From positions 1-38,001 of IMG/VR virus record IMGVR_UViG_3300046674_000429: a stretch of 38,001 bases of DNA, one strand, 5' to 3'. This DNA comes from a virus. A model generated the notes under the pieces. It saw nothing but the letters and a program-made list of their open reading frames with translations. It was not told the origin of the DNA and did no database searches. Numbering within the stretch: the stretch's first letter is position 1; each line of letters opens with the position of its first letter. Below, piece by piece: positions 1 to 38,001 of the stretch. Both the position numbers and the translations under genes were made by a program.

Positions 1-45
1 CGCGACCCGCCCCGCCATCCCACCCCGCCCGCCGCACGCCCCTGA
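1..45 (+). CDS. Possible 3' end of an upstream gene (partial)
   Basis: The first frame is open from the window edge to a TGA at 43-45, and the next gene follows 20 bases later with its own ribosome binding site. This fits the C-terminal 14 codons of a gene lying to the left. The stretch is Pro- and Arg-rich and too short to identify, and an open frame this short could occur by chance. Confidence 0.3.
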   Translation, partial: RDPPRHPTPPAARP

Positions 46-65
46 CACCCCCAGGAGAGCCCGCC

Positions 66-452
66 ATGCCAGCGCCCCAGCCCGACCGTCCGGCCGTAAC
101 CCTCCAAGCCGCAGCCACCCGACTTCGCGACCACATCGCCCGCGACCAGGTCGCCATCCTCAACCCCGCCGCCATGGAGTACCTCGCCCTGTGGCTGGAC
201 ACCACCGCCGCCGGAATCGACCTCGTCGACTACTGCGGCACCCACGGCGACGACCACCCGTGCCGGTGCATCGCCGAGCCGCTGGCCCTGGCGGAGGCGG
301 TACTCGCGCAGACCGTCACGCAGGCCCCCCGACCGTGCAGCGCTCCCCACCCCGACAACAGCTACTGCGGGCTGGACCGCGACCACGACCTCCCGCACGA
401 GGCCGCCGACGACACGTGGACGGGCTTCGACGGCCCCACCACCCCCGCCTGA
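66..452 (+). CDS. Hypothetical protein, 128 aa, Cys/His-rich
   Basis: An AGGAG ribosome binding site sits about 10 bases before the ATG. The 128-residue product has an N-terminal helical half (roughly 10-60, LQAAATRLRDHI) and a C-terminal half with scattered Cys and His (YCGTHGDDHPCRC near 56-68; CSAPHPDNSYCGLDRDH near 92-108), which suggests metal binding or disulfides. There is no membrane segment or signal peptide. It heads a train of small plus-strand genes of the kind seen in Streptomyces phages and integrative elements. I do not recognise a family. Confidence 0.75.
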   Translation: MPAPQPDRPAVTLQAAATRLRDHIARDQVAILNPAAMEYLALWLDTTAAGIDLVDYCGTHGDDHPCRCIAEPLALAEAVLAQTVTQAPRPCSAPHPDNSYCGLDRDHDLPHEAADDTWTGFDGPTTPA

Positions 453-481
453 ACCCCGCCCCGACCACCTGAGGACCCGCC

Positions 482-736
482 ATGACCCAGCCCACCCTGA
501 CCGCCGAGCAGTGGAACGAGCGCCACCCGGTCGGCACGCCCGTCATCGCCTACCCCGGCGTCCGCCCCGAGCACCCCGCCTACTCGGCGCTCAACAGCCG
601 CCGCCTGGAAACCGTCACCCGAAGCCGCGCCTGGAACCTCGGCCACGGAGAGCCGGTCGTCAAGGTCGAGGGCTACGCCGGCGGCATCTCCCTGGAGCAC
701 GTCGACATCGTCCGCGACACCGCCCTGGAGGGCTGA
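482..736 (+). CDS. Hypothetical protein, 84 aa
   Basis: The ATG follows a GAGGA ribosome binding site. The product begins TLTAEQWNERHPVGTPVIAYPGVRP and goes on to a basic stretch (SRRLETVTRSRAWNLGHGEP) and a short beta-rich tail (VVKVEGYAGGISLEHVDIV). This resembles a small all-beta domain in which 'PVIAYPG' and 'VVKVEGYAGGI' could be strands of an SH3-like barrel, but that is only an inference. It lies 30 bases after the preceding gene and 3 bases before the next, so all three are probably cotranscribed. Confidence 0.75.
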   Translation: MTQPTLTAEQWNERHPVGTPVIAYPGVRPEHPAYSALNSRRLETVTRSRAWNLGHGEPVVKVEGYAGGISLEHVDIVRDTALEG

Positions 737-739
737 CCG

Positions 740-1165
740 ATGGCCGACCAGCAGCCCGAGCCGATCACCAACCAGGAGATCCCCGTCATGGCCGACCGGG
801 TCGCCCGCGCCCTGGTTGCCGACATGCTCGCCGAATGCCGGATCTACCTCGGCGACCTGATCGACGAGGAGATCGGCGACGACCCCGACGGCGTGCGGCT
901 CGACCCGCACACCCACGGCCACGTCTACGGCCTCGTCTGGGACCAGCTCGGCCGGGCCGCCGCCGACTACCAGCACCGCGAGCAGGTGCTCGCCGAGGCC
1001 GCCGAGCTGGACGCCGCCCGCGCCGAGAACGACCGCCTCCGCCAGCAGCTGGCCCAGGTCGCCGCACTCCTGCCCGCCGACCCCGCCGACGACATCAACG
1101 CCCCCTGGACCCCGGCCCGCCAGATCCGTGCCGCCCTCGCCGCCCGCACCCAGCCCGCCACCTGA
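740..1165 (+). CDS. Hypothetical helical protein, 141 aa
   Basis: The start is 3 bases after the preceding stop, with the ribosome binding site (GGAGGG) inside the previous gene. The middle is acidic and helical. Residues about 75-115 (REQVLAEAAELDAARAENDR and onward) form a likely coiled coil. The last 30 residues (NAPWTPARQIRAALAARTQP) resemble a short tail common to Streptomyces phage hypotheticals. No catalytic motif is visible and the function is unknown. Confidence 0.72.
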   Translation: MADQQPEPITNQEIPVMADRVARALVADMLAECRIYLGDLIDEEIGDDPDGVRLDPHTHGHVYGLVWDQLGRAAADYQHREQVLAEAAELDAARAENDRLRQQLAQVAALLPADPADDINAPWTPARQIRAALAARTQPAT

Positions 1166-1180
1166 CCGGAGGACCACCCC

Positions 1181-2662
1181 ATGCTCACCGTCACCGACTT
1201 CTTTTGTGGAGCCGGCGGATCCAGCCAGGGAATGCACAACGTCCCCGGCCTCAAGGTCGCCACCGCCGCCAACCACTGGGACCTCGCAGTCCGTACCCAT
1301 CAGGAGAATTTCCCCGACGTCCGTCACGACTGCGCGGACATCTCCCAGATCGACTTCCGCCGCTACCCCCGCACCGACCTCCTGTGGTCGTCCCCCGAAT
1401 GCACCAACCACTCCGTGGCCAAGGGCGTCAAGCGAGCCTCCGACCTGCAGCCCGACCTGTTCGGCGACGTCCTGCCCGACGAGGCCGCCGTCCGCTCCCG
1501 CGCCACCATGTGGGACGTCCCCCGCTACCTCGAAGCGATGGTCCTGCGCGGCCGCCCCGTCCTCGGCGGCGTCGTCGAGAACGTCGTCGACGCCCGCAAC
1601 TGGGCCCTCTTCGACGCCTGGTGCATGGCCCTGCGCGCCCTCGGCTACGACATGCGGATCGTCTACCTGAACTCGATGTTCGCCCGGGCCCGCGTCACCC
1701 CCAATGCCCCGCAGTCCCGCGACCGCATGTACGTCGTCTACTGGCGCCAGGGCGACCGCGCACCGCAGTTCGAGAAGTGGCTCCGCCCCGACGCCACCTG
1801 CAAGGCACACGGCCGCATCCAGGCCGTCCAGTCCTGGAAGAACCCCGACCGGGAGTGGGGCCGCTACCGCGCCCAGTACGTCTACCGGTGCCCCGTCGCC
1901 GGCTGCTGGACCGTCGTCGAACCGTGGGCCCTGCCCGCCTCGTCCGCCATCGACTGGACCCAGGCCGGCCAGCGGATCGGCGACCGCGCGAAGCCCCTCG
2001 CCGACAAGACCCTCGCCCGCATCAAGGCCGGCCTCGCGAAGTACGCCCGGCCGCTCGCCGTCCCCGTCGAGGGCCGCGAAGGGAAGGCCGCGGCCCCGGC
2101 CGACGACCCGATGCGAACGATGACGACCCGCAACGAGACCGGCGTCGCATGGTTCGAGCCGTTCCTCGCCGAGCTCCGCGGCGGCGGCTCCGACCACCGG
2201 CCCGCCTCCGACCCGCTCGCCACCGTCTGCGCGTCCGGCAACCACCACGGCCTGGTCGCCCCGCCGATGCTCGTCCCCGCAGGCGGCACCTGGAACGACG
2301 AAGCCCGACCCGTCAGCGACCCGTTCCGGGCCCGCACCACCCGCGACACCGAAGGCCTGCTCGTCCCGTACTACGGCGCCGGCACCGCCCGGCCGGTCGA
2401 GCAGCCCGTGCCGACGCTCACCTCGCACGACCGGTTCGCCCTCGTCTCCGCTCAGGTCGACGTCGAGGAGTGCCTGTTCCGGATGCTGTCCCCGTCCGAG
2501 ATCGGCCGGGCCATGGCGTTCGCGCCGGACTACCGGGTGCTCGGCAACAAGCGGGAGCAGGTCCGGCAGTTCGGCAACGCCGTTACCCCGCCGGCCGCCG
2601 AGGTCCTGATGTCCGCCCTCGTCGAGGCCATCACGGGCGAGGACCTGCAGCCCGCTGCCTGA
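1181..2662 (+). CDS. DNA (cytosine-5-)-methyltransferase, orphan
   Basis: This 493-aa protein shows the ordered motifs of C5 DNA methyltransferases. Motif I, for SAM binding, is DFFCGAGGSSQG (residues 6-17). Motif IV carries the catalytic cysteine in SPECTNHS (Cys74), with PEC in place of the usual PPC. Motif VI is ENV (133-135), motif VIII is QSRDR (178-182) and motif X is FGNAVTPPAAEVL (464-476). Between VIII and IX lies a long variable region with one CPVAGC pair and probably the target-recognition domain. The enzyme transfers a methyl group from SAM to cytosine in DNA. No restriction endonuclease is adjacent, so it is probably an orphan protecting the element from host restriction. The ATG has a GGAGGA ribosome binding site. 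Confidence 0.93.
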   Translation: MLTVTDFFCGAGGSSQGMHNVPGLKVATAANHWDLAVRTHQENFPDVRHDCADISQIDFRRYPRTDLLWSSPECTNHSVAKGVKRASDLQPDLFGDVLPDEAAVRSRATMWDVPRYLEAMVLRGRPVLGGVVENVVDARNWALFDAWCMALRALGYDMRIVYLNSMFARARVTPNAPQSRDRMYVVYWRQGDRAPQFEKWLRPDATCKAHGRIQAVQSWKNPDREWGRYRAQYVYRCPVAGCWTVVEPWALPASSAIDWTQAGQRIGDRAKPLADKTLARIKAGLAKYARPLAVPVEGREGKAAAPADDPMRTMTTRNETGVAWFEPFLAELRGGGSDHRPASDPLATVCASGNHHGLVAPPMLVPAGGTWNDEARPVSDPFRARTTRDTEGLLVPYYGAGTARPVEQPVPTLTSHDRFALVSAQVDVEECLFRMLSPSEIGRAMAFAPDYRVLGNKREQVRQFGNAVTPPAAEVLMSALVEAITGEDLQPAA

Positions 2663-2671
2663 CCCGCCCCC

Positions 2672-2695
2672 GGCCGGGCGGACCACCGCCCGGCC
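2672..2695 (+). terminator. Hairpin after the methyltransferase gene
   Basis: A perfect 10-bp inverted repeat (GGCCGGGCGG, loop ACCA, CCGCCCGGCC) lies 9 bases after the stop codon. No T-tract follows. It may be a Streptomyces-type terminator or an mRNA 3'-end stabiliser. Confidence 0.55.
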
Positions 2696-2718
2696 ACCAA
2701 CCACCCCAGGAGACCTAC

Positions 2719-2916
2719 ATGGGCGGGACCGAGTACGCCGACTGCCCCACCTGCGACAAGCCCGTCGCCGTCTACAACCCGCGCCACGGCGACGGCTCAA
2801 TCCGCATGACCCGCTGGCACAAGCGCCCGAACGCCAACGGCAGTACCGACTGGTGCCGCGCCGAGGTGGACTACGGCGTCCGCACTATCCGTGACACCCG
2901 CCTGCCCACCTCCTGA
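2719..2916 (+). CDS. Small zinc-finger-like protein, 65 aa
   Basis: The ATG at 2719 follows CAGGAGA. The product starts MGGTEYADCPTCDKPVAVYN and later has HKRP and WCRAEV, so CPTC with the later His/Cys could form one zinc-ribbon site. It is small, basic in the middle and has no membrane segment. It sits between two hairpins directly downstream of the methyltransferase and may share its transcript. The family is unknown; a small nucleic-acid or protein adaptor is possible. Confidence 0.68.
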   Translation: MGGTEYADCPTCDKPVAVYNPRHGDGSIRMTRWHKRPNANGSTDWCRAEVDYGVRTIRDTRLPTS

Positions 2917-2926
2917 CCGTCCGTCT

Positions 2927-2951
2927 GCCGGCCGCCACCCCGGCGGCCGGC
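2927..2951 (+). terminator. Intergenic hairpin
   Basis: A perfect 10-bp inverted repeat (GCCGGCCGCC / GGCGGCCGGC, loop ACCCC) occupies the gap between two small genes. No T-run follows. It is of the same type as the hairpins at 2672-2695 and 3220-3241. Confidence 0.5.
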
Positions 2952-2971
2952 CAACCCCGAAGGGACGCCCG

Positions 2972-3208
2972 ATGGCCGACACCTGTACCCCGATCACCCT
3001 GACCGCTGGCCCCAGCGACTGCCTCGACGGTGAGTGCGACGAGCTGTTCACCGAGGACGGCGAACCGACCGGCGTCGACTGCTGCTCGCACGTCCACGAG
3101 GAGCAGGCCTGCGAGCAGCACTCCACGTTCACCTCCTCGGACTACTGCACCCACGCCGAGCCGTGGCCTTGCCTCGTTGCCGAGCCGACCGCCCTCGTCA
3201 CCGCCTGA
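2972..3208 (+). CDS. Small Cys-rich acidic protein, 78 aa
   Basis: The ATG at 2972 is preceded by GAAGGGA. The protein is acidic and has about nine cysteines (CLDGEC, DCCSH, QACEQH, DYCTHAEPWPC), several in CxC or CC pairs alternating with His, a pattern typical of a small metal-binding or disulfide-rich protein. There is no signal peptide or membrane helix, so a cytosolic zinc-binding role is more likely. It is followed by a hairpin. I do not recognise a family. Confidence 0.68.
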   Translation: MADTCTPITLTAGPSDCLDGECDELFTEDGEPTGVDCCSHVHEEQACEQHSTFTSSDYCTHAEPWPCLVAEPTALVTA

Positions 3209-3219
3209 TCCCGCCCGGT

Positions 3220-3241
3220 CCGGCCGTCACCGCGCGGCCGG
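3220..3241 (+). terminator. Intergenic hairpin
   Basis: CCGGCCG (3220-3226) and CGGCCGG (3235-3241) form a 7-bp stem with an 8-base loop, 11 bases after the preceding stop. It is weaker than its two neighbours but has the same GGCCGG core. Confidence 0.4.
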
Positions 3242-3382
3242 CCCGGCACCCAACGTTCGTTGCTGCTGGGCCTCGACGCCCCAACGAAACAGGCCGATCC
3301 GTTGGCCCCAGCAAACCTGAACACCGGCCGCCGTATTCAGGTCAACCCCGCCTCCGCCTGAACAACGACCCGAGGAGCCACC
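3242..3382 (+). promoter_or_regulatory. Intergenic region with inverted and direct CCTGAA repeats
   Basis: This 141-bp gap has no gene. It contains ACCTGAA (3315-3321) opposed to TTCAGGT (3336-3342) with a 14-base gap, and a third CCTGAAC copy at 3357-3363. It also has CCAACG / CGTTGG arms around 3280-3306. The spacing suits an operator, and the region probably holds the promoter of the following cluster, but no convincing -10/-35 pair is visible. Confidence 0.35.
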
Positions 3383-3727
3383 GTGCCCGACCAGACCCCC
3401 ACCGAGACGCTCACCGCCGCCGCCACGCTCCTGCGCAAGCAGGTCAAGGCCGCCACCGACGGACCCTGGATCGTGCACCAGGCAAACGGCTTCCTCCGAG
3501 TCGACAACGACCGGGACACGACCCGTGAGGCCTGGACCGTGAAGAGCGGCGCCGACCTCGCCGAGGAGAACCGGGACACCGCCGAGTACATCGCCCTGAT
3601 GCACCCGGACGTCGGCCTCGCCCTCGCCGACTGGCTCAACGACGCGGCTGAGGGTGACGACCACGGCGAGCACAACCCCTATGCCCTCGCCGTCGCCCGC
3701 CTCCTGCTCAGCGAGGCCGCCGGATGA
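3383..3727 (+). CDS. Hypothetical protein, 114 aa
   Basis: The GTG start follows GAGGAG. Features include an N-terminal helix (TETLTAAATLLRKQVKAATD), a beta segment (GPWIVHQANGFLRVDNDR) and a helical C-terminus (HPDVGLALADWLNDAAEG, ALAVARLLLSEAAG). The string 'ADLAEENRDTAEYIALMHPDVG' is a pattern I associate with small hypotheticals in Streptomyces phages and plasmids that often contain 'TAEYIALMHPGVG'; this is recollection, not a search. Its last 4 bases overlap the next gene (ATGA), so translation is probably coupled. The function is unknown. Confidence 0.78.
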   Translation: MPDQTPTETLTAAATLLRKQVKAATDGPWIVHQANGFLRVDNDRDTTREAWTVKSGADLAEENRDTAEYIALMHPDVGLALADWLNDAAEGDDHGEHNPYALAVARLLLSEAAG

Positions 3728-3936
3728 CCGGGCCCGCCGAGGCCGGCCTGCTGGCCGCCCTCATCACCGCCTCCGCCGCCGTCCTCGCCTGGTGCGCCCG
3801 CGGCATCCAAGGAGTCGAGCACGACGCGCTGGAGGCCGACATCCGGGCCCGCGCCGACCAGCTCACCGCGGCCGCCGAACAACTCACCCGCACCGCCGCC
3901 CGAGACAGCGGCCTCATCCCCGGAGACGACCAGTGA
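3724..3936 (+). CDS. Small single-span membrane protein with coiled coil, 70 aa
   Basis: This overlaps the preceding stop by 4 bases. Residues about 7-25 (AGLLAALITASAAVLAWCA) form one membrane helix. The C-terminal 40 residues (ALEADIRARADQLTAAAEQL and onward) are an amphipathic or coiled-coil helix. This is the topology of a small membrane-anchored partner protein, as in phage or conjugative-element regions. The stop overlaps the next GTG start by 4 bases. No specific function can be given. Confidence 0.7.
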   Translation: MTGPAEAGLLAALITASAAVLAWCARGIQGVEHDALEADIRARADQLTAAAEQLTRTAARDSGLIPGDDQ

Positions 3937-4241
3937 CTGCACGCCCTACCCCCGACCCCGTCGCCCGGCTCGTTCGCACGCTGGAGGACACCCACCTCAG
4001 CGTGCTGATCCGAGCTCTCCGACAGCTCGGCTGGCCGCTCCGGTTCGCTGTCGATGAGCTGCCCGCCGCCGCCTCGCCCACCGTCCAGGGCCGCTGCCCC
4101 GCCTGCTCCCGCACCACGCTGATCCTCGGCGCCGGCGGATACCTGACCTGCGCCCACCTCGACTGCCCCAACCCGACCGCCGCCAGCGACACGCTCGACC
4201 GGCAGCCGGTCACCGCCACCCCCGAGGAGCCGACCTCGTGA
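3933..4241 (+). CDS. Zinc-ribbon protein, 102 aa
   Basis: A GTG start overlaps the preceding stop. The N-terminal 45 residues look helical (PDPVARLVRTLEDTHLSVLI). A zinc ribbon follows, with CPACSR near residue 54 and CAHLDCPNP near 73: two CxxC/CxxxxC pairs about 18 residues apart separated by a beta hairpin (TTLILGAGGYLTC). Such ribbons bind DNA, RNA or protein. The last 4 bases overlap the LuxR-type gene that follows, which suggests the two act together. Confidence 0.72.
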   Translation: MTARPTPDPVARLVRTLEDTHLSVLIRALRQLGWPLRFAVDELPAAASPTVQGRCPACSRTTLILGAGGYLTCAHLDCPNPTAASDTLDRQPVTATPEEPTS

Positions 4242-4996
4242 CCCACTCCGCCCCCGCCAAGGCCGGCGACCCGCTCACCCCCACCGACCTCGACACCCTC
4301 CGCCTCGTCGCCAACGGCCGCACCGCCGAACAGATCGCCCACGAGCTGCACGTCAGCTACCACACCATCAGCACCCGCCTCAGCCAGATCTACCGCAAGC
4401 TCAACGTCACCGACCGCACCAGCGCCGTCGTCACCGCCCACCAGCTCGGCCTGCTCTCCCTCGCCTGCCCGCCTCGGACCCTCGACCTCACCGAACTCCG
4501 AGAGCAGCTGGCCACCGCGACCGCCCGCGCCGAGCAGGCCGAGGCCGCCCGGGACGGCGCGTACCGCGAGCGTGCCCAGCTCACCGCCTGGCTCGCCACC
4601 ATCCACCCCGCCGTCATCACCCCCGCCCCCGACGTCGACGACCCCGGCTGGCAGATCCTCTACCTCACCGCCGGCGGCCGACAGCTGTCCTGGCACATCG
4701 CGCCCCGCGACGCCGACCTGTTCACCCACGTCGAGCACGTCGGGCCGGACGACCCGCGCGCCCAGTGGGACGGACACACCACCGAGCAGAAGTACCAGGC
4801 CATCCGCAGCATGACGTTCGGTGACCTGTGCGGTCCCAGCGAGCTGACCGTTCACCGCGTCCGGGCCCTCAGTGCGGCCCTGCGCGGTTGGCCGACCAAG
4901 ACCTACCGGCCCGGCCTCATCGCCAACTTGATCGACGACGTCCTCGACGGACGGTACGACCCCAGCACCGAGCCCCTGGAGCGCACCGATGCCTGA
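4238..4996 (+). CDS. LuxR-type helix-turn-helix regulator, 252 aa
   Basis: Residues about 14-75 match the LuxR/GerE HTH: LTPTDLDTLRLVANGRTAEQ, then IAHELHVSYHTISTRLSQIY and RKLNVTDRTSAVVTAHQLGL. Here the HTH is N-terminal, whereas most LuxR regulators carry it at the C-terminus. A coiled coil (about 90-120) and a C-terminal domain of about 130 residues follow, including 'PGWQILYLTAGGRQLSWHI' and 'KTYRPGLIANLIDDVLDG'. No response-regulator receiver domain is present. It is probably a DNA-binding regulator of this element. It overlaps its neighbours on both sides (4 and 8 bases), placing it in one operon with the zinc-ribbon and coiled-coil genes. Confidence 0.8.
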   Translation: MTHSAPAKAGDPLTPTDLDTLRLVANGRTAEQIAHELHVSYHTISTRLSQIYRKLNVTDRTSAVVTAHQLGLLSLACPPRTLDLTELREQLATATARAEQAEAARDGAYRERAQLTAWLATIHPAVITPAPDVDDPGWQILYLTAGGRQLSWHIAPRDADLFTHVEHVGPDDPRAQWDGHTTEQKYQAIRSMTFGDLCGPSELTVHRVRALSAALRGWPTKTYRPGLIANLIDDVLDGRYDPSTEPLERTDA

Positions 4997-6065
4997 CCCG
5001 ACCACCGACCTCACGCCGCTGCTCGGCCAGCGCGTCATCGTCACCAGCCCCAACGGCGCCCGCTGGGCCGGCACCCTCACCGCGCTCGCCGACCAGCCGA
5101 CCGCCGTCATCGACCTGGCCGACGGCGGACGCGTCAGCCTCCCCCAGAGCCACACGTACACCGTCGTACCCCGGCCGGAGGACGAACTCCGCCAGCACCT
5201 GGCCGCCGCGACCACACGAGCCGAGCTCGCCGAGGAGATGTACCTGGCCGCCGCCCGCCGCGGCGATCGGCACCGGGCCGCCTGGCGCTCCGCCCGGCAG
5301 AGGGCCGCCCGCGAAACGAAGGCGGCGGACACCCTGCTCACCACCGCGAACGGGTACGTGGACGACCTCGCCGCCGCCGAGACCCGCGCCGAGCAGGCCG
5401 AGGCCGCGCTCGCCGACGAGCACGCCACCGCCGTCACCCGCGCCCACGAGACCGAGCAGGTACGACGCCAGCTCGCTGCCGTCGAAGCCCGCATCGCCGC
5501 CGTCCGGGCGATCCACCGCCGCGTCACCACCGCACACACCGACTCCTGCGAGCACTGCTCGGCGGGGGACTACCCGAACTACGACGTCCGCTGGCCGTGC
5601 CCGACAGCGGCCGCCCTCGACGGGCCAGACCGCAGCGAATGCGAGTGCCCCGAGTTCGGCGCCGAGCACGACCCGGGACTGTGCGCCCGCTCCCGGCACT
5701 ACGCCGGAGTGTGCGACGAGGACGGGCGATGCCCGCACCCGGACCATGCCTGGATGCCCCGCCAGAAGCAGACCGCGCCGGCGCCCGAGGCCGCCCTCGA
5801 AGCGCCCGCCGAAACCCCGGCCGAAACGCCGTCGCTGGCTGGCCTTGACGCGGACACCCTCACCCAGCTCATCCGCGACGCCCAGTACCGCCGCGCTGTC
5901 CTCGACCCCGACCGGTGCCCCGCCGACTGCGCCGAAGGCCACACCTACGAAGTTCCCTGCTCTGGTGCTACCCCGGGCAGCGACAACGGCCAGGACGCAG
6001 GCGACATCGGACCGGGCTACCCCAACGACCCTGACGGGCCCGCCGACACCCCGGCCGCGTCGTGA
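4989..6065 (+). CDS. Coiled-coil protein with SH3-like N-terminus and Cys-rich region, 358 aa
   Basis: The N-terminal 65 residues (LLGQRVIVTSPNGARWAGTL, then AVIDLADGGRVSLPQS) look like a small beta-barrel of the SH3/KOW type. Residues about 70-180 are a long Ala/Glu/Arg coiled coil. A Cys/His-rich segment follows (SCEHCSAGDY near 186, CECPEFGAEHDPGLCARSRH near 221, CDEDGRCPHPDH near 246), probably binding zinc. The C-terminus is an Ala/Pro-rich linker plus a second Cys cluster. It may be a structural or nucleic-acid-binding protein; the family is not recognised. It starts 8 bases inside the LuxR-type gene. Confidence 0.72.
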   Translation: MPDPTTDLTPLLGQRVIVTSPNGARWAGTLTALADQPTAVIDLADGGRVSLPQSHTYTVVPRPEDELRQHLAAATTRAELAEEMYLAAARRGDRHRAAWRSARQRAARETKAADTLLTTANGYVDDLAAAETRAEQAEAALADEHATAVTRAHETEQVRRQLAAVEARIAAVRAIHRRVTTAHTDSCEHCSAGDYPNYDVRWPCPTAAALDGPDRSECECPEFGAEHDPGLCARSRHYAGVCDEDGRCPHPDHAWMPRQKQTAPAPEAALEAPAETPAETPSLAGLDADTLTQLIRDAQYRRAVLDPDRCPADCAEGHTYEVPCSGATPGSDNGQDAGDIGPGYPNDPDGPADTPAAS

Positions 6066-6244
6066 GGGGCGAGGACGAGCGGTACACCGACGCCAACCTC
6101 CAGCTCTGGGCCGACACCGCGCCCGGCCAGGAACCGCCCGAGCTGACCGCCGCACAGCAACGCGCCCTGGCCGACCTCGTCCGCTTCGGTCGGCCCGTCG
6201 ACGACCTCCCCGACCTCGCCGCATACCCCGCCGCCGCCCGCTGA
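6062..6244 (+). CDS. Hypothetical protein, 60 aa
   Basis: A GTG start overlaps the preceding stop by 4 bases. The acidic 60-residue product (EDERYTDANLQLWADTAPGQ, then LTAAQQRALADLVRFGRPVD) is probably helical. No motif is recognised. Coupling to the upstream gene supports it being translated, but its small size leaves some doubt. Confidence 0.55.
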   Translation: MRGEDERYTDANLQLWADTAPGQEPPELTAAQQRALADLVRFGRPVDDLPDLAAYPAAAR

Positions 6245-6277
6245 CGCCCGTCACACCAACCCGAAGGAGCGCCCACC

Positions 6278-6985
6278 ATGGGCCTGTTCACTCGCACCCA
6301 GTCCACCACCCCGGCCACCACCGAGCCGGGACTCGTCAACCTCGTCAAGGCCGCCCGCGTCAGCCTGGAGAAGCACGGCCTCACCACCGAGCGCGCCGCC
6401 GTCTACCTCGTCCTCGACCACTCCGGCAGCATGCAGTCCTACTACGCCGACGGGTCCGTCCAGCGTCTCGCCGAGCAGGCCGTCGGGCTCAGCGTGAACC
6501 TCGACGACGACGGGGCCGTCCCGCTGATCTTCTTCGGCAACCGGGTCGACCAGGCCGACGACGTCCGCATCGGCACCCACCAGGGCGTCATCGACCGCAC
6601 CCACCGCGACATCCCCTGGGGCAGCACCGACTACGCCGCCGCGATCCGCCACGTCGTCGCCGAGCACCAGGCGTCCGAGGCTCAGCGCGGCCTCCCCGCG
6701 CTGGTGATCTTCCAGACCGACGGTGAGCCGGACAACCGAATCACCGCTGCCCAGGCCCTGCGCGACGCCAGCCGGCTGCCGATCTTCTTCGCCTTCGTCG
6801 GCTTCGGCCTCAGCGTCCAGTTCCTGCAGCAGCTCGACACGCTGCCCGGCCGCGCCATCGACAACGCCAGCTTCTTTCACGCCGCCCGCCCGAACCGCAT
6901 CTCCGACGCCGACCTGTACGACGGCATCACCGCCGAGTACGCCCAGTGGCTCACCGCCGCCCGGAACGCCGGCATCATCCGCTGA
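6278..6985 (+). CDS. von Willebrand factor A domain protein (TerF/TerY-like), 235 aa
   Basis: A clear VWA domain fills residues about 40-230. The MIDAS metal-site motif is DHSGSM (DxSxS), followed by the conserved Thr/Ser-rich 'WGSTDYAAAI' loop and the TDGEPDN segment. The set resembles the C-terminal VWA domain of tellurium-resistance-type TerF/TerY proteins. Family knowledge: these VWA proteins are cytosolic, bind Mg2+ and act as assembly platforms, often in stress or phage-defence contexts. No TerD, kinase or phosphatase partner is adjacent here. The ATG has a GAAGGAG ribosome binding site, and a strong hairpin follows the stop. The role in this element is unknown. Confidence 0.88.
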   Translation: MGLFTRTQSTTPATTEPGLVNLVKAARVSLEKHGLTTERAAVYLVLDHSGSMQSYYADGSVQRLAEQAVGLSVNLDDDGAVPLIFFGNRVDQADDVRIGTHQGVIDRTHRDIPWGSTDYAAAIRHVVAEHQASEAQRGLPALVIFQTDGEPDNRITAAQALRDASRLPIFFAFVGFGLSVQFLQQLDTLPGRAIDNASFFHAARPNRISDADLYDGITAEYAQWLTAARNAGIIR

Positions 6986-7001
6986 CCCCGGACATAGCAG
7001 C

Positions 7002-7038
7002 GGGGCGTCCCCTCAGCCCGCCAGCCCAGGGACGCCCC
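7002..7038 (+). terminator. Strong hairpin terminator after the VWA gene
   Basis: GGGGCGTCCC (7002-7011) and GGGACGCCCC (7029-7038) form a perfect 10-bp stem with a 17-base loop, 17 bases after the stop. There is no clear T-tract, as is usual for actinobacterial terminators. Confidence 0.65.
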
Positions 7039-7084
7039 ACACGGTGCTCTCACCCTACGCCCCAGCACCCGCAGGAGACGCGCC

Positions 7085-7837
7085 GTGACCACCACCGCCA
7101 CCCGCTACAACCCCGCCGCCGCCGACCTCCGCGTGATCGCCGACCACTGGGGCGACCTCCACGCCATGCTCACCGTCCCCGGCACCGCCGAGTGGCCGCC
7201 CGCCGGCCGCATGGCCGACCACCAGGCCCAGCTCACCGACGCCGAGCAGGCCGAACTCCACGCCGAGGCCGCCGCCGAGCGGGCCGAGCGGACCGCCGTC
7301 GCCCCGGGCGAGCGCCCCATCCCGCTCCGCGCCGCCGTTTTCGACACCATCCAGGCCCTCGACGGCCAGCTCCTGCACCTCGCCGACCAGATCGCCGACG
7401 CCGTCCAGCGCCCCGCCCACACCGTCCGCCGCGCCGCCGGCCCCGGCGACACCCACGGCCAGGCCGCACGCCTCGCCGCCATGCAGGACGAAGCCGACGC
7501 CCGACGCTGGCACTGGATCGGCAGGGCCCGCGACGGCGCGACCGCAGCCCTGTGGCTCCGCGGCCGGATCCTCGACGAGGACGGCCCCTTCGCCCCGCTC
7601 GGCGCCGGCGACCGCGACCGCATCGCCGCCGTCGCCCACGCCGCCCGGGACCGCGTCGAGCGCACCCTCGGCCTCGCCCGCCGCGAAGACCCCATCGCCC
7701 GGCGCTGCCCCTGCACCGGACGGATGGTGCTCCGGCAGGGCGGTGTCCTCGACCCCGAGGTCGAGTGCCAGGACTGCGGCATGCGGTGGATCGGCGCCGC
7801 GATGGCCGCCCTCGTGCAGATGCAGGACGCGGCGTGA
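7085..7837 (+). CDS. Hypothetical protein with C-terminal zinc ribbon, 250 aa
   Basis: The GTG start follows CAGGAGA. Residues 1-210 are largely helical and charged (DLRVIADHWGDLHAMLTVPG, AELHAEAAAERAERTAVAPG and so on). The C-terminal 45 residues hold a zinc ribbon, CPC near 205 and CQDCGMRW near 226, i.e. two Cys pairs around a short hairpin. I associate this architecture with a hypothetical common in Streptomyces integrative elements and phages, but I cannot name its function. It is the last gene of the left plus-strand train and is followed by a convergent ribbon-helix-helix gene. Confidence 0.78.
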   Translation: MTTTATRYNPAAADLRVIADHWGDLHAMLTVPGTAEWPPAGRMADHQAQLTDAEQAELHAEAAAERAERTAVAPGERPIPLRAAVFDTIQALDGQLLHLADQIADAVQRPAHTVRRAAGPGDTHGQAARLAAMQDEADARRWHWIGRARDGATAALWLRGRILDEDGPFAPLGAGDRDRIAAVAHAARDRVERTLGLARREDPIARRCPCTGRMVLRQGGVLDPEVECQDCGMRWIGAAMAALVQMQDAA

Positions 7838-7870
7838 AGCGCCAGTGATACGCGGCTGATATGCCCCTGG

Positions 7871-8065
7871 TCAGGCGTCCGTCGGGTCAACCGGCGGGCG
7901 CTCTGGCAACTTCGCCCCGGGGCGCCGCAGGTACCAGGCGATGAGGTCGCGGATCACCTGTGAGCGGTTCCGGGCGCCGGCCCGCTCGCCGAGGTCGTCC
8001 CAGTCGGCGTCGGGCACGCGTACGACGCGGTTGGTGGTGTGGGTGTCCTTCGCGCGGCTGACCAT
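7871..8065 (-). CDS. Ribbon-helix-helix DNA-binding protein, 64 aa (leaderless candidate)
   Basis: This small protein has the RHH pattern: a beta strand (TNRVVRVPDADWDDLG) followed by two helices (ERAGARNRSQVIRDLIAWYL). The Asn-Arg-Ser-Gln turn is typical of the Arc/MetJ/CopG fold. It probably dimerises and binds palindromic operators. No ribosome binding site precedes the ATG. A TAGCCT -10 box ends 6 bases before it, which implies a leaderless mRNA. It is transcribed away from a second RHH gene, with three palindromes between them (see 8083-8149), so one or both RHH proteins probably autoregulate the pair. Confidence 0.85.
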   Translation of the reverse strand: MVSRAKDTHTTNRVVRVPDADWDDLGERAGARNRSQVIRDLIAWYLRRPGAKLPERPPVDPTDA

Positions 8066-8071
8066 GCGGCC

Positions 8072-8100
8072 AGGCTAGAGGCTGCATATGCATACGTCGA
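8072..8100 (-). promoter_or_regulatory. Promoter of the minus-strand RHH gene
   Basis: On the minus strand the -35 is TCGACG (8100-8095), the spacer is 17 bp and the -10 is TAGCCT (8077-8072). The expected start, 7 bases further, is the A of the ATG at 8065. The palindrome at 8083-8092 lies inside the spacer. Confidence 0.6.
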
Positions 8101-8149
8101 GGAAGCCTCTTGCTGTGCATATGCACAACTGCTACGTTGTGCATATGCA
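8083..8149. promoter_or_regulatory. Three TGCATATGCA operator palindromes
   Basis: The 10-bp perfect palindrome TGCATATGCA occurs at 8083-8092, 8116-8125 and 8140-8149 (33 and 24 bp apart). The middle copy extends to GTGCATATGCAC. Such an AT-rich 10-mer three times in 67 bp is striking in this GC-rich sequence. One copy is in the spacer of each divergent promoter, and the third covers the predicted start of the plus-strand gene. This is a typical layout for repression by an RHH dimer. Confidence 0.75.
8110..8138 (+). promoter_or_regulatory. Promoter of the plus-strand RHH gene
   Basis: The -35 is TTGCTG (8110-8115), the spacer is 17 bp (8116-8132) and the -10 is TACGTT (8133-8138). The predicted start at 8145 coincides with an in-frame ATG, so the transcript would be leaderless. 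The operator palindrome at 8116-8125 begins right at the -35 edge. Confidence 0.6.
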
Positions 8150-8321
8150 TGAAGCCGACATCAAGCCGGCCCAGCCCGGCAGTTCCCGCACGCCCACGAC
8201 CAAGAAGGTCATCGGCGGCATCACCCTCTACGGACCCCAGCTCGCCAAGCTCGACGCCCTCGTCGGCGCCGGCACCAGCCGCGCCGCCGTGATCCGCCGC
8301 CTCATCGACGAGCACCTCTAA
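8145..8321 (+). CDS. Ribbon-helix-helix DNA-binding protein, 58 aa (leaderless candidate)
   Basis: The C-terminal 40 residues fit an RHH domain: a strand (KKVIGGITLYGPQLAKLDAL) and a second helix preceded by the turn GAGTSRAAVIRRLIDEHL, as in CopG-type proteins. In-frame ATGs also exist at 8088 and 8121. I prefer 8145 because the promoter predicts transcription starting exactly there and because the upstream ATGs lie inside the operator palindromes and promoter. It pairs divergently with the RHH gene at 7871-8065. It could be the repressor of this control region or of the membrane operon downstream. Confidence 0.8.
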   Translation: MHEADIKPAQPGSSRTPTTKKVIGGITLYGPQLAKLDALVGAGTSRAAVIRRLIDEHL

Positions 8322-8331
8322 CAACAGAAAC

Positions 8332-8369
8332 GGGCCCAGGCGTGGGGATCGCAGCCCCAGCCCAGGCCC
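8332..8369 (+). terminator. Possible hairpin after the RHH gene
   Basis: GGGCC (8332-8336) and GGCCC (8365-8369) enclose an inner GGGG (8344-8347) / CCCC (8355-8358) stem. The two-part stem is interrupted, so this is only a modest terminator candidate. Confidence 0.35.
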
Positions 8370-8393
8370 TTGACCACAGGAGATAGCCCTCCC

Positions 8394-8534
8394 ATGACCC
8401 GAACGAACAGTAGCGCGCGCCCGACCGAAGGGCCCCTTCCGCAGCACGACCCCGGCAAGACCCTCCGCCGGACCCCCGCCACCGTCGGCCGGCCCAAGCC
8501 CGCCCCGCAGCGCACCGCCGCGGTGACCCGATGA
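8394..8534 (+). CDS. Short basic leader protein of the membrane operon, 46 aa
   Basis: An AGGAGA ribosome binding site lies 10 bases before the ATG at 8394, and the stop overlaps the next ATG by 4 bases (ATGA), as between the other genes here. The 46-residue product is rich in Arg, Pro and Thr (GKTLRRTPATVGRPKPAPQR) and is probably disordered. It may serve mainly to couple translation. No homologue is recognised, and its coding status rests on the ribosome binding site and the overlap. Confidence 0.55.
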   Translation: MTRTNSSARPTEGPLPQHDPGKTLRRTPATVGRPKPAPQRTAAVTR

Positions 8535-9610
8535 AGCCCCGCACCCGCACCATCGAGCACACCGAGTACGTGCCCGTCACCCGCGACGGCAAGACCCACA
8601 TCGCCCCACGCACCATCACCGTCGAACAGCCCCTGCCGCCCCGCGACTGGGACCAGATCGTCCTCACCGCCGTCACCGGCATCGCCATCGCCGTCGGAGC
8701 CGGCTGCATCGCCTGGTCCACCAGCGCCATCGGCCACCTCCTCGCCACCGCCGCACACCCCGCCATCGCCTACGGCGGCGCCGCCACCTTCGACCTCCTG
8801 TGGATGACCTGCCTCGCCCTCGAATGGCTCGCCCGCTACGAGCCCGGCAAAGCCAAGGGCCCGCAGATCGCCGGCTACATCGGCCTCGCCATCGCCGTCG
8901 GCGCGCTCGTCACCGAAGGAGCCCTTGCCGACCACCTCGCCGCCGGGATCGTCGGCGCCGCCATCTCCGTCGGCGTCAAAGCCCTCTGGGTGCTCGTCCT
9001 GCGTCACCACGCCAAGGCCCTCGACCCGGACACCCAGCAGTGGGTCGACCTGGAGACGGCCGAGGTCGGCGGGGAACTCGCCCTCGCCGCCGTCCGCCGC
9101 CGCCTCGCCCGCTCCCGCCAGCAACTCGCCGCGCACACCGCCGCCTACCCGCACATCGGCGACGACCACGGGCCGACCGACGCCGAGCGGGCCGCCGAGT
9201 ACGCCCGCAACGTGCTGGGTGTCGACGACGACGAGCTCACCGCCCAGCTTGAGGCCGCCGGACTGGTCATCTCGCCGGTCACCTCATCGGTCACCTCGGG
9301 CCCGTGGGATGACCACCCGAATGACCGGCCACATGACCACCGACATGACCGCCACCCGACCACCATCTCGGCCGGGTTCCAACGCCGCGAGGTGGTCACC
9401 TCGCCGGTAGACCCGCCGGTCACTCCGCCGCCGACCCAGATGACCGGCGCCCAGCGCCTGGCTGCCGCCCGGAAGCTCGACCGCGAAGCCCGCAAGGGCA
9501 AGCCCGCGAGGCCGGTCACCATCGAGACCCTGCAGACCGAACTCGGCCTCTCCCGACGCGAAGCCACCGACCTGCGCGCAGCCATCCTCGGCAAGCAGGT
9601 GACCCGCTGA
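8531..9610 (+). CDS. Four-span membrane protein with C-terminal HTH (DUF2637/Spd-like), 359 aa
   Basis: After a charged N-terminus there are four hydrophobic segments in residues about 40-160: IVLTAVTGIAIAVGAGCIAW, IAYGGAATFDLLWMTCLALE, IAGYIGLAIAVGALVTEGAL and GIVGAAISVGVKALWVLVLR. A helical region follows, then a Ser/Thr/Val stretch, a His/Asp-rich linker (DRPHDHRHDRH) and a C-terminal HTH-like segment (TIETLQTELGLSRREATDLR). The design of N-terminal membrane domain plus C-terminal DNA-binding domain resembles DUF2637-type proteins of Streptomyces plasmids and integrative elements. I infer a role in plasmid-like transfer or spread, or in regulation at the membrane. It overlaps its neighbours on both sides. 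Confidence 0.78.
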   Translation: MKPRTRTIEHTEYVPVTRDGKTHIAPRTITVEQPLPPRDWDQIVLTAVTGIAIAVGAGCIAWSTSAIGHLLATAAHPAIAYGGAATFDLLWMTCLALEWLARYEPGKAKGPQIAGYIGLAIAVGALVTEGALADHLAAGIVGAAISVGVKALWVLVLRHHAKALDPDTQQWVDLETAEVGGELALAAVRRRLARSRQQLAAHTAAYPHIGDDHGPTDAERAAEYARNVLGVDDDELTAQLEAAGLVISPVTSSVTSGPWDDHPNDRPHDHRHDRHPTTISAGFQRREVVTSPVDPPVTPPPTQMTGAQRLAAARKLDREARKGKPARPVTIETLQTELGLSRREATDLRAAILGKQVTR

Positions 9611-9768
9611 TGGGCGTCTGGAAGAAGCTCACCGGCAAGCAGGACGCGGCACCCGCCGGCCGCACCCCGCAGGAGCGCAAGCGCCGCGCCAAGGAGATCA
9701 GCGGCATCGACCGCCGCACCAGCACCTGGCTCCGCGCCGGCGGCTGGACCCGGACCGAAGGGAGCTGA
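9610..9768 (+). CDS. Small basic protein, 52 aa
   Basis: The ATG at 9610 overlaps the preceding TGA by one base. The product is strongly basic (MGVWKKLTGKQDAAPAGRTP, ERKRRAKEISGIDRRTSTWL) and probably cytosolic, perhaps binding nucleic acid or membrane phospholipid. It lies inside a fully overlapping operon, which supports coding. No family is recognised. Confidence 0.6.
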   Translation: MGVWKKLTGKQDAAPAGRTPQERKRRAKEISGIDRRTSTWLRAGGWTRTEGS

Positions 9769-9770
9769 CC

Positions 9771-9860
9771 GTGACCCGCGCCCTGGTGCTCCTGCTCGTC
9801 CTCGCCGACGCCGGCCTCGCCGCCTACTACGTGCTCCGCCTCGTCCGGAGGCCTCGATGA
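9771..9860 (+). CDS. Tiny single-span membrane protein, 29 aa
   Basis: The GTG at 9771 follows GGGAG, and the stop overlaps the next ATG (ATGA). The 29 residues are almost only one transmembrane helix (ALVLLLVLADAGLAAYYVL) with a basic tail (RLVRRPR). Such micro-proteins occur in actinobacterial Spd clusters and phage lysis modules. Because of its size it rests on the ribosome binding site, hydrophobic pattern and overlap. Confidence 0.55.
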   Translation: MTRALVLLLVLADAGLAAYYVLRLVRRPR

Positions 9861-10183
9861 CCATTCGCGAACTGCCCGCCGACTACCACCACACCGTGGC
9901 CTGGCCCCGCGTCCGGCGCACCATCCGGGCCTGCTGCACCCCCGCCTCCCTCACCGGCCTCGCCCTGTCCCCGATCTGGGCCCGCCTCACCCTGCCGCTC
10001 GCCGAGCACTACGGCCTGGGCGCCGGCATCGGCCTCGCCTTCATGACCGCCATCTGGACCGGCATCGCCCGGGGCCTCGGCTACATCCCCCGCGCTCTCG
10101 TCACCGTCGTCCTGGTCGCCACCAGCGCCGGAACCCTCTGGCTCGCCCCCGTCACCGTCGCCCACCACCTCATGGAGCACTGA
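9857..10183 (+). CDS. Membrane protein, 108 aa
   Basis: Two to three hydrophobic segments follow a basic N-terminus (WPRVRRTIRACC): about 33-50, GLGAGIGLAFMTAIWTGIAR near 55-74 and ALVTVVLVATSAGTLWLAPV near 80-99. It overlaps the micro-protein gene by 4 bases and precedes another membrane gene by 6 bases. I infer a component of the same membrane assembly as its neighbours. The function is not recognised. Confidence 0.7.
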   Translation: MTIRELPADYHHTVAWPRVRRTIRACCTPASLTGLALSPIWARLTLPLAEHYGLGAGIGLAFMTAIWTGIARGLGYIPRALVTVVLVATSAGTLWLAPVTVAHHLMEH

Positions 10184-10189
10184 CCGACC

Positions 10190-10714
10190 ATGAACCTCAT
10201 CGACTTCACCCACGTCGTCACCCGCGCCGGCGCCGCATTCGGCTTCTCCGTCATGGCCATCACCGCCCTGTTCATCTACTTCCGCCGCGGCCGCACCCTC
10301 GCCGCACTCAAGACCAAGACCGTATGGGCGCCGTGGACCGGCGCCTGGATCACGATGGTGCTCGCCTCCGCCGTCAGCGGCGGCTTCATCAGCAAGCTGT
10401 CCGCCGGCCTCACCGGCTCCGGCAACACGGCCGGGAGTGTCGTCGGCAACTCGGCCGTCGGGCAGGACGGCGCCGGAACCGTCACGGTCTCCGCCGTCGA
10501 CGTCCTCTCCTACTCCGGCAGCTGGCTCGTCCTCGTCCTCCTCATCGGCCTCGGCTTCTTCCTCTGGTTCGCGAAGGGCTGGGGCGAGCGCATCCTCGCC
10601 CTGTCCGGCGCAGTCACCGGCGCTACCTGGGGCATCGCCTCCTCCATCGGCGGCTGGGCCGCCATGATCGGCGTCCCGCTGTTCTCCTGGCTCGGCAAGG
10701 TCGTCATCGGATGA
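10190..10714 (+). CDS. Multi-span membrane protein, 174 aa
   Basis: About four hydrophobic segments: GAAFGFSVMAITALFIYFRR (near 14), GAWITMVLASAVSGGFIS (near 50), SGSWLVLVLLIGLGFFLWFA (near 108) and a Gly/Ala-rich C-terminal one. Between the second and third lies a loop of about 35 residues rich in Gly, Ser and Val (SGNTAGSVVGNSAVGQDGAG). A positively charged RRGR follows the first helix, giving an inner-face assignment. It is probably part of the Spd-like membrane operon. The stop overlaps the next start by 4 bases. Confidence 0.72.
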   Translation: MNLIDFTHVVTRAGAAFGFSVMAITALFIYFRRGRTLAALKTKTVWAPWTGAWITMVLASAVSGGFISKLSAGLTGSGNTAGSVVGNSAVGQDGAGTVTVSAVDVLSYSGSWLVLVLLIGLGFFLWFAKGWGERILALSGAVTGATWGIASSIGGWAAMIGVPLFSWLGKVVIG

Positions 10715-11679
10715 GCGCCCCCACCATCGCGCGCACCACCGCCGGTGCCGGACACCTCTCCGTCGCCGTCGCCCACTGGGCAGGCGGCCACACCATCTCG
10801 GCGGAAGAGATCACCCGCCGCATCGTCAAAGCCCGCGCCGAGGCTCACGCCGCGGCTGTCGCCGAGCACGGCCGGGCCGGCCGAGCCGCCCACCGCAAGG
10901 CCGCCCGCCTGCGACGCAGGGCCACCGAAGACGGCGGCCTCGTCCCCGCCCACATGACCGCCCTGGCCGCCGCCGACCACGAAGCCCAGCGTCACGACGT
11001 CGCGATCAGCGCCCTGGGGGAGTTCACCCTCCCGATGCTCGACCCCGGGCACGTCCGCCACCGCCGCCACCGCATCGCCGCCGCCCGCTGCGTCATCCTC
11101 ACCCTGCCCGCTGGCGCCGTCATCGCCGGCTCCTGGATCTGGTCCGGCAGCGTGTTCCTGTTCACCGTGCTGGGCGGAGTCGGGGCGGCCCTCGTCCGAG
11201 GCGACCGTCCGTTCGAACTCACCGTCCGGCCGGTACCAGCAGAGCTGATTGCGGCCACCCCCCACGTCCTGCCGGCCGCCCCCGCCACCGTCGTCACCGA
11301 GACCGTGCCCGTCGACACCGGCGCATGGCGCGACGAACTCCGCCTGTACGTCGAACACGCCGTCGCCCACGCCGACCTCCAAGGCCGCAAGGGAGTCCAC
11401 GCCGTCGACCTCCTCGCCGGCCAGCAGCAGAGCGGCCGCTACCTCGGGCTCACCGGCGCCACCTTCCCCGCCAAACTCCGCGACGCCGGACTCCCCGTCA
11501 CCGGCATCAGCATCCACGGCGACAACCAACTCGGCGTCCGCCACGACCAGCTGACCAAGGCCCTCGGCCGCACCCCGCGGCTCCCCGCCCACCTCGTACC
11601 CGACCTCACCGAGCAGGAGCCGAGCCCGGGGGAGACCCCAACCGGGAACCCCTCCCCCGTCCACAAGCTCAGCGCCTAG
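10711..11679 (+). CDS. Membrane-anchored protein with C-terminal DNA-related domain, 322 aa
   Basis: The start is an ATG overlapping the preceding stop. The N-terminal 120 residues are helical and charged. Two membrane segments lie at about 125-165 (CVILTLPAGAVIAGSWIW and VFLFTVLGGVGAALV). The C-terminal 120 residues (ELRLYVEHAVAHADLQGRKG, VHAVDLLAGQQQSGRYLG, AKLRDAGLPVTGISIHGD, LGVRHDQLTKALG) resemble the small winged domain seen at the ends of actinobacterial integrative-element transfer (FtsK/TraB-like) proteins. No Walker motifs are present, so this would lack the ATPase itself. It may recruit DNA or a motor at the membrane. The stop TAG lies in a CTAG-rich repeat (11676-11735). Confidence 0.72.
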   Translation: MSAPTIARTTAGAGHLSVAVAHWAGGHTISAEEITRRIVKARAEAHAAAVAEHGRAGRAAHRKAARLRRRATEDGGLVPAHMTALAAADHEAQRHDVAISALGEFTLPMLDPGHVRHRRHRIAAARCVILTLPAGAVIAGSWIWSGSVFLFTVLGGVGAALVRGDRPFELTVRPVPAELIAATPHVLPAAPATVVTETVPVDTGAWRDELRLYVEHAVAHADLQGRKGVHAVDLLAGQQQSGRYLGLTGATFPAKLRDAGLPVTGISIHGDNQLGVRHDQLTKALGRTPRLPAHLVPDLTEQEPSPGETPTGNPSPVHKLSA

Positions 11680-11735
11680 ACCGACTAGATCCGCAGGTCA
11701 GACGTCTAGCGTCTACATCTAGCCCTGCATCTAGC
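11676..11735 (+). repeat. Cluster of five CTAG sites with TCTAGC direct repeats
   Basis: CTAG, rare in GC-rich actinobacterial DNA, occurs at 11676, 11685, 11706, 11719 and 11731. The last three belong to TCTAGC direct repeats spaced 13 and 12 bp. The cluster fills the 105-bp gap between genes. It could be an iteron-type binding site, a transfer or replication site, or an operator for the next gene. The gap holds no other feature. Confidence 0.5.
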
Positions 11736-11784
11736 CCCACAGGGCAGGGGCCCGCAACACCCCGACAAACCCAAGGAGACACCG

Positions 11785-12036
11785 ATGAGCGACACCGAAC
11801 AGACCATCCCCGCCGCCCCGGCGCAGGGAACCCACCACTACATCCTGACGCTCCAGAAGCCGATGCGGAGCGGCGTCGGCCTCGCGGTCAGCACCTCCGC
11901 CGGGCACTGCACCCCGTCGGCCGGGATGACCCGCTACGACGTCTACCAGTGGCTGATCGCCGACCTGGTACGCCACAGCCCGGAGCTGGCCGGGGCGAGC
12001 GTCCTGTGCTTCGACCTCCAGCCCAACAAGATCTGA
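11785..12036 (+). CDS. Hypothetical protein, 83 aa
   Basis: An AAGGAGA ribosome binding site precedes the ATG. The protein has an N-terminal beta segment (HHYILTLQKPMRSGVGLAVS), a turn, then a helix (TRYDVYQWLIADLVRHSPEL) and a last strand (ASVLCFDLQPNKI). I associate this pattern with a small hypothetical in Streptomyces integrative elements. It is compact, soluble and likely to be a single alpha/beta domain. The function is unknown. Confidence 0.72.
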   Translation: MSDTEQTIPAAPAQGTHHYILTLQKPMRSGVGLAVSTSAGHCTPSAGMTRYDVYQWLIADLVRHSPELAGASVLCFDLQPNKI

Positions 12037-12073
12037 CCAGCACGGCGCGCCAGGCAACGCCTCGGCCGATTGG

Positions 12074-12103
12074 CGGACAGGTCGCCGGCCGGGCTGGGAT
12101 CAT
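12074..12103 (+). promoter_or_regulatory. Weak leaderless promoter candidate
   Basis: CGGACA (12074-12079), an 18-bp spacer and GATCAT (12098-12103) place a start at 12110, the A of the next ATG, which lacks a ribosome binding site. Each box matches consensus at four of six positions, so this is tentative. Confidence 0.3.
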
Positions 12104-12109
12104 CGCCGC

Positions 12110-12343
12110 ATGAGCGAGCAGACCAGCCCGGCCCCGGGCGACGACTGGGGGTACGCCCCCATCGGCCGCGAGAACATCCCCGTCCACTGCGGCGGGTTCG
12201 CGTACCACGACGGCGACGGCCACTGGGCGTGCGCCGCCTGCGACGCCCCCGTCCACGTCCGGGACATCCCCGGCTGGACACCCCGCACCGAGATGCTGCC
12301 CGCACCGGCTACTCCCGGGGCGGGCGCCAACGCGAGAGGATGA
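12110..12343 (+). CDS. Small zinc-binding protein, 77 aa
   Basis: The ATG at 12110 has no clear ribosome binding site, and a possible leaderless promoter precedes it. The product has a Cys/His pattern, CGGFAYHDGDGHWACAACD (residues about 25-43), i.e. one single Cys, two His and a CxxC, suggesting a small zinc ribbon. It ends in a disordered Pro/Ala tail and overlaps the next gene by 4 bases. The function is unknown. Confidence 0.65.
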   Translation: MSEQTSPAPGDDWGYAPIGRENIPVHCGGFAYHDGDGHWACAACDAPVHVRDIPGWTPRTEMLPAPATPGAGANARG

Positions 12344-12714
12344 CGACCGTGACCGACAGAAAGCAGGCACGCGCCATGGACCTGCCCAGCTTCTCGACGC
12401 CCCCGTTTGTCCGAGACATCCGTACTCACGCTGGCAGCTGGGGGTGGGTCTTCCCCCAGCACATCGCCCAGGATGACGCCGGGTACCTGTGGGCCGACGG
12501 CGCTGCCTCTCCAAAGGCCACAGCACCCGGAAACAGCAGCGGCCACTGCGCTCTGCTGGCTTGGTCGGCGAACGGGCTGTCAGCCTGGGTAGACCCAAGA
12601 GGCTACGGCGGTCTCGGCCGAATCAGCGGGGCTGTGGACGAGACGAAGTGGGTGCCCGTGGTCGAAGTGCTGACCGACCTGCCGCCGTACGCCGACTACC
12701 GGCCCGACGCCTGA
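12340..12714 (+). CDS. Hypothetical protein, 124 aa
   Basis: The ATG overlaps the preceding TGA, with GAGAGG upstream. A later in-frame ATG at residue 15 is also possible. The sequence is rich in Trp, Gly and Asp (THAGSWGWVFPQHIAQDDAG, HCALLAWSANGLSAWVDPRG, VPVVEVLTDLPPYADYRPD), suggesting a compact beta-rich domain. Codon use is slightly less biased than in its neighbours. It is the last gene before the late-region promoter. No family is recognised. Confidence 0.65.
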   Translation: MTTVTDRKQARAMDLPSFSTPPFVRDIRTHAGSWGWVFPQHIAQDDAGYLWADGAASPKATAPGNSSGHCALLAWSANGLSAWVDPRGYGGLGRISGAVDETKWVPVVEVLTDLPPYADYRPDA

Positions 12715-12727
12715 CCAGCAGAGCCGC

Positions 12728-12757
12728 TTGACGGATCGCTAGTCGATCACTGATGAT
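12728..12757 (+). promoter_or_regulatory. Candidate late promoter with internal inverted repeat
   Basis: TTGACG (12728-12733), an 18-bp spacer and GATGAT (12752-12757). The spacer contains the inverted repeat GATCG-CTAGT-CGATC (12734-12748), a possible operator. It is the best promoter candidate upstream of the phage structural genes, with a terminator about 35 bases past the expected start. Confidence 0.5.
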
Positions 12758-12796
12758 GGGCCCACGTCCGGCGTGTCCGGACCTTGAACCTCACCG

Positions 12797-12831
12797 AGAG
12801 CCCCGCAGCCGAGCAGTAGCTGCGGGGCTCT
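12797..12831 (+). terminator. Intrinsic terminator between promoter and late genes
   Basis: A perfect 13-bp stem (AGAGCCCCGCAGC at 12797-12809, matched at 12819-12831) with a 9-base loop is followed by TTCCCATTCC. It is the strongest classical terminator in the window. It lies after the candidate late promoter and before the first late gene. Confidence 0.8.
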
Positions 12832-12862
12832 TCCCATTCCCCCGCCGCCCGGAGGGCACCCC

Positions 12863-13099
12863 GTGTCGGGACACCGTCTCGCCATCACCATCCCCGGACA
12901 AGCCGACGGCACCACCGTGGCCACCGGCGAAACCGTGTACGCGCCCGGCCACCGTGCCGAAGCCGCCGCCTGGCTCCCGCACTCCTGCGAGGAATGGGTC
13001 ATTGGCGAAGGCACACCAGCGCGCGTCATCGCAGACCTCCAAGCCCTGCGCGACGAGATCGATCTCGCCATCGTGCACTTCCAGACCGCCACCGCCTGA
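12863..13099 (+). CDS. Hypothetical protein, 78 aa (first late gene)
   Basis: The GTG start follows GGAGGG. The product opens with a beta strand (SGHRLAITIPGQADGTTVAT), then a small alpha/beta region (EAAAWLPHSCEEWVIGEG) and a C-terminal helix (ARVIADLQALRDEIDLAIVH). It is followed by the SGNH hydrolase gene after 16 bases with a second GGAGGG site, so the two are probably cotranslated. The function is not recognised. Confidence 0.72.
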   Translation: MSGHRLAITIPGQADGTTVATGETVYAPGHRAEAAAWLPHSCEEWVIGEGTPARVIADLQALRDEIDLAIVHFQTATA

Positions 13100-13115
13100 C
13101 GCCCCGGAGGGCACC

Positions 13116-13898
13116 TTGACCACCCCGTACGGTCCGTACAGCCCCGACATCACCCAGGCCCTCGCCGCCGGAGCGACCGCCGCCGGATGGGTCGAACAGA
13201 CCGGCCCCTCCTGGAACGGCCCCGTCGCGAGCTACAACAACCGGGCCGTCGCCGAGCGCAACGACATCCTCGCCCTCGACCTGCGCGACAACCTCGCAGC
13301 CCACCGCCGCGACCAGAACATCCCCTCCATCGGCACCGTCCGCATCCTCGCCGGCGGCGACTCCATCACCGCCGGCTACGGCAGCCTCGACGGCGGCGGC
13401 TACCAAGCCTGGCTCGTCGACATCCTCGCCCGACGGCACATCACCGCGCAGATCACCACCGTCGCCGAACCGAGCCGCACCCTGCGCTACATGACTCCCC
13501 TCATCCTCGCCGCCCTCCCCACCGCCCGACCCGACATCGTCCTCATCAACCTCGGCACCAACTGCGCCGGCCAAGGCGACCTCGCCGACTGGCAGAACCG
13601 CCTCGACACCCTCATCAGCCAGATCCTCGCCAGCAGCCCCACCGTCAAGGTCGCCGTCGCCCGCATCGCCCTCTCCCGCCCCCAGGCCCTCGCCGCCGCC
13701 GAAGCCGTCGTCAACGGCTACGTGGACGCCGTCGTCGCCGCCCGCCGCCCCTCCGGCCGCGTAGTCCCCGCCGACATGGTCACCGCCGTCCCCCACCGCT
13801 GGACCGACATCGAAGGCATCCACCCCACCGACCCCGGATACCTGCGCATGGCCCAGCAGTGGAACACCGCCATCACCCCCTGGCTGCCCACCCCGTAA
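13116..13898 (+). CDS. SGNH-family hydrolase/esterase, 260 aa
   Basis: The TTG start at 13116 sits 6 bases after GGAGGG. Residues about 74-258 form an SGNH (GDSL) hydrolase. Block I is GGDSITAG with the nucleophile Ser83, block III is LGTNCAG with the oxyanion-hole Asn, and block V is EGIHPTDPGY with the catalytic His236. The usual Asp three residues before His is Glu here (E233). The first 70 residues (SPDITQALAAGATAAGWVEQ and onward) are a separate helical region. There is no signal peptide. Family role: hydrolysis of ester bonds in lipids or of acetyl groups on polysaccharides. In a phage late operon it may be a virion-associated deacetylase acting on cell-surface glycans, or cargo. Confidence 0.88.
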   Translation: MTTPYGPYSPDITQALAAGATAAGWVEQTGPSWNGPVASYNNRAVAERNDILALDLRDNLAAHRRDQNIPSIGTVRILAGGDSITAGYGSLDGGGYQAWLVDILARRHITAQITTVAEPSRTLRYMTPLILAALPTARPDIVLINLGTNCAGQGDLADWQNRLDTLISQILASSPTVKVAVARIALSRPQALAAAEAVVNGYVDAVVAARRPSGRVVPADMVTAVPHRWTDIEGIHPTDPGYLRMAQQWNTAITPWLPTP

Positions 13899-13915
13899 CC
13901 CCGCCGGAGGTGCTC

Positions 13916-14311
13916 GTGCCCACCGCACCCAAGGGACGCTGCACCGACCCCCAGTGCTACGAGATGGCCACCAACCGCGGACGCTGCGACGAGCACCAGC
14001 CCATCCCATGGGCCGGACGCGACGACAAGGCCCGCCGCTACGGCATCAGCTCCGGAACCTGGCGCGCCCTCAAGGCCGCCACCGCCCGACGCGACAACGG
14101 CTGCTGCTACATCTGCGGAGCCGAACCAGTCGACGATCCGGACGAGCCCGGCCACCAGCTCGACCACATCGTGCCGATCTTCGAAGGCGGCGCAGTTGAC
14201 GACCCCGACAACCTCGGCCTCGCCTGCGCCACCTGCCACGACCTGAAGAGCAAGGCCGAAGCGCTCAGGGCCAACCAGGCCAGATGGGCACGAAGACGCC
14301 CAGTGGACTAG
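13916..14311 (+). CDS. HNH endonuclease (packaging-associated), 131 aa
   Basis: The GTG start at 13916 follows CGGAGG. The C-terminal half holds the HNH motif: CCYICGAEP (zinc Cys pair), QLDHIVPIFEGG (catalytic DH), DDPDNLGLAC (Asn) and CATCHDLK (final His and zinc Cys). An N-terminal CTDPQC may form an extra zinc site. In HK97-like cos phages an HNH protein encoded next to the terminase works with it in cutting DNA ends. Here it directly precedes the terminase genes, in line with that role. Confidence 0.9.
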   Translation: MPTAPKGRCTDPQCYEMATNRGRCDEHQPIPWAGRDDKARRYGISSGTWRALKAATARRDNGCCYICGAEPVDDPDEPGHQLDHIVPIFEGGAVDDPDNLGLACATCHDLKSKAEALRANQARWARRRPVD

Positions 14312-14449
14312 ACCACTAGGCCTCGGCTGATCACCTCGGACCTACCCACCCAGGGGGTAGGGGTGTCTGAATCACCAGGTCAGAGCCCTGGGGCCCCGCC
14401 GCGGTTAACCAAGAAGACGCACACTCAGAATCCGCCATAGGGGGTCGCC
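14312..14449 (+). other. Non-coding region before terminase; candidate cos/pac site
   Basis: No gene lies in these 138 bp. They contain a CCTACCC / GGGGTAGG hairpin near 14340-14361, GGGGCCCC near 14391, and a CTAG pair at the upstream gene's stop (14308 and 14316). The position between HNH and terminase small subunit is where cos sites of HK97-like phages often lie. No cut site can be defined from sequence alone. Confidence 0.35.
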
Positions 14450-14905
14450 ATGGGCCGTATCGCTCAGCCGGCTGCCCTCAAGCTGCTCAAGGGGTCGACG
14501 GAGGGCCGTGATTCGGGTGGCCGTGAGGTCAACACCGGGCCGGCCTTCCGGCGGATCGCTCCGAACCCGCCGACGTGGCTGTCACCCGAGGCGGCGGCCG
14601 AGTGGCGGCGGGTCGTCCCGGGTCTGCAGCGCCTGGACATCCTGAAGCCGGAGGACCGGGCGGTCCTCGCCGCGTACTGCGAGACGTGGTCCACCTTCGT
14701 GGACGCGATCCGCCAGCAGCACCGGGACGGCCTGACGATCGAGGCGAAGCAGGGGACGCTCGCGCATCCGGCGGTCGGCATCGCCCGGGCTGCGGCACGT
14801 GAGCTGCGGGCCTTCGCGGCGCACTTCGGCCTGACCCCGTCGACGGAGCAGGCCCTGGCGAGGGGGGCCGACGATGGCGGGGAAGAGGACAACCCGTTCG
14901 CGTAG
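14450..14905 (+). CDS. terS: Phage terminase small subunit, P27 family, 151 aa
   Basis: Residues 1-25 (GRIAQPAALKLLKGSTEGRD) and the central segment (PPTWLSPEAAAEWRRVVPGL, LDILKPEDRAVLAAYCETWS) match the P27-type small terminase pattern. The C-terminal part (TLAHPAVGIARAAARELRAF, FGLTPSTEQALARG) is also typical. This protein recognises phage DNA and presents it to the large subunit. The ATG lies 8 bases after GGGGGT, a modest ribosome binding site. The gene overlaps the large subunit by 32 bases, tying their expression. Confidence 0.93.
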   Translation: MGRIAQPAALKLLKGSTEGRDSGGREVNTGPAFRRIAPNPPTWLSPEAAAEWRRVVPGLQRLDILKPEDRAVLAAYCETWSTFVDAIRQQHRDGLTIEAKQGTLAHPAVGIARAAARELRAFAAHFGLTPSTEQALARGADDGGEEDNPFA

Positions 14906-16646
14906 CGCTGCCCCGGCCGGCCCGGTCACCCCCGCGGCGTTCCTGGACGACGCGGAGCTGGAGCGTCTCAAGCTCAGCCCCGAGGTCGCCTGGTACCTCG
15001 TCACCCGCGACATCCCGCCGCCGGACTGCCCGCCGCTGATCCGCACCCCGGAGCCCCGGGATGTGCCGGGCGCCGTGTTCGACCCCGACCGGGTCGACAA
15101 GGTCCTGAAGGCGTTCGGGCTGCTGCGGCACACGCAGGGCCAGTGGGCCGGTCAGCCGTTGCGACCGGACCCGTGGCAGGTCGCCTACATCCTGGGGCCG
15201 GTCTTCGGCTGGGTCCGCTGGGACGACGACGCGGATTCGTACGTGCGGATCGTGCGGACGCTGTACGTGGACGTCCCGCGCAAGAACGGCAAGAGCACGC
15301 TGTGCGGCGGCATCGCGATCTACCTGACATGCGCGGACGGCGAGCCCGGCGCGCAGGTCGTCGCGGCGGCCACCTCGGAGCGGCAGGCCGGGTTCGTCTT
15401 CCAGCCGGTGAAGCAGCTGGCGGAGAAGGCCCCGCGGCTCAAGGGCCACGTGCAGCCGCTGAAGAAGAAGATCATTCACACGCGGTCGGGCTCGTACTTC
15501 GAGGTCGTGTCCTCGGTCGCAGACGCCCAGCACGGCGCCAACCTGCACGGCGGCATCGTGGATGAGCTGCACGTCCACAAGACTCCGGACCTGGTCGAGA
15601 CGATCGAGACCGGCACCGGCTCCCGGCGCCAGCCCCTGATCGCGTTCATCACGACGGCGGACGCCGGCAAGCAGCACACGGTGTACGCCCGCAAACGGCA
15701 GTACTGCGAGCAGGTCGCCCGCGGCACGCTCTCCGACCCGACGTTCTACGGCGTGGTGTGGGCCGCGGAGAAGGGCGACGATCCGCATGTCGAGGCGACG
15801 TGGCGCAAGGCGAACCCGGGCTACGGGATCTCCCCGACGCGGTCCTACCTGCAGAGCAAGAGCAACGAGGCGGCGAACAGCCCGGCCGACCTCGCGAAGT
15901 TCCTGCGCCTGCACCTGGGCATCCGGACCAAGCAGGAGACCAAGTACCTGACCCTGGAGTCCTGGACCCGCAACGCGGGGATGGTCGACGAGCAGGCCCT
16001 GGCCGGCCGGGAGGCCTACGGCGGGCTTGACCTGGCGGCGACGTCGGACCTGCTGGCGCTGTGCTGGCTGTTCCCGGACGACGTCCGCGGTGGCTTCGAT
16101 GCCCTGTGGCGGCTGTGGACGCCGGAGGACAACGTCGAGGCGCTGGACCGGCGTACGGCCGGCGCCGCATCGGTGTGGGTCCGTCAGGGCCTGCTGGTCG
16201 CCACTCCGGGCAACGTCGCGGACTACGACTACATCCAGCTGCAGATCGAGCGGGACCTTGATGCGTTCGACGTTCGCTCGCTGGGTTTCGACCCGTGGTC
16301 GGCGGTCCCGCTGACCAACGAGCTCGCGAAGACCAACGCCCCGATGGTGAAGGTGAGGCAGGGTTTCGTGACCCTGTCCCCGCCGCTGAAGGAGCTGCAG
16401 CGTCTGCTCCTGAAGGGCACGCCGGAGGCGCCGCAGTTGCGGCACGGCGGGAACCCGGCGGTCACCTGGATGCTTGACAACCTCGCGGTGGCGATGGACC
16501 CGGCGGGCAACGTGAAGCCAGACAAGGCCCGGAGCGCCGAGAAGATCGACGCCATGTCGGCGCTGGTCACCGCGCTGTCCGAGGCGATGACCCGCGAGCC
16601 CGCGAAGAAGTCCGCATACGAGGACGACGACCTGATGATCGTCTGA
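14874..16646 (+). CDS. terL: Phage terminase large subunit (ATPase/nuclease), 590 aa
   Basis: The Walker A variant is VPRKNGKS (134-141), Walker B is GGIVDEL (226-232) with the catalytic Glu231, and a coupling motif follows near 255-263 (PLIAFITTA). The C-terminal RNase H-like nuclease starts at YGGLDLAATSDL (Asp386), with further acidic residues (SLGFDPWS near 470, MLDNLAVAMD near 540). It packages the genome into the prohead by ATP hydrolysis and cuts the DNA. Length and motif order fit HK97-like/lambdoid-type terminases of actinophages. The ATG lies inside the small-subunit gene, with GGGGGG upstream. Confidence 0.96.
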   Translation: MAGKRTTRSRSAAPAGPVTPAAFLDDAELERLKLSPEVAWYLVTRDIPPPDCPPLIRTPEPRDVPGAVFDPDRVDKVLKAFGLLRHTQGQWAGQPLRPDPWQVAYILGPVFGWVRWDDDADSYVRIVRTLYVDVPRKNGKSTLCGGIAIYLTCADGEPGAQVVAAATSERQAGFVFQPVKQLAEKAPRLKGHVQPLKKKIIHTRSGSYFEVVSSVADAQHGANLHGGIVDELHVHKTPDLVETIETGTGSRRQPLIAFITTADAGKQHTVYARKRQYCEQVARGTLSDPTFYGVVWAAEKGDDPHVEATWRKANPGYGISPTRSYLQSKSNEAANSPADLAKFLRLHLGIRTKQETKYLTLESWTRNAGMVDEQALAGREAYGGLDLAATSDLLALCWLFPDDVRGGFDALWRLWTPEDNVEALDRRTAGAASVWVRQGLLVATPGNVADYDYIQLQIERDLDAFDVRSLGFDPWSAVPLTNELAKTNAPMVKVRQGFVTLSPPLKELQRLLLKGTPEAPQLRHGGNPAVTWMLDNLAVAMDPAGNVKPDKARSAEKIDAMSALVTALSEAMTREPAKKSAYEDDDLMIV

Positions 16647-16659
16647 GCGGGGAGCGGCT

Positions 16660-16687
16660 GAGGGCGCCCACCGAAGTGGGCGCCCTC
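16660..16687. terminator. Perfect hairpin between convergent genes
   Basis: GAGGGCGCCCAC (16660-16671), tetraloop CGAA and GTGGGCGCCCTC (16676-16687) form a perfect 12-bp stem. It lies 14 bases after the terminase stop and can act on both strands, separating packaging genes from the minus-strand cassette. Confidence 0.75.
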
Positions 16688-16691
16688 CCAA

Positions 16692-16776
16692 GCCTCGCCT
16701 TGCCTCGCCTTGCGGTGCCAGGCCTCACCAAGCCGTGCCTCGGCCAGCCTCGCGTCACCGGGCCTGGCCATGCCGC
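16692..16776. repeat. Degenerate pentanucleotide tandem repeat (GCCTN)
   Basis: About 17 successive 5-bp units occupy the space between the terminator and the minus-strand gene. They begin GCCTC GCCTT GCCTC GCCTT and decay through GCCAG, GCCGT and GGCCA to GCCTG GCCAT GCCGC. On the minus strand the units read NNGGC. The 5-bp register holds throughout although the units differ, and nothing here codes for protein. Confidence 0.6.
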
Positions 16777-17313
16777 CTAGTCTGCCCCCTCCAGGCGTGT
16801 GAGGCGAGCTTGGATGGCGTCGAGTTCTTCCTGCGTTCTGTCGGCCCGCTGCCCCATGGTGGCGATCGCATCTTCGAGTCGTCGCTGGCGGACGTCCGTG
16901 CGCCGGTTGAACTCCAGCTGCATGGAGAAGGCGCGCATTGTGGCCTCGGTCAGCTGGCGCACTTCGGGGCTGAGGCCGTTGAGGTCGACGTTGACGACCT
17001 TCGAATGTCCGCGTGCGAGCGCGCGCGTGGACCGACGCTGCTGCCCTCGGGCCAGGATGACGTGCTCGTCGGGCCGGACGACCCGGTATCCAACGTTGCG
17101 GAGGGAGGTGACGGCGTGCTTGTCGACGGTCTCCAGCTCGCGCGCGGCTCGCCGCATGGCCATCTGAATGACGTGCCGGTCGGTTTCTGGGTGCAGGGCG
17201 AGCGCCTGGGCCATCGCCTCGTAGGTGAGAACCCCGTTGACGTCCGCGCTGCGAAGCAAGTCGTAGAGGGTGCGCCAGCGGGCAGTCTCACCAACGGGCT
17301 TGAAGGAACTCAC
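16777..17313 (-). CDS. Putative HTH/coiled-coil protein, partner of the RAMP-like gene, 178 aa
   Basis: The GTG start overlaps the stop of the upstream minus-strand gene (GTGA), so the two are translationally coupled. The N-terminal 85 residues (ARWRTLYDLLRSADVNGVLT, YEAMAQALALHPETDRHVIQ, MAMRRAARELETVDKHAVTS, NVGYRVVRPDEHVIL) resemble a winged helix with a final beta wing. A basic linker follows (RGQQRRSTRALARGH). The C-terminal 60 residues (RRTDVRQRRLEDAIATMGQR, TQEELDAIQARLTRLEG) are a coiled coil. A DNA- or RNA-binding, oligomerising protein is likely. I do not know a named family with this architecture. It may regulate the cassette or act with the RAMP-like protein. Confidence 0.75.
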   Translation of the reverse strand: MSSFKPVGETARWRTLYDLLRSADVNGVLTYEAMAQALALHPETDRHVIQMAMRRAARELETVDKHAVTSLRNVGYRVVRPDEHVILARGQQRRSTRALARGHSKVVNVDLNGLSPEVRQLTEATMRAFSMQLEFNRRTDVRQRRLEDAIATMGQRADRTQEELDAIQARLTRLEGAD

Positions 17314-17882
17314 AGCTCCTCCACGGTGGCCGTGAAGCGCCCGAAGCGGGGACGCCAGTCGCCGAGCCCAATCCGGGCGCCCGCCGCATCCGAAATCTGC
17401 TGCAACTCTTCGAGGTTCAGCTCGGTCTCGTCCAGCTCGCCCTCGGCGTCCACGCTCCAGTTCTGGAACATCGGTCGCGTGCGCATGACGCGCGCCATGC
17501 CGACCTTGACGGACTTCCGATGCCTGAAGTTCTCGTCCGCCCAGAGGGCGGCCGGGTCGCGCGGGCCCCGGTAGGCGACGGGGTTGATGTCCGTAGAGAT
17601 GAACACGCCGCGCGTCACCTGGCGCCCCGAGCGGGTGAGCTTGGCTGCGTCTACGAGGCACCGCTGCAGGTTGTCGCCGGGGATGAAGGGGCCCGCGTCC
17701 GGGTCGTAGTAGAGGCCGCCCAGGAACTCCAGGCGGGCCATGTCCTCGTGGTCGGCGTCGGTCTTCTTGCGCTTGGCGGAGGCCGCCTTCATGCCTCTGG
17801 CGTGCACATTGAGCGGGTCGGCGAGCTGGGCGTTGTGCATCAGCAGGGGCAGGGTGCCGGTGAGTGTCACGCGGAATCGCAA
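17310..17882 (-). CDS. Stand-alone RAMP/Cas7-like protein, 190 aa
   Basis: The sequence has features of RAMP-superfamily (Cas7-type) proteins: an N-terminal strand ending in LPLLMHN, the central motif GPFIPGDNLQRCLVDAAK (as in the 'pyIPGssLkGalR' motif), a middle region RGVFISTDINPVAYRGP, a basic segment KVGMARVMRTRPMFQNW and a C-terminal Gly-rich loop GARIGLGDWRPRFGRF. I recall a family of phage and prophage hypotheticals with 'LLMHN' and 'GDWRPRFGRF', without known function. The preferred start is TTG at 17882 with GGAGGA 4 bases upstream. A TTG at 17906 would add 8 residues but has no ribosome binding site. It lies minus-strand between terminase and portal, so it is expressed separately from the late genes. 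RNA binding is an inference from the fold. Confidence 0.78.
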   Translation of the reverse strand: MRFRVTLTGTLPLLMHNAQLADPLNVHARGMKAASAKRKKTDADHEDMARLEFLGGLYYDPDAGPFIPGDNLQRCLVDAAKLTRSGRQVTRGVFISTDINPVAYRGPRDPAALWADENFRHRKSVKVGMARVMRTRPMFQNWSVDAEGELDETELNLEELQQISDAAGARIGLGDWRPRFGRFTATVEEL

Positions 17883-17906
17883 GGGGTCCTCCACGGAGAG
17901 CGTCAA

Positions 17907-17997
17907 CTTGCCTAATTATAGCGGCAATTGCGGCATATATCCCGCTCTAAATGCAGCTCATTGCGCCATTAATCCCTAACTCACATCGGAGGTAGCC
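17907..17997 (-). promoter_or_regulatory. AT-rich control region with consensus TATAAT
   Basis: The AT content rises abruptly between the RAMP-like gene and the next plus-strand gene. On the minus strand a perfect TATAAT lies at 17920-17915, giving a start near 17908 and a 5' leader of about 26 bases to the TTG at 17882. The -35 is poor (GGGATA at 17 bp). The spacer holds the palindrome GCAATTGC inside GCGGCAATTGCGGC (17921-17934), a likely operator. No clear plus-strand promoter is seen. Confidence 0.6.
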
Positions 17998-18219
17998 GTG
18001 TTCTGGTGGCGCCGTACGGCCCTCCGCAAGCGCGTCGTGGTCAACCTGCCCGACAAGGCCTTCAGGGGCGTGCTGTGGGCGAAGCGTGGTCCGCTGCTGG
18101 TCCTGCGGGACGCTGAGCTGCTGGAGGCCGGCCGGGAGGCGGTGCGGGTAGACGGCGAGGTTGTCATCGAGCGGTCTCGGGTCGAGTTCATGCAGGTGCC
18201 CGCGGTCGGGGGTGGCTGA
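17998..18219 (+). CDS. Small basic protein upstream of portal, 73 aa
   Basis: The GTG start follows CGGAGG. The N-terminus is basic and aromatic (FWWRRTALRKRVVVNLPD), then beta-rich (AFRGVLWAKRGPLLVLRDAE, VRVDGEVVIERSRVEFMQVP), resembling an SH3/Sm-like barrel. Proteins of this size and look are often encoded just before the portal in actinophages; the role is unknown. It shares one base with the portal start (TGATG), so it is cotranslated. Confidence 0.7.
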   Translation: MFWWRRTALRKRVVVNLPDKAFRGVLWAKRGPLLVLRDAELLEAGREAVRVDGEVVIERSRVEFMQVPAVGGG

Positions 18220-20153
18220 TGGCCTTCGTCATCACCGGTGGCCAGCTGCAGCCGACCGGGCCCGGCTTCGCGCAGGCGTTCAACAGTCTGCCGATCGCCC
18301 CCGCCGAGTGGGAGTACACGGAGATCTGGCGTACCCAGCCGCAGGTCCGCACCGTGGTCAGCTTCCTGGCACGGAACATCGCCCAGGTCGGCATCCACAC
18401 CTTCCGGAGGGTCTCCGACACCGATCGCAAGCGGCTGACGGACCACGGGCTCACCCGGGTCCTGGCGGAGCCACTTCCACGCCTGACCCAGTACCGGCTG
18501 ATTGAGCGGCTGGTGTCGGACCTCGCGGTGTACGACACCGCGTACTGGATCAAGGCCATGGTGGACGGCACGCTCCGGCTGCTGCCCACGCCCCCGTCCC
18601 TACTGCGGCCGGTCGGCGGGTCCTGGCTGCAGGCCGACCACTATGAGGCCGCATCAGGAATGCGCTTCGAAGTAGATCAGGTCGTGCACTTCCACGGCTA
18701 CCACCCGGACGACCTGCGCATCGGCTCGTCCAGCCTGGACGCCCTGCGCTCCCTGCTCCTGGAGGACCGCGAGTCCAGCCGCCAGCGAGCCCAGATGTGG
18801 CGCTCCGGCGCCCGGATGACCGGCGTTCTTACCCGGCCGACCGACGCCGGCGACTGGAGCCCCGAGTCGCGGGCCCGGTTCCGGGAGATGTGGCGGACGT
18901 TCACGCAGGGCGGCGGTGCCGAGGGAGGCACGCCAATCCTGGAGGATGGCATGGGCTACACGCAGGTCTCGATGAACCCGCAGCAGACCCAGTACATCGA
19001 GTCCCGCAAGCTCACCCGGGAGGAGGTCGCCGCCGCCTTCCACATCCCGCCGCCGCTGGTCGGCATCCTCGACCATGCCACCTACAGCAACATCGTGCAG
19101 CAGCACGAGATCCTCTACCAGGACACCCTCGGACCTTGGTTCGAGAGCATCGTGCAGGACATCCAGGCCCAGCTGCTGCCCGACATCCCAGACAACAAGG
19201 ATGTCTACTGCGAGTTCAACATCGCGGCGAAGATGGCCGGCGACTTCGAGGCTCAGGCCGCAGCCGCCAGCACGGCGACCGGCGGCCCGTGGATGACCCG
19301 CAACGAGCAGCGCGCTCGGATGAACCTGCCGAGCCTGGAGGGCGGCGACGAGCTGATCGTCCCGCTGAACGTGACTGCCGGCGGGAAGGCCTCACCGACG
19401 GACACCGTGCCGAAGGCGGCCATCCCCTCCAAGGGGTGGGTGCCGGCTCTCAAGGCGTCCGACCGGCCTGAGAAGCTCGGCGACTTCGACTACGAGCGCG
19501 ACCAGTTCGCCCGGCGCCTGGGCAACCGCTCGGAGCGGCAGGCGGCTTCGCTACTGGCGTCCGTGGGCGCGAAGGACCTGGCGCCTCCCGACGTCATGGC
19601 GACGTGGGAGGCCGGGGCCGCCGACCGCCGGGCCGAGCTGCAGTCCTTGATCGCCACGCACGGGTTCAGGATCGCGCAGGTCGGCGCCTGGGAGGTCCTC
19701 GCCGAGCACAACGCCAACGCCGAGGGGTGGTCGGCGGACGTGATGCTCGCCTGGCTGCTGACGGCGGCCGGTTCCCACGCCGAGGCCCACGACGCGGAGG
19801 GCACGAATCTGCTGACCACGGCGGTGGCTTCGACCGAAGGGGACTGGCGGGACCGGGTCCAGTCCGCGATGGCGGTGTGGGCTGGCAGCACGGCGGTCCG
19901 GCGGGCCTTCACCGCGGCCACCGAGACACGGTCGTTCGGCGGGCATGACGCCGCCTGGGCGTCCGGGCTCACTTCCAAGGTGTGGCGCACGGGCGGCAGC
20001 AACCCCCGTACGTCCCACAAGGCCCTGGATGGCGACAAGGTCCAACTCGACGACGTCTTCGGCAACGGCTGCAGGTGGCCGGGGGACGCACACGGCAGGG
20101 AGTCGGAGACGGCCAACTGCAACTGCAAGTTGACGTACGAGAGAGGGGAGTAG
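18219..20153 (+). CDS. Portal protein fused to MuF-like head morphogenesis domain, 644 aa
   Basis: Residues about 20-400 match HK97-type portals: AEWEYTEIWRTQPQVRTVVS, TVVSFLARNIAQVGIHTFRR, YDTAYWIKAMV, VVHFHGYHPDDLRIGSSSLD and the C-terminal portal motif 'RKLTREEVAAAFHIPPPLVG' near 263. After a helical linker the last 60 residues carry the MuF/minor-head signature: WRTGGSNPRTSHKALDGDKV, 'DDVFGNGCRWPGD' and 'ETANCNCKLTYE'. The portal forms the dodecameric DNA channel at one head vertex, and MuF-type domains are minor head proteins. Usual portals are 400-500 aa; here the two are one polypeptide. Confidence 0.92.
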   Translation: MAFVITGGQLQPTGPGFAQAFNSLPIAPAEWEYTEIWRTQPQVRTVVSFLARNIAQVGIHTFRRVSDTDRKRLTDHGLTRVLAEPLPRLTQYRLIERLVSDLAVYDTAYWIKAMVDGTLRLLPTPPSLLRPVGGSWLQADHYEAASGMRFEVDQVVHFHGYHPDDLRIGSSSLDALRSLLLEDRESSRQRAQMWRSGARMTGVLTRPTDAGDWSPESRARFREMWRTFTQGGGAEGGTPILEDGMGYTQVSMNPQQTQYIESRKLTREEVAAAFHIPPPLVGILDHATYSNIVQQHEILYQDTLGPWFESIVQDIQAQLLPDIPDNKDVYCEFNIAAKMAGDFEAQAAAASTATGGPWMTRNEQRARMNLPSLEGGDELIVPLNVTAGGKASPTDTVPKAAIPSKGWVPALKASDRPEKLGDFDYERDQFARRLGNRSERQAASLLASVGAKDLAPPDVMATWEAGAADRRAELQSLIATHGFRIAQVGAWEVLAEHNANAEGWSADVMLAWLLTAAGSHAEAHDAEGTNLLTTAVASTEGDWRDRVQSAMAVWAGSTAVRRAFTAATETRSFGGHDAAWASGLTSKVWRTGGSNPRTSHKALDGDKVQLDDVFGNGCRWPGDAHGRESETANCNCKLTYERGE

Positions 20154-20156
20154 GCG

Positions 20157-21083
20157 GTGCCACGCACCAAGCAGTGCACAGCCCGCATCAAGGCCGCCGG
20201 CACCGCCGACGGCCTCACCGAAGGCGAGTTCACAGCGCTCGTCTCGGTGTTCGGCAACACCGACAGCGTCGGAGACGTAGTCCAGCCGGGCGCCTTCACC
20301 AAGACCCTGTCGGACTGGGCCGCGAAGGGCGACCCGGTCCCTGTGATCTGGTCCCACGACTGGGGCGACCCGTTCTCCCACGTCGGGATCGTCCTGACCG
20401 CGGCCGAGACCGCTGACGGCCTGGAGGTCACCGGCCAGATCCAGGACCTCGACACCAACCCGAAGGCGGCCCAGGTCTACCGCCTGCTCAAGGGACGGCG
20501 CGTCACGCAGTTCTCCTTCGCGTACGACGTCATCGAGGGCGCCTGGGTGGAGGGCACCGACGAGATGGGCCGCTGGTACGGCTACTACGAGCTGCGCGAA
20601 CTCAAGTTGTACGAGGTCGGACCGTGCCTGGTCGGAGCCAACCAGGAGACCGAACTCCTTGCCGCGAAGGCCGCCAGGCTGGCCGCCGGCGTCAAGGAGG
20701 GGCGGGTCCTGGCCGCCAAGCACGTGGACCGACTCAAGGAGGCTCACGCCACCCTCGGCGAGGTCATCGCCGCTGCCGAGCCCGAGAAGAACCTCGCCCC
20801 CGAGGGGACCGGCCAGTCCGGGCTCCAGCCGGCCGCCGGCCCCGCGCCCGCCGTCAAGGCTGAACCGCCCGCGCCCGCCCACCCCTTCGACGAGGACGAG
20901 CTGTTCGACCGCTTCGTCGAGCACTTCGCCAAGCACTACGACCTGACCCCGCACGGTACCGACGAGACCAAGCCGGCTCTCCGCGAAGCGTCCGCCGACG
21001 CCGCCAAGACCGGCCCCGCCTCGCTCCGCCTGCGCACCGACCTCGCCGTGTTCGCGGCCGAGGTCTCCACGCTCACGGACTGA
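20157..21083 (+). CDS. HK97-type prohead protease with C-terminal extension, 308 aa
   Basis: The GTG start at 20157 has GGGGAG upstream. Residues about 8-165 fit the U35 prohead-protease fold: FTALVSVFGNTDSVGDVVQP, the catalytic His67 in VIWSHDWGDP and the catalytic Ser120 in VTQFSFAYDV. The remaining 140 residues are an Ala/Pro linker plus an acidic and helical tail (DEDELFDRFVEHFAKHYDLT), possibly a fused scaffolding region. It cleaves the capsid N-terminal delta domain and itself during head maturation. Its place between portal and capsid genes is canonical. Confidence 0.93.
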   Translation: MPRTKQCTARIKAAGTADGLTEGEFTALVSVFGNTDSVGDVVQPGAFTKTLSDWAAKGDPVPVIWSHDWGDPFSHVGIVLTAAETADGLEVTGQIQDLDTNPKAAQVYRLLKGRRVTQFSFAYDVIEGAWVEGTDEMGRWYGYYELRELKLYEVGPCLVGANQETELLAAKAARLAAGVKEGRVLAAKHVDRLKEAHATLGEVIAAAEPEKNLAPEGTGQSGLQPAAGPAPAVKAEPPAPAHPFDEDELFDRFVEHFAKHYDLTPHGTDETKPALREASADAAKTGPASLRLRTDLAVFAAEVSTLTD

Positions 21084-21092
21084 GGAAGAGAC

Positions 21093-22406
21093 ATGGACAA
21101 GATCAAGCAGCTCACGGACGAGCTGAAGCACCACCTGACCAGCGCCCAGGCCATCGCCGCCAAGGCCGAGGAGGAGAACCGCGACTTCACCAACGAGGAG
21201 CGCCCGCTTCTGGTGGACCACATGGCCAAGGCCAAGATCGCGAAGGAGGCACTGGAGCAGGCCAAGGCCGACATCTCCGTTCGCGCCACCCTCGCCGACC
21301 TCGGCGACGGCATCGGCCTCACGGAGAAGACCGAGCGCCGCACCCCGTCCGGACTGATCGTGCCGGACGCCAAGACCAGCCTGGGCGAGACGTTCGTCAA
21401 GTCCGCCGAGTACGCCGCCCTCATGGCCGGCGCGCCCAACGGCCAGTTCGGCCAGAAGCAGCGCGTACAGTCCATGCCGGTCGGCTTCAAGACGCTCGTC
21501 ACCGGCGCCTCCGACACCTCCGCCGGCGCGTTCGTCCAGAACGACTACCGCGGTGTGCTCGTCGGCAACGAGGCGTTCCAGCGCCCGCTGACCCTGCGCG
21601 ACATCGTCACCCAGGGCACCACCACCAGCGACACCGTCGAGTACGTCCGCATGACGTCCTTCACCAACAACGCGGCGCCGGTCGCCGAGGCCACGTCCTC
21701 CGCGTCGCCGACCGCCCCGGCCTCCGTCCCCGGCGCCCTGGTGCCGAACCCGGGCGGCGGCTACAAGCCGGAGTCGGCGTTCGCCGCAGCGAAGGTCACC
21801 ACCCCGGTGCGGACCATCGCGCACTGGATCCCGATCACCAAGCGCGCTCTGTCGGACCCGGCGCAGATCAAGACCCTCATCGACAACTTCCTCCGCTACG
21901 GCCTGGAGGAGGAACTCGAAGACCAGATGATCTCCGGTGACGGCACCGGCGAGAACTTCGACGGCCTCGGCAACGTCTCCGGGGTGCAGGCCCAGGCCTG
22001 GGACACCGACATCCTCACCACCCTGCGCAGGGCCAAGACGAAGGTCCGCACCGTCGGCCGCAGCATCGCCAACGCCTACCTGCTCAACCCGGCGGACCTG
22101 GAGACCGTCGACCTGCTGCAGGACAACGAGGGCCGCTACTACTTCGGCGGCCCGGGCGGCGTCGGCTCCGCGTCGGTCCTGTGGGGCCTGCCCGTCATCG
22201 AGACGGAGGCCGTGCCCGCGGGCACCGGCTACGTGGGCGACTTCCGCAAGGCGATCCTGTGGGACCGCGAACAGGCGTCCGTCACTATGACCGACTCCCA
22301 CGCGGACTTCTTCGTCCGCAACATCGTCGCGATCCTCGCCGAGATGCGGGCGGCCTTCGGCGTCATCCAGCCGAACGCCTTCGTCGAGGTCGACCTCACC
22401 GCCTGA
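21093..22406 (+). CDS. HK97-fold major capsid protein, 437 aa
   Basis: The N-terminal 90 residues (KIKQLTDELKHHLTSAQAIA and onward) are a charged coiled coil like the scaffolding delta domain removed by the protease. The rest matches HK97 capsids: TLRDIVTQGTTTSDTVEYVR, the E-loop region, AHWIPITKRALSDPAQIKTL, LEEELEDQMISGDGTGENFD, NAYLLNPADLETVDLLQDNE and GDFRKAILWDREQASVTMTD. It forms the icosahedral shell. The ATG follows GAGGAAGAG. Expression with the protease gene just upstream is assured by a 9-base gap. Confidence 0.95.
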   Translation: MDKIKQLTDELKHHLTSAQAIAAKAEEENRDFTNEERPLLVDHMAKAKIAKEALEQAKADISVRATLADLGDGIGLTEKTERRTPSGLIVPDAKTSLGETFVKSAEYAALMAGAPNGQFGQKQRVQSMPVGFKTLVTGASDTSAGAFVQNDYRGVLVGNEAFQRPLTLRDIVTQGTTTSDTVEYVRMTSFTNNAAPVAEATSSASPTAPASVPGALVPNPGGGYKPESAFAAAKVTTPVRTIAHWIPITKRALSDPAQIKTLIDNFLRYGLEEELEDQMISGDGTGENFDGLGNVSGVQAQAWDTDILTTLRRAKTKVRTVGRSIANAYLLNPADLETVDLLQDNEGRYYFGGPGGVGSASVLWGLPVIETEAVPAGTGYVGDFRKAILWDREQASVTMTDSHADFFVRNIVAILAEMRAAFGVIQPNAFVEVDLTA

Positions 22407-22420
22407 TCGGAGGCACGGAC

Positions 22421-22633
22421 ATGGCATACCTGAACCCCACGGCCGCCGCACTCCGCAAGGCCAAGCAGACGGCCGCCGTAGTCGACGCCGGGGCCGCCAC
22501 CTCGGTCGCCGCCGCCGGCGCGACCCCCACCAAGGCCGAGTACGACGCCCTGCGTACGGACTACCTGGCCCTGCGTACCAAGGTGAACGCCCTGCTGGCC
22601 GCGATGCGCACCTCCGGCCAGCTCGCGCCCTGA
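22421..22633 (+). CDS. Small coiled-coil head protein (head-fibre-like), 70 aa
   Basis: The ATG at 22421 follows CGGAGG. The N-terminal 35 residues are Ala-rich (AALRKAKQTAAVVDAGAATS). The C-terminal segment (TPTKAEYDALRTDYLALRTK and LNALLAAMRTSGQLA-like end) resembles the trimer-forming tail of phage head-fibre or decoration proteins. A capsid-associated structural role is inferred from this and from position right after the capsid gene. The stop and next start share a base (TGATG). Confidence 0.65.
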   Translation: MAYLNPTAAALRKAKQTAAVVDAGAATSVAAAGATPTKAEYDALRTDYLALRTKVNALLAAMRTSGQLAP

Positions 22634-22995
22634 TGCGGGCAGCCCAACGGCAAGTGAGAGGGCGGTGCCCGTGCGGCGCCGAGCACGCGTCGTGCGGCCC
22701 GCCCTCCACCTCCGTCCCCATCGACCTCGACCAACTCACCCAGGAGGCAGCCGTGGGCGGGCCGCTGCGGAAGTACCGGGTCACGATGCCGAACCGCGTT
22801 GAGACCGTCATGAAGCTCAACCCGGCGGACGCCGAGCGCTTGGGCGGCGTTCCGTTGGACGCCCCGCCCGAAGTGGAGACCCTGGACGACACCCCTGTGA
22901 CACTCCCTGCTCCTGTAGCCAAGGCCCGTCGAGGCGCGGCCAACAAGGCGCGGACCGCGTCACCGAACAAGGCGGGCCGGGCCGGTGGCGACTGA
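22633..22995 (+). CDS. Hypothetical head-region protein, 120 aa
   Basis: The N-terminus has a Cys cluster (RCPCGAEHASCGPPS, residues about 11-25) that may bind zinc. A middle segment (LRKYRVTMPNRVETVMKLNP, ADAERLGGVPLDAPPEVETL) resembles short capsid-adjacent phage proteins with 'YRV..NG.ET..KLn..DAerlG', which is recollection only. The C-terminus is a basic, disordered tail (KARRGAANKARTASPNKAGR). It overlaps the next gene by 11 bases. An in-frame GTG at 22753 is an alternative start with a GGAGG-like site (CAGGAGGCAGCC) before it. Confidence 0.65.
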   Translation: MRAAQRQVRGRCPCGAEHASCGPPSTSVPIDLDQLTQEAAVGGPLRKYRVTMPNRVETVMKLNPADAERLGGVPLDAPPEVETLDDTPVTLPAPVAKARRGAANKARTASPNKAGRAGGD

Positions 22996-23533
22996 GCTCC
23001 TCGCCGATCCGGATGAACTGGCCATCTGGCTCGGCAAGCCGGCCGACGACCCGCTGCTGCTGAACGCCCTCGCCGCTGCCAGCAGGCGCTTCCGGGGCGC
23101 GGTCCGCCACCCAGTCACCGCGGTGGCGGCGGACTCCATCACCCTCGACGGCAACGGCCGGGACGCGATCCTGCTACCCGCGGCGCCGGTCACCGCCGTC
23201 ACCTCCGTCACCCTGAGCGGCACCCTGCTGGTCGAGGGCACGGACTACGAGTGGTCCGCCGACGGCTACCTGCGCCGGCTCGGCTGCCTGTGGCCGTGCC
23301 GGCTGCGCTGCCTGGTGGTTGTCTACGACCACGGGTGGGCGGTCGTCCCGGAGGACATCCAGGAGGCCGTCATCGACCAGGCCCGCTCGATGTACCGGGT
23401 GCAGCCCGGCGTCCAGTCCTACACCGCCGGCTCCGAGTCGGTGACCTTCGGCGCGCAGGCGTCCGTCGGCGTCACCTCGCAGTGGTCGGCGGCCGTCACC
23501 GCCCACCGGCTGAACCGGGGGGACGACGCGTGA
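22985..23533 (+). CDS. Head-tail connector protein (gp6/gp15-like adaptor), 182 aa
   Basis: The GTG start lies inside the preceding gene. The first 60 residues (ELLADPDELAIWLGKPADDP, LLLNALAAASRRFRGAVRHP) match the helical start of phage head-tail adaptors, followed by a beta region (ITLDGNGRDAILLPAAPVTA, VTSVTLSGTLLVEGTDYEWS) and a helix (PEDIQEAVIDQARSMYRV). Adaptors of this class dock under the portal. The stop overlaps the next start (GTGA). Confidence 0.85.
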   Translation: MATELLADPDELAIWLGKPADDPLLLNALAAASRRFRGAVRHPVTAVAADSITLDGNGRDAILLPAAPVTAVTSVTLSGTLLVEGTDYEWSADGYLRRLGCLWPCRLRCLVVVYDHGWAVVPEDIQEAVIDQARSMYRVQPGVQSYTAGSESVTFGAQASVGVTSQWSAAVTAHRLNRGDDA

Positions 23534-23877
23534 TCTGGGACCAGTCCGTCGTGCGGATCCGCCCCGGCGTCCGGACCGACCGCGGCGGCAACACCGTGGC
23601 GGACTGGTCGCCCGACGCGGTGACCCGCACCACCATCGACCGGCTGTCCGTCCAGCCGACCTACCAGAGCGAGACCGCCGGCGCCGAGCGCACGTCCGTC
23701 GTCACCGGCTGGCGGGTCCTGTCCGAACCGGGCCAGGACGTCGACGTCCGCTCCGGTGACCGGATCGAGCACGACGGCCTGACCTGCGAGGTGCAGGGTG
23801 AGGTCGGCCGCTGGCGGGACCCGCTCGGCGGCGGCGTCCACCACGTCGAGTGGCAGATGCGCCGCTCCACCGGATAG
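23530..23877 (+). CDS. Head-tail stopper-like protein, 115 aa
   Basis: The GTG at 23530 overlaps the preceding stop. The protein is beta-rich (SVVRIRPGVRTDRGGNTVAD, RTSVVTGWRVLSEPGQDVDV, GDRIEHDGLTCEVQGEVGRW, VHHVEWQMRR), with the 'sGD.i...G..y.V.G.p..w.dp' pattern common to small phage head-closure (stopper) proteins. Position after the adaptor supports this. It would seal the connector after packaging. Confidence 0.82.
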   Translation: MIWDQSVVRIRPGVRTDRGGNTVADWSPDAVTRTTIDRLSVQPTYQSETAGAERTSVVTGWRVLSEPGQDVDVRSGDRIEHDGLTCEVQGEVGRWRDPLGGGVHHVEWQMRRSTG

Positions 23878-23891
23878 CACCTGGAGGCACC

Positions 23892-24179
23892 GTGGCCCGC
23901 AGCAGCGTTGAGTTCGAGCTCGATTCGGCGGGGGTGCGGGAGGTGCTGCGGAGCCCCGAGGTCCGCGCGATGGTCGACGAGGCGGCGCAGGCCATCGCAG
24001 GGCAGGTCCGGGCCGCAGTGCCCGCACCGGAGACGGTGGAGGTCCACCCGTACACCACGGACCGCGAGGCTGCCCGCGTCACCGTCGCCGACCGGCGCGC
24101 GATGGGCTGGCAGGCCCGCGACGGCATCCTGACCAGGGCCGCCGGGGCGATCGGCGCCGAGGTCAGGGAGACCCGGTGA
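23892..24179 (+). CDS. Tail-completion/neck protein (HK97 gp10-like), 95 aa
   Basis: The GTG start at 23892 follows TGGAGG. The N-terminal strand (SSVEFELDSAGVREVLRSPE), central helix (VRAMVDEAAQAIAGQVRAAV) and later segment (DREAARVTVADRRAMGWQAR, DGILTRAAGAIG) fit small neck or tail-completion proteins in actinophages. The 4-base overlap with the next gene (GTGA) and the position between stopper and tail terminator agree. Confidence 0.78.
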   Translation: MARSSVEFELDSAGVREVLRSPEVRAMVDEAAQAIAGQVRAAVPAPETVEVHPYTTDREAARVTVADRRAMGWQARDGILTRAAGAIGAEVRETR

Positions 24180-24604
24180 GCTGGGCTGCAGCAGCCGTCT
24201 TCCCCGACGCGCAGGCCGCGGCCGCCGACGTCCTGCGGGACGTACTCACCGGCCGCCCCGAACCGTGCACCGCGGGCGTCACCACCGGCACCCGCGTGCC
24301 GGACGGACGCTCCCCCGAGGATCCGCACCTGCCCTACGTCATGGTCCGCATCGACGCCGACCTGCCGCATTCGTCGATGGCGGACACCCGGGTCACCCTG
24401 CGGTGCACCGTCTGGCACGCCGACGCCGACCAGGCGTACGACCTCGCTCAGATCGCCCAGGCGCTGCTGGTCGTCCACGCCGGCCCGGTCATCCGGTCGG
24501 TGCGGCCTCTGACCGGCCCGATCCCGGCGACAGACCCGGACAGCGAGGTCGCCCTCGCCAGCTTCACCGTGTCGGCATCCGTCCGGCCGGTCCAGATCAC
24601 CTGA
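24176..24604 (+). CDS. Tail terminator-like protein, 142 aa
   Basis: An overlapping GTG start. The pattern of an N-terminal helix (PDAQAAAADVLRDVLTGRPE), the 'LPYVMVRIDADLPHSSMADT' strand pair, 'VTLRCTVWHADADQAYDLAQ' and a last strand (VALASFTVSASVRPVQI) matches the alpha/beta tail-terminator fold (lambda gpU-like). Such proteins cap the tail tube and join it to the head. Directly upstream of the tail tube gene, as is usual. Confidence 0.85.
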   Translation: MSWAAAAVFPDAQAAAADVLRDVLTGRPEPCTAGVTTGTRVPDGRSPEDPHLPYVMVRIDADLPHSSMADTRVTLRCTVWHADADQAYDLAQIAQALLVVHAGPVIRSVRPLTGPIPATDPDSEVALASFTVSASVRPVQIT

Positions 24605-24621
24605 CAAAGGAGTAGGCCGCC

Positions 24622-25401
24622 ATGGCCGGAGACACCACGAAGGCCCGGCTGTGGGCGAACGCCGACGTCTGGCTCGCTGACAGCCTCAGCACCGTCAACC
24701 CCACCGACGCGAACACGGCGTTCGGCGCCGGCTGGAACCTCGCCGGCCTGCTCGACGGCGACGACGGCATGCCCGAGTCCCGCGACGAAGACGTCAACGA
24801 CTTCTTCGCTTGGGGCGGCATCCTGGTGCGCTCCTCGCGCAACCACTTCAAGCTGACGAAGTCGTTCACGGCCCTGGAGGACAACCCGACCATCCGGTCG
24901 CTGCTGTGGCCGGGCAGCACGACCAGCCAGATCGTCGTCCCGGTGCCCGTCCCTCGCAAGATCGGATTCGAGACGCGGGACCCGGCCGCAGGAGTCATCC
25001 TGCGGCGCATCACCCGCAATTACGCGATCATCGCGCTGGACGGCGACCGCGACGAGAACGAGACGGACCTGACGAAGGCCCAGTTCGCGGCGGTCATCTA
25101 CCCCGACGCGAACGGTGTCCTCTTCGACCGCTACGAGTCGCCGACGGTCGTCTCCGTGGCGGTCGCCCCCGCCACGAAGGCCCTGACCGTCGGCCAGATC
25201 GGGGCGCTCACCGCCACCGCGACGCTCTCCGACGCGACGACCCGCAACGTCACCGCCGACCCGCTGTGCGTCTGGACGACAAGCAACGCCCCCAAGGCGA
25301 CCGTCGGGTTCGGCTACGTCACCGGCATCGCGGCGGGCACCGCGACCATCACCGCCACCTACATGGGCCAGGCCGGGACCTGCGCGGTCACCGTCTCCTG
25401 A
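24622..25401 (+). CDS. Major tail tube protein with C-terminal Big2 Ig-like domain, 259 aa
   Basis: The ATG follows AAAGGAG. Residues about 1-170 fit a phage tail tube protein (ARLWANADVWLADSLSTVNP, FGAGWNLAGLLDGDDGMPES, FKLTKSFTALEDNPTIRSLL, ATTS/IVVPVPVPRKIGFE). Residues about 175-259 form a bacterial Ig-like (Big2) domain: SVAVAPATKALTVGQIGALT, 'ATLSDATTRNVTADPLCVWT', 'GYVTGIAAGTATITATY' and AGTCAVTVS. Such added domains decorate the outside of the tail and may help surface binding. A perfect terminator hairpin follows. Confidence 0.92.
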   Translation: MAGDTTKARLWANADVWLADSLSTVNPTDANTAFGAGWNLAGLLDGDDGMPESRDEDVNDFFAWGGILVRSSRNHFKLTKSFTALEDNPTIRSLLWPGSTTSQIVVPVPVPRKIGFETRDPAAGVILRRITRNYAIIALDGDRDENETDLTKAQFAAVIYPDANGVLFDRYESPTVVSVAVAPATKALTVGQIGALTATATLSDATTRNVTADPLCVWTTSNAPKATVGFGYVTGIAAGTATITATYMGQAGTCAVTVS

Positions 25402-25412
25402 CCCGCCCGAAC

Positions 25413-25448
25413 CCGGGGCGGGCGAGCTGCGCGGTCCGCCCGCCCCGG
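25413..25448 (+). terminator. Hairpin after the tail tube gene
   Basis: CCGGGGCGGGCG (25413-25424) and CGCCCGCCCCGG (25437-25448) form a perfect 12-bp stem with a 12-base loop, 11 bases after the stop. Partial termination here would favour expression of head and tube genes over the tail assembly genes. Confidence 0.7.
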
Positions 25449-25489
25449 CACCACCCATCCACCGCGCACCCACGAGACGAGGACCGCGC

Positions 25490-25834
25490 ATGTCCAACAC
25501 CCGTACCGCCAGCAGGCCTGACAGCAAGCCCTTCGACTTCAACCTCGACGCCGTCCAGTCCGAGGTCGACCTCACCCCGTTCGTCGTCCAGTGGTCCGGC
25601 CGCCGGTGGACACTCGCCCACCTGCAGGGCCTGTCCGTCTGGGACCTGCTGGAGGCAGCCGAGGGCGGCGACATCGAGGCGATGATCGGCGTCTTCCGCA
25701 CCGCACTGGGCAACGACTGGGGAACCTTCCGGGCGCTGCCTCTTCCGCAGTACCAGCTGAAGGCCCTGTTCGACGCCTATCAGGAGCACTGCGGGATGCC
25801 GCCGGGGGAATCTCCGGCCTCCGCCAGCTCCTGA
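25490..25834 (+). CDS. Tail assembly chaperone, short form (gpG-like), 114 aa
   Basis: The ATG follows a GAGACGAGGA ribosome binding site. The product (KPFDFNLDAVQSEVDLTPFV, WTLAHLQGLSVWDLLEAAEG, EAMIGVFRTALGNDWGTFRA, LPQYQLKALFDAYQEHCG) has the size and acidic helical character of short chaperones encoded between tail tube and tape measure. It ends ...MPPGESPASASS. Just before its end a G-rich site (25804-25810) permits a -1 shift into the next frame (see 25810-26241). Confidence 0.88.
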   Translation: MSNTRTASRPDSKPFDFNLDAVQSEVDLTPFVVQWSGRRWTLAHLQGLSVWDLLEAAEGGDIEAMIGVFRTALGNDWGTFRALPLPQYQLKALFDAYQEHCGMPPGESPASASS

Positions 25835-26241
25835 GGGAGTACGGGGAGGCCATCGAGGCCGATCTCCCGGCTACCTATCCGGGGGTGCGCCTGCGGCACC
25901 TGTACACGGGTGAGCTGACGTGGCGCGAGCTTGGCGTCCTGGTCCGGGGCCTGCCGCCCACGTCGCGCCTGCGCGCGGCCATGGCCGGCGGTCAGCCGCA
26001 GTGGTCGATGTCCGACTACCTGCTCGCCGGGGCCGTCGATGCCCTGGTCGCCGCGAACTGGCAGCGCGCCAACAGCGGATCAAAGTCGCCCAGCCCCCGG
26101 CCGAAGCCGATCCCGCGCCCGGCGCCGCCCGCTGTCGGCACGGCCATCGCGGCGGTACCGGACCGCGAGGCGGCACGGCAGGCGGCCGTCGCCCGCGCCC
26201 ACGCGCACCGCGACGCCGTGGCGGCAGGGCACATCACCTGA
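25810..26241 (+). CDS. Tail assembly chaperone C-terminal part, read by -1 frameshift (gpGT-like)
   Basis: This frame is open without its own ribosome binding site and lies in the -1 frame relative to the short chaperone. A shift at GGGGGAA (25804-25810) would give ...MPPG-(E/G)-ISGLRQLLREYGEAIEADL and a fused protein of about 250 aa (25490-26241). The added part includes WRELGVLVRGLPPTSRLRAA, WSMSDYLLAGAVDALVAANW and a Pro-rich tail, typical of long siphovirus chaperones. The long form binds the tape measure during tail assembly. Internal GTG or ATG starts (for example ATG 25981) are possible alternatives. Confidence 0.82.
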   Translation: MSGLRQLLREYGEAIEADLPATYPGVRLRHLYTGELTWRELGVLVRGLPPTSRLRAAMAGGQPQWSMSDYLLAGAVDALVAANWQRANSGSKSPSPRPKPIPRPAPPAVGTAIAAVPDREAARQAAVARAHAHRDAVAAGHIT

Positions 26242-26268
26242 CCGACAACTGCATCGAGGGGATGGACC

Positions 26269-29200
26269 ATGCCGAACGTCGGCTACGCGAGCCTGCAGAT
26301 CATCCCCTCGGTGCAGGGCATCGGCTCCTCGATCCGCCAGCAGCTCACCGGCCCTATCGCGGACGCCGGTGACGAGGCCGGCGACGGCTTCGCCAAGCGC
26401 CTCGCGAAGGGCCTGGCGATTGGCGTGGCAGGCGCCGCCGCAGCCGTCGGCGCCGTCCTCGTCAAGGGCCTGGGCGACGCACTGGAGCAGGGCCAGCTCA
26501 CGGGCAAGCTGCAGGCCCAGCTCGGCGCGACCGGCCCTGACGCTGCCCGCTACGGCAAGGTCGCCGGGCAGTTGTTCTCCGGCACGATGGCCGACAGCTT
26601 TGAGCAGGGCGCCGAGGCGATCCGCTCCATCATGTCCGCCGGCCTCGCCCCACCCGGCGCGACCAACGCCCAGCTCAAGAGCATCAGTACCCAAGTCCTG
26701 GACGTCTCGAAGGCGTTCGGCGTGGACCTCGGCGAGACGTCCAACGCCGTCGGGCAGCTCATCCGCAACGGCATGGCGAAGGACGCCACCGAAGGCCTGA
26801 ACCTCGTGACAGCCGGCCTGCGCGGGGCGGACGCCCGCGGCGCCGACGTCCTGGAGACGTTCGGCGAATACAGCCCGGTCTTCAAGACGATGGGCCTGGA
26901 CGGCGCCACCGCGATGGGTCTGCTCCGCCAGGGTCTGGCCGGCGGTGCCCGCAACACCGACAACCTCGGTGACGCGATCAAGGAATTCAGCCTCAAGGTC
27001 ACCGGTGGCGGTGCCGCCATCGACGCGGCTTTCAAGGCCGCCGGCCTGTCCAGCAAGAAGGTCACCGACGACGTTGCGGCGGGCGGCCCGCGGGCCTCCG
27101 CGGCGTTGGGCACTGTCCTGGACGCCCTGCGGCAGATGCCCGCCACCGCCGAGCGCGCGCAGGTCATCCAGAACCTGTTCGGTGGTCCTGGCGAGGACCT
27201 CGGCGCGGCCATCTTCTCCCTCAACGTTAAGACCGCGGCGACCTCGCTCGGCACCCTGACCGGCGCGGCCGACGCCACCGGGGCCGCTCTGCGGGACAAC
27301 GCCGCCACCCACATCGAGGCCTTCAAGCGGGGCCTGGAGCAGGGCATCACCAACATGGTCGGCGGCCACGTCCTGCCGGCGCTGATGGACGCCGCCTCAT
27401 TCCTGAAGACCACCTTCGGCCCGGCCTTCGGGCAGGCTGCGGAGTGGGTGAAGGGCACCGTGCTGCCCGCCACCGCCGACCTCGCCCACCACGTCGCCGA
27501 CGTCCTGGTCCCCGCCCTGACGACGGGCGCCTCCTGGCTCGCCGACCATCTCGCGCCGGCTGCCGCCGACCTGGCGCACTGGCTGCGCGACGACCTGCTG
27601 CCCGCCGCATCGAACATCGCGTCCAAGCTCGGTACGGAGTTCGGCCCCGTCGCGGCCGACATCGCGCGGATCCTGCGCGACGACATCGCGCCGGCCGTCG
27701 CCACTGTCGCGGGCTGGATGAGGGACACCTTCGCCCCCGCGGCGGCCGACGCCGCGATCTGGCTCGGCGAGCACCTCGTTCCCGCGGTCGCTGACCTGGC
27801 AACCTGGCTGACCGGCACGCTGGTGCCCGCGCTCGGGTCGACCGCGCACTGGCTCGACGACAACAAGACCGCGATCGCGGCCGTCGCGGGGATCATCACC
27901 ACGCTGCTGCTTCCCGCTCTGATCACCGCGGCGGTCGGCTACGCGAGCACCGGGGCGGCAGCTGCGGCCTCCAAGTACGAGCAGGTCACGGCGTGGGTGA
28001 CGACCAAGGTCGCGGCCGTTGAGTCTGCGGCAGCCTCGGTTGCGGCTAGCTACCGCACGGTCGGGGGCTGGATCTCCGCCGGGGCCTCCGCTGTCGCGGG
28101 GGCCGCCGTGCAGGTCGGCGCGTGGATCTCCACCGGTGCGGCCGCGGTCGTCTCCGGTGCCCAGCAGGCGGCGACGTGGGTGGCGACGGGCGCCCGGGCG
28201 GCGGTTGGTGCGGCTCTGCAGGTCGGTGCCGCGGCGGCGGTGGTCGGCGGCTGGGTCCTGATGGGCGTGCAGTCCCTGCTGCAGGCCGCGCGGATGGCGG
28301 CGGCCTGGCTGATCGCGATGGGTCCCGTCGGCTGGGTGATCACGGCGGTCGTCGCGCTGGTCGCGCTGATCGTCGCCAACTGGGAGACGGTCAAAGAGAA
28401 GACGGTCGGCCTCTGGACGGCCGCCGTCGAGTGGATCAAGTCGGCGGCCGGGTCCGTCCTGGACTGGCTGCGGTCCAACTGGCCGTTGCTGCTGGCGATC
28501 CTGACCGGCCCGATCGGCATCGCGGTCGGTCTGATCGTGAAGTACTGGGACCAGATCACCGAGGGCTTCCGGTCCGCGTACCGGGCCGTGGTGAGCGTTG
28601 CCGTGGACCTCGTCCAGTGGGCCTCCGGCCTTCCGGGTCGGATCCTCAACGCGATCGCTTCGCTGGGAAGTTCGCTGTACAACTCGGCGAAGGATGCCTT
28701 CCAACAGTTCATGATCGCGCAGGCGCTCATCGCGGGCCAGGCGATCGAGTACGTCAAGGGCCTCCCGGGGAAGCTCGTCTCGGCGATCGGCGACCTCGGC
28801 AGCCTGCTCTACAGCGCGGGCGGCGACGTCGTCCGCGGCCTGTGGAACGGGATCTCCAGCATGGGCAGCTGGCTGAAGGACAAGCTGGTCTCCTTCGCCT
28901 CCTCAGCGATCCCCGGCCCGATCAAGTCGGCGCTGGGCATCTCCTCGCCGTCCAAGGTGATGGCGTCCGAGGTCGGCCGGTGGATCCCCGCCGGCATCGT
29001 CCAGGGCATCGAGGGCGGGCAGAGCGAGCTGGAGCGGACCATGGCGGCGCTCGTCGCCGTCCCGCCCCTGGCCATCCCGGCCTGGACGTACCCCGCCGCG
29101 TCGGACACCTCGTTCGGCGTCAGCGCCGCCCGGCAGTTCGCCCCGGCGGCCGCCGTCGGCGCCACCGCGACGCAGGGCCCCGGACAGGGACCCGCGCTGA

Positions 29201-29286
29201 CCATCGAGAACTACTACGAGTCCGAGTCCGGCGGCGCCCGCCAGACCGCCATGGACCTGATGGTCCTCGCCAGGGGCAGGGGGTGA
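26269..29286 (+). CDS. Tape measure protein, 1005 aa
   Basis: The longest gene of the late region, directly after the chaperones. The N-terminus (YASLQIIPSVQGIGSSIRQQ, LTGPIADAGDEAGDGFAKRL) is typical of actinophage tape measures and is followed by a phage minor-tail (TP901-type) core: SMADSFEQGAEAIRS-like, VSKAFGVDLGETSNAVGQLI, DVLETFGEYSPVFKTMGLDG. Residues 382-531 are ten 15-residue repeats and 598-651 three 18-residue repeats. Hydrophobic stretches lie at about 530-560 and 655-710. The C-terminus includes 'AIPGPIKSALGISSPSKVMA', a common tape-measure motif. It sets tail length and probably passes into the cell at infection. Confidence 0.95.
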   Translation: MPNVGYASLQIIPSVQGIGSSIRQQLTGPIADAGDEAGDGFAKRLAKGLAIGVAGAAAAVGAVLVKGLGDALEQGQLTGKLQAQLGATGPDAARYGKVAGQLFSGTMADSFEQGAEAIRSIMSAGLAPPGATNAQLKSISTQVLDVSKAFGVDLGETSNAVGQLIRNGMAKDATEGLNLVTAGLRGADARGADVLETFGEYSPVFKTMGLDGATAMGLLRQGLAGGARNTDNLGDAIKEFSLKVTGGGAAIDAAFKAAGLSSKKVTDDVAAGGPRASAALGTVLDALRQMPATAERAQVIQNLFGGPGEDLGAAIFSLNVKTAATSLGTLTGAADATGAALRDNAATHIEAFKRGLEQGITNMVGGHVLPALMDAASFLKTTFGPAFGQAAEWVKGTVLPATADLAHHVADVLVPALTTGASWLADHLAPAAADLAHWLRDDLLPAASNIASKLGTEFGPVAADIARILRDDIAPAVATVAGWMRDTFAPAAADAAIWLGEHLVPAVADLATWLTGTLVPALGSTAHWLDDNKTAIAAVAGIITTLLLPALITAAVGYASTGAAAAASKYEQVTAWVTTKVAAVESAAASVAASYRTVGGWISAGASAVAGAAVQVGAWISTGAAAVVSGAQQAATWVATGARAAVGAALQVGAAAAVVGGWVLMGVQSLLQAARMAAAWLIAMGPVGWVITAVVALVALIVANWETVKEKTVGLWTAAVEWIKSAAGSVLDWLRSNWPLLLAILTGPIGIAVGLIVKYWDQITEGFRSAYRAVVSVAVDLVQWASGLPGRILNAIASLGSSLYNSAKDAFQQFMIAQALIAGQAIEYVKGLPGKLVSAIGDLGSLLYSAGGDVVRGLWNGISSMGSWLKDKLVSFASSAIPGPIKSALGISSPSKVMASEVGRWIPAGIVQGIEGGQSELERTMAALVAVPPLAIPAWTYPAASDTSFGVSAARQFAPAAAVGATATQGPGQGPALTIENYYESESGGARQTAMDLMVLARGRG
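27412..27861 (+). repeat. Ten tandem 45-bp (15-residue) repeats within the tape measure gene
   Basis: Residues 382-531 divide without gaps into ten 15-mers of pattern x-h-x-P-A-x-x-x-x-A-x-W-L-x-D, for example HLAPAAADLAHWLRD, TFAPAAADAAIWLGE and HLVPAVADLATWLTG. Pro at position 4 and Trp/Leu/Met near 12-13 are the most constant. DNA identity between units is modest, so selection is on protein. Confidence 0.85.
28060..28221 (+). repeat. Three tandem 54-bp (18-residue) repeats within the tape measure gene
   Basis: Residues 598-651: VGGWISAGASAVAGAAVQ, VGAWISTGAAAVVSGAQQ and AATWVATGARAAVGAALQ. Each starts with a G/A-x-W turn followed by an Ala/Gly/Val-rich helix, so the block looks like repeated short membrane-active helices. 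Confidence 0.7.
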
Positions 29287-29290
29287 CGCC

Positions 29291-30187
29291 GTGGCGGGAG
29301 AGCTGATCACCGGCGACCAGCAGATCCAATGGTCGGGACAGCTATGGGGTGACGGCACGATCTTCTCCGTCGGCGACGTCCCCGGCTGGGAGGATCTGCC
29401 GGGCATCGACTCCGGCAGCGTGCCGCGCGCCCAGCAGCACGGCTCCCTGCCGGGTCAGCTTCTCGCCCAGGCCCGCTCGATCACCTGCAACATGCAGGTC
29501 GCCGGCCTTCCGGGCGACTGGCCCACGGTCCGGCGCACGCTGCTGGCCGCGACCACCCTGCGCCAGGACGAGCAGCCGCTCGTCATCCAGCTCGCCGGGC
29601 AGCTGCTGCTCGTCAACGCGCGGATCACCAGGCGGGTCATCCCGACGAACGCGGACTACACCTCGGGCACCCCCACGGTGAGCCTGCTGTGGGAGGCCTC
29701 CGATCCGCGCCGGTACTCCGTCACGCAGTCCGCCGCCCCGGCGGTGCTGCCGACCGCAGAGACCGGCCTCAGCTTCGGTTCCCCGACGGAGACCGGCCTC
29801 TCCTTCGGATCTCCCATTGAGGTCGGCCTCTCCTTCGGAACGGCCGGCGCGACCGGCGACATGACCGTCACCAACGACGGCGACACGGACACCCACCCGG
29901 TGATCGAGTTCCGGGGGCCGGTGACGACGCCCACGGTGACGCTCGGCTCCCTGCGCCTGGAGTACGCGATCACCCTCGGCGCCGCCGACACGCTGATCGT
30001 CGACACCTGGGCGGGGACGGTGCTCCTCGGCGGGCAGTCCCGCATCCACACGGCGACCAGCCGGTCCGTCCCGGAGGGCGCGTTCGTCATCCCACCCGGC
30101 CAGTCCGTCATCAGTTTCCGGGCCGATCCGGGCAGCACCGATCCCGCCGCGCAGGCCACCGTCCGGTGGCGCTCCGCCTACATGTGA
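29291..30187 (+). CDS. Distal tail protein (Dit-like), 298 aa
   Basis: A GTG start 4 bases after the tape measure stop. The protein has the look of a Dit-type minor tail protein: ELITGDQQIQWSGQLWGDGT, EDLPGIDSGSVPRAQQHGSL, 'GDWPTVRRTLLAATTLRQDE', then 'SLLWEASDPRRYS' and a C-terminal galectin-like beta domain (GDTDTHPVIEFRGPVTTPTV, LIVDTWAGTVLLGGQSRIHT). A three-fold 10-residue repeat sits at 157-186. Dit forms the hexameric hub at the tail tip. Gene order (tape measure, Dit, fibre, baseplate) agrees. Confidence 0.87.
   Translation: MAGELITGDQQIQWSGQLWGDGTIFSVGDVPGWEDLPGIDSGSVPRAQQHGSLPGQLLAQARSITCNMQVAGLPGDWPTVRRTLLAATTLRQDEQPLVIQLAGQLLLVNARITRRVIPTNADYTSGTPTVSLLWEASDPRRYSVTQSAAPAVLPTAETGLSFGSPTETGLSFGSPIEVGLSFGTAGATGDMTVTNDGDTDTHPVIEFRGPVTTPTVTLGSLRLEYAITLGAADTLIVDTWAGTVLLGGQSRIHTATSRSVPEGAFVIPPGQSVISFRADPGSTDPAAQATVRWRSAYM
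29759..29848 (+). repeat. Three tandem 30-bp repeats within the Dit-like gene
   Basis: Units at 29759, 29789 and 29819 encode ETGLSFGSPT, ETGLSFGSPI and EVGLSFGTAG (residues 157-186). The DNA is also similar (GACCGGCCTC...TTCGG), so the repeat is probably recent or still expanding. Confidence 0.8.
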
Positions 30188-30200
30188 CAGGAGGTCACCC

Positions 30201-31379
30201 ATGGCCACAACTGCCGCCTGGAATACGCTGACGGGCCTCTTCCGAGCCGCGATCCGACTGTCCACCGTCCTTGCGACGCCGACCGGTTCGACGACGGCCC
30301 GCTCCGGGGTGATCCCGGGCGGCACACCGCTGCTGCTGACCGGCTCCGTCATGACCGGATCCGTGGCGCCGGGCCGCGCGATCGTGCAGGGCACGTCCGC
30401 GCAGGGCGCCTATCCGGTGGTGGTGGACGCGGCGACGCCCATCACCGTCGCCAACGGCCACGCCTCCCTGTCGCGGATCGACACGGTGTGGCTGGTCGTC
30501 CTCGACACCGACTACGACTCCTCCGGGTCCCGACAGGCATCGATCGTCTACCAGCAGGGTGTTGCCGCGGGCAGCCCCGTCGCTCAGACCGCCCCCGCTT
30601 CGGGTACCGCCTACCTGCGTCTGTGGGACATTCTGGTTCCCGCGAATGCGTCCTCCGGAACGCCCATCAACTGGGGCTCCGCGCTCACTGACCAGCGCGT
30701 CTACACGGTGATGGTGGGCGGCATCACCCCGGGCGCCGCGGCCGGCAGCTACGCCGGGCAGTGGCGGGACGCGGGCGGCGTCGCCGGCATCCTGGAGCGC
30801 TACACCGGCGCCGCGTGGGAGGCCGCCGTACGGCTCGGCAACTCCGGTGTGCTGGGGCTCGGCGACGTCACGCTCACGCGGTCCGCGACAGCCACGATGC
30901 AGGTCAACGGCAACCTGTCGGTGACGGGCGCCGGGCAGTGGCAGACCGTCGTCAAGTCCGCCAACCAGTCCGTCACCAGCAGTACGGTCCTCGTCAACGA
31001 CACGCACCTGCTCCTGCCGCTGGCAGCCAACGCGACGTACCTCCTGGACGGCTTCATCGCCTACGACGGCGCTTTCGGCGCCGGCGAGTTCAAGACGGAC
31101 TGGACGCTGCCCGCGGGGGCCGCCCTGTTCTGGGGACTGAACGGTCCGACGGTCGGCGGCGGCGCGCTCTACGACTCCAACTCCCGCAACAGCGGCACCG
31201 TGGCGGCGGCCGGCACGTACGGTACCGGCGGCACCCGGACCAGCATCTCTCCCCGCGGCTACATCACGACCGGCGGCACCGCCGGGACGCTGCGGCTGCA
31301 GTGGGCCCAGAACGCTTCCAACGCCACGGCGACGACGGTGTACGCCGGGTCGTGGGTGCGTCTGCTGCGGATCGCCTGA
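30201..31379 (+). CDS. Minor tail/fibre protein, probable receptor-binding component, 392 aa
   Basis: The ATG follows CAGGAGG. It opens like actinophage fibre proteins (AWNTLTGLFRAAIRLSTVLA), with 'TSAQGAYPVVVDAATPITVA', 'SLSRIDTVWLVVLDTDYDSS', and 'YLRLWDILVPANASSGTPIN'. The C-terminal 170 residues are a beta-rich domain (AGQWQTVVKSANQSVTSSTV, LLLPLAANATYLLDGFIAYD, TSISPRGYITTGGTAGTLRL) like trimeric adhesion domains of phage tails. It overlaps the next gene by one base (TGATG). Confidence 0.85.
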   Translation: MATTAAWNTLTGLFRAAIRLSTVLATPTGSTTARSGVIPGGTPLLLTGSVMTGSVAPGRAIVQGTSAQGAYPVVVDAATPITVANGHASLSRIDTVWLVVLDTDYDSSGSRQASIVYQQGVAAGSPVAQTAPASGTAYLRLWDILVPANASSGTPINWGSALTDQRVYTVMVGGITPGAAAGSYAGQWRDAGGVAGILERYTGAAWEAAVRLGNSGVLGLGDVTLTRSATATMQVNGNLSVTGAGQWQTVVKSANQSVTSSTVLVNDTHLLLPLAANATYLLDGFIAYDGAFGAGEFKTDWTLPAGAALFWGLNGPTVGGGALYDSNSRNSGTVAAAGTYGTGGTRTSISPRGYITTGGTAGTLRLQWAQNASNATATTVYAGSWVRLLRIA

Positions 31380-32485
31380 TGACCGCCGGCGCCTACCAAC
31401 TGCAGGTCTGCGACCTGATGACGGACAGGGTCCTGGACACGCTGCCGATCTCCGGCGTCTCCTACGACGACTACATCGGCAAGACGGGATCGCTCAGCGG
31501 CACCATCCCGGTGACGGACTCGGAGACGGCCAGGCGCATCCGCGAGTCCGTCCTGCCGGGCCGCACCATGCTCTACCTGGAACGCTCCACCACCTTCGGC
31601 TCCGAGATCGTGTGGGGCGGAGTCCTGTGGACCCGCACCCCCACCCGCGACGACCGGGGTTTCTACAGCTGCCCCATCCAGGCGGGCGGCCTGGAAGGCT
31701 ACTTCCGCTCGCACCGGCTGCTGCTCGCCGACCTGGTGGCCGTCGGAGCGGACCAGTTCGCGATCGCCCGCCAGCTCGTCACCTACGCGCAGGGAATCTC
31801 CGGCGGCAACCTCGGCGTGGAGATGGACGGCGCCCAGACGTCGGGTGTGCTGCGGGACCGGGCGTACTCCCGGTATGACCTGCCGTGGATCGGCGGTCTC
31901 CTCGACCAGCTCGCCGCCACGCAGGACGGCTTCGAGTGGCGGATCCAGGTGTACCGGGACGACGCCGGAGTACGGCACAAGGCCCTGCGGCTGGGCTACC
32001 CCCGGCTGACGGCGGGCGGCACCGACATGGTCCTCAACTCGCCCGGCCCGGTCACCAAGTACTCCCTGCCGGAGGACGCGACGGCCATGGCCAACGCCTG
32101 GCAGTCCAGGGGCGCGACAACGAACGAGGACCAGGCTGCGGACTCGGTGCCGCTGATGTCCGCGCTGCTGACGACGCCCGCGGACATCGCGGCTGGCTGG
32201 CCACGGCTGGACGGCACGTCCGACCACACGACCGTGTCTGACCAGGTCACTCTCGATCAGCACGCGGCGGCGGACCTGGGCCGGTCCCTGCGGCCGGTGG
32301 CGATCCCGTCGGTGGCGTTCACGGGAGACGGGCAGCCGCAGCTCGGCTCCTACGTCAGGTTGAAGCTGCGCGACACGTGGTTCTACGACGGCCTCGACGC
32401 CCGGTACCGGGTCGTCGGCCTCAAGGTGTCCCCGGCCGAGCGCGGCCGGCCGGAGTCCACCGAGCTGTATCTGGAGGCGGCCTGA
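31379..32485 (+). CDS. Baseplate hub / Gp37-like minor tail protein, 368 aa
   Basis: The ATG overlaps the preceding stop. The N-terminal part 'YQLQVCDLMTDRVLDTLPIS', 'SLSGTIPVTDSETARRIRES', 'RTMLYLERSTTFGSEIVWGG' and the later 'RYDLPWIGGLLDQLAATQDG' / 'LRLGYPRLTAGGTDMVLNS' resemble the siphovirus ReqiPepy6 Gp37-like hub family. Such proteins form the tail-tip platform with Dit and the fibre. It ends with a beta domain (RLKLRDTWFYDGLDARYRVV) and shares one base with the next gene. Confidence 0.84.
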   Translation: MTAGAYQLQVCDLMTDRVLDTLPISGVSYDDYIGKTGSLSGTIPVTDSETARRIRESVLPGRTMLYLERSTTFGSEIVWGGVLWTRTPTRDDRGFYSCPIQAGGLEGYFRSHRLLLADLVAVGADQFAIARQLVTYAQGISGGNLGVEMDGAQTSGVLRDRAYSRYDLPWIGGLLDQLAATQDGFEWRIQVYRDDAGVRHKALRLGYPRLTAGGTDMVLNSPGPVTKYSLPEDATAMANAWQSRGATTNEDQAADSVPLMSALLTTPADIAAGWPRLDGTSDHTTVSDQVTLDQHAAADLGRSLRPVAIPSVAFTGDGQPQLGSYVRLKLRDTWFYDGLDARYRVVGLKVSPAERGRPESTELYLEAA

Positions 32486-33189
32486 TGCCTGCGGTACCGG
32501 AGGACTTCCCTGACTGGAAGAAGTCGGTCGATGATGCTCTGCGGGAGATCGCGGGCCGGGCGCAGACCAGGCCGCCGCAGAACCAGGCGACGACGGGTGA
32601 TGTGACGATCGGTCCGTCGCAGGCGCTGCGGGTGAAGCAGGCCGGCGGGATTCTCGACCAGTCCCTGATCGGCTGGGATGGCACCCAGCGGGTCGCCAAG
32701 TTCTTCCGGGCGGACGGGTCGTTGGCGTTCAGTGTGGCGACGCCGTCGGGTGTGCCGCAGACCGCGACGATCTGGGACGGTGCCGGGAACGCGGTGCTCG
32801 GCGACGACTCGGGTGGGACGGGTCTGGCCCGGCCGTACATTCCGATGGTGGTGGCGCCGGCGCGGACGGCGGACTGGTTGCTGACGGTGAGCGGCACGTT
32901 CGAGGACGTGTGGCGGATGACGCCGCTGAAGATCAACCCGCGCGGGACGTTGACCATCGGGCACATCGCGGACGCGTCCACCGCTGGCGAGGTGCAGGTC
33001 ACGGTGAACGGCAGCGCGATCGGGTCACCCACCACGGTCGGCACGTCGCAGACGACCACCACCATCGGGCCCTTCGCCTTGCCTGGCGCGCAGGAGGCCG
33101 CGGTGGAGATCCGCGTGCAGGGCCGCCGCACGTCCGGCGCCGGCAACGTCCGCTTTGCGGTCCTCGCCGCGACCGGCTTCCACTCCTGA
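32485..33189 (+). CDS. Tail tip / fibre protein, 234 aa
   Basis: The ATG overlaps the preceding stop by one base. A short N-terminal helix (PEDFPDWKKSVDDALREIAG) is followed by a beta-rich body (VTIGPSQALRVKQAGGILDQ, GTQRVAKFFRADGSLAFSVA) and a C-terminal beta-sandwich (VQVTVNGSAIGSPTTVGTSQ, AAVEIRVQGRRTSGAGNVRF). N-terminal anchoring and a C-terminal binding domain are usual for small tail-tip proteins. It is the last tail gene before lysis. Codons for G/T endings are a little more frequent than in its neighbours. Confidence 0.78.
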   Translation: MPAVPEDFPDWKKSVDDALREIAGRAQTRPPQNQATTGDVTIGPSQALRVKQAGGILDQSLIGWDGTQRVAKFFRADGSLAFSVATPSGVPQTATIWDGAGNAVLGDDSGGTGLARPYIPMVVAPARTADWLLTVSGTFEDVWRMTPLKINPRGTLTIGHIADASTAGEVQVTVNGSAIGSPTTVGTSQTTTTIGPFALPGAQEAAVEIRVQGRRTSGAGNVRFAVLAATGFHS

Positions 33190-33243
33190 CCACCTGCCCT
33201 CGTGCCGTCCGGCCGGGGGCTCTCGCATATCTGGAGGCCCCCC

Positions 33244-34188
33244 TTGGCCTGGTATCCCGGAGCCCAGAAGATGGAGCTCCAACCCGAGTCGGACGGCCAG
33301 GCGGCTATCGTCCCGACGCAGCTGATCCTGCACAGCATCGCCGCCCCGTGGACGCCGCGCAGGATCTACGAGTACTGGCGGGACTCCACCAACCTGGAGT
33401 CGCACTTCGGCCTCGGCTACGACGGCAGCCTCGGCCAGTACATCGGGACGCAGACCCGTGCCGATGCCAACATGTACGCGAACCTCCGGCCGGACGGCAC
33501 CGGCGCGATCTCCTGCGAGTCGGCGTCGAACCTGCAGCACACCGACCCGTGGACGGACGCGCAGGTCGAGGCGCTGATCCAGCTCGGCGTGTGGGCCCAT
33601 CAGCACCCCGCGCACCGGATCCCTCTGCGGATCTGCCGGACTCACGACGACCCCGGGTTCGGCGTGCACCGCATGTTCCCGCAGTGGTCGGACGGCGGCA
33701 CCGCGTGCCCGGGTGATGCCCGGGTCCGGCAGTTCCACGACGTGGTGTTCCCGGGCATCGTCGCCCGTGCGTCCGGCACCGCGGCGCCCACCCCTTCCGC
33801 ACCGACCCCGGCGCCCACCCCTGTCCAGGAGGACGACATGCCCTACACGCTCGACCAGATTGCCGAGGCGGTCTGGGACCACCGGCTGGAGAACGGCGGC
33901 CGCCTCGACGCCCAGGGCCGCCCGTGGATGCAGCCCGCGCAGGACTTCCAGGTCGACCAGGACAGGAAGTTCGCCCTCACTCTCCAGGCGCTGACCGCGA
34001 TCCAGGCCCGGCAGGCGGCGCAGGACGCCGTCCTCGCCACGGTCCTCGACGGCGTGCACGGTCTCGACGGCGCCGCCGTCATCGCCCGGCTGAGCGCCGC
34101 AGTCGACGCCGCTGTCCAGGCGTCCCTCAAGGACGGCGTGACCCTCCAGGTCGCCGTCACCGGCACCACAACCCCGAAGGCAGGCTGA
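33244..34188 (+). CDS. Endolysin, N-acetylmuramoyl-L-alanine amidase (Amidase_2), 314 aa
   Basis: Residues about 10-180 form an amidase_2/PGRP-type domain: IVPTQLILHSIAAPW (first zinc His), 'ESHFGLGYDGSLGQYIGTQT', THDDPGFGVHRMFP (second His region) and GTACPGDARVRQF (Cys ligand, CPG). It cleaves the bond between MurNAc and the stem peptide. After a Pro/Ala linker, a C-terminal domain (MPYTLDQIAEAVWDHRLENG and onward) is found in Streptomyces phage lysins and may aid wall binding. I choose TTG 33244 with GGAGG 6 bases before; GTG 33202 would add 14 residues and has no ribosome binding site. Confidence 0.93.
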   Translation: MAWYPGAQKMELQPESDGQAAIVPTQLILHSIAAPWTPRRIYEYWRDSTNLESHFGLGYDGSLGQYIGTQTRADANMYANLRPDGTGAISCESASNLQHTDPWTDAQVEALIQLGVWAHQHPAHRIPLRICRTHDDPGFGVHRMFPQWSDGGTACPGDARVRQFHDVVFPGIVARASGTAAPTPSAPTPAPTPVQEDDMPYTLDQIAEAVWDHRLENGGRLDAQGRPWMQPAQDFQVDQDRKFALTLQALTAIQARQAAQDAVLATVLDGVHGLDGAAVIARLSAAVDAAVQASLKDGVTLQVAVTGTTTPKAG

Positions 34189-34189
34189 C

Positions 34190-34570
34190 ATGCCCGTTCG
34201 CATCTTTGGCCGCGAGCCCGCCCTGTGGCTGACCCTCGTCTCGGTCCTCGTGAAGGCTGGCACCGCGTTCGGCCTGGCCCTCAGCGTCGACCAGCAGGCC
34301 GTCATCAACGCGACCGCGGCCGCCGTGGTCGGCCTGATCGTCGCGTTCATCGTGCACGACGGGGCGGTCGCGGCGGTCATCGGCCTCGCGCAGGCCGTCC
34401 TCGCCTTGAGTCTCGGCTTCGGCGCTCACCTGGGCGCCGACCAGCAGGTCTCCATCATGGCTCTCGTCGCGATCGCCGTCGGCATGTACACCCGCACGCA
34501 GGTGACGGCGCCCGTCGCAGCGAAGGCCGCACTGCCACCGCTGACCCCGGTCGACGTCTACGGTGAGTGA
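34190..34570 (+). CDS. Holin-like membrane protein, 126 aa
   Basis: The ATG lies 1 base after the endolysin stop. About four hydrophobic segments: ALWLTLVSVLVKAGTAFGLA, AVINATAAAVVGLIVAFIVH, AVIGLAQAVLALSLGFGAHL and VSIMALVAIAVGMYTRTQV. The charge pattern and position right after the endolysin suggest a holin that forms the membrane lesion for lysis. The 4-8 base overlap with the next membrane gene supports a lysis cassette. Confidence 0.8.
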   Translation: MPVRIFGREPALWLTLVSVLVKAGTAFGLALSVDQQAVINATAAAVVGLIVAFIVHDGAVAAVIGLAQAVLALSLGFGAHLGADQQVSIMALVAIAVGMYTRTQVTAPVAAKAALPPLTPVDVYGE

Positions 34571-34901
34571 GCTGGCCGGCCTCGGCGTGATCCAGGGCGG
34601 CGCCGCCGCGATCGTCTCGATCGTCGTCCTGCTGATCCTCCGTGGCGCCCTCGTTCCGCGCTCCGTCCTCACCGACGTACGCGCGGACCGGGACGCCCGG
34701 ATCGCCGAGATCGCAGCCGAGCGGGACTCCTGGCGGGCCGCTCACGGCGCCTCGGAGGAGAACCGGCACGCCGAGCGCGAGACCAACTTGATGCTCATGG
34801 AGTACGCGCGGACGGCTGATCACATCCTGCGGGCCCTGCCGAGACCACCCGAGGGGGTGGCCGATGTTCCGGTGGATCAGGGGATGGCGACGCAGGGGTG
34901 A
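34563..34901 (+). CDS. Membrane protein with one N-terminal span and coiled coil, 112 aa
   Basis: A GTG start within the holin-like gene. One transmembrane helix (GGAAAIVSIVVLLILRGALV, residues about 12-31) is followed by a charged coiled coil (VRADRDARIAEIAAERDSWR, ASEENRHAERETNLMLMEYA). This topology is common among second holin/antiholin or spanin-like genes in actinophage lysis cassettes. It overlaps the next gene by 38 bases. Confidence 0.75.
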   Translation: MSELAGLGVIQGGAAAIVSIVVLLILRGALVPRSVLTDVRADRDARIAEIAAERDSWRAAHGASEENRHAERETNLMLMEYARTADHILRALPRPPEGVADVPVDQGMATQG

Positions 34902-35112
34902 CGGCCGGGTGTCGTTGGAGCGGGCCACGCCGAGGCCCACGGCGGGCCTGCGGGCGGCGACGCAGGCGCTGACCCGGGCGGAGGGCTGCGACCGGCAGGA
35001 GGTGCGCGAGCGGCACGCTGAGGCCGCGGCGACGGTGGAGTCCCTGCGGGAGTTGCGGCACGCGAACCACTTCGCGGAGAGGATCCGCCTGTCGATGGAA
35101 GGGGGCCGCTGA
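34864..35112 (+). CDS. Basic helical protein of the lysis region, 82 aa
   Basis: The ATG lies inside the preceding gene, and the stop shares a base with the next start. The N-terminus is basic and tryptophan-rich (MFRWIRGWRRRGDGRVSLER), followed by helices (GLRAATQALTRAEGCDRQEV, RHAEAAATVESLRELRHANH). Similar small proteins of unknown role lie next to holins in many actinophages. No membrane span is seen. Confidence 0.68.
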   Translation: MFRWIRGWRRRGDGRVSLERATPRPTAGLRAATQALTRAEGCDRQEVRERHAEAAATVESLRELRHANHFAERIRLSMEGGR

Positions 35113-35432
35113 TGGATGTGGCCCAGATGGCGAACGTGGCGGCCAGCGGACTGGTGGCGGGTGCTGCTGCGACTGCGGCGGTGGTCTACCACGTGAAGGC
35201 CCGCTGGTGGCAGAGCAGGTTCGGCCGGCACGTGATGGCGGTGACGGTCAGTATGGGCCTGCTGGGGCTGTACACGGTGTTGGTGACGCTGGTGTGGCCG
35301 GCGGGGCCGGTGACGGCGGTGCTGCGGGTGGCTCGGACGGTGCTGCTGGTGGTGGTGGCCGGCCTGCTGGTGCAGCGGACGCGGTTGGTGGTGGAGGCTC
35401 AGCGGCGGGTGGAGCCGCCCGCAGAGAAGTAG
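35112..35432 (+). CDS. Three-span phage membrane protein, 106 aa (holin candidate)
   Basis: The ATG overlaps the preceding stop. Three hydrophobic segments: VAASGLVAGAAATAAVVYHV, VMAVTVSMGLLGLYTVLVTL and ARTVLLVVVAGLLVQRTRLV, separated by basic loops (KARWWQSRFGRH), and a charged end. This resembles membrane proteins found after the lysis genes of Streptomyces and mycobacterial phages. It is the last late gene; a terminator follows. Confidence 0.75.
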   Translation: MDVAQMANVAASGLVAGAAATAAVVYHVKARWWQSRFGRHVMAVTVSMGLLGLYTVLVTLVWPAGPVTAVLRVARTVLLVVVAGLLVQRTRLVVEAQRRVEPPAEK

Positions 35433-35445
35433 CAGCACGGCACCG

Positions 35446-35479
35446 CGCCCCCGTCTGGCCTTCGGGCCGGGCGGGGGCG
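35446..35479 (+). terminator. Terminator at the end of the late region
   Basis: CGCCCCCG (35446-35453) pairs with CGGGGGCG (35472-35479); an inner GGCC-TTCG-GGCC hairpin closes the loop. It follows the last late gene by 13 bases. Confidence 0.72.
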
Positions 35480-35645
35480 GCTTCGTCGTGGGGGTCTCGG
35501 GGACACCATCGGTCACTGAGCCGATCAGGTGCCTCACCGGACTAGGCTTGCAGCATCACTCGAACGGCCCATCGGCCGGGGCATAAAGCTGCCCCGGCGG
35601 GACTCCTACATCTCACCGGGGCCGGAGCGCAACGAAAGGCACTCA
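35480..35645 (+). promoter_or_regulatory. Leader of the antirepressor gene with competing hairpins
   Basis: Non-coding, 166 bp. GCCGGGGC (35575-35582) can pair with GCCCCGGC (35591-35598), while part of the latter (GCCCCGG, 35591-35597) can instead pair with CCGGGGC (35616-35622). The two stems exclude each other. A TAGGCT -10-like box lies at 35543-35548 with no good -35. Confidence 0.45.
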
Positions 35646-36470
35646 ATGCCAGAGCACAACACTAACCTGCCCGCGACCGCCGACGCGAGTGGGGGCAGTC
35701 CCTTCGACCGGATGATGAGGTTCGATGACTACGGCCAGGAGTACTGGTCTGCGCGCGATCTCCAGCCGGTCATGGGCTACGAGAAGTGGGATCACTTCGG
35801 CGGCCCTGGCGGCGTCGTCGAGCGGGCCATTCGGTCTGCCGAGAACGTCGGCACCTACTCTGAGCAGGCATTTTCCCGGATCCGGGAAAGTTCGAGCACG
35901 TCTGGACCGGCTCGTTTCGACTACCGGCTGAGCCGTAACGCGGCCTACCTGGTGGCGATGAACGGCGACCCGAACAAGCCTCAGGTCGCCGCAGCTCAGG
36001 CGTACTTCGCCGCCCAGACCCGCAAGGCCGAGATTGCCACGAGTCGGCCGATGTCCGAGATCGAGATGGCCCGGCAGTACCTCGCCGTCCTGGAGCGCGA
36101 GGAGAAGCAGGCCAAGGAGCTGGCGATCGCGGCGCCGAAGGCCGGCAAGTGGGACGAGTTCCTCGACACCGAGGGTCTGATCAGCATGCGGTCGCTGGCG
36201 GACATGCTGGGCGAGGACGTCAAGGTCGTGACCAACTGGCTGGTCGAGATCGGCATCTTCCGCAAGGAGGTGTCGCGGTACGGCGGGGCCCGGAATCTGC
36301 CGCGTCTGCCGTATCAGCGGGCGGGCCAGTTCGCTGTCAAGATCGAGTCCGCGAACGGCGTGAGCTTCTCGGTGGCGTACGCGACGGCCCGGGGCCTTGA
36401 TCTGATCGTGGACCTGTGGCGGCAGCAGGAGGTTCGGCTCCCCGACCGACCGGCGGGCGATGCTCGCTGA
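35646..36470 (+). CDS. Phage antirepressor (DinD/BRO-N plus KilAC), 274 aa
   Basis: The ATG at 35646 follows CGAAAGG. Residues about 25-140 match the BRO-N domain of DinD-type proteins: YWSARDLQPVMGYEKWDHFG, 'FDYRLSRNAAYLVAMNGDPN', KPQVAAAQAYFAAQTRKAE. Residues about 178-260 match the KilAC antirepressor domain: EGLISMRSLADMLGEDVKVV, TNWLVEIGIFRKEVSRYGGA, LPRLPYQRAGQFAVKIE. Such proteins bind DNA or repressors and help switch from lysogeny to lysis, often under DNA damage control. An upstream extension to 35529 is open but lacks a ribosome binding site. Codon use is less extreme than in the late genes. Confidence 0.9.
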   Translation: MPEHNTNLPATADASGGSPFDRMMRFDDYGQEYWSARDLQPVMGYEKWDHFGGPGGVVERAIRSAENVGTYSEQAFSRIRESSSTSGPARFDYRLSRNAAYLVAMNGDPNKPQVAAAQAYFAAQTRKAEIATSRPMSEIEMARQYLAVLEREEKQAKELAIAAPKAGKWDEFLDTEGLISMRSLADMLGEDVKVVTNWLVEIGIFRKEVSRYGGARNLPRLPYQRAGQFAVKIESANGVSFSVAYATARGLDLIVDLWRQQEVRLPDRPAGDAR

Positions 36471-36475
36471 CCACC

Positions 36476-36508
36476 GCGCCCCCGTCCCCTTCGTGGGGGC
36501 GGGGGCGC
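36476..36508. terminator. Bidirectional terminator
   Basis: A 14-bp stem (36476-36489 with 36495-36508, one G-T pair) and a 5-base TTCGT loop, followed by TTCGTCG, lies between the convergent antirepressor and HTH genes. Confidence 0.75.
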
Positions 36509-36524
36509 TTCGTCGTCTCCGGGG

Positions 36525-36749
36525 TCAGCTGGTGCGGTCGGTGCGGGCGCCCTGCCCGGGCCGGGCATCGCGGGCGGCGCGGACCTCGGCGGCCCTGAAG
36601 CGGGCGGTGACTCGCCCAGAGGTTTCGTCTGGCCGATAGTCGGCGGCAACGATGCCCCACCTGGAGAGGGTCTTGCGGGCGCTGCCCGCCGAGGCGGCGC
36701 CGAGGTATTCGGCCACTTCGGCAACGCTCCACAGTTCGTCGGCGGTCAC
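36525..36749 (-). CDS. Small HTH (excisionase/MerR-like) protein, 74 aa
   Basis: The GTG start overlaps the stop of the upstream minus-strand gene (GTGA). The protein opens with ELWSVAEVAEYLGAASAGSA and RKTLSRWGIVAADYRPDETS, the 'vaEvAeyLgv.....rk.l.rwgi' helix-turn-helix of excisionase/MerR-type domains, then 'GRVTARFRAAEVRAARDARP'. It may bind DNA at the element end or regulate. No integrase is in the window to pair it with. Confidence 0.75.
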   Translation of the reverse strand: MTADELWSVAEVAEYLGAASAGSARKTLSRWGIVAADYRPDETSGRVTARFRAAEVRAARDARPGQGARTDRTS

Positions 36750-37045
36750 GACGTCTCGTAGCTGGCGGCGATCGCCTCGCGGATGAACTCGGCCGTCTCG
36801 TCGCTGATGGTCAGCCAGTGGTAGATGTCGCGGTCGTTGGGGTTGAAGGTGAGGAGCTCGGGGTTGATCGGGGTGGTGTCGAGGATGACGTCGTCGCCGT
36901 CGATCTCGATGATCTGGCCGAGCATGGCGTGGATCGCGGCGTGCGCCTCGGCGCGGTCGGGGATGTAGGTCTCCTGGATCTGGTCGAGGAGGTCGTAGCC
37001 GTGGATGGCCCGGCCGGGGTTGAGGCTGGAGATCTCGGTGGTCAT
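36746..37045 (-). CDS. Acidic hypothetical protein, 99 aa
   Basis: The ATG at 37045 follows an AGGAG ribosome binding site on the minus strand. The protein is acidic (HGYDLLDQIQETYIPDRAEA, 'EIDGDDVILDTTPINPELLT', 'DIYHWLTISDETAEFIREAI') with alternating helix and strand. No motif is recognised. It is the middle gene of a three-gene minus-strand operon. Confidence 0.72.
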   Translation of the reverse strand: MTTEISSLNPGRAIHGYDLLDQIQETYIPDRAEAHAAIHAMLGQIIEIDGDDVILDTTPINPELLTFNPNDRDIYHWLTISDETAEFIREAIAASYETS

Positions 37046-37086
37046 GGTGTGCTCCTGGTGTGGTTGGGGTTGTGGGGCGGGGGTGG

Positions 37087-37569
37087 TTAGAGCTGGACGG
37101 CGAGCTGGGAGTGCGTGTGGCGGTCGCCGGCGGCGAGGCGTTCGGCGTTCGCGATGGCGGTGTCCCAGGCGTCGAGGCGGGCGCGGCGGCTGTGCTCGGT
37201 GCCGGCGGCCGGGGTGTCGAGGTGCTCGGCGCAGACCCGGGTGAGGATGCTGCTGCTGTCGATGCTGGCCTTGGTGCAGGCGGGGGTGGTGCAGAGCCGG
37301 ATGGTCTCGGGGCCGCCGTCGGCGGCGATGCGGTAGCGGAGGGGGCCGGCCTGGAGGATGTGGCTGCGGCGTCCGGCGGATTCGAGGGTGATGGTCCAGT
37401 TGCTGGTCTGCGGGGTGGCGAAGAGGCTGAGGGTGTTGCGGTCGTCGTCGGCGGTGGCGAGGAGGCGGGCGGCGCTGGTGAGTTCGATGTCGGCGGTCTG
37501 GCCGTTGGGGGTGGTGAGGGTGGCGGTGTGGGTGGCGGCTGCGGCGATGAGGTTGCCGATGGTGGTCAT
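37087..37569 (-). CDS. Hypothetical protein, 160 aa
   Basis: The ATG at 37569 follows GAGGAG. The first half is beta-rich (TATLTTPNGQTADIELTSAA, NTLSLFATPQTSNWTITLES, SHILQAGPLRYRIAADGGPE). The second half has a Cys pair (CTTPAC) and CAEHLD, which may bind zinc, then helices. No family is recognised. It is the first gene of the operon controlled by the region with the 26-bp palindrome, 52 bases upstream. Confidence 0.72.
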   Translation of the reverse strand: MTTIGNLIAAAATHTATLTTPNGQTADIELTSAARLLATADDDRNTLSLFATPQTSNWTITLESAGRRSHILQAGPLRYRIAADGGPETIRLCTTPACTKASIDSSSILTRVCAEHLDTPAAGTEHSRRARLDAWDTAIANAERLAAGDRHTHSQLAVQL

Positions 37570-37620
37570 GGTGTGTCTCCTCGGTGGTGGTCGGGTTGGT
37601 CTCTGTGGCCTGACATCCAT

Positions 37621-37646
37621 TACTTTGCCTCACGTGAGGCAAAGTA
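37621..37646. promoter_or_regulatory. Perfect 26-bp palindromic operator
   Basis: TACTTTGCCTCAC (37621-37633) is followed at once by its exact complement (37634-37646), centred on CACGTG. A further half-site-like TTTGCCT lies at 37655-37661. It lies 52 bp before the minus-strand operon, so it is a likely operator. No good -10/-35 pair is evident. Confidence 0.75.
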
Positions 37647-37749
37647 GCAAGGGGTTTGCCTGAACTCACCCGATGTGATGAATGGCCGCGTCTATGCCCG
37701 ATCCACCTGCGCGCCCCCGCTGACGTGTGCCAGGATCCTCCTGTGACAG

Positions 37750-38001
37750 CCCCGCACTCGCGGGGGTGTTTCTTCACTGTCACTCACGATCGCATGCTCC
37801 CCGCCTCTGCGGGGATGGCCCTACCCACCGTCGCTGTACGGACGGTCAGCTTGACTGCTCCCCGTCGCTACGGGGGTTACCCGGATGCACGGAACTTTCC
37901 GGGTTCCTGCTCCCCGCACTAGCGGGGGAAGTTCGGCCCCGCCTTGGCGGGGATGATCCGCAGCCGTGTTTCAACACGACGTTGGCCCCGCGCTCGCGGG
38001 G
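37750..38001 (+). CRISPR. CRISPR type I-E-like repeats, irregular; edge of an array
   Basis: Six units with a CCCCGN4-type stem and 4-base loop, CCCCGC-NNNN-GCGGGG, at 37750, 37799, 37860, 37912, 37937 and 37986. The flanks are partly conserved (TGCT or TTGG before, ATGATCC/ATGGCCC/GTTACCC after), as in actinobacterial I-E repeats. Spacings are 49, 61, 52, 25 and 49; only 37799-37860 has the 61-bp period of a normal I-E array. All six stems are perfect although the loops differ, and the unit at 37860 uses a T-A pair. No cas gene is in the window. Confidence 0.55.

Follow-up and report, generated by a model that had tools for sequence, protein, structure and literature searches.

A probable VIPR system in an actinobacteriophage, with a single guide RNA that reads as if aimed at a capsid gene

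VIPR systems combine a Vipr protein, which is RAMP-like, with a vap gene and with vrRNAs built of GGY/NN repeats; according to the preprint describing them, the vrRNAs read DNA two bases per step and skip one base (PMC13142463; bioRxiv 2026.04.26.720920). In the SUSP1 clade, 18 of 20 guides are reported there to be aimed at a satellite having structural genes in common with its helper, and prophage targets are reported for the P. fulva clade. VIPR has been proposed as the ancestor of the CRISPR RAMP systems. Two members have been characterised, which are closely related and both gammaproteobacterial. The locus described here lies in a 38,001-base virus record, which was analysed as a whole (the window), and very probably encodes a VIPR system. 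It is a previously undocumented actinobacteriophage member of a kind that is itself already known from the 2026 description (PMC13142463); the original prediction had called the gene pair the best candidate for an undescribed system.

The window carries the packaging, head and tail operon of a phage on the plus strand. As originally predicted, two minus-strand genes overlapping by GTGA are inserted between the large terminase and the portal gene (Table 1). An alternative in-frame TTG start at 17906 would lengthen the vipr product to 198 aa. Nymphadora, a related Gordonia phage, lacks the insert: its terL, a 162-nt gene and its portal gene abut, in line with the moron-like position that had been claimed. 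Other phages have the cassette at other places: in LittleE it lies between the tape measure and the tail genes, in Trine near the DNA polymerase and in Medea1 in a regulatory cluster inside the tail genes. It therefore behaves as a mobile 'moron'. Relatives of vipr were found in 130 phage records and in no fewer than 209 stretches of IMG/VR, and a relative of vap adjoins vipr in 86 of 124 vipr matches, its start usually overlapping. Because the relatives are widespread and so often paired, the two genes are no chance pair of open reading frames. The pair had also been credited with its own promoter; the upstream region is AT-rich and contains a TATAAT, yet a search for a full sigma-70 consensus upstream of vipr found none. 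Neither a CRISPR array nor other cas genes were found beside the pair, which agrees with the prediction of a single RAMP protein without a Cas partner.

Two further features of the window were noted. A BRO-N/KilAC antirepressor gene near the right end suggests a temperate relative. The right end itself holds six palindromes, three of which have TGCTCCCCG..CGGGG in common at spacings of 61 and 52; they resemble degenerate type I-E CRISPR repeats, their loops vary between copies, and they lie 20 kb from the vipr-vap pair.

Table 1. Coordinates of the features discussed. Plain numbers are window positions; numbers after an L-handle are positions in the sequence of that name.
Feature	Position	Strand	Remarks
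Large terminase	14874-16646	+	flanks the vipr-vap pair on one side
Guide RNA (vrRNA)	16660-16776	-	directly after the vap stop, same strand; begins GGCATGGCCAGGCCCGGTGACGCG
vrRNA 3' tail	16660-16687	-	12-bp hairpin, UUCG loop
vrRNA repeat tract	16690-16774	-	17 GGY/NN units; three GGY triplets are CGC or GCC
vap (vipr-accessory)	16777-17313	-	178 aa; GTG start, overlapping vipr stop
vipr-vap overlap	17310-17313	-	GTGA
vipr	17310-17882	-	190 aa; TTG start; GGAGG at 17888-17892; RAMP/Cas7-like Vipr protein
AT-rich intergenic region upstream of vipr	17907-17997	-	TATAAT at 17915-17920 (-); candidate promoter
Portal	18219-20153	+	with a 73-aa gene, flanks the pair on the other side
Best site of the window guide in the window	22083-22133		in the phage's own capsid gene
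BRO-N/KilAC antirepressor gene	35529-36470	+	near right end
Right-end palindromes	37748-38001		six CCCCGC-N4-GCGGGG
Plasmid pWTY27	L169:1-14288		lone capsid gene
Integrated Streptomyces elements	L172:1-9583; L173:623-8410; L174:64-8217		each with a capsid gene
Guide of the Mycobacterium sp. E1747 locus	L023:1807-1879		
Possible targets of the L023 guide	L128:4522-4547; L129:3481-3506; L126:4906-4931		in frame, wobble base skipped
tRNA-like tails, examples	L002:1638-1700; L003:5735-7380; L004:6570-6845; L013:5460-6930		
tRNA-like tails, examples	L026:4250-4600; L030:7230-7275; L050:5650-5945; L110:5175-5215 and others		

By sequence and predicted structure, the 190-aa protein is a Vipr with a RAMP fold. 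It matches the chain deposited as 'SUSP1 Vipr protein' (PDB 36pp_D) with E=6e-40 in a single-sequence phmmer search and 3e-80 with a profile, and it is a full-length member of phrog_4652 (E=1e-62), to which PHROGs assigns no function. Searches of Pfam, NCBIfam and PADLOC gave no usable match. The two motifs IPGDNLQRC and GDWRPRFGRF are both present and strongly conserved. The structure search called for by the original prediction was run on an AlphaFold model (pLDDT 95.4); the best Foldseek matches were Csm3/Cas7 chains of type III and VII complexes, with E down to 2.8e-5, which together with the 36pp_D match upholds the proposed RAMP/Cas7-like domain. The suggestions that this protein probably binds RNA, which is still a prediction, and that it forms a system of its own are likewise judged right.

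The partner protein, foreseen as a coupled HTH/coiled-coil protein, is modelled with a winged helix at residues 12-78 and a long coiled coil at residues 83-177 (AlphaFold, pLDDT 92.4). Members of its family give weak Pfam matches to Trans_reg_C and DNA_binding_1; Vap is a predicted DNA-binding protein. The survey of gene neighbourhoods that had been proposed alongside the structure search confirmed the conserved pairing by the frequency given above.

The gene pair supplies two of the three parts of a VIPR system; the third, the guide RNA, was absent from the original prediction. The repeat tract behind vap has an array score of 80; when the whole window was shuffled 100 times by a first-order Markov model and searched on both strands, no score exceeded 43. 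Its 17 repeats are one above the published range of 9-16 for YNNGG (GGY/NN) repeats. The 123 related loci tested all have an array of this type beside vipr, on the vipr strand. Near vipr, the best array of each locus scored at least 32 (median 61), whereas the controls reached at most 30 in 615 shuffles and 31 in 70 stretches of 3 kb far from vipr. The hairpin tail, counterpart of the invariable structured end described for VIPR vrRNAs, is also maintained: over 19 tails of relatives, 98.4% of cells are paired, double changes occur in 9 of 10 pairs, and the covariation is 0.958 versus 0.277 when shuffled (0/500). In the sister phage L008, whose Vipr is 89% identical, the tail is nearly unchanged and the NN letters are wholly different, so that the two loci read as a constant tail with an exchanged guide.

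The NN dinucleotides of the window guide are AT CA CC GA GA TG GA AC TT GA CT AC AA GA AA GA TT. Decoded by the published one-base-skip rule they give [IM][HQ]P[DE][DE][CW][DE]T[FL][DE]LT[NK][DE][NK][DE][FL], a peptide resembling the hPxDWxxxxLxKD segment of HK97 capsid proteins. A tblastn search of plasmids with one realisation of this peptide retrieved capsid genes only (Streptomyces pWTY27 and Devosia, both annotated as major capsid), and the reversed peptide found nothing there; among phages the matches were mostly capsid genes. An HMM search with the peptide was set aside, as it is too short to inform. At the nucleotide level the window guide matches the capsid genes of pWTY27 and of L142, an integrated Streptomyces homologue, at 28 of 34 bases, in frame and with the wobble base skipped, although these genes had been retrieved via the decoded peptide and the match is not independent of that search. 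Guides of shuffled order reached at most 22, and other skip lengths (0, 2 or 3 nt) gave 17-18, the chance level. The L142 capsid protein is 37% identical to that of the window over 290 aa.

The guide of the sister phage (TT CT GA CA GA AT CG CT GG AT GA AT) points the same way. It matches the pWTY27/L142 capsid family at 21 of 24 bases at another site, FIDQEMRLGLEL, as good a match being reached by 0 of 300 shuffles per locus. Here too the skipped base is the wobble base, and skips of 0, 2 or 3 nt score at chance; this match was tested after its resemblance to capsid sequence had been noticed, and is not fully independent. Against its own phage region and against the window, the same guide scores at chance level. 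The best matches leave six mismatched bases for the window guide and three for the L008 guide, and the true target would therefore be a relative of these genes. No exact target of the window guide was found in IMG/VR with cores of 11 and 9 dinucleotides, except L091, which at 20 of 34 bases was taken as chance; the full guide had no target in GTDB, nor any with up to three mismatches in 393 Streptomyces genomes. Taken together, the window guide reads as though it were directed against the capsid gene of parasitic, capsid-carrying Streptomyces elements.

Guides of other loci were less informative. Two decoded guides of phage LittleE had no target, and among the collected related loci the 1-nt skip was not in excess over controls. 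In a mixture model of NN usage by codon position, positions 1-2 came out favoured on both strands; this was discarded as evidence since GC3 bias alone suffices to produce it. For one guide (L046:7416), 19 of 20 bases agree with a site in a second contig that carries VIPR (L064:2083); this may be chance, because the window guide scored equally on a chance match. Three homologous tape-measure-like genes agree with the guide of the Mycobacterium sp. E1747 locus at 22 of 22 bases, over 11 consecutive dinucleotides. Reversing the order of this guide also gives three 18-base matches, and the guide was not found in 118 Mycobacterium genomes; a tape-measure target is only suggestive on these matches.

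Of the elements that carry this capsid family, pWTY27 is a plasmid of 14 kb on which a lone capsid gene occurs together with traA, traB and a primase/polymerase. The three integrated elements found in Streptomyces genomes each have an integrase, a primase or replication gene, an HNH gene, a TerS and a capsid gene; their TerS belongs to the same family as that of the window (PF05119), with 31% identity over 91 aa for L172. Within the 16 kb read, they show no recognised large terminase or portal gene. The gene layout of the integrated elements is satellite-like, being that of capsid-carrying phage satellites, and they and pWTY27 are candidate members of that class.

From these features a mechanism can be proposed. 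The vipr-vap transcript would yield, at its 3' end, a single vrRNA that Vipr subunits coat. The GGY bases would be held by the protein, while each NN dinucleotide pairs with DNA and one target base is skipped per step. The complex would bind a capsid-protein gene in a competing element, which is most likely a capsid-carrying satellite, and keep that gene from being transcribed; Vap, as a predicted DNA-binding protein, would strengthen the block. Guide loading, the one-nucleotide skip and silencing are taken over from the VIPR preprint by homology. The target element would be a satellite and the window phage its helper.

The system probably serves one virus-like element as a weapon against another. 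Silencing of a satellite is its likeliest job, and one we consider reasonably probable, because the capsid carriers are satellite-like and the guides of the SUSP1 clade are reported likewise to hit a satellite (PMC13142463). Ranked second, and doubtful, is a VIPR system directed instead against a rival complete phage, with that phage's capsid gene as the target of the guide. The prophage targets reported for the P. fulva clade (PMC13142463) speak for such a rival, as do the intermediate matches of the window guide to capsid genes of various phages and prophages (22-27 of 34 bases); however, the best matches of both sister guides fall in the capsid family of pWTY27 and the integrated elements, and it is in the latter that no large terminase or portal is recognised.

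It is much less probable that the guide acts on the capsid gene of its own phage, to time late expression. The best site in the whole window does lie in that gene, at the homologous position, but it matches only 23 of 34 bases, a score that 15 of 2000 shuffled guides equal somewhere in the window; foreign capsid genes fit better, and the L008 guide is at chance in its own region. Least probable of all is the anti-CRISPR role entertained in the original prediction, in which a solo Cas7-like subunit would cap or poison the host's Cascade or Csm complex. Its Csm3/Cas7-like fold would suit such a role, but the protein is a close relative of Vipr with a guide RNA of its own, which offers a direct alternative; the conserved partner is a predicted DNA-binding protein, the family searches found no match to an anti-CRISPR family, and nothing points to Cascade capping.

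Silencing of a satellite capsid gene thus remains the preferred reading for the window, and relatives of the locus suggest a new route by which such guides mature. In 33 vipr loci, including LittleE, Trine, MakoManhole and a Bacteroidales locus, tRNA-like elements stand after or between the GGY/NN arrays. They have an acceptor stem of 5-7 bp, a D-loop-like GG linker (e.g. GATGGTC, AATGGTT), a 5-bp T-stem and a T-loop TTCRANY; 48 distinct copies were counted, and a few of these resemble chance matches. The same scan over 356 kb away from vipr gave nine matches, two of them real tRNA genes. Since the scan required pairing, independent evidence comes not from its pairing statistics but from the enrichment and from how diverse the stem sequences are. 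Rfam reported no tRNA in the five loci scanned, ARAGORN made one dubious call only at such an element, and the main text of the VIPR preprint makes no mention of tRNA (PMC13142463). The tails likely serve for cutting by RNase P or RNase Z, or for end protection.

More tentatively, we suggest that the VIPRs of actinobacteriophages form a separate, largely anti-satellite branch, with single capsid-aimed vrRNAs released from the vap message at its 3' end, and with sister lineages whose vrRNAs end in tRNA mimics through which host tRNA enzymes would be able to cut the guide arrays. If true, tRNA processing in place of Cas6 would mature a CRISPR-like array. The window places VIPR in actinobacterial phages, with a minimal one-guide locus, and supports conflict between elements as its main job. 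It also offers a concrete candidate target, namely the capsid gene in satellite-like elements of Streptomyces, at which two sister guides point.

Compared with known systems, Vipr has the RAMP fold and the Gly-rich loop in common with the Csm3/Cas7 backbone subunits of type III and VII CRISPR effectors, which polymerise on a guide RNA, as would be expected of Vipr. There is no detectable sequence relation between them, Cas10, Cas5 and Cas6 are absent beside vipr, and in the Vipr system the guide is read as dinucleotides with skips. The likeness to the VIPR of Escherichia phage SUSP1, as given in the preprint (PMC13142463; PDB 36pp), is much closer: Vipr is alignable over its length, a vap gene (in the window, for a predicted DNA-binding protein) is adjacent, and both systems are phage-borne, with a vrRNA of GGY/NN repeats and a structured tail. 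Differences include an identity of about 38% between the window Vipr and the homologue in the Felixounavirus wV8. SUSP1 has four flanking vrRNAs with a pseudoknot tail, whereas the window has one vrRNA directly behind vap with a plain UUCG hairpin; unlike in SUSP1, the window Vap has a long C-terminal coiled coil and the phage is actinobacterial.
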